NCBI GenBank assembly: GCA_964019695.1
Contig: OZ026515.1
Location: forward strand, 140,799,549-140,863,548
From: Loripinus fragilis
Taxonomy: Eukaryota; Mollusca; Bivalvia; Lucinida; Lucinidae
Direction: 5' to 3'
DNA length: 64,000 nucleotides
Below the pieces are notes generated by a model that had not been told where the DNA came from, searched no databases, and saw only the letters and a list, made by a program, of their open reading frames with translations. The stretch's first letter is position 1, and the number at the start of each line of letters is the position of its first letter. The translations under genes were made by a program, and so were the position numbers. This document shows, one piece after another, positions 1 through 64,000 of the stretch.

Positions 1-170
1 GATGGTCCAACATTGAATGCTGGCTTGGCAGCTTTGTGATTGTTCAGGGGATCCAGACCAGTATTGCTATGAAACCCTATATTTTTGTGATTTTTCAGGG
101 GGGGGGGGGGGGTCCGAACCACCTGTCACCCTCCCCCTCTGGATCCACACTTAACCCGCTGAAGTCGATT
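1..170 (+). repeat. Dispersed repeat G, copy 1, with poly-G run
   Basis: A segment reading '...gaatgctggct...tttcagggg' followed by a long G run near 99-112 recurs in the same orientation at about 30,720-30,850, where it also ends in a poly-G run followed by a C-rich stretch. It is cut by the window start. No coding potential is recognised. The homopolymer length is likely variable. Confidence 0.6.
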
Positions 171-1002
171 AAAACTAAGTTTCGGTCAGAAAGCGCATTT
201 CTGAAGTTCCATCAAAAAGCCTTAAACTACATTTTTTCCAAAGATTCACAATTTTAGGACACATTTTTTCGAACTAATCAGATTTGTCTGTATAATATAT
301 AATACAGATCAACATCTTTTAACACAAGCTGCCGATGACCCGTCCAAATTTGATGTGATCATACCAAATGTTATAAAGATGTACTTTAATCATACAGTCG
401 AATCTAAGTTCAAAGCCCAAGGGATCAGATGTTTTATTTCGAAGTATCGAAGGTTCGAATTATAAGGAGGTAGACTTAGAATTTATACCCCCCCCCCCCC
501 CCAAAAAAAAAAAAACTGATTATGATCAGGCAAGATATATGTTTTATAGATTATGTTTAAAACACTTCATAAATAAGCCCTATTTTCTGAATCCATTCAT
601 TTCGAATAAGCGAGCATTTCGAAAAATTCGAGTTTGATATTTTAATATCATGAACTGTCTCCGTTGTGCACAAGAAGCTTTATCTACTTGTTTCTACTTA
701 AGTACGTTGCTACAGTGGTGAATGATTTGGTGAAACTGCCCTGCTTTGCAGGCTTGTCTGAAACTTCTCTGCTCGCAGATGCGATATGTGCTATAATAGC
801 ATTGAGCTGGCCAATGTGTGTTCATGGTAATTACATCAGAAAAAAAGTCATAAGCGATTATTGAATTATATATGCGCTGTCCTGCTAGAAAGAGCAACGG
901 CAATTATATTAGGAAATAAGTATTATATTAACCGCATCATGGAAAATTTTTCGCCTGCTAGCCGATTGGATCCAGAGTCAGAACAGGTCGGAGTATAGAT
1001 CG
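171..1002. other. Non-coding stretch, no gene seen
   Basis: AT-rich sequence with a C15-A13 homopolymer junction at about 488-515. Short open frames on both strands lack codon bias, splice context or recognisable motifs. Nothing else can be supported. Confidence 0.5.
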
Positions 1003-1004
1003 TA

Positions 1005-1217
1005 GGGTAAAGTCGGGTATATTCGGACAAACAGCTAAATTCGGATAGCGACCATGTTTGTTTCATAATTCAAATATTGTAATAAAAAATAAATTAACTA
1101 AGCAGACGGTGAAAATCCTGATGAGACGGCTCATAAGGAGCCGTCTCATCTGGATTTACACTGTTTGCACATGTGTGACCGAATTTACCTGATGTCCGAA
1201 TTTATCCGACTTTACCC
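1005..1217. mobile_element. MITE with about 40-bp TIRs and TA target duplication
   Basis: The left end (from 1005, GGGTAAAGTCGGGTATATTC) and the reverse complement of the right end (to 1217, GGGTAAAGTCGGATAAATTC) match over about 40 bp with a few mismatches. TA dinucleotides flank both ends (1003-1004 and 1218-1219), as expected for a Tc1/mariner-type insertion. The interior holds a perfect 13-bp hairpin (1120-1132 with 1138-1150, GATGAGACGGCTC stem), which belongs to a fold-back family seen repeatedly in this window. The 213-bp element has no ORF and is non-autonomous. Confidence 0.8.
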
Positions 1218-1317
1218 TAGTGACCTAAGTGAGTAGTTTGGAATAAGCGAGCGGTTACATCGTAGCGGTGCATCAGCAAGAGAAATGCATCTTAACGACG
1301 TTGCCTAAATTTTATCT

Positions 1318-1593
1318 GTCATGATCAAAGTCATATGGAGAGACAAGAGCCCAAGTCAATCGAAACTGCCTCAGCCAATTCCGCGAATTCCGTGGAATCA
1401 GACCACGGATGTACATCGATGATCTACTTTGATAACGCGGGTGATAACATGACGCTGACGTTATATATCTAGACGCTGACGTCACGGAAACCATGTTAAC
1501 ACAATAACAAGTGTGTTTGCAGCAAAACATTCGGCTTAAATGAAGTGTATGTATTTTCAATAAAATATCGCAAAAGCGATATTTTATTGAAAA
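1318..1593 (+). repeat. Dispersed repeat F, copy 1, ending in a perfect hairpin
   Basis: The segment around 1370-1540 (cgaaactgcctcagccaatt ... acaataacaagtgtg) is homologous, in the same orientation, to about 22,180-22,395. Copy 1 ends in a perfect 18-bp inverted repeat: 1554-1571 pairs with 1576-1593 around an AAAA loop. In copy 2 the equivalent place is imperfect. It is probably a non-autonomous element whose terminal hairpin is preserved here. Confidence 0.65.
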
Positions 1594-1623
1594 AACATAA
1601 AATTCATTAATTCTTAAGAAATG

Positions 1624-1762
1624 AATTCGATTTTTGGAAGTTTCATGGAATCATGAATACTTCGGGTCTCTTGCAAAATAAGTGAAGCCCGAAGGGCTTC
1701 GCGTTAACTTTGCAAGAGACCCGAAGTATTCATGATTCCATGAACCTTCCAAAAATTGAATT
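1624..1762. repeat. Long fold-back hairpin, about 54-bp arms
   Basis: Bases 1624-1677 are the near-perfect reverse complement of 1709-1762, with about three mismatches. The 31-base spacer holds its own small hairpin (GAAGCCC/GGGCTTC, 1685-1701). If transcribed, the RNA would form a long imperfect hairpin. No coding content. It lies 30 bases after the terminal hairpin of repeat F and may belong to a compound fold-back element. Confidence 0.8.
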
Positions 1763-2404
1763 TATTGCTTATATTTAGATTTTATATTATCAGTCAAATT
1801 TCAATTTTCAATTTTCACCTAACTTGGCTGGTTTTCCAGACATTTTGAATTAAATCAGACATAACGTAGGGTTTGGAATAGCCAAAATGCCCAATTCCCG
1901 CGCTTAACGTCATGGCGATACGTGTTCAACGTCACGAAAACGTCAGTAAACAAGCAACGTTATTGGATGGACTTGACGTTAGCTCGCTCAAATGGCGTGT
2001 ATGTGGGTGTGGCTTAAATCGATTTGTTCATGAAGGTATGAACCACAACTCAAATGTAAAGGTTCATTTAAAGACTCGCAGTGGAAATGTAAATATTGCT
2101 GATTAAACTTTTCGAATATTCAGAATAATCGATTTTAATAGAGCTGAACCCACATGCTACAGAACTAATTTTCCGTACGCCAGTTCCGGCTAACAAAATG
2201 GAGCTTTTCGATAAAAAGTACTACGCGTAATGCTCCTTACATACACCGAGTCATGATTCGATTATCGCATTGTGGCGGACTTTCCCGAATGGAGCCCCAG
2301 TAGGCATACAAATGCAGGCCACTATCGGTCCGCAAGCAAAACGCCATTCAAATATATAATGCTGAAAAGATGTAAACAGTAGTAGGCCCGCGCTTATGAC
2401 GAAA
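1763..2404. other. Non-coding stretch with MITE debris
   Basis: Contains a 65-codon open frame (1912-2106, +) with no recognisable domain or splice context, and at about 2320-2350 a short match to the 'ccactatcggtccgc...aacgcc' fold-back family seen complete at 22,050-22,105. No gene is supported. Confidence 0.4.
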
Positions 2405-2419
2405 TAATAATGAAAACAT

Positions 2420-2483
2420 TAATGGGATTCGACCCTGTACATAATGGAAAAATAATCGGCGACTCTTCTTACTGAGCTACACA
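2420..2483 (-). pseudogene. Degraded tRNA-like sequence
   Basis: Read on the minus strand, this has an A-box-like TAGCTCAGTAAG followed about 40 nt later by a B-box-like GGGTCGAATCCC. No complete acceptor stem or clear anticodon loop can be folded by eye, and the B box lacks the usual TT. It is at best a tRNA relic or the head of a decayed SINE; chance resemblance is possible. Confidence 0.25.
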
Positions 2484-2644
2484 TTCTGAAATAAATAGTT
2501 TTCAAAACCAAAACTGAGTTCTGAATATGCCACCCAAATGTTTTGATGTTTACAAACAAGCAAAAATGTAAACATAGCCGTTACTGCTAAAAAAATGAAT
2601 CTTGGCAGAACTATAGTGGATACGGCGTTGTGTGTTGAATTAGA

Positions 2645-3400
2645 AGTAAGTAAGGGTGCAAAGATCAGGAAACGATACAATCAAGTGCCACACCTGACCC
2701 AGGATACCAATGGGAAAGTGACAAACTCACAGCAGACACCACAAACGAGAGCCAAGAGGTCAGCCCTTTCCCAGCAGGTGACCACAAAGCACATATAAAC
2801 AGACGTGCACAAAGACATAGCAAACACAAGACAGAACAAAAGCATAAAAGATCCACAAAAGAAGTGCCGCTTTGGAGCGGACAGTAAAATATTTTCCTGG
2901 AGGGCTTAAACCGGTTTAACGGCGCCAACCTCACCCTTAATTCAGATGTGGATCAAGACAAATAGATATTTGGTTTGCATGAAAGACCCCTAAATTATCA
3001 ATGCATCATCTCCTAAAACATATAAATCAAGATATAACAAGGAGATAAAGCAAAGATAAGGACTCAACAGTAAATAAAACTGAATACCGGAGCAAAAGAA
3101 ATCCAACAGGTAAACCCCGGTGGGCCCGACAAACAGCCAAAGCATCAGGCCCCTACCATCTCATCAATAGGTAAGTCTTTAAGTCGGAACCACCATAGAG
3201 TCTGAAGTCCGACCCCCCGCGTGCAATTAAAGAGGGAAGCAAAGTTGCCAACCGTGATTGGGTTGACTACCAAGCATGCAGTCTGTTGCAATACATTAAT
3301 GTTACAGCCAATCTTTTTATAATGGGAAATTATTTTAATGAACTGCGCTGAAAAATTATTAGAACAAACAATCTTCTTCAATTTATACACCAAGACACCA
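2645..3400 (-). mobile_element. Retroelement family A, copy A1, 5'-truncated
   Basis: On the minus strand this copy begins inside the C-terminal RT-ORF segment (about 3145-3400, encoding ...KLKKIVCSNNFSAQF... and ...GCNINVLQQTACLVVNPITV...) and runs through the 3' UTR to a terminus reading TGCACCCTTACTTACTT. It matches copies at 27,505-28,255 and 60,330-61,055 nearly throughout. Sharp 5' truncation with a shared 3' end is the expected product of target-primed reverse transcription. The RT part is intact for only about 80 codons, so the copy is dead. Confidence 0.85.
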
Positions 3401-4520
3401 TAGAAATCAGGTTCCGAAAGTCCTTGGCGAAAGAGAGATTAAAGTCCAACTTGGAATTTAGAAATCAAATCATAGTATCGTCTTTAAAATTTTAAAAAAG
3501 TTTTGCGAAGTTTATGATACCGATAGCCTTGTTAAAGAAGTTTCTGAGTTAACAATTTATTGCGAGTGTTGAAGTCAGCAACATAGCTAGAAGCTCTAGC
3601 AAAACGAATGAGTTGAGAGATCGTTGGTTCAGTCCCTCAAGGGGATCTTTTTTTGTATACTTGTTTTGCTCCTTTGTCTGAATATTGCTCAAAGCATCAA
3701 AATTTCATGTTCTATTGTTATTTTTTTAAATCATTTTGTTGAATCAAAGTGAAGCTCCAATTCCGCGAGGCTTATGCACAAGTCATTTGTAACCACGGCC
3801 CCAAGACCTAGGGGAGGTCGAGGGATAGCAGGGCAAATGAGCTTTTTGTTTTACTTTTGCATTGTCTCCACAGTGTGTGGGTAATTCGAGGAATAAGATA
3901 TACCAAGGCAAACATGACAGTGCAATGTAAAGCATACTAGACTACGGGGCAAACAGCCATGGTTTCATCAGCTTGCTGTCCCCGCTGTGTGGGGGTCATA
4001 ACCGGGAGCTGCATATAAAATATCTAAATCCCTACTGTTCCTCGGGACTGAGACGTTGTTACAAACGACACTCACCTAGTATTCTCTATATATTTGATTT
4101 CGGGTGAGACTAAAGCATCCTGCAGAAAAGTAATGTGCCACTAAAATGTTTAGGAATATTACAAAATCTATACAAAGCTCTTTATATTTTATCTCTCGCC
4201 GACATAAGTAATACCTTACTCACTGAGATGAGGATATAATCTGTTCTATAAAATATCAATTCTATTATTAAACTTTCTTGTCTATTACATGTGTGTATGT
4301 GCTCTTTTTCGTCAATTTACGATTATTTGAGCTATAATACGAGATTCTGGTACTTAACGCATCGGCGAGCAGCAAATGATCAGACAAGCCTGCATATGCA
4401 CAAAGTCTCCCCACAGCTTTCCTTACACACATACTTAGAGTTTGGAAAGGGATGAAAGCTCAGACAAAATAAAACACTTTTAGCCCCACTTGATTGCTGC
4501 ACACACTGTGAGTTTACGCA
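3401..4520. other. Non-coding stretch
   Basis: No exon is supported. At about 4069-4095 it carries GACACTCACCTAGTATTCTC, the same terminal motif found at the ends of repeat C copies near 8543 and 44953, so part of 3,760-4,100 may be another, diverged member of that repeat superfamily. Confidence 0.4.
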
Positions 4521-4522
4521 TA

Positions 4523-5714
4523 CACTGAAGGACTTTAAAAACGCAAAAATCGAAATTCATAAAATTTACAACTTTTTAATGTATCAATTTTATTGAGATT
4601 TGGCAAAAATAAACATCAGTATGTCAAGAAAACATGACTTTAAATTTCATATCAAAATGATAAATAATTTTAGAACATTAGTCTATCAAAAGACGATACC
4701 CTTAGATTCTAAAGCTGCAATTTGAAATTTGCTTTGATTTAACTTTAGTGTAATAAAATATTTTTATTAAAAATCTGAAACAAATTACCCTTGGAGCCCT
4801 GCTATTCGTCTGGCAGTGTTGGTAGCCAACCGGAAAGGATATCGTCGATGTAAATATCTTCTATATAATCGGCGTTAGCTGCCGTCTGAATGTCGGTCGC
4901 CATACTTAGTTGGCTAGGACTGTGTCGACCTTTAACTGTCCTAGTAGCCTGGTAACAATCTATGAGGTGCTGTATAGCTGACGGATGGCAATTATATAAT
5001 ATCTGACGACGCCAGAAACTTGTTAACGTTCCAATTGCGCCAGGTCGTTCATGTTCAGACAAACGTGGCACGAATAATAAAGCTATAAAACTAAATCTAC
5101 TGTGATTTTTATACATGTACACCTACAAGCTATATGCGAAATGATAAAATATTTGCTCCATTGATTCGTGGGGACGCCACGTGCAAAAAATGGTAAATCA
5201 CAGATGCGTGGCTGGTGGTGGCCATTGTCTATCAAAACACGGGTTTTAGGTATAGATAGAGGCAGAGTGTCATTTCCAGCCGATTGAACTTGATTGATAG
5301 CAAGAGGTTAATTACAATTATAATCTATGTGAACTGAGCATAGGTGATGCTATATGTGAGAAACAGGGGTGTGACGGATGTGCATTGTCCTTCCGTCACA
5401 TTCACTGTTTCCCCCGTATACAGCACAGGTAAGAGAACAAATTAATGGTTTCATATTTTAGACAATAGCGATAACTTAAACAGTGTGCACTGTTTGTATT
5501 TGCTATTTGCATATATGTACATAGTTTGTTTTTCATATGTTTTATGTTCAGAGGGCCACATGGTAGAATGGCTTTCATGTCAAATGTATCACCCTCTTGA
5601 AATATAGTATAAATTAAAAGTATAAATAAAAAAAACTTGCTAAAGAAGATTTAAAATGTTCTGGTTTCAAAAATTAATAATTTTCATTTTTTGGGTTTTT
5701 AAAGTCCTTCAGTG
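4523..5714 (-). mobile_element. Decayed Tc1/mariner-type transposon
   Basis: A 20-bp perfect terminal inverted repeat, CACTGAAGGACTTTAAAAAC, opens the element at 4523 and occurs as its reverse complement ending at 5714; weaker similarity continues inward for about 15 more bases. TA dinucleotides flank both ends (4521-4522 and 5715-5716), the Tc1/mariner target duplication. The 1.19-kb length is close to that of autonomous Tc1-like elements, and the interior carries a minus-strand fragment resembling a transposase DNA-binding domain, but no full-length transposase frame remains. Inactive. Confidence 0.8.
4897..5050 (-). pseudogene. Tc1-like transposase HTH fragment
   Basis: Inside a 106-codon minus-strand frame (4802-5122), roughly residues 25-75 read ERPGAIGTLTS, then CHPSAIQHLIDCYQATRTVK and GRH. 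The pattern resembles the paired-like helix-turn-helix of Tc1-type transposases (R..aIGmL..G, S.iqRLi.RYq.TGtVkdRpRsG). A few residues around FWRR look deleted or scrambled, and no DDE catalytic domain follows in frame. The enclosing TIRs and TA duplications support the assignment independently. Called from memory of the family; a profile search would be decisive. Confidence 0.5.
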
Positions 5715-5974
5715 TATACGATAACTACTTTGAAAATATGATGAACTGGTTCATATGAACATCTGCGTTATAAACTCACAACTAAAGGAAAGACAGATCA
5801 ATCTGGAATTCCTCCCATTCTGATCAGAGTGTTTTCCATAGGCACAAGGTATAGCTTGTGAACGGTTTTCTAAATGCGCCTAGCGAGGACTTTTATTCGC
5901 TGCCACTAACGTCGAATATGTCGTAGGAAGACAGGCATTTGATTAGACTTATACCAGTTTTCTTCTTATATATA

Positions 5975-6560
5975 TGCCGGTGGGTCGGACTTCAGACTTT
6001 ATGACGGTTCCTACTTAAAGAGTTGTCTATTGATGAGATGGTAGGGGCCTGATGCTTTGGCTGTTTGTCGGGCCCACCGGGGTTTACTTGTTGGATTTCG
6101 TTTGCTCCGTTATTCAGTTTTAATTAATGTTGAGTCCTTATCTTTGCTTTATCTCCTTTTTATATATTGATTTATATGTTCTGGGAGATGATGCATTGAT
6201 AAGATAGGGGTATTTTATGCAAACCAAATATCTATGTGTCTTGATCCACATCTGAATTAAAGGTGATGTTGGCGCCGTGAAAACGGTTTAGGCCCTCCAG
6301 TAAAATATTTTACTGACCGTTCCACGGCGGTACTTCTTTTGCGGATCTTTTATGGTTTTTTTTTCTGTCTTGTGTTGTTATGCCTCTGTGCGCGTCTATT
6401 TATTTGTGCCTTGTGGTCACCTGCTGGGAAATGGCTGACCTCTTGGCTCTCGTTTGTGGTGTATAACTGCGATTTTGTCACTTTCCTATTGGTATCTTGG
6501 GCCAGGTGTGGTACTTGATTGTATCGTGTCCTGATCTTTGCACCCTTACTTTTAATATTT
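5975..6560 (+). mobile_element. Retroelement family A, copy A2, 3' UTR fragment
   Basis: Begins at the last codons of the RT frame (CCGGTGGGTCGGACTTCAGA) and continues through the family A 3' UTR to GCACCCTTACTTTTA. It aligns along its length with copies at 27,680-28,255 and 60,500-61,055. It contains no usable coding sequence; the element is 5'-truncated. Confidence 0.85.
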
Positions 6561-7229
6561 GTGAGACATGTTCTAAATACATGTACTTGAGTTCTCTTAG
6601 GCTAAAGAACGAGAGAGGGTTGAAGATGATTTTGTACTATACTGAACAAAATTTCTAAACCGCCAGTTAGCAAAACACATTTTTTCAATATAACTCATTT
6701 ATTATTAAACTGTTTGAAATGATATTTGACACAGTATATTTGGGCACATGTATGCTTCGATTGAACATAACGCAGTTTGATTCAATAAGGGTGTTCATTT
6801 ATGCGTAACGATAAGGTACTTATACCGGCTTTGCACGTGACACACAAATGCTAAATGTTTTTTGCCATACCTGTACTCCTATTTTCATCGACAACTATCA
6901 GACAGCTTTATTTTATCACGAAAATACCAACGTTTGGGTTGCATGAGTATAAAGTAGAGGGGTCGGGTTGTGGGTTCAATCAAAAATGGGGCCTCGCTGA
7001 GACTAATTCATAATTTATCATAAAGTTTGACATGTTTTAATAGAGCCGAAAGTTTACATCACAACATAGCGGTCATTTTTCATTTTTGCACTCGTATGAC
7101 GAGAAAAATCGACAAAAACTGAGTTTTACGTATGTCATAAAATGTCCTGTATAGTCCACCGTACTTTTTTGTGCGGAGATGTACAAATACCGCATTGGAA
7201 CGTCGGAAATGTCGAGATTGGTGTGCAGT
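6561..7229. other. Non-coding stretch, nothing recognised
   Basis: AT-rich sequence without supported exons, repeats or hairpins. Confidence 0.4.
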
Positions 7230-7590
7230 AAACGGTTAATGGGTGATGGATGTTTCACTAATTTTGAAGACAAAAACATTTCATCACCATAAACGCATTT
7301 CTGTGTTCTTTTAGGCCCTATGGGCCTCCATAGGAGCACTGAATTGCATGAAAATTGCTACTTTATTACAACATAAACACGATAGTGTTCAATAATGTCC
7401 ATTTACAGCACCAGAAAGCTTCAGTAATATTGTGGACAAAACATGTCATCCCCATAAAGCATTCTTGTATTGTTTTATGTCATATGGGCTACCATAGGAA
7501 CATTGTGGAATACATGAAAATTGCTACTTGATAAAATCGAAACCCAAAACTGTTCAATAATGTCCATTTATAACACCATAAAGTTGGTGT
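7230..7590 (+). repeat. Degenerate tandem duplication, about 166-bp unit
   Basis: The stretch around 7319-7410 ('gggcctccataggagcac...', 'catgaaaattgctac', 'gttcaataatgtccattta') repeats at about 7486-7575 with moderate divergence, and 7250-7320 resembles 7430-7490, giving two full units and part of a third. Function unknown. Confidence 0.6.
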
Positions 7591-8204
7591 TTTTCACTTT
7601 AGGGCCCTGGAATACTCGGTTTTTAAACGATGATTTCAAATTCTAGCATATGTGTGAAAATGAAATGCGATGGTGCCTTTATACAGTCTTTCAACTGAGC
7701 ATGTTATTTTCAATTTATGAAAATGAAATTTTGACTGGTTCTGTTTAATTGATTTTCCCATATTGAGTGTAAATTTTAGTCATGTATGTATCATATATTT
7801 TAAGATATATGAGATAATATCGAGTGGCGGTTTGGAAGTTTCGCTCAGTATATATTATATGAAATAAAATAAAATTGGCACTGAAGACTGTGTATCTGTC
7901 TAGCAATGGTTGGAATACTCTGTAAATACCCCTCGTTAATATGAACAAAATATCGTAGACTAATGTTAGACTACTACTTCTACATAGGCACAGACTCACA
8001 AGAGCATTCGCTTCTCGCACAAACCAAGTGCAGACTTTGTTTATCAAGATGGTAATGTCATTGTCTCAATGATATAGAATGCTTGAGCGGTACCACTAAC
8101 AAATGCAAGCTTAAGCATTTAAGACGACGGTGATATGCAGGTTGATGTGGGACATCAATCATCACAAGAGGTTTAGTATTTTATCCTCCATATATCCCTT
8201 TTTA
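7591..8204. other. Non-coding stretch, nothing recognised
   Basis: A 100-codon minus-strand open frame (7745-8047) has no domain, coding-like composition or splice context. No gene supported. Confidence 0.35.
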
Positions 8205-8570
8205 TCAGTCACCCCTAATATTAACTGAATTGCTTCAACATGACCTAATAAACGTTTCCTATTTCACGGCATGTTACCTTTATCAGGTCATGATGACGTT
8301 GCACTTTTTGAATGACGTCGCTTATGACGCTGAATAAACACAAACATCGAAAAATACGTCATGATAGCTAGTTAAAAGAGTGTTCAACAATGGGTAAACT
8401 GATAAATAGAGTACCAGGTTCGCGTCTTTTGATATCAAGTTTTACCAGGCTCGGCTTTGAGCACGCTTGTTGAATCGCTCGGCAAGCCTCGCGATGTCAA
8501 CAAGCATTCTCAAAGCCTTGCCTGGTAAACTTGATATCAAAAGACACTCACCTATTATTCTCTATATATT
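8205..8570 (+). repeat. Fold-back repeat C, copy 1
   Basis: About 360 bp homologous to 44,625-44,995 (same strand) and 36,652-36,975 (opposite strand). The right third is a large hairpin, 8424-8545: GTCTTTTGATATCAAG at one end and its complement at the other, with about 50-bp arms and a few mismatches. The left part carries 'gaatgacgtcgcttatgacgctga'-type sequence shared by the copies. No ORF; a non-autonomous mobile element is likely. Confidence 0.7.
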
Positions 8571-9264
8571 TTCTTGGAAGGGTTGTTTATTGGAGCTGAG
8601 ATATGTACACTATAACAAACATCTGCTCCTTGACATCACATCAATAATAAATGACTTTGTGACTTTTTCTAGACAAACATTTATCTTTCACCAACATTTA
8701 TCTTTCGTTTGTCTCAGATATTGGGAATACTTATAAATGACAATAAATTGCTCAACAAAATAAAGAAATATATTGGCCTCATCTATAAATCGGGTATACA
8801 GTCAAGTTTAAAAAAATCGAACTCCAATTTTTAGAAATACTAGCTAATCCGAAAAAAATTTCGGACACTATGGATTTAGAGAATAGGGCCTATTTATGAT
8901 ATAAATGTAGTTTAAATACTACATGTATCTATGAAAACACATGCTCCCTGAGACGTTTCTTTGACGAACACAAACCATATGTTTGATGGAAAAAAACTGA
9001 CAATAATCATTTGGGGGTTATATTCTTATGTCTACCTCCCTATAACTCAAACTTATGATACTTCTGGGCAATACAATTTCTAGTTCCTGGGACTTTGAAA
9101 TCATTACGAGATTGGACTGTAGAAGGACGAAGGAAGCATGCTACACGAGACACTAATATGACATTTTTGGGTTATGTAACTCTAATAAATTGCATGAAAT
9201 GATCTTCATTAAATGAAGAAAAACACGTGACCATGTACATACTACCAGAGTTTGAAAACTCTTC
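8571..9264. other. Non-coding stretch, nothing recognised
   Basis: No exon, TIR or tandem repeat supported by eye. Confidence 0.35.
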
Positions 9265-9503
9265 TGCAACAGTGCTTATCAAAGCCAGTATTTTATGATA
9301 TACTTTTGTAGCGTTATACAAAAGGATCGTCGGAAAGCTTAATTTTCCTGGTCAATTCAAAAAGATAATTAAACGTTATAAAGTGGGATATAGCATGGAT
9401 GATATTATGCGAAGTCAGCATGGTTGGTTATAAACCCAATCACAGTTTATAGCTATGGTTCTAGCCTTAGACTGAATGACGACCCTGACCTAAAACTTCC
9501 ATC

Positions 9504-9504
<1 letters not shown>

Positions 9505-9600
<96 letters not shown>
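9505..9600 (+). repeat. (GT)48 microsatellite
   Basis: Uninterrupted GT dinucleotide run of 96 bases inside family B copy B1. The open frames across it (poly Val-Cys, poly Thr-His) are repeat artefacts. Confidence 0.97.
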
Positions 9601-9601
<1 letters not shown>

Positions 9602-9747
9602 GCTTGTCTTTGCTAGGCCCACCGTGACTCACCAAGATATTTCTTTAGCTCTACCTGTATGTGAGTTAAGAGCCCGTTGCTTGTGAAATCATAGCAGTTA
9701 TTTTGATTTGATTGTTTCCCTGTGATGATATATTGCATAAGGTGTCA

Positions 9748-9905
9748 TTAAACTAGGAGATTCCGACAGTGAGGTCATATGTTTGTGTACTAAATTTAAG
9801 TTATCAGTAGATCTCATACAGTTATTGAAAGTTATAACGGGCTTGGGATCTACCATACGTCACTGTCATAAACTGTGTGTGGAATATTAGGACACCTCCG
9901 TGACA
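9748..9905 (+). repeat. Dispersed repeat H, copy 1
   Basis: Homologous in the same orientation to about 15,098-15,260: both carry 'agattccgac', 'tactaaattt', 'cagtagatct', 'acagttattga' and 'cttacgtc/catacgtc' in the same order. Copy 1 sits between the two parts of retroelement copy B1, so it inserted into it or was carried with it. Confidence 0.6.
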
Positions 9906-10482
9906 GCTGAACATTATTTGTGTTTTAACGACAGCGACATTTCGGGCGAAGATTATATCTAAAATATATCTAAGCCCCCCCCTCTATCCCTGGTGGCATC
10001 GGCTAATGTCCGTTCTAAAGTCGTGGCTCTGTTGTTGTTGATTCGCTTGTTTATAATTGCTCCCATCATATTGTGTTCAGTCCTTGTAGTACATTGTATC
10101 CTTTCTAGTTTTGCAATCATCTTGCTGAGGAACAGAGAGAGATAGCTGCTATACTTTAATTGTGTTCTGGCTGCCGTCTGGCTGTCTGTGTTTTGTGTAT
10201 CTTCCTCAGGTTCCCCTCGATCGATATATAGATTTCCTGGTCATACACACTTGATGTTTTCAAAATGACCAAGAATTGTCAAATTCAAAGATACCAGACA
10301 AAGGGAAAGATCACAAGATTACAGAATACGTATACTAACAATTCAAATATTAAAACAAAACGTAGTTACGAAGTCTAATACCAATATTACAAGACTTTAT
10401 GTGAAACTCATCGCCTATATAGCCTATGATTTAAATCAGTGATTATTTGGTTGATAAATCACTGCACGTCCTAGCGGGACGG

Positions 10483-10781
10483 CATTCGGCCGCCAGTTTG
10501 ATTTTATGACGCCAAGTATCACAGACAACCTTGCCATATAGGTATAAGACGACGTAACTTGTTTTTACAACCAATGAATTTTTAAAACTTCGAAATAAAT
10601 TCGTGCTGACAGTGATTTTGTGCTTAATAAATCACTGTCCGTCGGTTAGTCGTAAGCGAAAAATTTGGGATTTACCCACTTTTAACCACTTACCTGTAGC
10701 CAATATGTTAAGGAAAAACCAATGACAGTTGGAATCTGTTTCTTAAGTTGACGTCATAAAACTCAAATTGGTCGCCGAAGG
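10483..10781. mobile_element. MITE with imperfect TIRs
   Basis: The left end around 10,484-10,515 (CGGCCGCCAGTTTGATTTTA) and the reverse complement of 10,748-10,780 (CGGCGACCAATTTGAGTTTT) align with several mismatches and the shared core TTTATGACG. The interior includes a short self-complementary CAGTGATT...AATCACTG segment at 10,609-10,640; a similar one lies just outside at 10,434-10,475. No ORF. Confidence 0.5.
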
Positions 10782-11186
10782 CAGATATCTGCAAGTATTT
10801 TATTTAAGCCAAGCTTCAATGATTAAAGTACAGTACACTTCCAAATGGTAAAACCCTCTGTACTGATAGTTTCGGTGCATTCAAAAATTATGAAAACCCT
10901 TTTATAATGTTTGTATTCCATAATGTCTGCCTTTGCAGATTTATTGCCATATTGGGCCAGGTTGGCATTTTCTTCGCAGATTTGTAGAAGACATTTTCTA
11001 GGTGCAATTACTGTAAAAGGGGTGTAGTGAAACTAACATAAGCAATGACCAGGTCAAGTTTTTAGTAAAAAAAACATATTAATGCAAAAAATAATTGGTT
11101 GTGAACTTTCAGTAAAGAAGGTTGTTACATTTGGCGTGGTACTGTATCGTAAATTTCATTTTGCATTTTGCTGAATTGTATATTGA
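10782..11186. other. Non-coding stretch, nothing recognised
   Basis: No supported feature by eye. Confidence 0.35.
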
Positions 11187-11435
11187 ATATTTTACTGACC
11201 ATTCCAAGGCGGTACTTCTTTTGTAGATCTCTTATGTTTTTGTTCTGTCTTGTGTTTGCTATTTGTGCGCGTCTGTTTATATGTGCTTTGTGGTCACCTG
11301 CTGGGAAAGGGCTGACCTCTTGGCTCTCGTTTGTTGTGTCTGCTGTGAGTTTGCCATTTGCCCATTGGTATCCTGGGTCAGGTGTGGTACTTCATTGTAT
11401 CGATTCCTGATCTTTGCACCCTTACTTACTTTCTA
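11187..11435 (+). mobile_element. Retroelement family A, copy A3, 3'-end fragment
   Basis: Only the last 250 bp of the family A 3' UTR is present, from ATATTTTACTGACCATTCCA to TTTGCACCCTTACTTACTTT. Same strand as most family A copies. No coding sequence; the overlapping 80- and 74-codon frames are UTR artefacts. Confidence 0.85.
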
Positions 11436-11784
11436 TCAGGTGCAAACATGGTTTGAATTGACATCGTTTTCTCAAACGTATATATGAAAATATGTCCCAC
11501 TAGATTGATTGGCAATATCTCGGTTCTTCTTTATTGTTTCCAAGAGCTGTTTTAACATGCTCCTATCTATAATTGCCTCCATTTGGGAAATTAATTTGTT
11601 TCCAAATAAAGACTCATTCTGCAGCTGTTATTTATTAACGCGGTGGAATGGCCATGAATAAATATTGATGTCAGAGTTTTATGATGCTCAACTATTAGTT
11701 GAGATATTAATATTGCATTCAGAAAGATGTGAAGCAAATGCATTTTGTCTTCGTCAGCTAAAATTATAGACCAATCAATATAAT

Positions 11785-12010
11785 TGAGCCGCGACATGTG
11801 ATTTTCAACAATGTGGCATTTTGACAAGTGTAGACACAAACGAGCATGTGTAGCCTCCATTTCAACTTAGAAACTCAAAATGACGTTCGGTCGGTTGACT
11901 AAGAGTCAAAGCGACTATAAAGGCGGCTCTGCTCAGACTGCGCGTATGCGCATGCTGATCTGAGTCATGTTGATCTGAGTCTTTGCTGATCGCACATACC
12001 ACATTGAGTA
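11785..12010. mobile_element. MITE family M, copy 1
   Basis: The left TIR TGAGCCGCGACATGTGATTT at 11785 is shared with copies at 25,137, 49,909, 55,544 and 63,893. The centre has the family's palindromic 'ctgcgcgtatgcgcatgctg' core. The right end is decayed but keeps CGCACATACCACATTG near 11,991-12,005. Confidence 0.7.
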
Positions 12011-13357
12011 GCTCACATGAGTGGCGTCATAAAATCGTAGTAAGAGAGTGATACTTATCGCGTATGAAAAATTTCACTCTTTTACCGTTTTGAACTAATT
12101 GATTCTTCCTTCTGGTTTGATACAGTAACACTGTATATACCAGGGTGTCACGCGTTATTCTTTTTACATGTATTTTAAAGACAGTTTTTAGTGTAGAGCC
12201 TGGTGAAATGCCGCGTTGTGCATTTTGCGACATGCAAGTTGTAAAAATTCCCGTTAACACAGCAGGAAGTCTATCAAACATGGCTGGAGACTAAGAACTT
12301 CAAGTTGGGTAATTAAATAATATGATTGAGTAGACACGAAACAAATCAGATTGTCGAGCGTCAATAGCAGCGGACACAGGTTTGTTCTCTGATTTGGTAC
12401 TTTGAAACAGCACTGGGCTCAGGGTAAGCCAATATAACCCAGTGATTGATCGGGACTCTGCTGGTTTTCCTTAAAGGATCTTCTAGGCAAACTAAAACTG
12501 AATATGGACTTTATTTTATGTTATAACAGTTATACAAGCGTCCATATCAATCTTGAAAACCTTCACCAAGTCCATCTAGAGCTCTCATTATCCGCTATCA
12601 GAAAGTGATAGCCAAACTCTTGATGCCAGTTTAAATACATCGTTAGTCTAACGAGCTCGTTAGTTATGTATATTATAGAAGCTGAGGCAACATACTAGTA
12701 ATACATCCGCTGTTTTAACTCCTTAAAAAAGCAGGTGAGTATGATCAGAAAATAAACCATTTTATAATGTCGCTAGACACCCTGTCTTCGGGATTTATCC
12801 TGATATGGCACCTGAACCAACTTCTAAGGTATTTGATATAGCTTGTGAATCTTTTTATATTTTGACCTTACCACGTTAACTACGAGGTTCATCTAATAAA
12901 TAGTTGGAATTGTGTTATGTATACTAAATAATAGGCGTTACATCAACATCATATCTCTATTTAGGATACATTTAATTATATACATAGGAGTACTAAAATG
13001 TGCATGGCCATGAGCCCCATGCCAAACTAGAATGTTCTTTTGTACAAATAACGACACGTTAGAATCAAGGTCTGTCATTTAACCATTTCCATAAAATTGA
13101 ACAGTCAAGTTATTTCATTTTGCTTGTTATAATCAATATGTATTTGAAAACTGTGTACTTTGATGAATGCTCTGTTCTTTTCACGTGCCAATGTGATGAG
13201 CAGTCAGAATCATGAGCTACGGACACTTACTGGAAGGGTTTACTATCACATTTATGGTTTTGGGTTGGGATTTACTATACATTGTACATGAAAAATGGTA
13301 TTGCATCAGCTATATAATCATTTGTCTTATCATATTTGTTTGAGAAGGTATGCCTTC

Positions 13358-13358
<1 letters not shown>
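12011..13358. other. Non-coding stretch with one candidate splice donor
   Basis: No recognised gene. A consensus donor CAG|GTGAGT occurs with the intron starting at 12735. It could end a 5' UTR exon that splices to the 14149-14172 micro-exon, but nothing else supports this. An 84-codon minus-strand frame (12027-12281) is unrecognised. Confidence 0.35.

Positions 13359-13422
<64 letters not shown>
13359..13422 (+). repeat. (AC)32 microsatellite
   Basis: Uninterrupted AC dinucleotide run. The open frame through it is an artefact. Confidence 0.97.
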
Positions 13423-13424
<2 letters not shown>

Positions 13425-13959
13425 TATCATTTCGAAATTCATTAACATTACACTATTATCATGAAGCTATGCTAGTTGTTATTAAGCCTTACAGATAATA
13501 AAACATATGGTGTTTGTTTGTTTGTCTGATGCTTAACGACACATCTATCCTTGTGGGTCATTAGCGACAGACGGTATAAAACCAAACATAGTTGGGATGG
13601 AAAAAGATAAAAAAAAAGTAATATATGAAGTATCTCAGTGCTAAAAGGTACCACCTATACCATGTTTGCATGTGTTTTGCTTCTGTAAAGCTGTACTTAA
13701 ACAGCATGAACATATGCAATGATATTTGTTTTTGCCACAAAATATTTACCCCACGAGCTCAAGGTCATAAATAGGTTAATAAATCCTGAGACCACTTTCT
13801 AAAAGAAAGACTGTGTTAGAATTGCAAGAGAAAGCTCGAAACATTTTAGCTGTTTGTTTGTTGCTCTTAGACTGATAGATAATACAAGTATAAAGCAATA
13901 TTCAAAACAATAGGTCTTGGAAATAAATCAGACAAAATAGAAAAGTGGTTGTGCCATAA

Positions 13960-14100
13960 TATGTTGTGGATGCTCAAAAGAACCGCCTCATTGAGACGCT
14001 TCTTCTAAACACTTAAAACATATGTTTAAACTGATAGATAAGATAAAAATCGCAAATATGCTTAAACATTTTGCTGCTCCGGATGTATGACCAAAATGTC
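13960..14100. repeat. Fold-back MITE family E, fragment
   Basis: Contains 'gctcaaaagaaccgcctca' followed by 'tgagacgcttctt', the hairpin core of the family seen better at 24,780-24,905 and 25,772-25,905, then AT-rich arm sequence. Decayed. Confidence 0.5.
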
Positions 14101-14148
14101 TTTTATGTAGGGTTTTAATAATAATTCGTTTGTATCTCTCTTTTGCAG

Positions 14149-14172
14149 GTAAGGCACAAGCAGCAACGATGG
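14149..14172 (+). CDS. Candidate micro-exon carrying a start codon (ATG G)
   Basis: A pyrimidine-rich acceptor (tgtatctctcttttgcag, ending at 14148) is followed after only 24 bases by a consensus donor GTGAGT at 14173. The exon GTAAGGCACAAGCAGCAACG-ATGG would hold 5' UTR plus an ATG at 14169-14171 and one further G, so translation would leave it in phase 1. The downstream candidate first exons at 20304, 50724 and 55303 also leave in phase 1 with a final G. This compatibility suggests alternative starts of one plus-strand gene, but 24 nt is little evidence and the acceptor-donor pair could be chance. The downstream protein is unknown. Confidence 0.35.
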
Positions 14173-15097
14173 GTGAGTATAGGTGTATGCATGAGAGTGG
14201 ATCTTAATCCTTTATATGCTGAAGCAGTTTAACGCCCAGATTTAAATATACCCTGAAATTTGGATTTACAGATTTGAATTCAAAAATAATATTTTATACC
14301 TGCCCAAAAGTTTTGTTTTATTCCAACAAACAGTGAAGACTCAGATGGAATGACGTGCTTGTAGCATTTCATCTGTGTCTTCACCTTTCATTGATTCACC
14401 AGATAACTGGGTTTGCAGTATAGAAAGGCTTAAAGTCATATTTTAGTTAATCACATACAACTTTGCTATTGGATTAATATCCCTACATATTGCCAAATAT
14501 CATTCCAAAATAAGACTAATCCATTCCCTGAGAAAACGTTTATGCCAAATGTGAACAAAACCGGTACAGACCAGGATACTCGTCTGCACGGACGCCTGAT
14601 CAGAACAGTTGAAACACCTTATAGTCTATAATGAGACTTTGGTCCTCGGTGCTAAGACGACAAACGAAGGCTCTAATGAGCCTGCACATTTTTGTTGAAT
14701 ACATTGAGTTATTTTTGATATTTTAGAAAGGATACAAATGTGTGTTTGAATATAATTATGATTGGGTGGGGTTGTGTAGAAAAAAACTTCGCAATCAGCA
14801 AAAAGAACACTGCATGATACAACGTTAGCCACTGTGGTTCACGTGTTTACATGAGATATCATGAAAAATGCATGTTTGTTTTTCTGCGACTAGGTTCATT
14901 CTTATGTTAGTTGATAATCTAGGTGCAAGATGTTAGCGCTAGCAGCACAAGACAGTTTAGCATATAAGGGAGATAGCACATCTTATTGGCTTTTTTACAG
15001 AAACAATTAGGTAGTCTCTCGTGGTCTTTGTATTAAGGCTTTGAAGTGCCACAGAAGCTATATACTGATTGGCCGTTCATGAGATTTCGGTACTGCT
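14173..15097. other. Non-coding or intronic stretch with a decayed fold-back
   Basis: About 14,200-14,420 resembles the TTAA fold-back (family D) elements, with an arm pair 'gaagactcagatggaat...atttcatctgtgtcttcac' near 14,336-14,382. The rest shows nothing recognisable. Confidence 0.4.
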
Positions 15098-15260
15098 ATT
15101 AAAGTAGATTCCGACTGTAAGGCTATGTTATATAGTTTGATACTAAATTTCAGTCAACAGTAGATCTTACAGTTATTGAACGTGATTTGGATTTGGGATA
15201 TACCTTACGTCGCTGTCAAAAACGATTTGTAGAATAGTGACGCATCTGCTGATGTATCCA
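15098..15260 (+). repeat. Dispersed repeat H, copy 2
   Basis: Aligns with 9748-9905 in the same orientation. It abuts a family I MITE immediately downstream. Confidence 0.6.
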
Positions 15261-15410
15261 GCGGAACTAGAGGCGTTAATTTTGGTCTGAGCCTTTATCT
15301 ACATCCATATATTGTGCAAGCGAGCAGCCAAGGTTCAGACGAGTCTGTGCACATACTCAGTCTCGCGTGAGCCAATGCGAAAAGTACCAGAATCCCGTGC
15401 ACTACCCCAA
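15261..15410. mobile_element. MITE family I, copy 1 (decayed)
   Basis: Shares 'tctgagcctttatctacatc', 'gcgagcagc', a GC-rich partially palindromic core and the end 'aagtaccagaatcccgtgcact' with the better-preserved copy at 50,899-51,055. Confidence 0.55.
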
Positions 15411-16864
15411 ATAGTCGTTTATTCTTCAGCAAACTAATCTGGACGGTGTTTGTGTAAATCAATTACAAAGTTGTAAATGTAATAGAAAAGGTAATTATTA
15501 AATTGAATCTGGTTGTATCCCGTTTATGTGAAAATATTCATGCTCTGTCAATGTCCGAATTCCAAACGTTAGTAAATCACATTGCATAATAAATAATACG
15601 TCTTAACATTTGAGTAAAAAACGACATTCGTGTTTTCGGGAAAATAATTTCTAATACAGTTTATCAATATATCACGGCTGACCTGGATGTAAAACAACAA
15701 CATCTATTACAGCTATATTCAAGTCATTGTCTCTAAAAAGAGAATAAAATGAGCCAAGAAATGACCCAGTCCTAAATCGAGGGGATTCGATGCACCAAGG
15801 AGACACAATCAAAGTAACAAAGTAAGAAAGAGGACAAAGGCATACCCAGAAATACAATAAGCTATTCTACCAGCCCTCTTCCTAGGCGAGACGACGATAG
15901 TCGAACTAGAAATAAAAGGGCACAAATAAAACTACGCCATAACGCATTGGAACAAACACGATACCCCTTCTATACCCCTTCTATACACAAAAAGGGAAAC
16001 ATGGCCAAATTAAATTATAGAAACCTTTGATGCTGACAAAAGAAAGCAGTTGCCTAAATTATAAAATTTTGCTAAATTTGATGAAATCGTTCTGCAAAAA
16101 ACAACACAAATTAAAAGAGAAAGTAATAACAATACAAAATCCTCTAAATCGTGTACTGCAGAACATCCAGGTATGAGAGATTTCAGAGAATGAGAGAATT
16201 TGCTTTTTCAACTAAAGTTCTATGGAATATATCCGGCTTACCATTTGTTCAAAATAAGGATTAGTCATCTAGATATCTTGAGATAGAGTTGAGTGCCTCA
16301 ATAACATCAGCCTGGGTATTGCACAAATGGATCCGATCCACTGAACAAAATAGCCAGAGCTAAAATATTAAACTATTTAAACGACATATCCTTAACTACT
16401 CCTATGCCTACCCGCAAACTGTGTTTGTGGATAGTATACTGTTTTCACGTTGTTCGTGCGTAGTAACATCCGTCCGTGCATAGCGTTTTGTTTCTTTAAT
16501 ACATTGAATGGTAATTGCTGAAATTTCACCAAACCTTGCAAACATATTCATATCTACAATGAAAATACTTTTAAGAAAAAATAATGACAAGAGGCCAATT
16601 CTATTAGAGTTATTTCCTTTTTTCTAAATTGCTTTAATAGAGAATTTATGCTTATGCTTGCGGGCTGATCACCTCCTACCACGTGGAGCGATTTGATACT
16701 TTGCATGGACTGTGTAGACACATTGAACATGGCCATGAAGGAGGTTTGTATATGCGTAAAAGGGGCCTACATGGTCAGAGCAACTCTACTACAGTTTTTG
16801 ATTAAATAATACAATTCATTACCTACACAATGGAGACATATGAACATTGACATTTTGGTCTGTG
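15411..16864. other. Non-coding stretch, nothing recognised
   Basis: AT-rich sequence with a small imperfect duplication 'taccccttctataccccttctatac' near 15,960. Short open frames on the minus strand (15,672-16,736) have no recognisable content. Confidence 0.4.
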
Positions 16865-16915
16865 ATAAAGTTGGTCTGTGATAATGGTATTTCCTGGTCA
16901 TGGTTACTTGCTTTT
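16865..16915 (+). mobile_element. Retroelement family B, 3'-end scrap
   Basis: The sequence 'tctgtgataatggtatttcctggtcatggttacttgctttt' matches the extreme 3' end of family B copies at 34,130-34,180 and 49,435-49,480. Confidence 0.55.
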
Positions 16916-17328
16916 TAACAATCCAAGTATGGCAATTTGCAGTGTTGTTATTTTTTCCCTAATCTGGGAGATAATAATATTTATACAAAATTTCTTGAGG
17001 ACCTGCCAATATTATCATCAATCTAGTAAGTGTTTTACATTTCTATGTCGTAATATTTATATCAATTCACTTCTGTGGGCAAATATAGGCTCCCGTTTGT
17101 TTTCCTTCCATATGTCCTATAGGTCAGTGACTGTTTCTATTGCACTGTTTACTTAATCTAGTTATATTGATTAACCAATATGACACTACATTTCAAGAGA
17201 CAACGCTTACTACTAATAAAAAGTAGTAATTGCTTCAGAAACAAAACTAATGTGCGCTAATCTTTGTAAGTATGCAGTACAGCCGTTCAGAATTCTATTC
17301 CACCTCTCCGTTAGAACAAGGGAAAGCA
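16916..17328. other. Non-coding stretch, nothing recognised
   Basis: No supported feature. Confidence 0.35.
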
Positions 17329-17378
<50 letters not shown>

Positions 17379-17409
17379 TAGAAGTAGTAGTAGTAGTAGT
17401 AGTAGTAGC

Positions 17410-17450
<41 letters not shown>
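17329..17450 (+). repeat. (TAG)n microsatellite
   Basis: About 122 bases of TAG/AGT trinucleotide repeat with single interruptions (TATAGAAG near 17,378, GCA near 17,409). The poly-Leu/poly-Tyr minus-strand frame across it is an artefact. Confidence 0.97.
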
Positions 17451-17795
17451 CCAAGCCTTGTCTAGAAGGCCGTGTCTCCATATTAAAACCAGCTCTTCAT
17501 TCGTATACTTCTTCCCAAATTTATTTGCTATTCTGTAAGCAGCGATGTAATAACACAATAATTGTCACTGGTGACTTGGTATCATCGCTGAAAGGTACTA
17601 CTACTAGTTTTCTAGGACATAGTCGGCACTATCGAATGATAATCGAGAATCAATATAAGAGAACAATCACGCTAAACGTGAAAAACTCGGTAAACATTTC
17701 AGTTGGTCGCAGCCTCTGTTATCAACCTCTTGAGAACGCCAAGTTCTAAGCAGTTTACAATATTTTCCCACTGGACGATCTGTTTGCAACAATGC

Positions 17796-17991
17796 TTAAC
17801 TCTTAGCCTACTAGTGTCGTCCCGCTGATAACCTTTGCAAACAGTGTGGACTCAGATCAGGCCCGACAACACGTCAGGCCTGATCTGGATCCAGACCGTT
17901 TGCCCCTCTGATGGTACTTCCGAAAGAAAAAAATGTTGATTTTGAAAAAAAAATCAGTGGATGCAAACTTACCCAGTAGGCAAAGAGTTAA
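17796..17991. mobile_element. piggyBac-like MITE (family D), with hairpin core
   Basis: The ends match as inverted repeats: TTAACTCTTAGCCTACTAGT from 17796 against TTAACTCTTTGCCTACTGGG read inward from 17991. The outermost TTAA is the target-site sequence typical of piggyBac-type elements. The interior has a hairpin (GATCAGGCC...GGCCTGATC, about 17,855-17,885) and the CAAACAGTGTGGA / TCCAGACCGTTTG arms common to this family. No ORF. Confidence 0.7.
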
Positions 17992-18686
17992 TGAAATTGT
18001 CATTGGAAAAGCTCTTTACCATATAGCAAACAGGAAAAGGTCTGATCAGTATGTATGGCTATACAAGATCATCCGGGCGTTAATTATTATGTCAGTGTCA
18101 ATATACACATATGGACATGCAATGAAAGCCGCATGTTGCTTTTGTGCATTAATACACGTATGATGAACTTAATGTCTTTTGTTTCATTCATTAGTCGGAG
18201 AGCCGTTTTCATTTTGTCCATCCATTTGCTAATTGTATAAACTATTATTGAAAACGTGCTCTAACGACCCAATATATATTGGCTCCTTAATTTTCTGCTT
18301 TAAATGGTTTAGTGATTTATATTAGTGTACGTGTGTTTGTGTGTATAAATGGATTAATACAAAAATAGAATCGCGGTATTTTATTTCGTAAGTTTTTTTC
18401 AAATATGTGTACATACATAATATGAGGAACGTGTTCCTGTAATACTAGCTTCATGACGTTTGATGCCTATGTTTATACGTGTCATGTTGATAGCGTGCCG
18501 TTCATACATGTACATGTATACGAAAGACTATCTAAAACAGTTGCATAGAACATTATAACATGTATTATTTTGCAATGTGTATAAGAATCAATTTTAAGAA
18601 AGAAAATGTAATTATTTATGCGCAGGCTGATCCGAAGCTTCGCTGGTCGCACATACCACATTGTTGGGAATCTCATGCACTGGCTC
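17992..18686. other. Non-coding stretch with MITE scrap
   Basis: No gene supported. About 18,620-18,686 ('gcgcaggctgatccgaagctt ... accacattgttgggaatctcatgcactggctc') is the right half of an M/I-type MITE and abuts the LINE fragment that follows. Confidence 0.45.
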
Positions 18687-18687
18687 A

Positions 18688-19010
18688 ACTTGCTTATATC
18701 CGTGGTGGTGGCGGAGTACATGTTCCATACTGTTGAATCATTCTCCAACTGAGGCTTGACAAGAGTTTTGTATCCAACAGATTTCAAGACTCTGTCATAG
18801 ACCCAAATATTTCTTTTTAGGGAAGCCTTAAACCGCCATTTTTGTAGTGATGTCAATGTGTGATTGGAGGTCGTCCACAATGGTGATACATAGGTATTTT
18901 GCTGCGGAAACTCTCTCCTGCTGAATATACTTAAAGCTGTATTTTTTGTAATTTGAAATACCTGACATTTAGAAGGATTAAATTGCATACAGTTGCATGA
19001 GGCATGCTAG
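18688..19010 (-). pseudogene. Decayed non-LTR retrotransposon RT fragment
   Basis: The minus strand encodes MQFNPSKCQVFQIT at 18,945-18,988, then in another frame SAAKYLCITIVDDLQSHID near 18,840-18,910, then back in frame SLKRNIWVYDRVLKSVGYKT and LVKPQLENDSTVW. The order (FNPSKC, YLG-like, LKRN, Y.TLV.PqLEy...vW) is that of the C-terminal half of the reverse transcriptase of Jockey/CR1-type LINEs in invertebrates. Catalytic motifs upstream (YADD) are absent, at least one frameshift is present, and the C-terminal side runs into an M-type MITE. A dead fragment of about 100 codons. Confidence 0.75.
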
Positions 19011-20303
19011 GTTGGTTTGTAGTACATGGCTTTCTGTAGTTAAGCTGATGGCAAATTTACAAGGCATGATCGAATGCATAAAGCCTAACGTAAGAAAGAT
19101 TATTGGACCGAGAAGCGTTACCATGGACGTTTGAAATAGGGTTTGGGGAGATCTGCTATAAGTTCCAAAATCTAGTGTGCTGGTCTATATAACACTTGTA
19201 GCACCATTGACGTTGTTAGAAAACTGCGACAGTACCAGGACTTCTTCAAACAACGTTACGTAAACTTTGTTTGTTTGCTTGGTATGTAAACAACTCACCA
19301 CAGTAGAAAGACAATAATACAATATTTAAATCTACAAGAGCTTCACTCAGCTCTTCGTCTGTTAGTGTTTTCTGCTAATGATTTTTGCCAACAGTTTAGA
19401 CTAAGACGGGGCATAATATTGATCCAACATATTTGACACACTTATTGTATCCACAAAAGAAATGTTTTAAAAGTTAGTTTTTAAAGCAATCATCAGACGA
19501 CAATATTTGAGAAGCTACCGAGCATGCAACACGTTAATCTGCCGACATTAGCCAATTTCCTAGGGAATTCCCAGCATATATTGCCCTCACTAATTTAACA
19601 GTTTTGTTTTAATTATGAAAGCTGATCGATAACTAATAATACAAGAATCAGCATTGTATGTATACTAATGACTGTCCAATGTCCACCAGTTCTGTCGTGA
19701 TAATATTTAGTAACTTACTGCAAATACAACCACAAAAGCTCAGATGAACCGGAGCCTACAGTAGTATTCACTGGAAAGGTTATACCAAACTCTAGCTACA
19801 TGTATATAGCCTCACTTGATAGCTGTACATGCACGTTTATAAAAGAATTATTTTATGCAGAAGCAATACGTGCCATTGAAAGAATGGCCATATCGCACAT
19901 TGTCGCATGTGCATAAAGTGATTCTTTAAATGTTCTGGATAAACTCCCAATTCAGGCTAGATATTCAGTTTGAGTCTGAGCCACCATTTGTGTCAGTATT
20001 TTGTGAGTGCGAGCAGCACATGATCTGACGAGACTTGTGTATGCACAGGCTCGTCTAATCATTTGCTGATTAAGTATACGATCAGTGCATACGTCTCATA
20101 AGCTGGCATATATTTTTACAGTGGATATATGATTGAGGACAATAGGTGTGATAGTGTGATACATGGTGATGTTAATCTAGTGTTGACAATCATATTTGTG
20201 ATATAAAATCATTTGGTAAAATGCGTATTGCGAATGTCATAATTGGACATCGTATTTGATGTCCAAGACTCTTGTGGCATCGAAACAATCTTCGTATGTA
20301 TGA
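19011..20303. other. Non-coding or putative promoter-side stretch
   Basis: Contains MITE scraps: about 19,100-19,200 ('ccatggacgtttgaaatagggttt') also seen near 61,770-61,800, and a family I-like 'gcgagcagcac...gcacaggctcg' at about 20,008-20,060. No exon recognised. The part just upstream of 20,304 would be promoter or 5' UTR if the candidate first exon is real; no clear TATA box is seen. Confidence 0.4.
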
Positions 20304-20478
20304 ATGTTACAATACCAAGGCGTCATGCTACGTCATAACGTCAACCACACTGGAGGAGATTCGAAGAGTGATTCGTCATCCGTTGACCTTACACCCACCT
20401 TGACGCCCTTTGAGCGATGGGCATCCAAGTATAAATGTTGGCTCACCGACTGGATTATTCTTTGTTTCTGTCCAAAAG
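20304..20478 (+). CDS. Candidate alternative first coding exon, 58 codons
   Basis: An open frame begins with ATG at 20304 (a second in-frame ATG is at 20325) and reads through a polar, Ser/Thr-rich segment (residues 10-30, ...GGDSKSDSSSVDLTPTLTP) into an aromatic, Trp-rich end (FERWASKYKCWLTDWIILCF, then CPK). It stops exactly at a consensus donor AAAAG|GTAAGC (intron from 20479), leaving phase 1. Only 20 bases further a TTAA MITE starts, so the longer open frame to 20711 is intron plus MITE. The ending WLTDWI...PK-G recalls the two shorter exons at 50724 and 55303 (WI...VLHK/R-G), also phase 1. The protein family is not recognised. It could be a short N-terminal exon of a membrane-associated or signalling protein encoded beyond the window. 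Confidence 0.5.
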
Positions 20479-20498
20479 GTAAGCTGTTTATTTATTCA

Positions 20499-20797
20499 TT
20501 AACCCTTTGTATTCAGATGGATTTTCCCATACAGATAAACATAACATGGATGGGATTGTCCATGAACATTTTAAGGGGTCACAGGTTGAAAATTCAAAAT
20601 AAATATTTACATCAGTCCCTGAAGATTGTTTTTAGCAAACAGTGCAGGCCCCGATGGAATATGTTCTTAAAAGGGTATCCTTTGGAAGCAAAGGCTGCAC
20701 CAAAGAACTGAAACTAGAGTGTTTTGCGGCATTTCATCTGGGGCTCTACTGTTTCCTAAAGTACCCGTCATGGGGCTTCCAGTATACTAAGGGTTAA
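20499..20797. mobile_element. piggyBac-like MITE (family D), about 300 bp
   Basis: Starts TTAACCCTTTGTATTC at 20499 and ends ATACTAAGGGTTAA at 20797, so the ends are inverted repeats bounded by TTAA. Interior arms 'gatgga...tttcatctggggc' follow the family pattern. It lies in the putative intron immediately after the 20304-20478 exon. Confidence 0.65.
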
Positions 20798-20924
20798 TCT
20801 ACAAATTTTGACAGACAGTGTAACACGCAAATCTGACCGCGCCTAAAAGACAGTTTGACCCGAATTAAAACCAGACCTCTATATAAGATTAATCAAAGTT
20901 GTTTTTTATATGTTCTCAGCCAAA

Positions 20925-21080
20925 ACATTTGTTGTGGGCACTTAAAACCCGTATTAATGAGACGGTTCTTTTGGACACCTAAAACAAATGTTAAAACTAA
21001 ATGAGTGAGACGTTATTCATAATTTACGCCAAAAAGATTTCTTGACCTACATGGCTAAATCACCTCTACTCTTTTACATG
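20925..21080. repeat. Fold-back MITE family E fragment
   Basis: Includes 'gtgggcacttaaaac...aatgagacggttcttttggacacctaaaac', a reversed and decayed version of the E core seen at 24,780-24,905. Confidence 0.5.
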
Positions 21081-21465
21081 TTTTAAATGAGTTTGCTCGG
21101 CTTTTACGTCAAAAATGTATCCGAATATTCAGGGTAAATACGGTATGCCGAATGGAACTTTCAGTTCTATGTGAAAATACCGGTTTTCTGGTTTAGCGAC
21201 TTGTCTTGCAGTGGTTTGTGTTCTTTTAAGTTTGGCGATTGGGGATTGGTTGCTTTGCTTTTGGTATACCTGACTGCGTGTTTCTGTCCTTTACTACAGT
21301 CTGTGATTGCTGGTCATGTTCATTTGACTCGTTTCTTTAATCCCTTTTCTTGACCATACTAATAGGCTTTTAGCTTTAATTGTGCATTTTCTTGTGATGT
21401 GTTATTTGATGAATATGCAAGAGACTGCATACAAGTACAGTCTTACCTGATCTATATCTCTCACT

Positions 21466-21664
<199 letters not shown>

Positions 21665-21736
21665 ATTCCATGTATATATCTGTCTATTTATCTTTGGTCT
21701 GCCTGACTGTCTGCGAACATGCATCTTCATATTTAA

Positions 21737-21785
21737 GATGTTTCCAGTCTGGATGTAAAAATTTTACATCCAGACTGGAAACATC
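21737..21785. repeat. Perfect 24-bp palindrome with 1-nt spacer
   Basis: 21737-21760 (GATGTTTCCAGTCTGGATGT followed by AAAA) is the exact reverse complement of 21762-21785, separated by one A. It lies about 70 bases after the tetranucleotide repeat. It could extrude as a cruciform; an inverted-repeat assembly or cloning artefact cannot be excluded. Confidence 0.9.
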
Positions 21786-22049
21786 CTTTAATATTGCTTA
21801 TTACGCTATCGTTCTCATTTCACCATCGAACCCTATAGTGTTGTTACTGTTATTCATGAAAACTATTTATGTCTTAAGGTATCTGCAATAGTCTAATTTG
21901 AAACAAAATGACATGCATGCTAACAGTTACTAGTAAGAGTCCTCAATCTATTGGAAATTCTACAATGGGAGAAACAGCAGTTGTATCCCATTATAAGCTT
22001 GCTGCTTAGTTGGCCGACTTGCTTTCCCAGTAAGCACGTAAAATCGGAT

Positions 22050-22105
22050 CACTATCGGCTAGCCAACGAAACGCCATCCAAAATGGCGTTGGCGGGCCGA
22101 TAGTG
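22050..22105. repeat. Fold-back family J, hairpin
   Basis: CACTATCGGCTAGCCAACGA...CGCCATCC folds with GGCGTTGGCGGGCCGATAGTG, about 24-bp arms with mismatches. Related cores occur near 2,320, 30,668-30,730 and 41,075-41,140. Confidence 0.65.
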
Positions 22106-22179
22106 GCCCGAGATTGGATGCTGGCTATGTTGCTTATTGTGTTCTTAACTTGAGATTTCCCTAATACCATATGGTAGTC

Positions 22180-22395
22180 TCAACTGGAACTGTCTCGGCC
22201 AATTCCGTCGAATCAGACCTAGGATGTACATCGAGGGTCTACTTTGAAAGCGTGACGCTTATGTCACAGAAACCATACTAACACAATAACAAGTGTGATT
22301 GCAGTGAAACAAACGGTTCTGACATTTCACAATAAACATTGCTACAAATGAAGTTTTTTGTGTTTTCAGTAAAATAATGCCATAGCGATATGTTC
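22180..22395 (+). repeat. Dispersed repeat F, copy 2
   Basis: Aligns with 1318-1580 in the same orientation: 'gccaattccgtcgaatcaga', 'gatgtacatcga', 'acaataacaagtgtg' in order. The terminal hairpin that is perfect in copy 1 is decayed here. Confidence 0.65.
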
Positions 22396-22404
22396 TGAAT
22401 GTCA

Positions 22405-22502
22405 TGTCGCTGTTTTTGTTTTTGATGCTTCCTCACGGTGTCATGTGTTGATCCGTAGTATGTGATTGTGGCATTTCCTGGTTATACTCACTTACTTTTT
22501 AC
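22405..22502 (+). mobile_element. Retroelement family B, copy B2, 3'-end fragment
   Basis: Ends 'gtgattgtggcatttcctgg' plus 'ttatactcacttacttttt', the common 3' terminus of family B. Confidence 0.7.
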
Positions 22503-22689
22503 TGTATGTTTTTGAACAACAACATAACCTAGATTGAAAGTTTGACCTGTAATACAAGTCGCATGGTGGCAGTTTGTGATGTATTCTCTAAGGCGGTGAA
22601 TCTGCGCTTGATAATTAAAAGCAATGTAAGTTCAAAAACTCTCCTACAACAGGACATATCTTAGCACATATTTTATTGTGATTTATGTT

Positions 22690-22956
22690 ACTGTTTCGAA
22701 GTCTTACTTTTAGTGATCAATGCAAAAAGATAATCAAACGTTTTCAAACATGGGATATAACATAGGATAGTGGGATATCATGCGACAGTCTGTATGTCTG
22801 GTTGTAACCCCAAACACGGTCTATAGCTATGCCTCTCTTATTGCACAACGGTGGGTCATGCTTCAGTGGCGACCCTGACCTGAGACTTCCATCAGTTGGT
22901 TGGTGCCGTATTTTCATCTTTGGCTTGGCCCACCATGGCTCAATTTTCTTTAAAAA
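22690..22956 (+). mobile_element. Retroelement family B, copy B3, RT C-terminus fragment
   Basis: Encodes a frameshifted version of the RT C-terminal region (KKIIKRFQ..., then a second-frame cysteine/valine-rich segment) followed by 'gcgaccctgacctgagactt' and 'ggcttggcccaccatggctc', matching copy B1. It is butted against copy B4, which runs in the opposite direction. Confidence 0.65.
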
Positions 22957-23575
22957 GTGAGTATGATCAGGAAATACCTCAATCACAAAATGCAGACCAA
23001 CCCACGGCACAGTGAGGAAGAGCTACAGGAAATTTACAGTAACAAGACATCCCAAAGACAATAAAAGCATAGCAACCAGCTCTCCCTTTCTCGTCAATGA
23101 TTGCAAAATTAGAAAGGACATAAAGTAATGCATACCAAAACAAAGACGAACACAGAACCCCCACAAGCAATGGGAATACGTAAAACAATGAATCAACACC
23201 AACTGAACCATCGCATCAGAACGAACGGCAGCCTAAACTACCGGGGGCGGGGGGGGGGGGGACTGAAATGCATTTTTCTGGCGCGAAATCTTCGCCCTTG
23301 ATTCTGTTGTTGTTAATACATAAAAATGTTTAGCTCGCATGGAGGCTTCCTAACTAATGCAATGCATCATCACAGAGAGCCAAACTAATCAAATTAACAC
23401 ACTATAATCAAACGAAGAAAAGGGTTCAGGACTCACAGATAATCAGATCTAAAGAAAACCTAAATTTGAGCTACGGTGGGCCCAGCCAAGGACAACCATC
23501 AGGTACCAACCAAGGTATTAAAGCGTCACGTCAGGGCCGTCATTGAGACTTAGGCCTGACCCACCGTCCGTTTAA
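22957..23575 (-). mobile_element. Retroelement family B, copy B4
   Basis: On the minus strand this runs from the RT C-terminal/3' UTR junction near 23,575 to the 3' terminus 'catttcctgatcatactcac' at about 22,957. A poly-G run lies at 23,246-23,260. No intact frame. Confidence 0.75.
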
Positions 23576-23690
23576 AACAGTGGTTCTGTTGTTCGGGATT
23601 CATTGTTGCACACATTGTGTGCCGGGTTTCGGTTCGTGTTTTGGCACTTACAGTACTTAGTTTTATTTCTTTTTTTTTTGCAATTTTCTC

Positions 23691-23693
<3 letters not shown>

Positions 23694-23750
<57 letters not shown>
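23694..23750 (+). repeat. (GA)28 microsatellite
   Basis: Uninterrupted GA dinucleotide run. Confidence 0.97.
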
Positions 23751-23756
<6 letters not shown>

Positions 23757-24205
23757 AAATGGTTGCTTTATATAAGTTCTCTTCTTGCTGACATGTGTCG
23801 TATGTTGGACTGCAGCGTGTGATTGTGATTGAAAATAAAGCTTACCAAGTGTAGGTCTTAGTGCTTCTTTATGGTATAAGCTAAACTTTCAAACTTTTCG
23901 GAGAGTTTCACGAATATGATCACGTTACGAAACGACAATAGTTTATGCCCGATTCAGAATTTATCAATGTTAATTAACTTTGTACTTATCAGAGAAGATT
24001 TTCTAACATGCTTTTATAGGGCTGATATCTGACAGAAAATCGTTGTTTCAAATCAGCTCACAATAACTTATTTTAGAATATGTCAACATCACAGCTACGA
24101 GTCAGCAAGTAAGCAGTGATTAAGTCTCATCAATCGTTTACACTGATGAAATATCACCAGAACAGTCTGTATTTAATGGAATACATGTTTAAGGCACTAT
24201 CTCCC
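23751..24205. other. Non-coding stretch, nothing recognised
   Basis: No supported feature by eye. Confidence 0.35.
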
Positions 24206-24434
24206 TTAACCCTTAAAGCGTTAAGAAAAAAAAATGCATCTGAAAATGTCGTCTGCTGAAGCTGTCTGCTGCAAATAATTGCCTAACATTACTAACAGCG
24301 TGAACCCAGATCAGAATGCTCCTATAGGAGCAGTCTGATCTGGGTCCACACTGTTTGCCACAGAGGCTTCTTAAACATTTCAGCAGACGAGAAAAGCAAT
24401 CGACTTTTGTTGTGATTGGCGCATTAATGGTTAA
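24206..24434. mobile_element. piggyBac-like MITE (family D) with hairpin core
   Basis: TTAACCCTTAAAGCG at the left and ...GGTTAA at the right, with paired 'gtcgtctgctgaa'/'ttcagcagacgag' segments and a central hairpin CAGATCAGA...GCTCC-TATAG-GAGC...TCTGATCTG (about 24,307-24,345). It lies just upstream of the tRNA array. Confidence 0.65.
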
Positions 24435-24669
24435 AATGTGCATTTGTATCCCACAAACATTGCATATCATTTCATTCTTACTGCTGGTAAACAGGTTCTT
24501 TGTCAAACAAAGAAGGCATAATCGTGCATGACGGGCACGGTCCAGATACCGATCCCATTTCTTTGAAGTTTTGCTTCTTTCTTCTTGAATTTTAGTCTCC
24601 CTTATAATGTGTACTTTATTGTGCAATCCCATTATTTTCCATACATATTACTATGAAAATAAAACACAA

Positions 24670-24758
24670 CCCGCGATAGCTCAGTTGGTAGAGCGGAGGA
24701 CTGTAGTGTGTACATGACTGTCATCCTTAGGTCACTGGTTCGAATCCGGTTCGCGGGA
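24670..24758 (+). tRNA. tRNA-Tyr (GTA), copy 1, with 16-nt intron
   Basis: The seven-base acceptor stem CCCGCGA (24670-24676) pairs with TCGCGGG (24751-24757), discriminator A at 24758. The A box TAGCTCAGTTGG and B box GGTTCGAATCC are intact. The anticodon GTA is at 24703-24705, and a 16-nt intron (24707-24722) interrupts one base 3' of the anticodon, the canonical position for eukaryotic tRNA-Tyr; exon 2 resumes ATCCTTAGGTC. A T5 run directly after the gene (24759-24763) is a Pol III terminator. First of four tandem copies sharing exon sequence. No CCA is encoded, as in eukaryotes. Confidence 0.97.
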
Positions 24759-24779
24759 TTTTTGTTTCGAGCTTAAAAT

Positions 24780-24905
24780 TATAGATATTTTCTTACCTAT
24801 CAGTTTAAACGTATGTTTGGGTGCTCAAAAGAACCGTCTCATTGAGATGGTTCTTTAAAGTACCCACAATATATGTTTTGGTTGAGATATAAGAAAAATA
24901 TAGTT
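24780..24905. mobile_element. MITE family E, copy in tRNA unit 1
   Basis: Hairpin core GTGCTCAAAAGAACCGTCTC then GAGATGGTTCTTT, with outer arms 'ttcttacctatcagttt' and '...gttgagatataagaaaa' forming weak TIRs. It is duplicated at the same place 3' of tRNA copy 2, so it predates the tandem duplication. Confidence 0.7.
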
Positions 24906-25136
24906 TTTCCGACTCACTCCACAAGCAGTAGATCCAGATCAAAACTCATAAATGAGACAGTAGATGATGTTTTGGTACAAAGCACATTTGTTAGCAGCCA
25001 AGGCTCAGTCTAGCCTTCACGCGCATTCTCACTGGCGTCATCGCTGCTCGAACACACACAGTAGGGACACAGACAAAAGCACAGGCCAAACATTGGTCAC
25101 TCCGCTATATAGCTGTACATTTATTCTTTAAAAATT

Positions 25137-25343
25137 TGAGTCGCGACATCTGATTTCCAACAATGTGCCAGTTTGACAAGCCTTAAGCTTTGAAACTACA
25201 AATGATGTTCGGTCAGTAGCTTAACACTCAGAATATCCAAGCCACTAGCAAAGGCTCTGATCAGCCTGTGCGTATGCGCAGGCTGGTCTGAGCATTGGCT
25301 GGTCGAATATACCACATTGTTGGAAATCTCGTGTCTCGGCTCA
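25137..25343. mobile_element. MITE family M, copy 2, inside tRNA spacer 1
   Basis: TGAGTCGCGACATCTGATTT at the left pairs with AAATCTCGTGTCTCGGCTCA at the right; the core CCTGTGCGTATGCGCAGG is palindromic. It is missing from the corresponding place in spacer 2, so it inserted after the tRNA units duplicated and explains much of the extra length of spacer 1. Confidence 0.8.
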
Positions 25344-25547
25344 AATGATGGTAAGTACCAAAATCTCATGAATTGCCACAAAATGTTGTTTTAGCATAAG
25401 CCATAAGTAGACGACAATTTCAGCTGCACTTTCGGCTAGCAGTGGGTGTTCTTCGCTGTAGATTATTAAAACTGAAGGAATGCTATTTTGCGCATGTTCA
25501 GTCTGTGTTTTACACATTTATATATACTAAGTCTCGGAGTCAACAGA

Positions 25548-25636
25548 CCCGCGATAGCTCAGTTGGTAGAGCGGAGGACTGTAGTGTTTAATTGACTGTT
25601 ATCCTTAGGTCACTGGTTCGAATCCGGTTCGCGGGA
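25548..25636 (+). tRNA. tRNA-Tyr (GTA), copy 2, with 16-nt intron
   Basis: Identical exon sequence to copy 1: acceptor CCCGCGA/TCGCGGG, anticodon GTA at 25581-25583, intron 25585-25600 (TGTTTAATTGACTGTT), terminator TTTT at 25638-25641. The 5' flank 'tatatactaagtctcggagt' is closely matched before copy 3, showing that the duplicated unit includes upstream sequence that may carry promoter elements. Confidence 0.97.
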
Positions 25637-25771
25637 ATTTTGATTCATACGATTGTATCTGTTCATTTGTCTTTTGTACACCTTCTGCATATTGCTACAT
25701 TTTTTTTATGTGTCATCTACCACTCCGGCAAACGAAACAGTGGCCTATAGGTTTAGATAAACACATTTTCG

Positions 25772-25905
25772 AGCATAAAATTGTAGATATTTTCTTACCT
25801 ATCAGTTTTAACGTATGTTTTGGGTGCTCAAAAGAACCGTCTCATTGAGATGGTTCTTTTAGGTACCCACAACATATGTTTGGTTGAGATATAAGAAAAT
25901 TATAT
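25772..25905. mobile_element. MITE family E, copy in tRNA unit 2
   Basis: Near-identical to 24,780-24,905 and at the equivalent offset 3' of the tRNA, confirming the segmental tandem duplication. Confidence 0.7.
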
Positions 25906-26262
25906 TTTTGGTACCCACTCTTAACTGAGGGCCTGGGCCGTCACTCAAACAGTCTGATGAAGCAGTCTGCTCCAGATCAAAACTAATTGATAAATGAGAC
26001 AGTAGATGCTATATTGGTACTTATCTGCTAGCAGCCAAGACTCAGACTAGCCTTCACACACAGTCTCACCGGCGCCATCGCTGCTCAATCACCCATTGAA
26101 GGGGGCACAGACAAAGGCCCAGGCCAAACTTAAGGTCACCCCGCTATATAGCTGTACATACATTTTTAATAGACGTCGGTAGCAAAACGTTGCGCATGTT
26201 CAGAGTCTGTGTTTTATACATGATTGTAAACATTATATAGACTAAGTTCCTGAGTGAACAAA

Positions 26263-26351
26263 CCCGCGATAGCTCAGTTGGTAGAGCGGAGGACTGTAGT
26301 GTTTGCATGGCTGTTATCCTTAGGTCACTGGTTCGAATCCGGTTCGCGGGA
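26263..26351 (+). tRNA. tRNA-Tyr (GTA), copy 3, with 16-nt intron
   Basis: Acceptor CCCGCGA (26263-26269) pairs with TCGCGGG (26344-26350); anticodon GTA at 26296-26298, intron 26300-26315 (TGTTTGCATGGCTGTT), terminator TTTT at 26353-26356. Exons match copies 1 and 2. A 68-codon open frame across it (26254-26460) is an artefact. Confidence 0.97.
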
Positions 26352-26931
26352 CTTTTGTTTCACGAGATGGTTTTCGTTCATTTATTGTTTTGGTCGATCA
26401 CCTTCTGCATTCATCTACACTTTCTTTTTAACTTCTCCACTTGCCTCTCTGGCAATCTAAGTTGGGCCAGATAAGGGTGAGTTATATGCTTGTGCGATAA
26501 AACACCATGTTTTATAATAAGAGACGGTGAACAATCAAGTGATCAAAATGATAGGGCTTACGGAAATTTCGTCCCGAAAATAGGACAACACAGATCAAGA
26601 AATCGTTCATGTCTTACGTGGTAAACTTTTCAAAATATTCGATAAGTTTATCCTTGGTCAGGGTTCACAATAAAAAAGGCACTTTATAGAAAACTGCAGG
26701 GAACCACGAGAAATAGTGTTTGATAGCTGCATGGAAAATGGCATAGAGCATTTCCCCCTTACCTGTGTGGTCGAAGTTTTGATAGGAAAACTCCACTGGT
26801 CGTGTGATAATACAGATTGTCCACCTAGAGTAGACGGCATTGACTGACAGAGAACGCGTAAAGTGGGAACAAATTAATTCCACTTATACATGTAATACGT
26901 AAGAAAATTAGATAGGTTTGTTGACGAACAA

Positions 26932-27020
26932 CCCGCGATAGCTCAGTTGGTAGAGCGGAGGACTGTAGTGTTTAGTTAACTGTTATCCTTAGGTCAGTGG
27001 TTCGAATCCGGTTCGCGGGA
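26932..27020 (+). tRNA. tRNA-Tyr (GTA), copy 4, T-stem variant, 16-nt intron
   Basis: Acceptor, D arm and anticodon arm match the other copies; anticodon GTA at 26965-26967, intron 26969-26984 (TGTTTAGTTAACTGTT), terminator T7 at 27021-27027. One exon base differs: GTCAGTGG where the others have GTCACTGG. This places G opposite G in the second pair of the T stem (AGTGG with CCGGT). The gene may still be functional, but this is the only copy with a broken stem pair. Its 5' flank also differs from the flanks of copies 2 and 3. Confidence 0.93.
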
Positions 27021-27059
27021 TTTTTTTGTGCATTTTTGTTATCGATATTACGATTTGTC

Positions 27060-27504
27060 GGAGGCAGGGACCAATTTTCTTAGAGGCGTCAACCTTAGGA
27101 AGCAAGTCTCATAAGACGTGTTGCTTTTGGTGACCAATTTTCTTAGAGATTTTGTCCCTAGGGTAATGTCACCCTTAGGGTGCTATTCTCTAAGAGCTGA
27201 TATACTTAGGGGCTAATTTTCTAATAGAAGTTGCCTCAGGACCAATTTTCTAAGAGGTGTTTCCCTTAGGGACCAACCTTCTTAGAGATGTTGGCCTAAG
27301 ACACGAATTCTCTAGAAATGGTGTCCTTGGGGGCCAATTCTCTTAAAGATGTTATCCTTGGGGACTGGGGACCTAATCGCTTAGATATGTTCTCCTTAGG
27401 GACCTATTCTCTTGGAAGTGTTTCCCTTGGGGCGTTATTCTCTTAGCGATGGTGCTGCCCTTAGGATTCCATTCGTATGGACCAATTCTCTCATGTTCTT
27501 AAAT
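27060..27504 (+). repeat. Degenerate minisatellite, left part, about 32-bp unit
   Basis: A reiterated motif close to GACCAATTTTCTTAGAGATG followed by TTGCCCTTAGGG recurs every 31-34 bp with substitutions and indels (clear units near 27,067, 27,138, 27,239, 27,269 and 27,390). It begins 40 bases after tRNA copy 4. Confidence 0.85.
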
Positions 27505-28255
27505 GTGTTGAAGTTGAAGAAGATTGTTGGCTCTAATAATTTTTCAGCGCAGTTCATTAAAATAATTTCCCATTATAAAAAGATTGGCTATAACATTAAT
27601 GTATTGCAACAGACTGCATGCTTGGTAGTCAACCCAATCACAGTTGGCAACTTTGCTTTCCTCTTTTATTGCACGCCGGTGGGTCGGACTTCAGACTCTA
27701 TGATGGTTCCGACTTAAAGACTTATCTATTGATGAGATGGTAGGGGCCTGATGCTTTGGCTGTTTGTCGGGCCCACCGGGGTTTACCTGTTGGATTTCTT
27801 TTGCTCCGGTATTCAGTTTAATTTACTGTTGAGTCCTTATCCTTGCTTTATCTCCTTGTTATATCTTGATTTATATGTTTTAGGAGATGATGCATTGATA
27901 AGTTAGGGGTCTTTCATGCAAACCAAATATCTATGTGTCTTGATCCACATCTGAATTAAGGGTGAGGTTGGCGCCGTTAAACCGGTTTTAGCCCTCCAGT
28001 AAAATATTTTACTGACCGTTCCAAGGCGGTACTTCTTTTGTGGATCTTTTATGTTTTTGTTCTGTCTTGTGTTTGCTATGGTTTGTGCGCGTCTGTTTAT
28101 AGGTGCTTCGTGGTCACCTGCTGGGAAAGGGCTGACCTCTTGGCTCTCGTTTGTGGTGTCTTCTGTGAGTTTGTCACTTTCCCATTGGTATCCTGGGTCA
28201 GGTGTGGTACTTGATTGTATCGATTCCTGATCTTTGCAACCTTACTTACTTTGAC
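27505..28255 (+). mobile_element. Retroelement family A, copy A4, inserted in minisatellite
   Basis: Starts in the RT C-terminal region (KLKKIVGSNNFSAQFIKIIS..., ...NVLQQTACLVVNPITVG...), runs through a well-preserved 3' UTR and ends TGCAACCTTACTTACTTT. The minisatellite resumes directly after it. This is the best unedited reference in the window for the hypermutated copy at 60,330-60,470. Confidence 0.9.
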
Positions 28256-28720
28256 TATAGGCACTATTCATTTAGAGACGTGTGCGTAGTGACACATTCT
28301 TTATATATGTTGTGAAAAGGACCAATTTTCATCGCGGCCTTTAACGACCAATATCTTTTAGTGTTGCTGGCCTTATGCCAATTTTCTTAAGATTGTTACC
28401 ATAGCGGTGGATTCTCTTAGAGATGTTGCCATTGAGAATCAATTTTCTTAGATGCGATACCCAAATAATTCAATTCTTTTAGATATGTTGCCATTGTGGA
28501 CATATTTTCTTAGAGGTGGTACCCTTAGGGATCGATTCTTTAGGGACCTATTGCTTTTGAGGTTTTGACCGTAAGAACCAATCTTCTTATAGAAGCATAG
28601 TGACCAATTCTCTAAATGCTCTTAGGGACCCATTCTCTTAGAGATGTTGCCCTTAGTGGCGGTTGCTCTAAGAGAGATGCTGCCCAAAGGGGCTTATTTT
28701 CTTCGAGCTACAGTGGAATT
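28256..28720 (+). repeat. Degenerate minisatellite, right part
   Basis: Same about 32-bp motif as 27,060-27,504 (clear units near 28,320, 28,400, 28,432, 28,500 and 28,630). The two halves were one array before the family A insertion. Confidence 0.85.
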
Positions 28721-29252
28721 CCAGTTTCTTAATTTCCCGAAATGTCGTTGCTGAATAGAAATCAATTTCTGCTGTCGTATAGGTACCTACATATCGTGTA
28801 CCTTCATAAGAAGACGTAAGTGCTAGTGATCAGTGTTCTTATAGGTATTGCCCTTAAGGGTCATTTTTTCAAAAAGCTACATTGTTTAGCCCTTACGGAC
28901 CATTTTTATTGTAATATTGATCATTCTTAGTCAACGCATTTTCTAGAGACATACCAATGGATATGGACCCTATCTCATACATGTTAATGATTGCTACCTT
29001 TGCTGCCATTAGTAGTTTGTTCTAACTGTCTCCTGTGAACTCGCGATGATGGTTTTCACCGAACTGTTTATTCAAATCAGAATCAAACAGATGAGGAATT
29101 TTTAGCATTAGGCCTCACTTTCCTGGTCAAACATAGAGTTGCATACAGTAGAAATTGACAGTTGTATTTCTAAATGCTAAAGTCCTATAAATGCAACTTA
29201 TAAAATGGGGTTGTATGATATATTCTTGCTTAGGACTTGTCAGATTACCTCT
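28721..29252. other. Non-coding stretch, nothing recognised
   Basis: Residual minisatellite-like words persist to about 28,930; otherwise nothing supported. Confidence 0.4.
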
Positions 29253-29484
29253 TTAACTCATTTAAGCCTAGCGCCCTTGTTATGTGACAAAGGCAAACAG
29301 AGGATACCCAGATCATACGCCGCATAACGCGGCGTCTGATCAGGGTATCCACTGTTGCATACAGAATGTTCTATAAAAATTTGAATAAAAGTGAAAAATA
29401 CCCCACCCAACAACCCTTAAAATGGAAATGGACTAGCCCAATTTTTTTTAAGATTGGGAAATCCCATTCGGTTTAAAAGGTTAA
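29253..29484. mobile_element. piggyBac-like MITE (family D) with GC-rich hairpin
   Basis: TTAACTCATTTAAGCC at the left, GGTTAA at the right, central hairpin GATCATACGCCGC-ATAA-CGCGGCGTCTGATC flanked by 'gatacccA'/'gggtatcc' arms (about 29,302-29,352). Confidence 0.7.
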
Positions 29485-29639
29485 GGATGAAAATTGTCTA
29501 AACCTGCTCAAAGTTTTAAAAAGTAAGACTCTTTTTGAAATATTCAAACATTGAGTCTGTATTTGACATATTTGTTCATCGCATACTGCATACAAAACAC
29601 GGCATTGCGTTGAAAAAAGTCACAAGATATCAGGAAGAC

Positions 29640-30070
29640 AATTAAAGTAAAGCAACCAATTCTCCCTCCCTCGTCAACATGATTTTAAAACTAGAGAGGA
29701 CACTAAACAAAACAAAGGCTAAACACAGAACCCCCAGAAACAATGGGAGCAACAATAAACAATGAATCAACAGCAAAAGAATTACCGCCTTATAGAGGTA
29801 GCAGCGGTAGCCACTGGGAAGTTTAACTGGATTTTATGGCGCCAAATGTTCGCCCTAGATTCTGTTGTTGTTAAAACACAAGCATTGCTTAGTTCGCATG
29901 GAGACCTTATAGCTTGTGCAATACATCATCACAAGGAAAAGGGCTCACGACTCACAGATAGTCAGAGCTAAAATAACTCAAGTCATGGTGGGCCCAGCCA
30001 ATGCCTACTGACCGATGTTCAAGCTTTACACCAGGGCCATCATTGAGTCTGAGGCCTGACCCACATTCCA
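29640..30070 (-). mobile_element. Retroelement family B, copy B5
   Basis: Minus-strand 3' UTR and RT C-terminal junction ('ggtgggcccagcc', 'gggccatcattgagtctgag'), colinear with copies B4 and B12. No intact frame. Confidence 0.75.
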
Positions 30071-30574
30071 GCACAGAAACATTAACGGTAGTTAATCTAA
30101 TGATTGCTAAGACTTAACATGAAAATGTTAATGTAACGCTAACGCCAAATGAATTTAATTTGAAGTGATTCAAGAGAGTCATCCTTAAAGGAATGAAAGG
30201 TGACATTTCCAGCTCCGGACAGGTTACGTTTATTTCTTATACTGTAATGCTAAAATAATTGTCCTCTTGGTTTAAATGTTGTGTTTGTTATGAAGTCATT
30301 ATTAAGCGGTCATTATTGCAGTTACATGACATCTGATTTTGTGTAATAGGGTGGGCCATTTAATCTACTGATTAGATATTAACAACTTATTATCGGACAC
30401 GATACTGTATTGATCTTATCTTATATCAATGTGAACATCCCGTCAACTAAACCAGTTAAACCTATTGTTATGTACACAAATGGTTTTTATATTGCTTGTG
30501 TGCGTGTGTATTTTTTAGTGTTTTCCTTTTGTTCAAAACACAGAAACAATGATTTTTGGTACTATACTTCTGCA
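30071..30574. other. Non-coding stretch, nothing recognised
   Basis: No supported feature. Confidence 0.35.
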
Positions 30575-30890
30575 TGCGCGAATCCAGATTTTTTTCAGAG
30601 GGGGTCCAACTTTGACAACGTTTTTCTTAGATGATGAGGGGTGGGAGGATATTAAATACCTTTTTAAGCGGGCCATCATCGGCCCGCCAGCGAAGGCCGC
30701 CAGCGAAACGTTTCGCTGGCGTGCTGATGATAGCCAAACTTTGAATGCTGGCTCGGTAGCTTCGTGATTTTTCAGGGAATCTGGACCAGAATTGCTAAGA
30801 AACCCTATTTTTTGTAATTTTTCAGGGGGGGGGGGGGGGCTCCAGACCCCATGCCCCCTTCTGAATCCAAACATGTTCTGATGAATGCCT
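30575..30890 (+). repeat. Dispersed repeat G, copy 2, with nested fold-back J core
   Basis: The right part (30,725-30,850) matches 1-120. The left part has 'cgcgaatccagatttttttcagagggggtcc' and a GC-rich fold-back 'ccagcgaaacg-tttcgctgg' (about 30,698-30,720) of the J type. The 122-codon minus-strand frame is not a gene. Confidence 0.6.
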
Positions 30891-31130
30891 AGACTCAACA
30901 ACTATCGCCATTTTTTTTATAAAGATTAAGTTTGTGTTAGGATAACTCGTCTTCTATAGTTGTGTCATCTTTACCATTATCGGCAAATCATCAATCGGTA
31001 AACATGGTAAACGGCTGTATTTGAATAATTGTACCATTTATCGCTGGTTTTATGCACGGTTTCAAAACAAACAAACAGAAAAGTTCGTGGGGCTAAATAA
31101 TTAATTTGATCCCTACAAGATACATCATCT

Positions 31131-31230
31131 TTGTATGTGCCCTACTTAGTGCTGCAGCAGACCCACCATATTGTGACACTTACCGGTCCCCACAGGGTAA
31201 CAAGCAGCAACATATATCAAATTAAAGCTC
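31131..31230 (-). repeat. Dispersed repeat K, copy 1
   Basis: About 90 bp including 'gtgctgcagcag', 'ggtccccacagggtaacaag' and 'cagcaacatatatcaaattaaagct' is the reverse complement of the repeat at about 36,270-36,365. Confidence 0.6.
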
Positions 31231-32585
31231 AGAGTCTTGGGAGTTCAAAATTGTATGATGCCACTGTCAAGACCGAGGGCGAATTTTTTTACGGCCCTTC
31301 AACAGAGGGTACCCCTAATACCCTAGTCTAAAGCCCTAACTGATAATTGCATTAAATGTGCTGCAGTATATTCGTGATAATGGACAGTTTGATACAACAA
31401 TAAACAGAAATGATAATATTAATTAATATAAACATCAGTTCCATGCAAACGTTTCCTGTCTACTGTCAAGAAAAAGGTCAATAAGTGCAAAAGTCACGAA
31501 AACATATGACATTGTAAAATATTGACTATACTGCTGATTTGTTTACCTTAATACATGTCGTAAATAAAAATTAGCCATTTAACATAACATTTTATTCAAT
31601 TGGCTTGTAAATAATCGTCAGTGCAGGCTATAGTTATCTATATCACTGCACTGGAAATAAAAAGAATACGGTAAATTAGTTGTGAAAAAGCAACAAATTT
31701 TAATCTGGATTTTAGCAATATTTAACTTTTCCATAAAAATAACACTGAATTTGTGCAAATGAGTCAATAAATATTATAGAAGGAAATATGATTGATTTTT
31801 ATACTGATTGATTGATTAATTGATAGATTGATCGATTGTGTTTTGCTCTTAAACTATTCTGACCGTTTATATTGATTTTTCATAATCTAAATTGTCGACC
31901 AACAATTATTATTAAATTAAATGATCTACAAACCAGTAATTGAATTCACCACCTTCAAGAAATGAAGGATATCTTAATGAATCAAGCATTCTGCTAGAGC
32001 TTTTTATAACTGTAAATACAATGTTAACATTAATATCAGACTTAGGCAGGGCACAGCATATTCTAGCATACCGACAGGGTGTCCCCAGCATTCAAAATTG
32101 TAGACAAAGCATGGAATGTCCTGTTTAGTTCAAATGGTAGAGTAATAAACATGCTAAGTTATCCTGATATTCTGTTACAAGACATTGCTAGACGGAAGAC
32201 TCCAGTTGTTGTGAGCATTTCCTCACCCTAGTTATGTGCTCATTGAAGCAGGCTTGGGCTTTGTTCAGTTGTTGCGATGCTTGCCTCACCTGAGTTATGC
32301 TCTCATTGAAATAGGCTTTGGCTTTGTTGCTAAAACTGCACGAATATCTCGCTGATGTTTGCTACAAACTGTTTATATTTCAAAATATTGCCTGACTTTT
32401 TAAATGAAACAACAATGAAACAACAAATGACTTCAATCAGAGATTACATAATTGTTTGTTTGTTTCAAAATTACAAGAACGTGTGAATTAAAAGGACTGA
32501 AGCTAAAGGGTCACACCTAAGCAAGGTATTTTTTTCAAAGACCTGTTACAGCCAAGTCTTTGACATGTTATGATAATGTGTTTAG
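31231..32585. other. Non-coding stretch
   Basis: AT-rich. A short TGAT-type simple repeat lies at 31,805-31,838. A 62-codon frame at 31,940-32,128 is unrecognised. A local duplication 'gctcattgaagcaggcttgggctttgttcagttgttg'/'ctctcattgaaataggctttggctttgttgc' lies at 32,235-32,325. Confidence 0.4.
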
Positions 32586-33480
32586 ATGCCAGAAAAAGAC
32601 ACACAAAAAAGGAGTAAACAATTTCATTCAGACACACGTGCAATGTGGAAGAGGTTTGATAATGATGTGAAAAGAACGACCCATATGTTTGAAGAAATAT
32701 TCATAGATCCCTTCGACAATAACAATTCATCCCTTGAACTGCACGTCTGGTGTAGTGACAACATCTGAAATTAAGGAAAGTCTAATAAAAGCCTTAGACA
32801 AAGACAGCCAAGCATCAATTAACTCCACAAAGAAGCATTTGATACAATCAGAAAACAACATGCCAATAAAAAGCTACTAAGACCCACTTCCCAAGTCCAA
32901 CATTAAAGTAATCACAGAAATGCAAAAAAAGTCCACATCCAATTCAACAGTGTAACAATCAAAGGAGAAGTAATGTATTTAAGGCTTTTTGCATTGAACA
33001 CTTTTTGAACAAGCGCCTATTCCTGTTAGTATGTTCAAGAATGACTGACTAATGATTGCATGTACATTTTTCGACTACATTCAGCTGCTAGAAAGTAAAC
33101 AGGATAAAAAAATGTTTCAGTACAGTCTGCATCTTTTTTTACTAAAATTTAAAGTAGTTGACAGGTACAAAGAGAACAACCTCAAACTTCAGACAGGTAG
33201 AAATTGGAGATACAAATGCATCCCATACAATTTACATCCAAGCTGAAATCCCTATACCAAAATAATGAAGTATTTAAGCAAGGGAAGAAAACAAAGCGAA
33301 TTGTTGCATACTACACTAACCACAAGTTTTACATGTGATATAGAAAATGCTGATGAAGTACTGAATGGAGGTTAACCGCATACCCCAGTGGCGGACTGAA
33401 AGATAATGCCTTTGCCATTACAAAGCACAACACATAAGATCTACCCCTGCAATCAGACTGGGAAGAAATAGACACAATTA
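32586..33480 (+). pseudogene. Decayed relic of an uncharacterised repetitive gene family
   Basis: Fragments in shifting frames read HSDTRAMWKRFDNDVK...EEIFIDPFDNNN, then TTSEIKESLIKALDKDSQASIN, then DPLPKSNIKVITEMQKKS. The order recalls, from memory, an uncharacterised family found in many copies in bivalve genomes (DPF motif, a 'sEI..aL..a' segment, then 'F.DPl.kS.I.tF..M.K'). Stops and frameshifts occur every 30-60 codons, so this is not an expressed protein. Function is unknown, and the family assignment should be treated as tentative. The 5' and 3' limits are approximate. Confidence 0.4.
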
Positions 33481-33529
33481 ATGACCCTTCTTGCAGCCAT
33501 TGCATCAAAATATGGTGCCAGTAAGATCA

Positions 33530-33736
33530 TTGTTTTGTTTGTTTGATTTGATTCTAAATGTCCCATCAACAATCTTTCAGTTAATTAGGGACGGGTCTTT
33601 CTGGGTTGAACCAGTACTGAGCTTGGATAAATGTGTCTTGCTCAAGGACCACAACGCAGTGACGCCGGTGAGGCTGGAACCTGCGGCCCATCGGTCTCGA
33701 GTCAAGCACTCTACCACTGAGCCACTGCGGTCCCTA
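33530..33736 (-). mobile_element. tRNA-derived SINE, copy 1
   Basis: On the minus strand: tRNA-like head with A box (TGGCTCAGTGG) and B-box region (altered here to GGTTCCAGCC), a conserved body ('gtccttgagcaagacacatttatcc'), and a tail of AAAC repeats. Colinear with copies at 42,384-42,588 and 58,232-58,441. No clear target-site duplication is visible for this copy. Confidence 0.85.
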
Positions 33737-33774
33737 ACAGTCCACATGGTGACACAGTGTTTGTTAATTGACTT

Positions 33775-34180
33775 GGTTGTTTCCCTTTGATGATAAGTTT
33801 GCATAAGTTAGGAAGCCTCTATGCGAGCTTGGTGTCTTTAAAACAGCAGAATCTAGGTTGAAGATTTGGTCAGTAAACTTTATTTAAGTCCCCGAATGGC
33901 TTAGTATATAGTCTGTTCTAAGACAGTTGTTCTGCTTTTGTTGAGTCATTGTTTGTTGTTGCTACCGCTGTTTGTTGGGGTTTATTGTTGTTTTGCAGTA
34001 GCTTTTTGTCCTTTCTAGTTTTGCAATTATATCCTAGGGGAAGACGGAACTGGGTGCTTTGGTGTGTTCTGAATTTCGTGTCGCTAGTGTTCTTTGGATC
34101 TTTCTGGTCGTGCCATGAGTTGGTCTGTCATATGTGGATGTGGCATTTCCTGGTCATACTCACTTACCTTTTAGTTTTCC
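33775..34180 (+). mobile_element. Retroelement family B, copy B6, 3' UTR
   Basis: From 'ttgtttccctttgatgat' to the terminus 'ggcatttcctggtcatactc'+'acttacctttt'. The 94-codon frame 33,949-34,233 is UTR translated in passing. Confidence 0.75.
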
Positions 34181-35204
34181 TGTTGCATCACAGGCCAAAA
34201 TTTTTGCGAGATAGATATTCGTTTTTACGATGAACAGGAACATGGGTCGATTTGAAACATTTTATTCCTGTGCATGAGCTCTTTCACAATAGCAAAGAAC
34301 AACATAATATATTGATGTGTTTCTATCGTTTGACAAGCTGTGACACTTGCAATGCCTTTTTATGGATTAGGAAAGAAGTTAGCACATAAAGTGATGTGCA
34401 GAATGCCAAAATCTTGCAACAATTATGTGAGCAACCGGACTGCGCTAAATTTGTAGTGTTACTGTATGGCAAAACGCAATGCAATTCACTATAATGAAAT
34501 CAGAAATGAGGAAGCGATGTAGAAAGTACCACCAAAACGCTACCACCGGAAAGATAATAGCTTTACACTGCATGTTATGAGTTGTTCTTATCAGTTACAT
34601 GTACTTATCTTGAAGACTTGTCGATTGTCTTGCAACTGCAGAGTTTGGATATGAATCCTATGATGAAGCACATGGCAGAATGGCATTGAGGCCGCTAATG
34701 ATGAGCCAGTCCGCTACACCCCACTAGTTGTTGAACGATTTATTATGTAGATTTTCCATTATGAGTATATGCTCTTCCTTCTGTAATGAACAGATTTGTA
34801 CAACCTTAAAAATGTGTTTGTGTGCAATGTAGCAGTACCACCGGAAGGAAAACTGTCTGAATATTTCCTCTTTTTTGTCTTGTAAAGATGTTGCCAAACT
34901 GGACGCTGAATCTGATAAATCAGTGAGTGTGTTACGCCATGACGCATAAACTTTGACTCGTTTTAATGGAACTAGTCATTCAAATGTCATTTATAATTAT
35001 ATACTGAATATAAAAAAGAAAATAGTTTAATACTTGCCTGACACATGTTGATATACTTTATGCAAAAGTTGGAACGTTTCCGTCAATGTCCTTGGCAAAA
35101 ATTCTTCCCACATATTACATTATTAATTTCTGATAAGGATTTTGCTAAATGAATGAACCGTAAATGTATCATCCATTATTTTGTGATGATTTTATTTTGA
35201 GCAG
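34181..35204. other. Non-coding stretch, nothing recognised
   Basis: No exon, TIR or hairpin supported. Confidence 0.4.
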
Positions 35205-36230
35205 GAGCTTCCCAAATGGCATTTGATAACATTTTAACTAGTTTTCAATAATAAATGTACTTAAAGAGATCATTTGACTAAAAAAAAGTCAGCAAAATCA
35301 TGAGTTTTGTGCCATAATGTACTTAATAACCTTTTGTCATCACTGCATTTGGATTTATTTGCACCTCATATATTACTGAAAATATTTTAGCACCCTAATT
35401 TGTCATTTAGAGTTCATATTATACAAACTTTAACCATAGTTTTGATCACTGGTTTAAATGGATTTTTATCAGTAAAGTTATTTAATTTTATGGGTACCCT
35501 TCTTGAAAGACTACATATGGAAGGAGCATCATGCACCTTTTGCTTACCAGATGTCAGTAACAGCCATTTGTTAACATTCTTTACTTGTATTCAATACATT
35601 TATACCAAAAGAGATCATTTGCCAGAAAATATTCTACAAAATCATGGGTTTTCGTGACTAATGTACTTCATGACCTCTGCCATCGGTGTATTTGGACTAA
35701 TATGAACCTTACATATGTTTAATGATATTCTAGCACCCTCATGTATCATTTAGTGTTCATATTATGCCGACCTCAGCAATGCTTTTGATCATTGGTTCAA
35801 ATTGATTTTTATCATCAAAGTTATTACCTGTATGGATACCCTTTTGGGTGGGCCATACATTTTTTAGCTCCAATAAATGATAATTATATTATGCACTGTT
35901 TGCTTCCCAGATGTCATAGACACTATTTAAACTTGTTTTCAATACATTTTTACCTAAGGAGGATCATTTGTAAAAAAGAATTCTAGAAAATCATGGGTTT
36001 TCGTGACTATTGTACCTAATGAACTTTCACCGTCAGTGTATTTGGACTTGTTTGCATATCATGTATGATGTAAAGTATTTCTAGCATTCTTCTGTATCAT
36101 TTAGCTTGCATTTTATACCAACGTTAGCAATGTTTTTTATCTCTGGTTTAAATTAAGTTTTATAAGTAAAGTTATTTATTTGTATGGGTGCCCTTTTTTA
36201 ATGACTCGTAAAATATAACGCCCCAACATA
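35205..36230 (+). repeat. Tandem repeat array, about 345-bp unit, three units
   Basis: The landmark 'ctagcaccct...cATTTAG.gttcata' recurs at about 35,390, 35,732 and 36,090, with 'gatcattt', 'aaatcatgggttttcgtgac' and 'tgtatttggact' at fixed offsets between. Units have diverged by substitutions and small indels. Satellite-like; no coding content. Confidence 0.8.
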
Positions 36231-36269
36231 CTGAGGTGGCATCATGCATTTTTTAATTCAGGTGACTCT

Positions 36270-36365
36270 TAGCTTTAATTTGATGTATGTTGCTGCTTGT
36301 TACCCTGTGGGGACCACCATCTCGAAAACTAGCTCACTTTTTACTGCTTTACTGCAGCACTAACT
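36270..36365 (+). repeat. Dispersed repeat K, copy 2
   Basis: Inverted relative to 31,131-31,230; shares 'agctttaatttgatgtatg' and 'cttgttaccctgtggggacc'. Confidence 0.6.
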
Positions 36366-36417
36366 GTTGGACATAACAGTTAGTTAATTTGATTTGATTG
36401 CTTTTCTTTGATGATAC

Positions 36418-36648
36418 ACTGAGAGGACTAGAAACTTAAGTTTTGTTTTAAGTAAAAAAAATGATTTTACCCTCCTCCGCATTGTAAAATGGACATTGAA
36501 GGGTGGCCTATATCTATTAATGTCAGCAGCTATTATGTGAATTAAGTCTGTTAAGAATGGCAGATTTCATAGAAGGAATTATATTTGATATATGACTTTT
36601 TACCCAGACAAATTTAAAGCAAAACTTAAGTTTTTAGTTCCTCTCAGT
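36418..36648. mobile_element. MITE with about 28-bp TIRs
   Basis: The left end ACTGAGAGGACTAGAAACTT plus AAGTTTTG (from 36418) matches the reverse complement of the right end (36620-36648) with about two differences. The 231-bp interior has no ORF. Target duplication not clear. It abuts repeat C copy 3. Confidence 0.75.
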
Positions 36649-36651
36649 ATA

Positions 36652-36975
36652 ATTGAGAGTCTTTTGATATCAAGTTTACCAGACAAGGCTTCGAGAACGC
36701 TTATTGAATTGCGAGGCTCGTCGAGCGATTCAACATGTGTTCTATAAGCCGAGCTTGGTAAACCGCGACCCTGATGTTCTATTTATCAGTTTACAAGTTG
36801 GTTCACTCTACAAACTAGCGATTATGACGTATTTATCTATGTTCGTGAGTAGTAATGGGCCATTACTACTTTCGTGACGATCATTTTCATTGACGACGTC
36901 ATTAAAAACTGCAACGTCATGATGGCCTGATAAGGGCACATGCAGCGTTTATCAGGTCAACGTGCACCAATGCAG
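36652..36975 (-). repeat. Fold-back repeat C, copy 3
   Basis: Reverse-oriented relative to 8,205-8,570. Hairpin arms start GTCTTTTGATATCAAGTTTA at 36,659. A second short palindrome GTAGTAATGG-GCCATTACTAC lies at about 36,850. Ends near 'cctgataagggcacatgcag'. Confidence 0.65.
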
Positions 36976-37567
36976 TATATATGAGCATGGTAAATTGAAT
37001 CATTTAGGAAGCCTCTTTGCGAGATAAAATGTATGTAATAAAGCAGAAACAGAATCCAGGTGAAGATTATGTCAATTAAACGTATTAAGGTAACTACCCA
37101 TAGCAATAACCGTAACTCTGAATCATCAAGGGAGGTAATACTTGGTAGCGTTCGATTATGACAAAGTGTGATTTTACGCAACTATGATATGTTTTCTACA
37201 GACAGTAATGCCCGTTACACTGCACGTTGGTAATCTGAAAGTGATTGATATCACATTAAAAATGCAAACAAAATTTTAAGTATAATGAACAACAAAAGTT
37301 GGCATTTTTACGGATACTAAACGATGGACGCTCAGCTCTGTGAGAAGAAAAAAATCAGTCAGTGTAATGGAACACGCATTAAACCAGGGAAATGTCAGTC
37401 GACTGTTCGCGGTTTTTTGACAGTCCACAACAACAATGATGATATAACTATCTGTATATAGATCTATATTTGATTTTCTCGTTTTATTTTACCTGCATTA
37501 AAATTTCACCAAGTCAAACTTTCTCGTCACGTTCTCTAGCGTCTACTTTGAACCTGACGTGCGATAA
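36976..37567. other. Non-coding stretch with family B scrap
   Basis: About 37,000-37,075 ('ggaagcctctttgcgagat...agaatccaggtgaagatt') is a fragment of the family B 3' UTR. Otherwise nothing recognised. Confidence 0.4.
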
Positions 37568-37593
37568 TGACGTCACTTGCTCTTATGACGTCA
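37568..37593. promoter_or_regulatory. Twin palindromic CRE-like sites
   Basis: Two exact TGACGTCA octamers at 37568-37575 and 37586-37593, the consensus bound by CREB/ATF-type bZIP factors. No promoter or exon is visible next to them, so function is unproven. Confidence 0.3.
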
Positions 37594-38254
37594 TCATGCG
37601 TAAACGACAAGTATTGAACTTGACTTTGACGTTGAAAGTCCCTCGCCTAAACAATTTGCCTTATGTCAAATGTGTTCCAATATTTAGTTACAAGGGCTAT
37701 CTTGGACTAAGGTTGACCCAAGTATAGTCGTGAGTCTAAATTATAGTTTTACTAAAGGTATGCGAGGAATTCTGCCATCGGGGTCTGCAAACAACAAAAG
37801 CACAGACCAGCTTGCGCATCCGAGCAGTCTGATCAGCGCCTTTGCTATTCTCAAATTGAATAGTATCGTATTTAAACTTGCTCCAAGCGAGACTTCACTA
37901 TTTCTATCTAGTCTCTGTGGCTGAGAATGCTGGTTTTTGGTATGATCTTATCGGAAACCCTGAAGACAGGTTTTGTCGCATCGATGCTCATATATGCATT
38001 TATATTCATGTAAATGCGGACCCAATCCACAAACCCGTTTCATGCGATATGCATATAGAAAATGTCTACCCCTCTAGACTACTCGTGGCCAATTCCGCCC
38101 ATGACCAACGCCGACGGGATCCGTACCAAAGATAATACCCCCTCCCCCTCCGCGCCACTGAATATCCCCTTCAGTAGCGGGAAGGGTGTGGGCATAAAAA
38201 GAACCTTTCTCATATAAATGCGGGTCCAACCAAAGCATAGGTAAGTTATAGATA
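37594..38254. other. Non-coding stretch, one isolated donor-like site
   Basis: A consensus GTAAGT occurs at about 38,239 after 'aaccaaagcatag', but no convincing open frame leads into it. MITE debris ('gaccagcttgcgcatccgagcagtctgatcagc') is at about 37,805-37,840. Confidence 0.35.
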
Positions 38255-38335
38255 CTCAGTGAGACGGTTCTTTTGAGCACCCAAGGCAAATATAAAAATA
38301 ATGAGCAATAAAATATTTACAATTTTACGCTAAAT
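38255..38335. repeat. Fold-back MITE family E fragment
   Basis: 'tgagacggttcttttgagca' in reverse orientation relative to the tRNA-unit copies. Confidence 0.45.
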
Positions 38336-40115
38336 TTTTTGCTAATCTCCAAATATACTCTACATTTGACATGTTTCAACCGAAAGATGTCCGTTAAGGG
38401 ATATATAGATCTAATAGAAATAAACCTCCTCTGGTCAAGTGTTAAGGTCTGGCCTTGCTTCGCGATCGGACATTAGTATGGCGCCCGAGGCCGCAACAAA
38501 GGTTTAAAAACATTTCAAATTTTTGAATGAGTACATGTAGTATATGCATCGATCAATTGAAGCGATGCATATTAAAACAGCACATTTTTCACCTAAATTA
38601 GACATGCAGAGTTACTCCGTGACCTTGAAAAACGGTAAATGTCCCCAAATCATTACATCTCTATCCTAATGATGTATCTATGCAAATTTGGTCAAAATAT
38701 ATCAACTAGGTGTTCAGACAAAATGCAGATAAGTTTCTTTTTACTGTGGGTGGGGTATTTTGGTATCGTTTTTGGCATTGAAAAGTCTTCTCATATATGC
38801 ATATAAATGTTCCAAACATTTGGAATACATATAATTTCATTTGGCAGTTCACAGTGAGATCTTTCAATCAATAGTGTTTGGTTCGTAAGGTTTAAACATG
38901 CTTAGAAATAAGAAAAGCCTGCTTAGTTCATTATTTTGCAGTTAAGGGGGTAGGGATAATTATTTGGTAATATCTCACTAATTAGACGGTGATTTTTTTT
39001 AAAAATCTGTCATAATGCATCTTATATAACGATCACTTTCCTAAAAAAAATAGAAAAATTTATTTTTTTAAAGTATGTTTAAATATTGAATAATCAGTCA
39101 GTAATTGCTAAAAACGAATGTATAAATATCGGTGAATGCTGGGTTGAAAGCGTGATATGAAGAAAAATACTTGCATAGCTGCAAAAAAATGGTTTGAGAA
39201 AAAGTTCTTAATTATTAATGGCTTCGCATGCTTGTTTGAAATAACGATTTTCAAATATAAAATTGAGTTACAGAATATTTTACTTGTCTTAATGAGTTTC
39301 CAAAAAGCTGCGTAAAAAAGCCAACACAGGCCATATAATAAAAAACTGTAACTTTTGAACTGGACGGTAGATTTTCTTTAAAATACGTCATTTTTCTTAT
39401 AATATGATATACTACAGAATATCAAAAAATGAAAAAAATCTATTTTTTGGAAAAAAAAATCGCCCAGGTGTGGGCAGTGACCTTAAGAACTGCCAATGTG
39501 TAGAAAGTCTCCAGTTGTACCTCTAATCTCCATCTTCATTTCAAAACATCCTAAACTGCTTCAGTCTGTTTCTTCTGTTTTGTATTTGCTATATCAATTA
39601 ATAGGGTTCGCAGTGCTCCTTTAACTTGTTTATGTAAATAAAATACATATAACAAAGTCATACCATATCAAGCAGATTCAAGAACTTTATTCTGGCTAAA
39701 ATCCATCTGTATACTCAAGATTGTACATTTTGGCATTTACAACAAATGGGCAGAAGGAGAAATATAACAGCCACCTCTAATGCATATGCATTTCACCACA
39801 TATAGTCACACAAACCATGGTATAACTACTACTTGCACTTCAGTTTTTACTATGTAAATATGGTAACATTTGGTATACTATTCATAACAATAGTATCATT
39901 ACTTTTTAATCAAGGTTGTATATCTAAAGTGACACATTTCTGTTATTATTGATTAAACTGCTTTCATACTATGTTCAGCTGTTTATTTCAACAAACGGTC
40001 TTCTTAGCTGAAACGTGTCAAACATCGATATTTAATATTTATCTCTGTCCCCTGTGACCAATTCTACCATCTAGTGCCTCCAGTGAGAAAAATAATATTT
40101 AGCAAGGTGAGAAGA
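38336..40115. other. AT-rich non-coding stretch
   Basis: No gene. Two segments about 385 bp apart (about 38,980-39,060 and 39,360-39,460) share 'gacggt(a/g)...tttttttaaaa', 'gtcat', 'tataa' and a run of A-rich sequence, suggesting a decayed direct duplication. Confidence 0.4.
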
Positions 40116-40490
40116 TTAAAGCTGCATACTCTGTAACTATGAACATTTTTCGAAAAATTTTATTTTCTTTTTAAATCATTTGTAAAAGTAGAATTAAGCT
40201 ATGTTTTCACAATAAAAATGTTCAGTACAGCTGAAAACTGCATGAAAAAGTGAATTATCTTATCAAATAGGTGTACTTTTCTCTTGTTGGTAATTATTTG
40301 CGTCCCTCCAATAATTATAGACCGTTGAATTTTAACATAAATGCAGTTGTTTTGATAGTGATAACTTGTTAAGATTTACGAAAATGGTAAAATGTTCACC
40401 TGAATTTGAGTATTTTTACTGCGTTCTTGAAAAATAAAAACATTATTTTTAAAATTAGCAGATCAAAAGTTACAGACTATGCAGCTTTAA
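40116..40490. mobile_element. MITE with TTAA duplication and 19-bp TIRs
   Basis: TTAA (40116-40119) then AGCTGCATACTCTGTAACT; at the right end AGTTACAGACTATGCAGCT then TTAA (40487-40490). The 19-bp TIRs differ at one base. A TTAA target duplication is the piggyBac signature, though the AGCTGC start is not the classical CCC terminus. No ORF in 375 bp. Confidence 0.75.
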
Positions 40491-40634
40491 CCCTCTCTTT
40501 CTGGATATCATTGAAACAGTTAACTAGCATATGAAAGCAAAAAAACTACTTAGCCTGGCGAAGGGTATAATAAACAAAAAGTTTGAGTGTACAAATGTTA
40601 ATATTTTCTTATTCATCACTTTCAGCATGTGTCT

Positions 40635-40695
40635 TATTTAGACGGTTCTTTTGAGTATAACAAAATCATAATAAGTTTTGATTGAAAAATAAAGA
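40635..40695. repeat. Fold-back MITE family E scrap
   Basis: 'tagacggttcttttgagta' matches the E core. Confidence 0.35.
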
Positions 40696-40845
40696 AATTT
40701 GTTGTTAATTACACACTATTATCTAGAGGCTTTGGACTTCGGGTTCTGTGAACGTCGTACTCTCTATATCTCCTGAACCATTGCAAAGAGATCCAGAGCA
40801 AAGATGATTCTTGTTCAGCTGCTTCGCAGGGGCCACAGAACACGT

Positions 40846-40947
40846 AATAGTTATACCATGGGTTGTCCGCCTGTACGTGGAGATAATCCACGAGCTTTAG
40901 CGAGTGGATTATCTTACGTACAGGGGGACAAATATGGTATAACTATT
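40846..40947. mobile_element. Fold-back element with about 44-bp arms
   Basis: AATAGTTATACCATGGGTTG... (40846-40891) is complementary, with about six mismatches, to 40904-40947 (...ATGGTATAACTATT). A 12-nt loop separates the arms. No ORF. Confidence 0.75.
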
Positions 40948-42371
40948 TTTTACTACCTACATCAGTGTAGACCTTGCACATCATGAGATATTTCGTGCTA
41001 AAGTTGGTAAGGGTGGTATAAATACACATCATGCTTGTCTGTTTCCAAGTTAGCATGTAAAAGCGTGCTTCTATTGGCCCGCCAGCGAATCACCATTTAA
41101 ACGGCGTTTCTTTGTCCTGCCGATAGTGTTCCAAGAATGTATTTTTGCATGGTTCATAGCTAATGAGCATGGCTTCTAAAACGTTTTTACATACATGCCC
41201 ATTTCAGAAAGACGCATGCAGAGCTCATTCATGGAGGTCAAAGGTCACAAATGTTGCATTTGTGTATATGCTTCCTACATTGTAGTTATTATTATCATTG
41301 ACCAAAATTGTTCATGTGGACTATCTTTTTATCACTCAGTGTTTCCTTTGTCACCTGCTAGAGACGCACAAGTTGACCTTTAACCCTGAGAACATTGAAA
41401 ATGTTCGTTTACTTATGCAGCGCGATTCGATTTAGTAAAGCTGCTAAACGTAGCAATGTCCTATTATATTCATACATCCCTAGACACTAGACAACCACAG
41501 CTTTAAACATCGATAATCATTGTAGTCCTGCAATAACAGAGCAAACGTTATATACGGTATATGCACCTTCAATTGACCATGCCATTAGAGACTTGACGTT
41601 ATAAAAATAAATAGTCGAAGGAGTGTCAAAATGATACATCTGTCAGACCGTCTGTCTGTCCGTCGATTACGCAATGAGTGTTGCACGTGTTTTCTTCATA
41701 GAACCAAGATGTACATGGGGTTTGGACATTATCGTCAAATTATCTTTTGTCAATTTGCAAGGTTTGTCATTTTCAGCATCACACTTTCCAATCTATAACA
41801 CAGTGGATACTTTCCTCGTGCAGCTTCATATTAACATTCCTCAATTTTTGTACTTTCTGAACTTATTTGTTTTCATTCATGTGTATGTTATTAGTTGGTG
41901 CATTATCCGGGTAGTGGACGGTGATACGATCCTGCCTTTTATGAAACATTTTTACACATCTTATGTAGTATTTTACCTGATCCTGGATTTTTTTCGGCCA
42001 AATGTCGTCCTGGACCTTCTTTTCCATAAATCCCGCCCAAACACTAAGTATCTGCATTATATTTGTTTTTAATTTCTTCATTACCGGTACTGACATCCTG
42101 GTGCTGCGCGTATGATATTGAAAATTGTGTTGATATTTCTGTAAAAATCGCAGTGTTGTTTTTTGTTGTGTTGTTCTGTATTTTTTCCTGATTTTGGTGC
42201 GTGCCTGTTGTAAGTGTTTAAATTTGTTCTAGTACTTTTTCATCTTATTTCACAACTTCTATACCTCAAAGTTCATGTACCGCTTAGTCAGAAATGTAGG
42301 ACATACACGAGGATATGCATTTAGATGCGTAAGTAGATCTGAAACCGACATTTAAACTAATTTGCTGCTGC
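40948..42371. other. Non-coding stretch with two overlapping open frames
   Basis: A fold-back J core lies at about 41,072-41,140. A 132-codon plus frame (41,674-42,072) is hydrophobic and low-complexity, and a 77-codon minus frame (41,863-42,096) is lysine-rich (...EKKVQDDIWPKKIQDQVK...). Neither is recognised. The minus frame looks more protein-like but has no splice or family support. Confidence 0.35.
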
Positions 42372-42383
42372 GGTATGTATTAA

Positions 42384-42588
42384 TTGTTTGTTTGTTTGAT
42401 TCGACTCTTTATGTCCCATCAACAATATTTCAGTTAAACAGGGACGGGGCTTCCTGGGTTGAACCAGTACTAAGCTAGGATAAATGTGTCTTGCTCAAGG
42501 ACCGCAACGCAGTGACGCCGGTGAGGCTCGAACCCGCGGCCCCTCGGACTCGAGTCAAGCACTATACCACTGAGCCACTGCGCTCCCG
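42384..42588 (-). mobile_element. tRNA-derived SINE, copy 2, with 12-bp target duplication
   Basis: Minus strand: A box TGGCTCAGTGG, B box GGTTCGAGCC, conserved body and AAAC-repeat tail. A 12-bp direct repeat GGTATGTATTAA flanks it exactly (42372-42383 and 42589-42600), the target-site duplication of LINE-mediated insertion. The head resembles a tRNA-like promoter; the parent tRNA is not identified. Confidence 0.92.
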
Positions 42589-42832
42589 GGTATGTATTAA
42601 AACTTTTCCCCATACATAATAATAAATATTATTTTTCTCTCTGGAGACACTAGATGGTGGAATTGGTGACAGGGGACAGAGATAAATACCAACTATCGAA
42701 TAAGCATGGCCTTGTCCATTTTGTATTTTAAAGGGTTATAGGTTTAAACTTCTAAATTTTGGTGCACTTCTTTATCTGAAAATGGTGTTTATCTTAACAA
42801 AAAAACAGTGGAGAGCCTGGCGGCATTTCATC

Positions 42833-43350
42833 TGGGTTTTCTGCTTTGGCTGTTGTCAGACCCACCGGGATTTACCTGTTGGATTTCTTTTGCTCCGGTA
42901 GTTCAGTTTTATTTACTGTTGAGTCCTTATCTTTGCTTTATCTCCTTTTTATATCTTGATTTCTATGTTCTAGGGGATTATGCTATAATAATTTAGGGAT
43001 ATTTAATGCAAACCAAACATCTATTTGTCTTGATCCACATCTGAAATAAGGGTGAGGTTGGCGCACCGTGAAACCGGTTTAAGCCCTCCAGTAAAATATT
43101 TTACTGACTGCTCCTAGGTTCTGACTGACTGTTTTGGATCATTTATGCTATTTCTGTCATTTTTTGCTATTCTTTCGTGCGCGCCTTTTTATTGATGCCT
43201 TGTGGTCATCTGCTGGGAAAGGGCTGACCTCTTGGCTTGTTTGTGATGTCTAACAGTGAAGTTGTCACTTTCCCATTGGTATCGTGGGTCAAGTGTGGTG
43301 CATGATTGTATCAATTCCTGATATTTGCCCTCTCTCTTACTTTAACTATT
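42833..43350 (+). mobile_element. Retroelement family A, copy A5
   Basis: 3' UTR from 'gctttggctgttgtcagacc' to 'ctgatatttgccctctctcttac'. More diverged than A4 and A9. Its left edge joins D-type MITE sequence (42,720-42,830). Confidence 0.8.
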
Positions 43351-43412
43351 TATCAAATTACCTGTTTACCGGTATCTAGAATAAAAATTGGTACTGTTAA
43401 ACATGTTTAAGA

Positions 43413-43662
43413 CATTCAGTATTTTTGCTGACCATTCCAAGGCGGTGTTTTCGTGGAACATTTAAGTTACTTTTTGTCTTTGTTATACTGTCTTGTCTAT
43501 TCCTTGCAGCCTTGTGATATACTGCTGGGAAAGGGTTGACCTCTTGGCTCTCTTGTGTGTGATGTTTGTTGTGTTTTTGTTACTTTCCCTCGCGGTATCC
43601 TGGGTCAGGTGTGGTACTTGATTGTATCGATTCCTGATCTTTGCCTTCTTCCTTACTTTTTT
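43413..43662 (+). mobile_element. Retroelement family A, copy A6, 3'-end fragment
   Basis: 'tttttgctgaccattccaaggcggt' to 'tgatctttgccttcttcctt'. Diverged subfamily. Confidence 0.75.
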
Positions 43663-43679
43663 AATGTGTTTTGTATGCT

Positions 43680-44035
43680 CAACTATTATAACATATCATT
43701 GCAAATCATAAAGATATACAATATTATCTATCGCTCACAGAATATAAATAAATTTACTGATAAGAAGGGTGAAAGTAAATCAAGAACAGGCCTCGAGGTT
43801 ATAAAACTTTTTTTATACTTTCTTGTCTGTTACTTGCAGCCTTGTGATATACTGCTGGGAAAGAGTTGACCTCTTTGCTCTCGTATATCATTGCAAAACA
43901 TAAAGTTGTACAATATGAATCTCTCGCTCGCAGAATAGAAATAAATTTACTCAGAAGAAGGGTGAAATTAAAAGAAAAAGAAAAAGAACAGGCCCGAGGT
44001 TATAAAACTGTTTTAATTCTCAACTGAGCTGAGCA
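43680..44035 (+). repeat. Two-unit tandem duplication including family A sequence
   Basis: 'atcattgcaaatcataaag...gcctcgaggttataaaact' (43,695-43,810) recurs as 'atcattgcaaaacataaag...gcccgaggttataaaact' (43,887-44,010). Between them is a 70-bp piece of family A UTR ('cttgtgatatactgctgggaaag'). Confidence 0.7.
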
Positions 44036-44059
44036 CGAAATTTATCCTGCTCATAATTG

Positions 44060-44089
44060 TTAAAATGCCAACAATTGTTGGCATTTTAA
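44060..44089. repeat. Perfect 30-bp palindrome
   Basis: Centred on CAATTG, 15-bp arms (TTAAAATGCCAACAA and its complement) with no spacer. Confidence 0.9.
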
Positions 44090-44624
44090 GATTTATTAGC
44101 ATGATAAATACACCATCTGAGAGACTTAAAGTTAGAAACATCTTCGTTTATCAGTATTGTAGTTTTTATGAGAAGTTGAGATTTCCTGCTCAGTTGAGTT
44201 GAGCATGAAAAAAATATAACCTCAGAGCCTGGTGTGAATATGGAGACTGTATTTAGCGGTAAAGCAGAAAAAATCGTCAACCATTTTCAAAATGCTTATT
44301 GGATCCAATGTAAAATCACATTATTGAAAATTGCCTTATACTGGAATTCTAAATGTGGATAGATTTGCACTTCGATGCATTGTATCAACGTTTTAAACAA
44401 TGAGCTGACAACATGCGTAAAAACAACTGCTTAAAGACCTATATGCCTGTCCAATAGAGGTAATTAAAGGATTTACTGATAAGAGACAGTTTCAGTATCT
44501 CACAGGATTAAAGGGCCTCAAGTTATAGTCACGTCATAAAGATTAGCCTTGGATCTGTCTGGAAAAGTCCCCAGGCAATGGTACCACTTTTATTGTCTAA
44601 GGATTTAGGTCTTATATAAACCTT

Positions 44625-44995
44625 TATCAGTCACATCTCATATATATTGTACTGTTGCTAGCTGCCTGATGAACGTTGTCAATCGCACGGCACGTGCCTT
44701 TATCATGTCATAAGGACGTTTTACTTTTTGAATGACGTCGCTTATGACGCTGAATCAACACAAAAATCACGTCATAAATGCTAGTTTGAAGAGTGAAACA
44801 ATGGGTAAACTAATAAATAGAATACCATGTTCGCGTCTTTTGATCTCAAATTTACCAGGCTCGGCTTTGAGAACGCATGTTGTATCGCTCGGCAAGCCTC
44901 GCAATGTCAACAAGCATTTTCAAAGCCCCGTCTGGTAAACTTGATATCAAAAGACACTCACCTAGTATTCTCTATGTACATGTTTCTGATTTATT
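44625..44995 (+). repeat. Fold-back repeat C, copy 2
   Basis: Colinear with 8,205-8,570: 'gaatgacgtcgcttatgacg', 'caatgggtaaact', hairpin 44,835-44,955 and end motif GACACTCACCTAGTATTCTC. The open frames 44,732-45,084 run across it and are artefacts. Confidence 0.7.
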
Positions 44996-46116
44996 ATATT
45001 TTATGCTACTGTGCACCTTTAGCAGAAAAATCACGATGTCGATTATCTAATAAAATACTACAAGAGGGTTTTTTTTATAATTAGTCTTCAAGACAGGGAC
45101 AGGAAATTGCCGTCAACTACAATGCTAATTGGTAACTTGAAACTAGTGCTGAAACTGCTTAAATTCTGTTAACTACGTGTCATTGTCGACTTTAGGATTT
45201 TAGACGAATAAATCATTTTTTTGTGAAATTCATATCACTCAATTGCAGGACTGTCAACAACCACTCTACGGCAACCACTGTTTCTCTCTGCAACGATATT
45301 ACCTTAACTGAAAACGATACATCGTGTCTTTATCCGTTTATAGTATGTACTAAAACATACCACGGGATTTCATTTATGTAAGTGTACTGAGCTAACCAAT
45401 GATGATTTACGATGTAATACCATACCATGTAGCATTTCGTGCAATTCCGCACCAATCTACGCAAAACTAAACGGTATCGATGTAAATTTTAATAAATAGT
45501 GTTACCACTTATGCCGGTCTAATTGGTCACATACCTGTAATTGTAAAAAGACAGTGATTGGCTCAAAGGTGGGTGGAAGCTCAGCAAATATTTAAGTTGT
45601 AAGATGTTTGGTGATTGGTTAATAATAATATCATGGGAAATGAATCGCATTTATTAGACAGGTATATCTTTGCTGTACTTTTTGAAACAAATCTTGCTTT
45701 TGTTGATTAAGTTTACTGGTGTGGCTTAGAAAAAAGGACCTTGTATTCTGGTATTTTCAATGGAATTTTCCTCCCATGTAGGGTGCCCCACTTCAGGGGC
45801 CAAAAATTGGTAAAATATGGTGGTCTGCGGGGTATCTCATTCTTGTTTATTGAATGACCTAGGCCCAATCTGTAACACTATGGCATTCTCATTGTGATTG
45901 AAGAGTTGCGAGGACCACAACCAACTTAAAGTAGTTATGGAGGTCTATAAAAAAAAAACATTTACAGGTCTGGGCCCAATTGCCTAGACTCATTGATCAA
46001 CGAAATTGCTAAAACTGCAAACTTTCTAGTGAACAGGTACACGATTGTCATGTCAATAGGCTAATAAGCAGTTTGGGGTTTAGATTGGCTGAGGATCAAG
46101 ATTATACGTGAGAGTG
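44996..46116. other. Non-coding stretch, nothing recognised
   Basis: No supported feature by eye. Confidence 0.35.
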
Positions 46117-46703
46117 GTCTCCCCTCGTTGATAAGTTCCCCTTCCGTACGCAGGCGTACGGAAGGGGAACTTATCGACGAGGCGTGTACGGGGGGAGCTT
46201 ATCAGGTTGCACTTCACTATTAAATTGCCTTAGACGACAATGTTAACGTTTCGCTACTTCACTAAAAAAACTGTACATACAAAGCTTAACAAACCTGTCT
46301 TATTTTAAACAGCCATTCTATCCGATCAATTTCAAATAAAAACAATCATATGTTTCCATGGTCAGGGGCTGCCATATTGGATGGAGTCTAACAGCCACCA
46401 ATTCGTACTTGAAGATTTGGCATATTTTCTACCTTGGGGTCAGTTAATGAAACCAACCCTATCTCCCTATAATAAAATCATTTCAAAAATAAATATCCCT
46501 ATTAGTAACTGACATTGGTTGGTCTGTTTTTATACTACAAAATAATGAGCATGCATGATTGACAGATGACCTCATCCATCTTATAATGTTAACCTAATGC
46601 TATCCCCACAAAAGGCGGGCCAAGCTTTGTCTAAGTTAAGTGGTGTGTACCCATCAGCGAGGTGAAATTCAAATGGAAGGGGAGCTTATCAACGAAGGGA
46701 GAC
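46117..46703. mobile_element. 587-bp TIR element with nested 29-bp hairpin
   Basis: The left end GTCTCCCCTCGTTGATAAGT+TCCCCTTCC (46117-46145) and the reverse complement of the right end (46675-46703) match over 29 bp with two differences. A third partial copy of the same sequence, as reverse complement, directly follows the left TIR, giving a near-perfect hairpin (46123-46151 with 46154-46182, 2-nt loop, one mismatch), and a fourth scrap follows at about 46,190-46,205. No ORF. Confidence 0.7.
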
Positions 46704-47216
46704 AAGTCTATATTACACGACTGTAGGCAGGTCAAAATACAATTACTTGCATGTGTCTTAACAGCTCTATGGCTTGTCTACGCCCATTAATATTGTTGAC
46801 AATAAATGATTAATTGTCTCTATCTGCAGATTAAATTCGCTTGGTTAGCCAAGTAGGTCATTCTTTTTGCGACAGATCATTATTAGCACGTTTCTTTGAT
46901 CTATCTATCTACATAGATATCTAAGAGCATAAAACACAATCCTCCATTAATTCCAATAGAGTTTCAAAGACATCAAAGAACACCGCCTGAGAAAAATAGC
47001 TACTCACTTTGTAATAAAGTCGCTATTATACACGCGTCTCCTTAGAAACATAAAGAAGTAAAACGTAGTTGACATTTCGGCAAACTTCAGGGATTATGTA
47101 ATGACATGTGTATGCCTGGACATCCCCGCAGTCTCGATAGACCATTCGATGTCGCACAAACAGATGATTAAATTCAATAAAGAATCGTACCATAGCTAAG
47201 ACTTTGAAAGCAAGGA
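46704..47216. other. Non-coding stretch, nothing recognised
   Basis: No supported feature. Confidence 0.35.
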
Positions 47217-47420
47217 AGGAGTATGATCAGGAAATACCATTATCACACACTGCAGACTAACCCACGGTACCGTGAGGAAGAGCCACAGACCATTAACTAC
47301 AACAAGACATCAGAAAGACAACAAAGGCCAAATAATTAGCTCTCTCTTCCCCGTCAAGATGATTGAAAAACTAGAAACGACACAAAGTAGTGCATATTAA
47401 ACAAAGACTAACAAAGAACC
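47217..47420 (-). mobile_element. Retroelement family B, copy B8, 3'-end fragment
   Basis: 'gagtatgatcaggaaatacc', 'cagactaacccacggtaccgtgaggaagagc' and 'acaaagaacccccat' are the reverse complement of the family B 3' UTR. Confidence 0.75.
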
Positions 47421-49139
47421 CCCATTGCACTTCAAAATAGATTGATACATTACACTTGTTCTAAACTTACTAAGAACATGTGACTTAAGAGGACAAAGGC
47501 GAACTTTGAAGTGTTTGGTATGCACCATGCATTAAAACAGACCATTTAGTATGGCAATGGTCCGCAGTCCGTAGTCGTCCGTTCATATTTTCAAAGAGTC
47601 AGTTGGCCAAAATTTTAGATAGTGAAATGGAAAAAAAACTTATAACCCGGTCGCAAATGCCATAAACAGTTTTTCCCACAACAAACACCAACTATATATT
47701 GCTGGTTTAGATTAAATGCACTGTGTAGTGTGACCCTTTCACTTTTGTTCCTCCCTCGGGGACTGACTAATTAACGTACTGGCTTGCAGACGAATTGTAT
47801 GGTGATTCCTTGCCTCAGATAATCGAACTGCTATTTTTGAACTCTTTATCACATTTGTGTATATTAAATCTACTTGTAATAACAACACGGTCGATTATAT
47901 GACATATTAAATCCGCTTATTATCCAGCAGTTCCAAAGTGATTGTCCATTGATTTCTGGTTCTAGAGCATTTCAAAAAGACACGATAAAAATCTACCATC
48001 AGTAGACAGCGAGTACTAAGAATCAGTTACGACTGGCTTGGGTCTTTACGCATTCCTTGTGATGTTTGGATTATTCATAATATAATCAAGTATGACCAGT
48101 CTGTGACAATATGCAGTTTCATCTGTTTCTATATTGTCTGGGGACATATTAGCCACTGCAGGTCAAGCGACAAAATGGCATAACTCTTCATCAACTCAGT
48201 TTAAAGAGCCTTGCTGTGTGCTCAATGTATAGCTGAATTATAAATCAAGGTTTCTTTGTGTAAACAGAGTAAAGATTAATCAGTCTGGGTGGATCTTAAG
48301 GCTGATCTGAGTCTAAATGGAGCTCTTCATAACGCATAATCTAATATTCTTAAAGAACCTGAGATAATTCCGGATACATTAAATATGTTTTTAATAAGAG
48401 GCTATTTGTTGAATTTGTCTTGCATTTTGGGCTCCATGGACTATTATTCTTAGTCCTTGATACTTCATTTTGTTACCTTTTTGTGGATAACATGGTTAAT
48501 ATGTATATAAATATAGACTCAAGAAACAAGGTTAATCTATTTGATACAGTGTCTTCAGGGATTTAATTGTTTTAATAATGACTTTGATATCAGAGAGGAA
48601 TAGCTTTGGTAAAAGGACACGCTGGAGGACAAAAGATGGGTAAATGATGTTTCCCTAGTTTTTTTCAAACCTTTATTCTAGATCTGATTGCGACAGTTGA
48701 AACAAATTCATTGATCAAACGAAGATGAATACTGCAACGAAATGACATATAAAGATGCACAATGCCATGTAGAAATTCTAAGATGTTTCTTTCAAAAAGA
48801 AAACAAACACACTAAATTGAAACATCAACATTTAAATGATGCTATACAAAATGGCTATTTTCGAACAAAAATGCGAAAGTTATTGTGACGAAGCTCAGCC
48901 ACGTGCATAATACGTTGGTTCTACGTAAGACATGTACGGCCAGGTGCAAAATGCATATTAGAAACCCCGTTGTTTGTGATGCCCGTAAAGGTAGTCTTAC
49001 AACCCATAAACCACCCTTTGTTGAGTGAGCATGTTTCTTCATATGGCTGAGTTTGTTGGCTATTCAACTCACGTTACATCTGATGGTAGCAGTGGCATAA
49101 TGTCAACTGCCAGACCGGAATTGGCTTACCCATTTATTT
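47421..49139. other. Non-coding stretch, nothing recognised
   Basis: No recognisable exon or element. A weak ATG G|GTAAAT context lies near 48,636-48,645, not convincing as an exon. Confidence 0.35.
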
Positions 49140-49485
49140 CTCAGGCCAAGTCTCGGGTTGAGACTACCTACAGGGAGGGAAAAGTAGTATGACGGTTCGG
49201 CTGCTGTCCGTTCTAGTGCGGTTGTCATTTTGCTTTTAATACATTGTTTATTATTGCTCCCATTATGTGTAGGGATTTTGTGTTTCGTCCTTGCTTTGTT
49301 GTGCAGTACTTAGCGTCCTTTATAGCTTTCTACCATCTCACTGGGGAAGACAGAGCTTGTTGCTTTACGTATGCCATGTGGCTGTTAGTGTTCTGTGTCT
49401 CGCCTTTGCGGTGCCGTGGGTTCGTCTGCAGTATGCGATTGTGGCATTTCCTGGTCATACTCACAAACATTTTACTACAACACTA
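49140..49485 (+). mobile_element. Retroelement family B, copy B9, 3' UTR
   Basis: 'ggctgctgtccgttctagtg' to 'gtggcatttcctggtcatac', colinear with B6. The overlapping 83- and 69-codon frames are artefacts. Confidence 0.75.
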
Positions 49486-49804
49486 TATTTCTTAGGATGA
49501 TGAAAACGTTTCTGGAGCGTGAAATGTAGGTCAATACCATCGGGTGAATATGCATGCTTGAAAGTACGACTTCAAGGTCTGACAATCGCATTTATCAAAA
49601 TATTATGTTACAGAGAAATGGACTTTATCACACCGGATAGGTGACAGTTGAAAACTTTAATGCTATCGACAAACGTAGAGCAAAAAATCGCTAGAAACAG
49701 AGTTTTTTCATCGTTTGTAGTGATTTTTGATCCGCGTTCGTCGAATGTTAAGAGCGTTTTCGATTGCCGCCTACCCGGTGTGTTTACGTATAATGATGAC
49801 AAAT
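49486..49804. other. Non-coding stretch, nothing recognised
   Basis: No supported feature. Confidence 0.3.
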
Positions 49805-49908
49805 GAAGTGAGTATGGCCAGTTAAGGCCACAATCACAGTCCACAGACCAACCCATGGGACCAGAGGAAGCGACACAGAACACGAGCTACATAAAAGCAA
49901 CACCATCA
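49805..49908 (-). mobile_element. Retroelement family B, copy B10, 3'-end fragment
   Basis: 'gtgagtatggccagttaagg' to 'cacgagctacataaaagcaac', the reverse complement of the B terminus; joined directly to MITE M copy 3. Confidence 0.6.
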
Positions 49909-50136
49909 CGACATGAGATTTCTAAAAATATGGCATTTGACAAGTATAGACTCCGACGAGCCTGTGCAGCCTCCTTTTAAGCTTAGAAACTACAAATGTT
50001 GTTCAGTCAGTAGATTTACAATCATATATTCACGCCACTAGTAAAGGCTCTGATCAGACTGCGCGTGTGTGCAGGCTGGTCTGAGCCTTTGCTGGTTGCA
50101 CATGCCACATTGATGGAAATCTCATGTCGCGGCTCA
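49909..50136. mobile_element. MITE family M, copy 3
   Basis: 'cgacatgagatttctaaaaa' at the left (first bases lost), AAATCTCATGTCGCGGCTCA at the right, with 'tgcgcgtgtgtgcaggctggtctgagcctttgctgg' core. The 78-codon frame across the right part is an artefact. Confidence 0.75.
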
Positions 50137-50149
50137 ATTGAAGTAGGCA

Positions 50150-50290
50150 GTCGATTCTTTCTTCCTCGGCAAGCTGGTTGCTATGCTTTAGTTGTGATGT
50201 GGCGTTTTCAGTGTCTTTTCCTCGCGGAGCAGTTGGTTTGCCTTCGGTCTATGATTGTGGTATTTCTTGGTCATACTCACTTACTTTTTC
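50150..50290 (+). mobile_element. Retroelement family B, copy B11, 3'-end fragment
   Basis: 'gcaagctggttgctatgctttagttgtgat' to 'ttcttggtcatactcactta', the B terminus, abutting MITE M copy 3. Confidence 0.7.
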
Positions 50291-50723
50291 GCACCGAATA
50301 ATCTGAGAACGAATTATTTGGAAACAGAGTGAACCTACTAAATCGGATTCGGTTGAATTAATGAAGTATGCAAAGAAGAGTTTTGGGGAGGTGCATCAAC
50401 TCGATTTCAAGAGATTTAGGACTGGCCAGAACAAAACAACTTAGTCATTTTAGGTACACAGAATGTTGGGTTTGGTTGAAAACAAATCTTATTACGTTTT
50501 TATCTGCAGCTCTGCTATATACAGACTATTTAGTTAATGAAAGGTTTTAAACGTGCCAGATTTACAGCAGAATATATTGCAATTCCAAAATGATGACTTG
50601 TCATTCGAGTACAACTGCTAATTGTTGAAACATGAAAGAACGAAGTACCGTTATATTGCTGGTTTTGTTTGGAACTTAACTGAATAGTAAAGGTTAAAGT
50701 GACTTTATGACGGAGGTGTGATC

Positions 50724-50793
50724 ATGAATCAGCTCTGCAAAGAACTGAACATCTGGATTTCAAAGTTTCTTGCCAGATTTGTTCTACACAGAG
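50724..50793 (+). CDS. Candidate alternative first coding exon, 23 codons (alpha)
   Basis: ATG at 50724 opens 23 codons, MNQLCKELNIWISKFLAR then FVLHR, and stops at a consensus donor GAG|GTAAGC (intron from 50794), leaving a final G (phase 1). The exon at 55303-55372 has the same coding length (70 nt), phase and donor, and aligns residue for residue without gaps: C, L, WI, FVLH/YVLH and basic-G at the end are shared. Conservation of frame, length and splice phase between two diverged copies 4.6 kb apart argues for coding function. The peptide has an amphipathic Trp/Phe-rich character with no classical signal peptide. Gene unknown; the rest must lie downstream. Confidence 0.6.
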
Positions 50794-50898
50794 GTAAGCT
50801 ACCATAGTTATTGTGTTAAAAAATGAACCAGTGCACGATTTTTCGGTGTGCTTACATGTATCGCATATGCGCCGATGCTTCTAATAAATGACCATGCT

Positions 50899-51055
50899 GA
50901 CCTATCCAGTAACGCTAGAGTTCTGAATTTTGTTCTGAGCCTTCATCTACATCCATACATCGTGCATGCGAGCAGCAAAGGTTCTGGCGAGTCTGCGCAT
51001 GCGCAGACTCGCCTGAACCTTCGCTGCTCGCTGAAGCGATAAGTACCGAAATCTC
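50899..51055. mobile_element. MITE family I, copy 2, with 62-bp palindromic core
   Basis: The core 50969-51030 is a spacer-less palindrome (31-bp arms, two mismatches) centred on GCGCATGCGC. Outer arms ('gagccttcatctacatccat' and 'gataagtaccgaaatctcgt') match the decayed copy at 15,261-15,410. Confidence 0.75.
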
Positions 51056-51867
51056 GTGCACTGGCTACAATAACTTTCTTTCTTTTTTTAAATTCATACA
51101 TGTATGAACGTCATAGGTTATTAATACTAAATAATAAATGTAAGGTATGTCAACTAGGTGCTACGTTAGCTTTGAAACGAATCCACAGCATTTCATAATT
51201 TAATGACCTACCATGAAAAGAGAATACAATGCATCCCAAATGTAATTCGAATTACAGGGTAATTCAAAATATTTAGCTCGAAATATCGAGATTTTACCGT
51301 AATATTGATGTTTCATAAACTTAGCTCTTCGGCAGGTAATTATTTTTCCGTTTCCATTGTGATGACATAACCCCTTCAATTCCATAGGCAGTCGATACGA
51401 TGGAATTGCCGTAATTACAAATCACAAGTCACATATTACGTTCGCAGTCTGTGAAGTGACTACTAGACAATAAGCATGACATTGTATCCCTGAATGATTA
51501 ACCAGTTAACTGACAAGAAATTACTTCAGTTTTTAATCAATGTTCTGGTTCCTAATCAGTCAGCTGAATGTCAACAGAATGTTCCTTGCCGCTTATTAAA
51601 GTTGCAACGAGGCCCTCTTAGATTCTAGCAATTAATTACAGCAAAAAATGATAGATCAATTCCAATGATAAGCAGAAATTACATTAATTGGTTTAGCAGA
51701 ACAATGGATATACAGTGAAATGCAATAAGTTGGAAATATGATTTAGAATATCTGCTTAATAGGTTTTCTTGTATCGAAGCGCTTGAAAGCGTGCAATGGA
51801 AGTATGTATATATGGAGAACAAGTGCTGTTATAAAGAATTAAGTTCACACTCCGTTGTTACAGCAAA
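51056..51867. other. Non-coding stretch, nothing recognised
   Basis: Presumed intronic if the flanking candidate exons are real. No supported feature. Confidence 0.35.
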
Positions 51868-54495
51868 TGTAAGATGGAATCAGTGCAAATAGTGGCATGC
51901 AGATAACAAGAATACACCTGAATGTGATGTAGTCAATATCAAAGTTTTTATCGGTACTTTTTGATCTGTGATTTAGGAAGACAGTGATTGTGTTTAAGGA
52001 AAGTAATTAAAGCTAGCGTATGAGCCAGTACATTATTTTAACTTTGGGTAATTTTGCATGTTTTTGACGTCTGCTGATTTTTATCAAAATCAACTTTTTA
52101 TAAAAAAAAATCTTTCAAGAATATCATCAAGGTATCAAACAGTTTGGATCCAGATCAGGCCCGACGTTTTGTCGGGCCTTATCTGAGTCCAAACTGTTTG
52201 GAAATATTATCAGCAGACGACCCTAGTAGAAATAAATCAGATGGAAGATGCAATCAGTGCAAAAAGCGCCATGTAGATGGAATACACCTGATGTAGTCAA
52301 TATCAACGTTTTTATCGGTAGTTTTTTATCTGTGATTTAAGAATACAGTGTAAGTGTTTAAGGAAAGTAATTAAAACTAGCGTATGAGCCTGTACATTGT
52401 TTCAACTCTTTGCCTACTGGGTAATTTTTGCATGTTTTTGTCTTCTGCTTTTGGAAAAAAATCTTTGAAGAATATCATCAGAGTGTCAAACAGGTAGGAC
52501 CCAGATCAGGCCCGACAAAACGTGATCTGGGTCAAAACGGTTTGGAAATATTATCAGCAGACGACGCTTGTAGACAAAATCAGATGGAAGATGGAATCAG
52601 TGCAAATAGTTACATGTAGATGGAATACACCTGATGTAGTCAATATATAGTTTTTGATCTGTTATTACGGAATACAGGGAAGTAATTAAATCTAGCGTAT
52701 GAACAAGCACATTGTTTTAACTCTTTGCCTACTGGGTAATGTTGCTTTTTTGTTGCCGTCTGCTAACTTTTATCAAAACCAACTTTTTTGAAAACCGTCT
52801 TTCAAGAATATCATCAGAGCCCTCATTTGGATCCAGATTTTGTAGGGCCTGATCTGGGTACAAAATGTTTGCACATTTTATCAGCAGACGACACTAGTAG
52901 GCAAAATCAGACGGTGGATGCAATCAGTGCAAATAGCGACATGCAGATAACAGGAAAACACCTGATGTAGTCGGTATCAACGTGTTTATTGGTAGTTTTT
53001 GATCTCTGGTGAAGGTTTGTCGTCTACTGATTTTTGTTTACAAATCAACTTTTACGAAAACAAATTCAGGAATATCGTCAGAGTGTCAAACAGTTTGGAT
53101 CAAGATCAGACCCGAGGTTATGTCCGGCTTTATCTGAGTTTGGAATGGTTATCAGTACTGAGACGATACTATACTTAAGGAATTAAGAAACGCAACAGAC
53201 ACTTCAAGTCATTGTAAGGATATAATATGATGCAAGTTTTTAGAGCAAACGATATTTTTCAATAGGAGCAGTATGTGTGCGTCAAATTACAGCAGGTTCA
53301 ACGTAATTATCAATTACGTAATCCTTTTGGCATGCGCGAAACCAGCCTGACCCCCCGTAGTAAACTGCTGAAACAGGGTCAATAAAAGCAAAGTTTGAAT
53401 CAACCATCGGTTTATTGTTTTAAAAAGTCTTGGCATAGATTGTGGATTAAGGAAATGATCAACTGGCGACGTTTCTGTAGGATTCTGAAACGGCTTAACG
53501 TCATTAACGTCAACTCTGAATACTGCGTAAAACGTGTAAACTTTCTTTTCTGCTTGAGATTTATTCATTACAAGGAAGTTTTGTTCAAGAATTATGACTT
53601 GAGATCTTCAGACGTCAAAAAATCTCAATTCTGACGTCAAAATTCGATATCCTACGTTTTAATGGTTTTCATGATGTTTATGTGTTTTTTCTAATGATAA
53701 AATGGTCCAGTGACAAAGTTTAGGTCACAGTTAACAAGTTTGGTGTTCACTCTCGGCATGTAATCAGATGTTTTCTCTTGCATTATGCCATGTTTTGTTT
53801 GGCTAACGTCAATATAAACACCTTGCCAGCGTATTTCTACGGTATCTGAAAAGTCATTATTTCCCAAGAAAGCATGTTCTGATGTCTCTATGTTAATCTT
53901 ATCCCGTATATTCACCAGCGACCCAAACCCGACGCTCTAAGTGACGTTTATCGTTTATTCATTACCATTGTGTATCTTGCCATTCAAGTAGCGTGTTTTG
54001 ACGCAATATTTGACTGCATTACGAATATGATTGGACGTTTGTTTAATTTGCACATTGTCAAGTCGACGCCAAATAACCAAACATGGAAAATACGGGGTTT
54101 CTTGATCTTTATTCTGACGTTAACGTCACATTTTACGTTTTCATATTTTTTCATCTTGTAGCGTAAAATGTAGCGTTAAAATGACGTTTTTGTACTTCAC
54201 CACATGCTATAAATACTCAATAAGATATTTTCAAAAGAGATTTTACGTAACCGTCATCTAAACACGCAAAAATTATATTTTTGTCTGTTGCGTTTCTTTA
54301 TTCCTTAAGTATAGTTGGCAAATAATTAAGTTTGCACTGTTTTGTAACAGCAGATGGAAGATGCAATTCTGTTCAATAGCGACAACGCACCTAATGTAGT
54401 CAATATCAACGTTTTTATTGGGTTTTTTATCTACAGTGAACGTATAAGGAAAGTAATTAGAACTTTAGCTTATGAGCGAGCACATTGTTTTAATT
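51868..54495 (+). repeat. Tandem array, 330-370-bp units with D-type hairpins, interrupted
   Basis: The landmark 'aatacacctgatgtagtcaa' recurs at 51,911, 52,281, 52,623 and 52,953, and again at about 54,386 beyond an insertion. Each unit contains 'ggaaagtaatta', 'tgcctactgggtaat', 'gtcgtctgctgatttttatc'-type sequence and a 'ccagatcaggcccgac' hairpin followed by 'atcagcagacgac'. The second half of each unit is therefore a TTAA-type family D MITE that was amplified together with its flank. Units are clearly diverged, so the array is not recent. Confidence 0.85.
53172..54311. mobile_element. 1.14-kb TIR transposon inserted in tandem array, TA duplication
   Basis: Thirty-base TIRs (TACTTAAGGAATTAAGAAAC + GCAACAGACA at 53172-53201; the complement at 54282-54311) differ at a single base. 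TA lies at 53170-53171 and 54312-54313. Joining the flanks across one TA restores the array sequence ('gacgatac-TA-gttggcaaat', like 'gacgacactagtaggcaaaat' near 52,888), which proves a precise insertion and defines its ends. Short frames inside (longest 84 codons) show no transposase. Probably a non-autonomous Tc1/mariner-class or other TA-targeting element. Confidence 0.88.
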
Positions 54496-55302
54496 TCCAA
54501 GTACAGGTATACAGTAGAGCAAGAGGCCTTACATTTGTCTGAATCTTCATATAGTTTCATGTGTATGCGAGCAGTGAATGCACAGGCTCGTCAAAGCCTT
54601 GTCTGCTGGCTTTGCAGTGTCAAATTATCAAGTACTGGAGTATATGTACTGAACATAACGATAAAAATCAAACAAAAATTTATAATTTTTGAAACAGTTA
54701 AATCGTTTGCAATCAGCATCGACTCAGATCAGACCGGACACGTGTGTTTACACTTGGCATTTAGTTAGATTTTATTGGGTTTTGATTGGTCAATGAATAG
54801 TTGAAAGGGTCACATATTACTTTTTTAGAATGGCGTTGCAAATCGACACAAGAAGCTTATTTTTATGTTATCAAACAGAGCAGACCCTGCAGAGATGTTA
54901 TGTTCTTGTTCTGTGGCATCTTATTGATGTCTACACTGTTTGTCGAAGTACCACTTTAAGTTTCCAGACAAATGATGGGTAATTTTTTATCATAAGTAAA
55001 AACATTCTTATCTTGTGACAGAAATAGTTATTTTTGTTCATCACCATATCAAATGCATTAAGAGATTGATCCAGATATTATGATGGTTTTTATTTAGTGT
55101 TTAGAAGTGATGTCATATCTTTTGATTCATGAACGCATAATTGAATGCATTATGACGTTCGAAAGGATAAATTTCCTATGAGGAAATTATCTCATGGTTA
55201 CCATAAAACACTAAAGTGTAATTAAGATATAAAGGAAAGTGTTTTTATGCCAAAATAGTTGTCCCATCATGTGAAAAGACAGTGATAATAACTTGGATAA
55301 TA
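54496..55302. other. Non-coding or presumed promoter-side stretch
   Basis: Holds M/I-type MITE scraps ('gcgagcagtgaatgcacaggctcgtcaaagcc', about 54,568-54,602). Nothing else recognised upstream of the 55,303 exon. Confidence 0.35.
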
Positions 55303-55372
55303 ATGACAAAGGCTTGTCGGGACCTTAGCGACTGGATATATCATTTGTTTGGCAGATATGTGCTACACAAAG
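55303..55372 (+). CDS. Candidate alternative first coding exon, 23 codons (beta)
   Basis: ATG at 55303 opens MTKACRDLSDWIYHLFGR then YVLHK and ends at a strong donor AAAG|GTAAGT (intron from 55373), phase 1 with final G. It is the ungapped paralogue of the exon at 50724-50793, with shared C, L, WI, (Y/F)VLH and basic residue before the split glycine codon. Many of the differences alter codons conservatively (Y/F, K/R, D/E). Read with the 20304-20478 exon (same phase, ...LTDWI...PK-G), it suggests a gene with several promoters giving different N-termini. Protein family not recognised. Confidence 0.6.
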
Positions 55373-55543
55373 GTAAGTCCCGTATTTATCCCTTTATTCG
55401 GGCACCTTAAATAATCTGGAAATGGATCCTTCTGAAACAGATTGTGAAACAAGCAGACTTGGTTTCATTGCCTCTTTTCATAAGTATTGTATGACATGTG
55501 TAATACCTTGCACCCCATCCCAGCCAGCTATCGTTGAATTATA

Positions 55544-55742
55544 TGAGCCACGACATGGCATGTTGACATTTGTAGCTCAAATGAGCCTACTCACCCCCCT
55601 TTTAAGCTTAGAAACTCCAAATTGTGTTCAGTCAGTAGTTTAACCGTCATAGAATATTCAAGCGACTAGCAAATGCGCAGGCTGGTCTGAGCCTTTGCTG
55701 GTCGCACATACCACATTGTTGGAAATCTCATGTTGCGGCTCA
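55544..55742. mobile_element. MITE family M, copy 4
   Basis: TGAGCCACGACATG at the left, AAATCTCATGTTGCGGCTCA at the right. A possible ATTAT target duplication flanks it (about 55,538-55,542 and 55,743-55,747). It lies 170 bases into the putative intron. Confidence 0.8.
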
Positions 55743-55824
55743 ATTATGTGCTTTTCGCGTCTTTGGAGCAATCGACTGACCATTACATATATCGGAACCA
55801 AATATAACCTATCTTAAAGTAATT

Positions 55825-56560
55825 GATTACGACCAGAAAATGCCATAATCACATATTACAGACCAACCCATGGCACCGTGAGGAAGAGTCAAAGAAAGGT
55901 AACAGAACACAACAAAAGAAAATCAGCCGGCTCTCTCTTCCCCAGCGAGATGGATGCAAAGAAGAATGGACATAAAGTACTGCAAAATAAAACATAGGCC
56001 TAACACTACACCCCACCCTCCTCAAACAATTGGAGCCACAACAAACAATGAATAAACAACATCAAATACACTGCCTCAGAACGGACAGCAGCCTAAGCTA
56101 TTGTAGCTTAAATTATTATTACTGGCCAAATCGTCACCCATGGACAGCAGCCTAAGACACTGGGGGCGACTTTAACGCATTTTACTGGTACAAAATCTTC
56201 GCCCTAGATTCTGCTTTTGTTGGAGCACAGACGTCGTCAAGCTCGCATGAGGCTTCCTAACTATTGCAATGTTAGGGAACAATGAGAAACAGTCAAATCA
56301 AATTAACGCACTATGGCGAAACAAAGAAAAGGGCTCACAGATGGTAAGAGTTAAAGACAATCTCTAGTTGAGCAACGGTGGGCCCAGCTACAGCAAAGCA
56401 CCAGGCACTAACCCACTGATTAAAGCTTTACTTCAGAGCGGTCATTGAGTCTGAGGCATTCGTGCAATTAAAGAGGAAACCATAGCTACAAACCCTGAGT
56501 GAGTTTACAACCAGGCATACAGACTGTCGCATGATATCCAAGTTATATAAACCTAATAAA
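55825..56560 (-). mobile_element. Retroelement family B, copy B12
   Basis: Minus strand: begins at the RT C-terminal segment ('gcatgcctggttgtaaact...', 56,470-56,560) and runs to the 3' end near 55,830 ('gtgattatggcattttctgg'). Colinear with B4 and B5. No intact frame. Confidence 0.75.
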
Positions 56561-57144
56561 TATGTTCAAAATGATAATCGAGAGCGCACAAACTCTATGA
56601 CATGATCATAAATTATATTGTTTAGGTGGTTCAAAAGTGAAAAGCCGTTTTTCTTTATACAAGCCAAAATAAAGAGAGCCATCTTTATTAAAAGTGTGTT
56701 CAATTAATTACGTAAAGTTCCCTGTGATTAGATTATGAGGTAATGTAGTAAAGAGAGAAGAAAAATCATATTTAGACACACTGGTTGTTAGAAAGTTTTT
56801 TAGATTTTAATTTATTAAGTACCTTACCTGAATGTTTAATAGACCAAAATAGATTTTTACCATTCCCCCCATAAATTTTTCACACTATTTTATAACATGG
56901 TTTTTAATAGTAGTTTGGCAAGAGGAATGTCAACGGTTTAGACAGCTCAGTAATGGAATATGCACTAGAATTTTACAATAAAACGTGATTTATATGGTAT
57001 TTTATGAAGTTAGGGTAGCCAGTAAAACGTAGGAAGCTAGTCATGCTTTTCATCAAAAACACTACAAACGTAGCAGACATATGCCGTCGATGTCTATCAT
57101 TGACACACCTCTCATTATGCAGATTATGCTCATAGGTCTTAGCG
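56561..57144. other. Non-coding stretch, nothing recognised
   Basis: No supported feature. Confidence 0.35.
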
Positions 57145-57548
57145 CTGACAGGTTCTTTTTTATGTCTTAATTTCTGTGTTCTGGGAGGTGATGCATTGAT
57201 AAAATTAGGGGTCTTCCATACAGACCAAATATCTATGTGTCTTGATCCAATTCTGAATTAAGGGAGAGGTTGGCGCCGTGAAACCGGTTAAAGCCCTCCA
57301 GTAAAATACTTTACTGACCGTTCTAAGGCGGCACTTCTTTTGTGGATCTTTTATGTTTTGTTTTGTCTTTTGTGTTTGTTATGCCTTCTGTTTATTTGTG
57401 CCTTGTGGTCACCTGCTGGGAAAGGACTGACCTCTTGGCTCTCGTTTGTGGTGTATAACTGTGAGTTTGCCATTTACACATTGGTATCCTGTGTCAGGTG
57501 TGGTACTTGATTGTATCGATTCCTAATCTTTGCACCCTTACTTACTTA
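57145..57548 (+). mobile_element. Retroelement family A, copy A8, 3' UTR
   Basis: 'gatgatgcattgataaaattag'-like start to 'ctttgcacccttacttactt'. 5'-truncated, no coding sequence. Confidence 0.85.
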
Positions 57549-58221
57549 GGCGGAAGAAGATCTTAATTATCTCAGTAAAACGAAACTCTTTTATCAATAA
57601 TATTACAAATAATACAGTTTCCAGAATTTGATTCAACTTGCTGTCGTTTGCTACTACGATTACAAAATTCTTGTAAGGCGCTAGCAGTTTCATTACGACA
57701 TTTGGTGAAGTCTTTTGGCGAAAGAAACCTGTATTGTGAGGATTGCGCTTGTTTAATCTTTATCTATATAGATATCTTTACTGTAAATATATATACCAAC
57801 ATATGTTTGAAAGTCATTTGAGCGAAATGAGCATCTTTCTGATCTAGTTTTCTTAACAAAACCCTGGGTTTCAGAGGTGAAATGAAACAGGACTATAGAA
57901 AATAAAAGAAACAAGACAGAAAACACACACCTATATTTAGGTCCTTTACAGATAGTAAATTTAATTCTATAATCTGCAATAATTTCCAAATCCCCAGTGT
58001 CTATATGTCCAGCAAGCTGATAGCAATATTAAGAACCCTGACATTCTCAAAAATCAGGAGTAGTTGTTTCAATATCAAGTTCATTTACTAATTTGTTAAA
58101 ATTAGATAAAGTACATAATGTCAGTTTATTGTATTTATAACACATAATAGGTGACTCCTTATTTTCAAAATAAGTAGGAATAGAATAGATAACAAATTCA
58201 TCCTTAATATACTGGATAAGC
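57549..58221. other. Non-coding stretch, nothing recognised
   Basis: Two short minus-strand frames (57,753-57,989 and 58,047-58,265) are AT-rich and unrecognised; the second runs into the SINE tail. Confidence 0.35.
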
Positions 58222-58231
58222 TTATGAATTG

Positions 58232-58441
58232 TTTGATTTTGTTTGATTTGATTCTTTACGTCCACTCAACAATCTTTCAGTTATGCGGGACGGTTCTTCC
58301 TGGGTTTAACCAGTACTAAGCTAGGATAAATGTGTCTTGCTCAAGGACCACAACGCAGTGACGCCGGTGAGGCTCGAACCCGCTACCCTTCGGTCTCGAG
58401 TCAAGCACTCTACCACTGAGCCACTGCGCTCCCGTGATGAA
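58232..58441 (-). mobile_element. tRNA-derived SINE, copy 3, with 10-bp target duplication
   Basis: Minus strand: A box TGGCTCAGTGG, B box GGTTCGAGCC, body and AAAC-rich tail as in copies 1 and 2. TTATGAATTG occurs at 58222-58231 and again at 58442-58451. Confidence 0.9.
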
Positions 58442-58451
58442 TTATGAATTG

Positions 58452-59061
58452 ATCCTTTGATTAATTTCTAAATCAATATACGGATGAAGGGCATGTTGAG
58501 TATAACTCCTAGTAAGAAGTGCTGCATCATAAAGTTGGTGTGGTCTGTCATATAATTTATTAGCCTGCTAGACTGTTACAGACAAATGCAGCCTAAGATT
58601 AATTATATTTTGTCTGTTTGGAGAACTGATATCCAAAATTGAAAAAAGACTACAAAGTGATCCAGCGGCTTCCCTTAACAAGATCAAATTATATCATTTT
58701 CCAATAATTCCCTCTTTAGTCCAGCTCTAGGGAGTCAATCGTCAAATTCTCATGATGAAGGACGACTAGACAATTAAATAATATGACCGAGCTAATTTAT
58801 AAATAATTATCAGTGTTTCATATTTTAACAATATCTAGTAATACATATTTTTTTAGTTATATCCAGTGTTTCGCATTATAACAATATCAAGGTTTTTTTT
58901 GTATATTTAGTAATACCTAAGGTTGAGATATTAATACACGAGAAACCAAATACTTGTTTTCTTGCTGAAGGCAAAACGAACGGAAAGTGGAACATTATGT
59001 CATCGAACAAATGCCAGGTGCACCATTCTGTGCAACTGCTTGTATATGACTTGTATATACT
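58452..59061. other. Non-coding stretch, nothing recognised
   Basis: AT-rich; ends where family A RT coding homology begins. Confidence 0.35.
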
Positions 59062-60540
59062 CTTAAGCGTGAGCTTGAGGACACTAATGCTTATAAACTG
59101 CAGCCTTCTTTAAGTGAAAGGGTGATTGTTGATGGACATGGTTGTCATACAGCCCTACATTTTGGTGTCAAAGCTAAAGAAAATCAAGACAAAGTTCCTA
59201 CGTTGTACTGGTTACCTAAACTCCATAAAAAACCCTATAAAGCAAGATTTATTGCTAATTCTAGTTCTTGTACGACAACAGAACTTTCTAAATTGTTAAC
59301 CTCGTGTCTTACAGCTGTTAAAAAACATGTTATCAAATATTGTGAAAAGGTATATGAGAGAAAAACCCGGTAAAAACCTATTTTGGTCTATTAAAAATTC
59401 ATGTGAAATTTTAGATAAACTTAAAGATAGAGATTTCAATGAGACCAGTTTGTCTACTTATGATTTTTCTACTCTTTACACTACTTTACCTCATAATTTA
59501 ATTAAAGATAAACTTATTGATCTTATTGACAAAACTTCCAGAGAGAAGGCTCTCCTTACCTTGCATGTAATGACAGAAATGCATTTTTACTTCAGAAAAA
59601 CCTGAAAAATATCATGCATGGTCGTGTCAAAATGTATGTGATGCGCCGACCCTTTTGTTGGACAACATTTTTATTCGATTTCGCACCAAGCTCTATAGAC
59701 AAGTAGTTGGGATTCCTATGGGCACTAATTGTGCCTCCCTGGTTGCAGATTTATTCCTGTTTTGTTATGAGAGGGACTTTATGATGTCTCTTTCTGATGA
59801 TAAGCAGGCTGATGTTATTGATGCGTTTAACACTGCTTCCAGATATTTGGACGATATTTTAAATATTAATACTGTTTATTTGACAATATAGTTAGTCAAA
59901 TATACCCTTCAGAGCTCCAACTGATTAAAGCCAATGCCTCTGATACCGAAGCCGCATTTTTTGACTTGAATTTGTCAATTTCTAATGATATTGTTTCTGC
60001 CAAAATTTGTGGTGGGCGTGGCGACTTTGGTTTTGGGGTTGTCAGTATCCCGTTTTTGGATGGTGGAGTTCCTCGTTCTGCGTCCTGTTGGGTCTGTGTC
60101 TCTCGGTTCGTTCGTTTTGCTGGGGCATCTGGCTGTGTTGCTGACTTCAACACTCGCAGTGGATTGTTAACTCAGAAGCTTCTTAGGCAAGGTTATCGGT
60201 GTCGTAGGCTTCGCAAAACATTTACAAAATTTTATAGACGATACTATGATTTGATTTCTGAGTTCCAGGTTGGGCTTGGGTCTCTCTTGCGCCGGGGGCT
60301 TTCAGGGCCTGGTTTCTGTGGCTAGGTGTGTAGGTTGAGGAGGATTGTTGGCTCTGATGGTTTTTTGGCGCGGTTCATTAAAATGGTTTCCCATTGTGGA
60401 AGGATTGACTGTGGCATTAATGTATTGCAACAGACTGCGTGCTTGGTGGTCGGCCCAGTCACAGTTGGCAACTTTGCTCTCCTCTTTAATTGCACGCCGG
60501 TGGGTAGGACTTCAGACTCTATGATGGTTCCGACTTAAAG
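59062..60540 (+). pseudogene. Reverse transcriptase pseudogene, probably Penelope-like
   Basis: Pieces in successive frames give, in order: WLPKLHKKPYKARFI (about 59,209), YDFSTLYTTLP (about 59,459), VVGIPMGTNCA (about 59,703), RYLDDILNI (about 59,841, catalytic YLDD), FFDLNLSIS (about 59,959) and the C-terminal TACLVVGPVTVG...NCTPVGRTSDSM. PKLHK, the YDFSTLYTT box with its catalytic Asp, the GxPMGT box and YLDD are those of the Penelope-like RT lineage (assignment from memory; other eukaryotic non-LTR RTs are possible). At least four frameshifts (about 59,360, 59,580, 59,885 and 60,325) and stops disable it. The segment 60,010-60,470 is strikingly depleted of A relative to relatives (see the next entry). 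Confidence 0.8.
60010..60470 (+). other. A-to-G hypermutated patch in RT copy A9
   Basis: Over the roughly 130-bp stretch alignable with copy A4 (27,529-27,654 against 60,335-60,460), A9 has 22 A-to-G differences but only one C-to-T and one G-to-A by eye count. All but one of those A positions are also A in the independent copy A1 (3,245-3,395, minus strand). None of the changed A residues follows a G, while A after G is left unchanged, the known neighbour rule of ADAR deaminases. The patch upstream (from about 60,010) translates as glycine/arginine/cysteine-rich (CGGRGDFGFGVV) where A-rich codons are expected. Flanking UTR shows no such bias. Confidence 0.8.
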
Positions 60541-61055
60541 ACTTATCTATTGATGAGATGGTAGGGGCCTGATGCTTTGGCTGTTTGTCGGGCCCATCGG
60601 GGTTTACTGTTGGATTTCTTTTGCTCCGGTATTCAGTTAAATTTACTGTTGTGTCCTTATCCTTGCTTTATCTCCTTGTTATATCTTGATTTATATGTTT
60701 TAGGAGATGATGCGTCTTTTATGCAAACCAAATATCTATGTGTCTTGATCCACATCTGAATTAAGGGTGAGGTTGGCGACGTTAAACCGGTTTAAGCCCT
60801 CCAGTAAAATATTTTACTGACCGTTCCAAGGCTGTACTTCTGTTGTGGATCTTTTATGTTTTTGTTCTGTCTTGTGTTTGCTATGTCTTTGTGTGCGTCT
60901 GTTTATATGTTCTTTTTGGTCACCTGCTGGGAAAGGGCTGACCTCTTGGCTCTCGTTTGTGGTGTCTACTGTGAGTTTGTCACTTTCCTATTGGTATCCT
61001 GGGTCAGGTGTGGTACTTGATTGCATCGATTCCTGATCTTTGCACCCTTACTTAC

Positions 61056-62734
61056 TTTTACTCAATTACGTTCTGGCAGAAAGTAGTATACAAAATAAAC
61101 TGGTGCTTCTGGCGAGAGAAGTGTTGCACGTCTCATTAGTTCTAATGAACAGACACAATAAAACCGAGTCTGCTGTTTTTGTAGGTTCTCTCAATTTCTG
61201 AAGGATCCGTTTTTCCAGATTATTTATATAAGATTAATAAACAAAGGAGCTGCAATAATGAGCCCATAACAATACTAAGAATTCAGTTTTTCCAAAACTG
61301 TATAATAGAAATGTGAGTCCTTAAAAAATTTAGGGCAAATTTGTCGAACAGTTTCTTACAGCTGCTTCAGCCTATTCATATTTGATCAGAAGCAGTTTAA
61401 GTTATACACAATCAAGTTGAATTTCACATAGGCGAAGTAACGAGTCCTGACTAAGTCCTCTGATTAAGTGCAATTTCAACTAGTTACATAGGGTTATTCT
61501 AGTGCTGCTCATTAGCAACGGCTGTCAATTTATATATTTATGCTTTGAACCATTTCTTTGCATCAACACACGTTATTGTATTTGTTAAATTGTCTGCTTT
61601 GATACATAGAGCAAGTTTGCTGTCCATTTGAGCAAGCGCATAATCATGTTGTCGAGTAATGAAAGCTAAGACAAGCCTGCACAAATGCGCAGACTGACTA
61701 GAGCATATGCTGCTCTCTTATACAAATACAGATGTAGATGAAGACACAGATCAAGAGTCACTCGATACGTCAGCATGGACGTTTGAAATGAGGTTTACGC
61801 GCATATGCGATAAGGACCAAACTCTCGCCGGCTGACACATTTGAATTTAGTAAGTAGGTTTGCTGGTGTTTTGTTGTGTGTGTTTTAGTTTGGTAAACAC
61901 CTAGCTGTTGAAGAAATACTTGGTTGTTTGGCCTAATTGATTCTTATGGGCCCACGCATTTCTTGGTCAAATCAACCTGTTTTATGCTTTCAAAAGAGAT
62001 AGAATTGTGTCGCATTTACGTCCATCAATCAATCCGTAAATAAACCCATCGACCTGTCCTATCCAAATATCGCATCATCCGTCTCTCCCTTCCATCCATT
62101 CACCAAAACGATTTCTGAATTTAAAGTACTTTCACAATGATTGTAACATTTGGTAGGAATCTATCTCTAGAAATAATAAAAAGAGAAATTGTATACGCTG
62201 TCAGTAGATCCAATGACAAGAAATTACAGAATTATCATCTTTCTAAATATTAACTACATCATTGTGTTAACAGAATGCATATATGTACAGGGCTTTAGAC
62301 GGGCATTGATATGTAGGTATTAATTATGACTGAGGTAGTTCCTGGTCATATTCAGCATTTGCGTTTGTTAATTTCTGCAATGATTTACAAAGCCTATCAT
62401 AGTTTTATATTCCCATGGGTACGAAGAACTTTGTCTACTGATTACATCTGGAAAATAGGTGTTATTCATTATATGCATTTCAGTTGACTGGCAGGTATGT
62501 ATAAGCACAAAAGATTAATTTCCCTGCAATGTATATTAATGGAAATATCATATTACATTGAATCTGAACTGATATATGATCAATAATATGACGATTACTC
62601 AGTATAGTATTGCTGAGAATGCTACACTAAATACACTTTGCATGCCGAAATTAAAGGGAAGAACTCGTTGTTTTGACACAATGCCCTAGAGCGCTCATCT
62701 AGAATTTCATGTTCCTAAAGAGGGTATCATAACG
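61056..62734. other. Non-coding stretch with MITE debris
   Basis: Family I/M scraps at about 61,670-61,720 ('gacaagcctgcacaaatgcgcagactgactagag') and 61,770-61,830. An acceptor-like 'atatgcatttcag' with a GTATGT donor 11 bases later is at about 62,480; too short to call an exon. No continuation exon for the candidate gene was found. Confidence 0.4.
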
Positions 62735-63545
62735 AAAATGGCCACACCCCTAGGCAGCCACGGTTTTCAACAGATCCAGTTTGTTAATGCATTTTTGTAT
62801 TTGACTGTTTCCACCAAATTATTTTTTTGGATTCCGTTCAATGTTTTCAGAGGAGAAGAAGATTTTTATAGCTTCCTTAGCCGCAATAAGCCACTTCCCC
62901 CGGCATCATGTGTATTGGTGGCTCAATTTATTTGCTTTTTTTTCTTTTTTATAAAAGGACACATAGTGACTTTTTCTGCCAAATTCTTTTCAATTCTGAC
63001 CATTCGGGTTTCAGAGGAGAACGTTCAGGGTTTCGTATTTATATATTGACAGACCAGAATGTTTACCTTCAATTCTGACCAACAGTTTCAATAGAAGAAC
63101 ATCTTTAAACGTTTTGCAACTGCACTTAGCCACGATCTGTGTCAAGCATATTTTTTGACTGATCAAATTTGTTTTAGCCACTTTAGTAGAAGATTACCTA
63201 GTGACTATTTCTACTAAATTGGTTTCTATTTTAGGCATTAGTTTCAGAGGAGAAGACATTTTAAATTTCTATATAGGTCAGAAAGGAAATTTTCTTCACA
63301 CCTAGGGGCATATTTTGACATATCAAATTTGTTTTTAGTATGTTTAAAGAAAGTGACCATTTATGCAAATTAATTCTCAATCCTGATCAGAGAAGAACAT
63401 TTTTTAGAGTTTGTATAGCCGCAATTAGCCACACCTCCTGGTGGGCATGTTTAACCGGTCAAATTCCATTTAGCTATTTTAGTAGAAGGTCGCTTTATGA
63501 CTATCTTTTGTTTTCAATTCTAAACGTTGGTTACAGAGATATTTA
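62735..63545 (+). repeat. Degenerate tandem repeat, about 150-200-bp unit
   Basis: '(c)cgcaatnagccac' plus '...gtgactnttt(c)tnccaaatt', 'ttcaattctgacc' and 'tttcagaggagaa' recur in order from about 62,740, 62,880, 63,125, 63,290 and 63,420. The 103-codon frame 62,738-63,049 is repeat translation, not a supported protein. Confidence 0.6.
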
Positions 63546-63892
63546 AAGGGTCTCTAGACCACGATGCTAAGACATTAACAACGAAACCACCAAGACAAAC
63601 ACACCAGAAAATAAGCCAACATCTGTTTACCTGAGGGGGATGAGTTGTGTCTTCTTTTTATTGTACCATCAACACACTTGCATCAGATTAAATTTACGAG
63701 ATCAGAACATTATTTGATAAACTGTGGCGACTAAAATCATTTAGGACGACTGTAATAAATTTAATGGGACATCTAATAAGACGTAAGCCGATTATCAGAT
63801 CGTTGATTTTCTTCTGTATCAAACTCATCCAGAGGTCATTATAAGCAGTCTTGCCAGTGCCGCTTTTGCCCATCGTTTTTGTCAAATAGGTG
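63546..63892. other. Non-coding stretch, nothing recognised
   Basis: No supported feature. Confidence 0.3.
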
Positions 63893-64000
63893 CTGCGACA
63901 TGAAATTTCCAACCATGTTGCATTTTGACATGAATAGACTCAGACAAGCCTGTGCAGCCTTCTTTTAAGCTTTGAAACTCCACATTATGTTTGGTCATTT
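63893..64000. mobile_element. MITE family M, copy 5, cut by window end
   Basis: 'gctgcgacatgaaatttcca' TIR followed by 'gactcagacaagcctgtgcagcc' and 'ttttaagctttgaaactcc', as in copies 2-4; the right half lies outside. Confidence 0.75.

What the first reader, a model, noticed from the sequence alone, without database searches (positions are those of the whole stretch)
60010..60470. ADAR-like A-to-G hypermutation frozen into a retroelement copy
Against copy A4 (27,505-27,660), family A copy A9 shows 22 A-to-G differences and about two other differences in roughly 130 bp, while the adjacent 500 bp of 3' UTR shows only scattered, unbiased changes. A third copy (A1) supports A as ancestral at all but one site. 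No changed A has a 5' G, matching the established ADAR neighbour preference. The sense strand carries the G, as expected if the element's own RNA was deaminated and then reverse-transcribed. This would be an RNA-editing event fossilised in DNA and a possible host-defence footprint on a Penelope-like element.
Basis: partly seen in the sequence, partly recalled or inferred. Interest (0 to 1): 0.88.

Follow-up and report, generated by a model that had tools for sequence, protein, structure and literature searches.

The report
RNA editing scars in jumping-gene copies
At least 26 copies of one jumping element in this genome carry dense runs of A-to-G changes on one strand only, likely made in the element's RNA by the editing enzyme ADAR before that RNA was copied back into DNA, so the genome would hold a lasting record of attacks on a mobile element.

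Summary
In the window, copy A9 has 53 A>G among 70 differences from copy A1 across 60099-60470, but 2 among 32 in the adjacent 3' part. The edited block is 59999-60458. In the window's own 1.99 Gb genome, 26 of 40 examined copies (fished with an edited query, so not a frequency) carry such blocks. One has 309 A>G among 346 differences from an unedited copy. No copy has a T>C block. In the blocks 2,707 of 5,143 adenines are changed, with 5' preference T~A>C>G and a 3' G excess. This is the published ADAR rule, at ADAR's typical saturation. Flanks and edit patterns differ from copy to copy, so these are independent insertions. The genome encodes ADAR-family deaminase domains. The element is a Naiad-type Penelope-like retroelement with two conserved in-frame TGAs. 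A further 50 hypermutated proteins, 12 of them from three other subfamilies, lie in public databases. Best reading: ADAR edited sense RNA in double-stranded form, then reverse transcription fixed it. A-to-G footprints are known from retroviruses, and ADAR targeting of transposable elements has been reported. The scale, the element and the readout of template strand appear new.

The parts
59057..61061 (+). Copy A9: 5'-truncated, frame-broken copy of a Naiad-type Penelope-like retroelement (RT part, C-terminal part, 3' UTR)
   Evidence: Aligned to L030 1609-3625; broken frames; 3' end shared with other copies, CTTACTTAC
59999..60458 (+). A>G hypermutated block, 74 of 140 reference adenines read G
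   Evidence: HMM segmentation on 42-row alignment; site list
60209..60259 (+). AT-rich strip (by eye) inside the block with no edits (17 adenines in a row unchanged; permutation p 0.0001); also cold in the pooled copies
   Evidence: editing rises with local GC, rho 0.42
59844..59855 (+). RT catalytic motif Y-L-D-D, outside the edited block
60323..60325 (+). In-frame TAG of A9 (a T>A change, not an edit)
60513..60583 (+). SECIS-like stretch at the end of the reading frame, position carried over from L030 3068-3138
   Evidence: Rfam SECIS_1 E 0.019, 25 bits, below the gathering score 35; mapping
60942..61061 (+). 3' terminal part, almost free of edits in the 26 edited copies
   Evidence: 14 adenine sites in L030 3512-3625, 6 edits in all
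2641..3620 (-). Copy A1, unedited, opposite strand: reference for polarity
27505..28256 (+). Copy A4, unedited: reference for polarity

Best explanation
The A-to-G blocks are DNA copies of element RNA whose adenines were likely deaminated to inosine by a host ADAR while that RNA was double-stranded, and reverse transcription then likely fixed each inosine as G. Shown: dense sense-strand A>G blocks in 26 copies, ADAR-like neighbour preference, about half of the adenines in blocks changed, no T>C blocks, insertions with different flanks and one common type of 3' end, ADAR-family deaminase domains in the genome. Inferred: the editing enzyme, the double-stranded state (sense RNA paired with antisense RNA from oppositely oriented or inverted copies), and that editing came before reverse transcription. 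Because only sense A>G occurs, the RNA that served as template was, on this reading, the sense transcript.
For: Type: 2,652 A>G of 3,208 substitutions in 26 edited copies against 27 A>G of 212 in 16 unedited rows. Strand: T>C blocks 0 of 40 copies with the same HMM. Density: 2,621 of 4,933 or 2,707 of 5,143 adenines in blocks; PMC2790459 (Background section read) gives ADAR up to 50% of adenosines on dsRNA of about 100 bp or more and 5' preference A=U>C>G. Context: 5' T .620, A .607, C .441, G .355 (chi2 251, p 4e-54), 3' G .606 against .49-.53; within-copy shuffles 0 of 2000 reach either value; positive in 26 of 26 copies. Separate sample, 36 database proteins not in the fetched loci: second-codon-position changes 5' U .638, A .593, C .417, G .434. 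Duplex: editing rate, corrected for neighbours, rises with local GC, rho 0.42, p 9e-18, 382 sites, sites not independent. Independence: different flanks, same type of 3' end, no identical pattern. Enzyme: PF02137 matches over the cut-off, 12 on four contigs. Molluscan ADAR1 disfavours GA (PMC6651903, passages).
Against: No RNA reads could be examined. The antisense partner was not identified: identity to three diverged neighbouring copies does not track editing, and the sense RNA alone folds no better than shuffles (z 0.45). The 5' C and 5' G rates are not zero (.44.36); in the protein sample G is not below C (.434 against .417). Edited copies carry more other substitutions than unedited ones (median 1.24% against 0.64%), partly because the reference was built from low-edit copies, so same-age insertion is not shown. 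0 of 29 copies picked by similarity to A9's UTR are edited. PF02137 also covers tRNA-type deaminases (recalled), and double-stranded-RNA-binding domains were not looked for.
Confidence: 0.93

Rival explanations
1. The element's own reverse transcriptase misreads template adenines in bursts, as in diversity-generating retroelements (recalled), putting C opposite A.
For: Strand-specific and adenine-specific, seen in copies of a reverse-transcribed element.
Against: A>C and A>T are not raised (35 and 46 against 2,652 A>G over 26 copies), whereas adenine mutagenesis by such RTs gives all three bases (recalled). The neighbour rule and the rise with GC match ADAR. Blocks start and stop inside single copies.
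Confidence: 0.04
2. Adenine deamination of DNA, for example by ADAR on RNA:DNA hybrids during or after integration.
For: ADARs can edit DNA in hybrids (title in the reference list of PMC12925331, seen).
Against: Editing of first-strand cDNA in the hybrid would give sense T>C, and no T>C block was found in 40 copies. The opposite outcome needs deamination of the second strand only.
Confidence: 0.02
3. An old G-rich subfamily that spread by transposition.
For: Many copies and many database proteins carry G-rich blocks.
Against: No two of 300 comparable pairs share a pattern and block limits differ. Codon positions are hit alike. The 59 hypermutated database proteins stand for clusters of 1 to 5 members, beside unedited clusters of thousands.
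Confidence: 0.005
4. C-to-U deamination (AID/APOBEC or RIP-like) of the copies taken as unedited, so that A is the derived state.
For: G>A is the reverse of A>G.
Against: The A state is shared by A1, A4 and 14 other unedited loci, by database clusters with thousands of members, and encodes the protein that they share.
Confidence: 0.005

Closest known systems
ADAR A-to-G hypermutation of retroviruses (Rous-associated virus, avian leukosis virus)
   Same: Stretches with nearly 50% of adenosines replaced by guanosine (PMC12925331, passages)
   Different: Those are infectious retroviruses; here it is 26 verified copies of a Penelope-like element fixed in a genome
ADAR targeting of transposable elements, Drosophila mdg1 cited
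   Same: PMC2790459 (Background section) says ADARs target transposable elements, citing among others a 1993 paper on mdg1 subfamilies (that paper not seen)
   Different: LTR element in a fly; no many-copy block analysis known to me
RNA hyper-editing of Penelope transcripts in lizard
   Same: PMC5625713 (passages): Penelope in lizard with over 40,000 edited sites
   Different: Seen in RNA reads, not as fixed A>G in genomic copies
Naiad Penelope-like elements (Craig et al. 2021, recalled; not held)
   Same: GIY-YIG ahead of RT, CxC-like motif, in-frame TGA codons with a SECIS-like stretch
   Different: No A-to-G hypermutation of Naiads known to me
APOBEC G-to-A DNA editing of retroelements (recalled)
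   Same: Deaminase footprint in genomic retroelement copies
   Different: Other base, other nucleic acid (minus-strand DNA)

Membership tests
ADAR RNA hyper-editing footprint | A>G only, clustered, about half of adenines | tested here: met
ADAR RNA hyper-editing footprint | 5' preference U=A>C>G | tested here: met
   (26 of 26 copies favour A/T); in the protein sample U and A lead, C and G are alike
ADAR RNA hyper-editing footprint | Edits on one strand only, the sense strand, with no complementary T>C blocks | tested here: met
   0 T>C blocks in 40 copies
ADAR RNA hyper-editing footprint | Long double-stranded RNA substrate | tested here: inconclusive
   Segments from a few nt to about 1,600 nt, rate rises with GC; partner not found
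ADAR RNA hyper-editing footprint | Host encodes ADAR-family deaminase domains | tested here: met
   PF02137, 12 matches over cut-off on four contigs; RNA-binding domains not looked for
ADAR RNA hyper-editing footprint | Inosine in the element's RNA | not testable with these tools
   no RNA data
Naiad-type Penelope-like element | RT related to PLE RTs | tested here: inconclusive
   Pfam RVT_1 only E 0.018; YLDD motif; no tree made
Naiad-type Penelope-like element | GIY-YIG endonuclease N-terminal of RT | tested here: inconclusive
   Motif CGMQYVGQTGRSLKTRFREH upstream of the RT; Pfam GIY-YIG E 0.019, 15.7 bits, below the cut-off 22.6
Naiad-type Penelope-like element | In-frame TGA (selenocysteine) with SECIS, as recalled for clams | tested here: inconclusive
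   TGA at both places in 6 of 7 copies; in the seventh (L018) only one of the two was found; SECIS_1 E 0.019 below gathering
APOBEC/AID editing | G>A or C>T blocks | tested here: not met
   Two G>A and two C>T segments in 40 copies, 3 to 7 changes each
Diversity-generating retroelement mutagenesis | Adenine to any base | tested here: not met
   A>C 35, A>T 46, A>G 2,652

The most novel reading that the evidence does not exclude
ADAR is a standing germline barrier to Naiad retroelements: each edited insertion is the record of one RNA caught as duplex. The archive shows that the sense transcript is the retrotransposition template, and that only RNAs with a near-unedited last ~110 nt are copied. 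The same footprint in four subfamilies suggests that this recurs across many invertebrate genomes.
Probability: 0.4. Interest if true: 0.9.

Novelty: new variant of a known kind. Interest (0 to 1): 0.8.

Why it matters
RNA editing is normally lost with the RNA. Here it appears to be written into a genome many times over, so an assembly alone can report which retroelement RNAs met ADAR, over what length, and which strand was reverse-transcribed. For Penelope-like elements the template strand has been an open question: PMC3846280 (passages) argues that self-priming would have to occur on an antisense template. The all-sense signature speaks for the sense transcript in these insertions. A>G cannot create a stop codon, so edited copies can keep open frames and enter protein databases as odd 'proteins', which matters for annotation.

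Tried and rejected
Old subfamily, codon-constrained variant, C-to-U editing of the other copies, and RT-intrinsic mutagenesis were tested or weighed and set aside (see rivals). Heteroduplex with diverged neighbours as the cause of cold spots: no correlation with three neighbouring copies. Intramolecular folding of the sense RNA: z 0.45. Other families in the window with the same footprint: no pair without A9 flagged among 71 self-matches. An editing-blind sample by the 3' end: the search found nothing, not even the source copy; the tool skips words that are very common. A control retroelement (window 18482-19006): not completed, so whether other element families in this genome are edited is untested. 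Loci from viral and prokaryote collections: none. Target-site duplications: a simple scan found shared words of 6-9 bases for 13 of 40 copies, not checked for position. Literature: ten searches (listings seen) showed no report of A>G-hypermutated genomic copies of Penelope-like elements; the library lacks most subscription journals, and the key Naiad paper is not held. Corrected on checking: nine, not eight, of the 59 hypermutated proteins lie in fetched loci, and three of the five reference proteins taken for separate subfamilies are 97% identical to each other, leaving three other subfamilies, not five.

Full report
What was claimed.

The observation. Against A1, A9 has 53 A>G of 70 differences over 60099-60470 but 2 of 32 over 60471-61060; against A4, 22 of 26 and 0 of 22. 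The block runs from 59999 to 60458 with sharp ends: 3 of 367 adenines outside it read G. It spans the C-terminal part of the reading frame and shows at protein level as Y>C, D>G, K>R/E/G, I>V, N>D/S/G and T>A.

The rest of the family. The window lies on contig C2 of a 1,987,113,829-base genome. The 39 best other matches to the A9 block were fetched. With A9, A1 and A4 they gave a 42-row alignment in which 26 rows carry A>G blocks and 16 do not. Since the query was an edited sequence, 25 of 39 is not a frequency: 29 copies chosen by similarity to A9's UTR contain no edited one. A search with an edited copy (L025) listed 40 of 9,864 first-look candidates; 27 score above 1,000 bits, the level that 20 of 25 known edited loci and 0 of 14 unedited loci exceed. 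Seventeen of these 27 are fetched loci; ten are not and are predicted, not read, to be edited. The list is incomplete: it lacks three fetched edited loci that pass the level (L013, L021, L029). Edited copies are thus dozens among what may be thousands.

Spectrum and strand. Over the 26 edited copies A>G is 2,652 of 3,208 substitutions; C>T is next with 123, T>C 58. In the 16 unedited rows A>G is 27 of 212. Against one real unedited copy (L030), copy L018 has 309 A>G of 346 differences and L011 46 of 55. The same segmentation run for T>C finds nothing in 40 copies, and for G>A and C>T two segments each, of 3 to 7 changes.

Context. With L030 as reference, 2,707 of 5,143 adenines in blocks are changed: 5' T .620, A .607, C .441, G .355; 3' G .606 against .49-.53. 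Within-copy shuffling reaches neither value in 2,000 trials, and 26 of 26 copies show the 5' A/T preference, the weakest 0.01 (L023). One position where L030 itself is the odd copy (3465) adds at most 23 false edits. PMC2790459 (Background section) states for ADARs A=U>C>G, dsRNA of about 100 bp or longer and up to 50% of adenosines. PMC6651903 (passages) reports GA as the weak target of molluscan ADAR1.

A duplex substrate. Corrected for neighbours, the editing rate of 382 sites rises with local GC (rho 0.42). The cold strips near window 59850-59888 and 60209-60248 are AT-rich by eye. The sense RNA alone has no unusual fold, so an antisense partner is inferred; oppositely oriented neighbours exist (L021, L026), but none was shown to be the partner. 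The last ~110 nt (L030 3512-3625) are almost never edited: 6 edits over 14 sites, 9 to 25 copies per site. Either the duplex ends there or RNAs edited there are not accepted by the RT; this is not resolved.

Before insertion, and independent. Copies end in the same CTTACTTAC-type 3' sequence (variants such as CCTTATTAC occur; in L017 the aligned piece stops earlier, at a tandem partial copy), while flanks differ and 5' ends nearly always do: L028 and L036 start at the same base in different flanks. Edit patterns are never identical (300 of 325 pairs comparable). Codon positions are hit alike. This fits one editing event per RNA before target-primed reverse transcription.

The element. L030 and its kin read GIY-YIG-like motif, then RT, with two in-frame TGA codons found in 6 of 7 copies tested and one of the two in the seventh, a weak GIY-YIG match and a weak SECIS match at the end of the frame. 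This is the layout that I recall for Naiad elements, whose clam members are described as selenoproteins; that paper could not be read. A clam is inferred from that recollection and from one related database protein filed under a Candidatus Thiodiazotropha bin, a symbiont of lucinid clams (recalled).

Other subfamilies. Of 213 database proteins from two searches (only the best 120 hits of each are listed), 17 served as references and 196 were tested; 59 are hypermutated by a simple rule (at least 15 A>G-type residues and more than three times all others): 47 in this family, 12 nearest to five other references. Three of those five are 97% identical to each other, so the 12 fall into three other subfamilies (9, 2 and 1), 75-81% identical to this one. 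Nine of the 59 are encoded by fetched loci, so 50 are further copies, in this genome or others. Under another rule one search had 44 edited, 121 not, and 48 left out as other subfamilies; six of the 121 carry 19 to 64 A>G-type changes but also many others. For the 36 edited ones outside the fetched loci the second codon position gives 5' U .638, A .593, C .417, G .434.

The enzyme. The genome holds 12 matches to the ADAR-type deaminase family PF02137 above its cut-off on four contigs; the tool's 14 control genomes gave none. The family also covers tRNA-type deaminases (recalled), and RNA-binding domains were not looked for.

Known and new. A-to-G stretches near 50% are known in avian retroviruses (PMC12925331, passages). 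ADARs are said to target transposable elements (PMC2790459). Lizard Penelope RNA is heavily edited (PMC5625713, passages). I found no report of many genomic copies of a Penelope-like element carrying fixed editing (ten searches, listed under Tried and rejected). So: a known enzyme and a known kind of footprint, in a new place and at a scale that makes it usable, above all for the template-strand question.

Noticed in passing
L030:1176-1178 and L030:1590-1592: Two in-frame TGA codons conserved between near-identical copies, with a SECIS-like stretch at L030:3068-3138: a predicted selenoprotein retroelement.
   Followed up: partly
L030:3512-3625, window ~60942-61061: The last ~110 nt are nearly free of edits in the edited copies, perhaps because the RT needs them unedited.
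   Followed up: partly
L026:173-1354 (oriented) and L021:339-2321 (oriented): Diverged element copies (86.6% and 71.2% identical to L030) lie in opposite orientation next to younger ones; read-through transcripts could form long hairpins.
   Followed up: partly
window 24670-27020: Four tRNA genes of 89 bases in tandem, about 0.7-0.9 kb apart; their length suggests an intron in each.
   Followed up: no
window 56587-57051: An inverted, 71% identical piece of a related element just upstream of another family copy (57154-57547).
   Followed up: no
database protein P0175: A related element protein is filed under a Candidatus Thiodiazotropha genome bin, probably host DNA in a symbiont assembly.
   Followed up: partly
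database proteins: Hypermutated copies keep open frames because A>G makes no stop codons, and so populate protein databases.
   Followed up: yes
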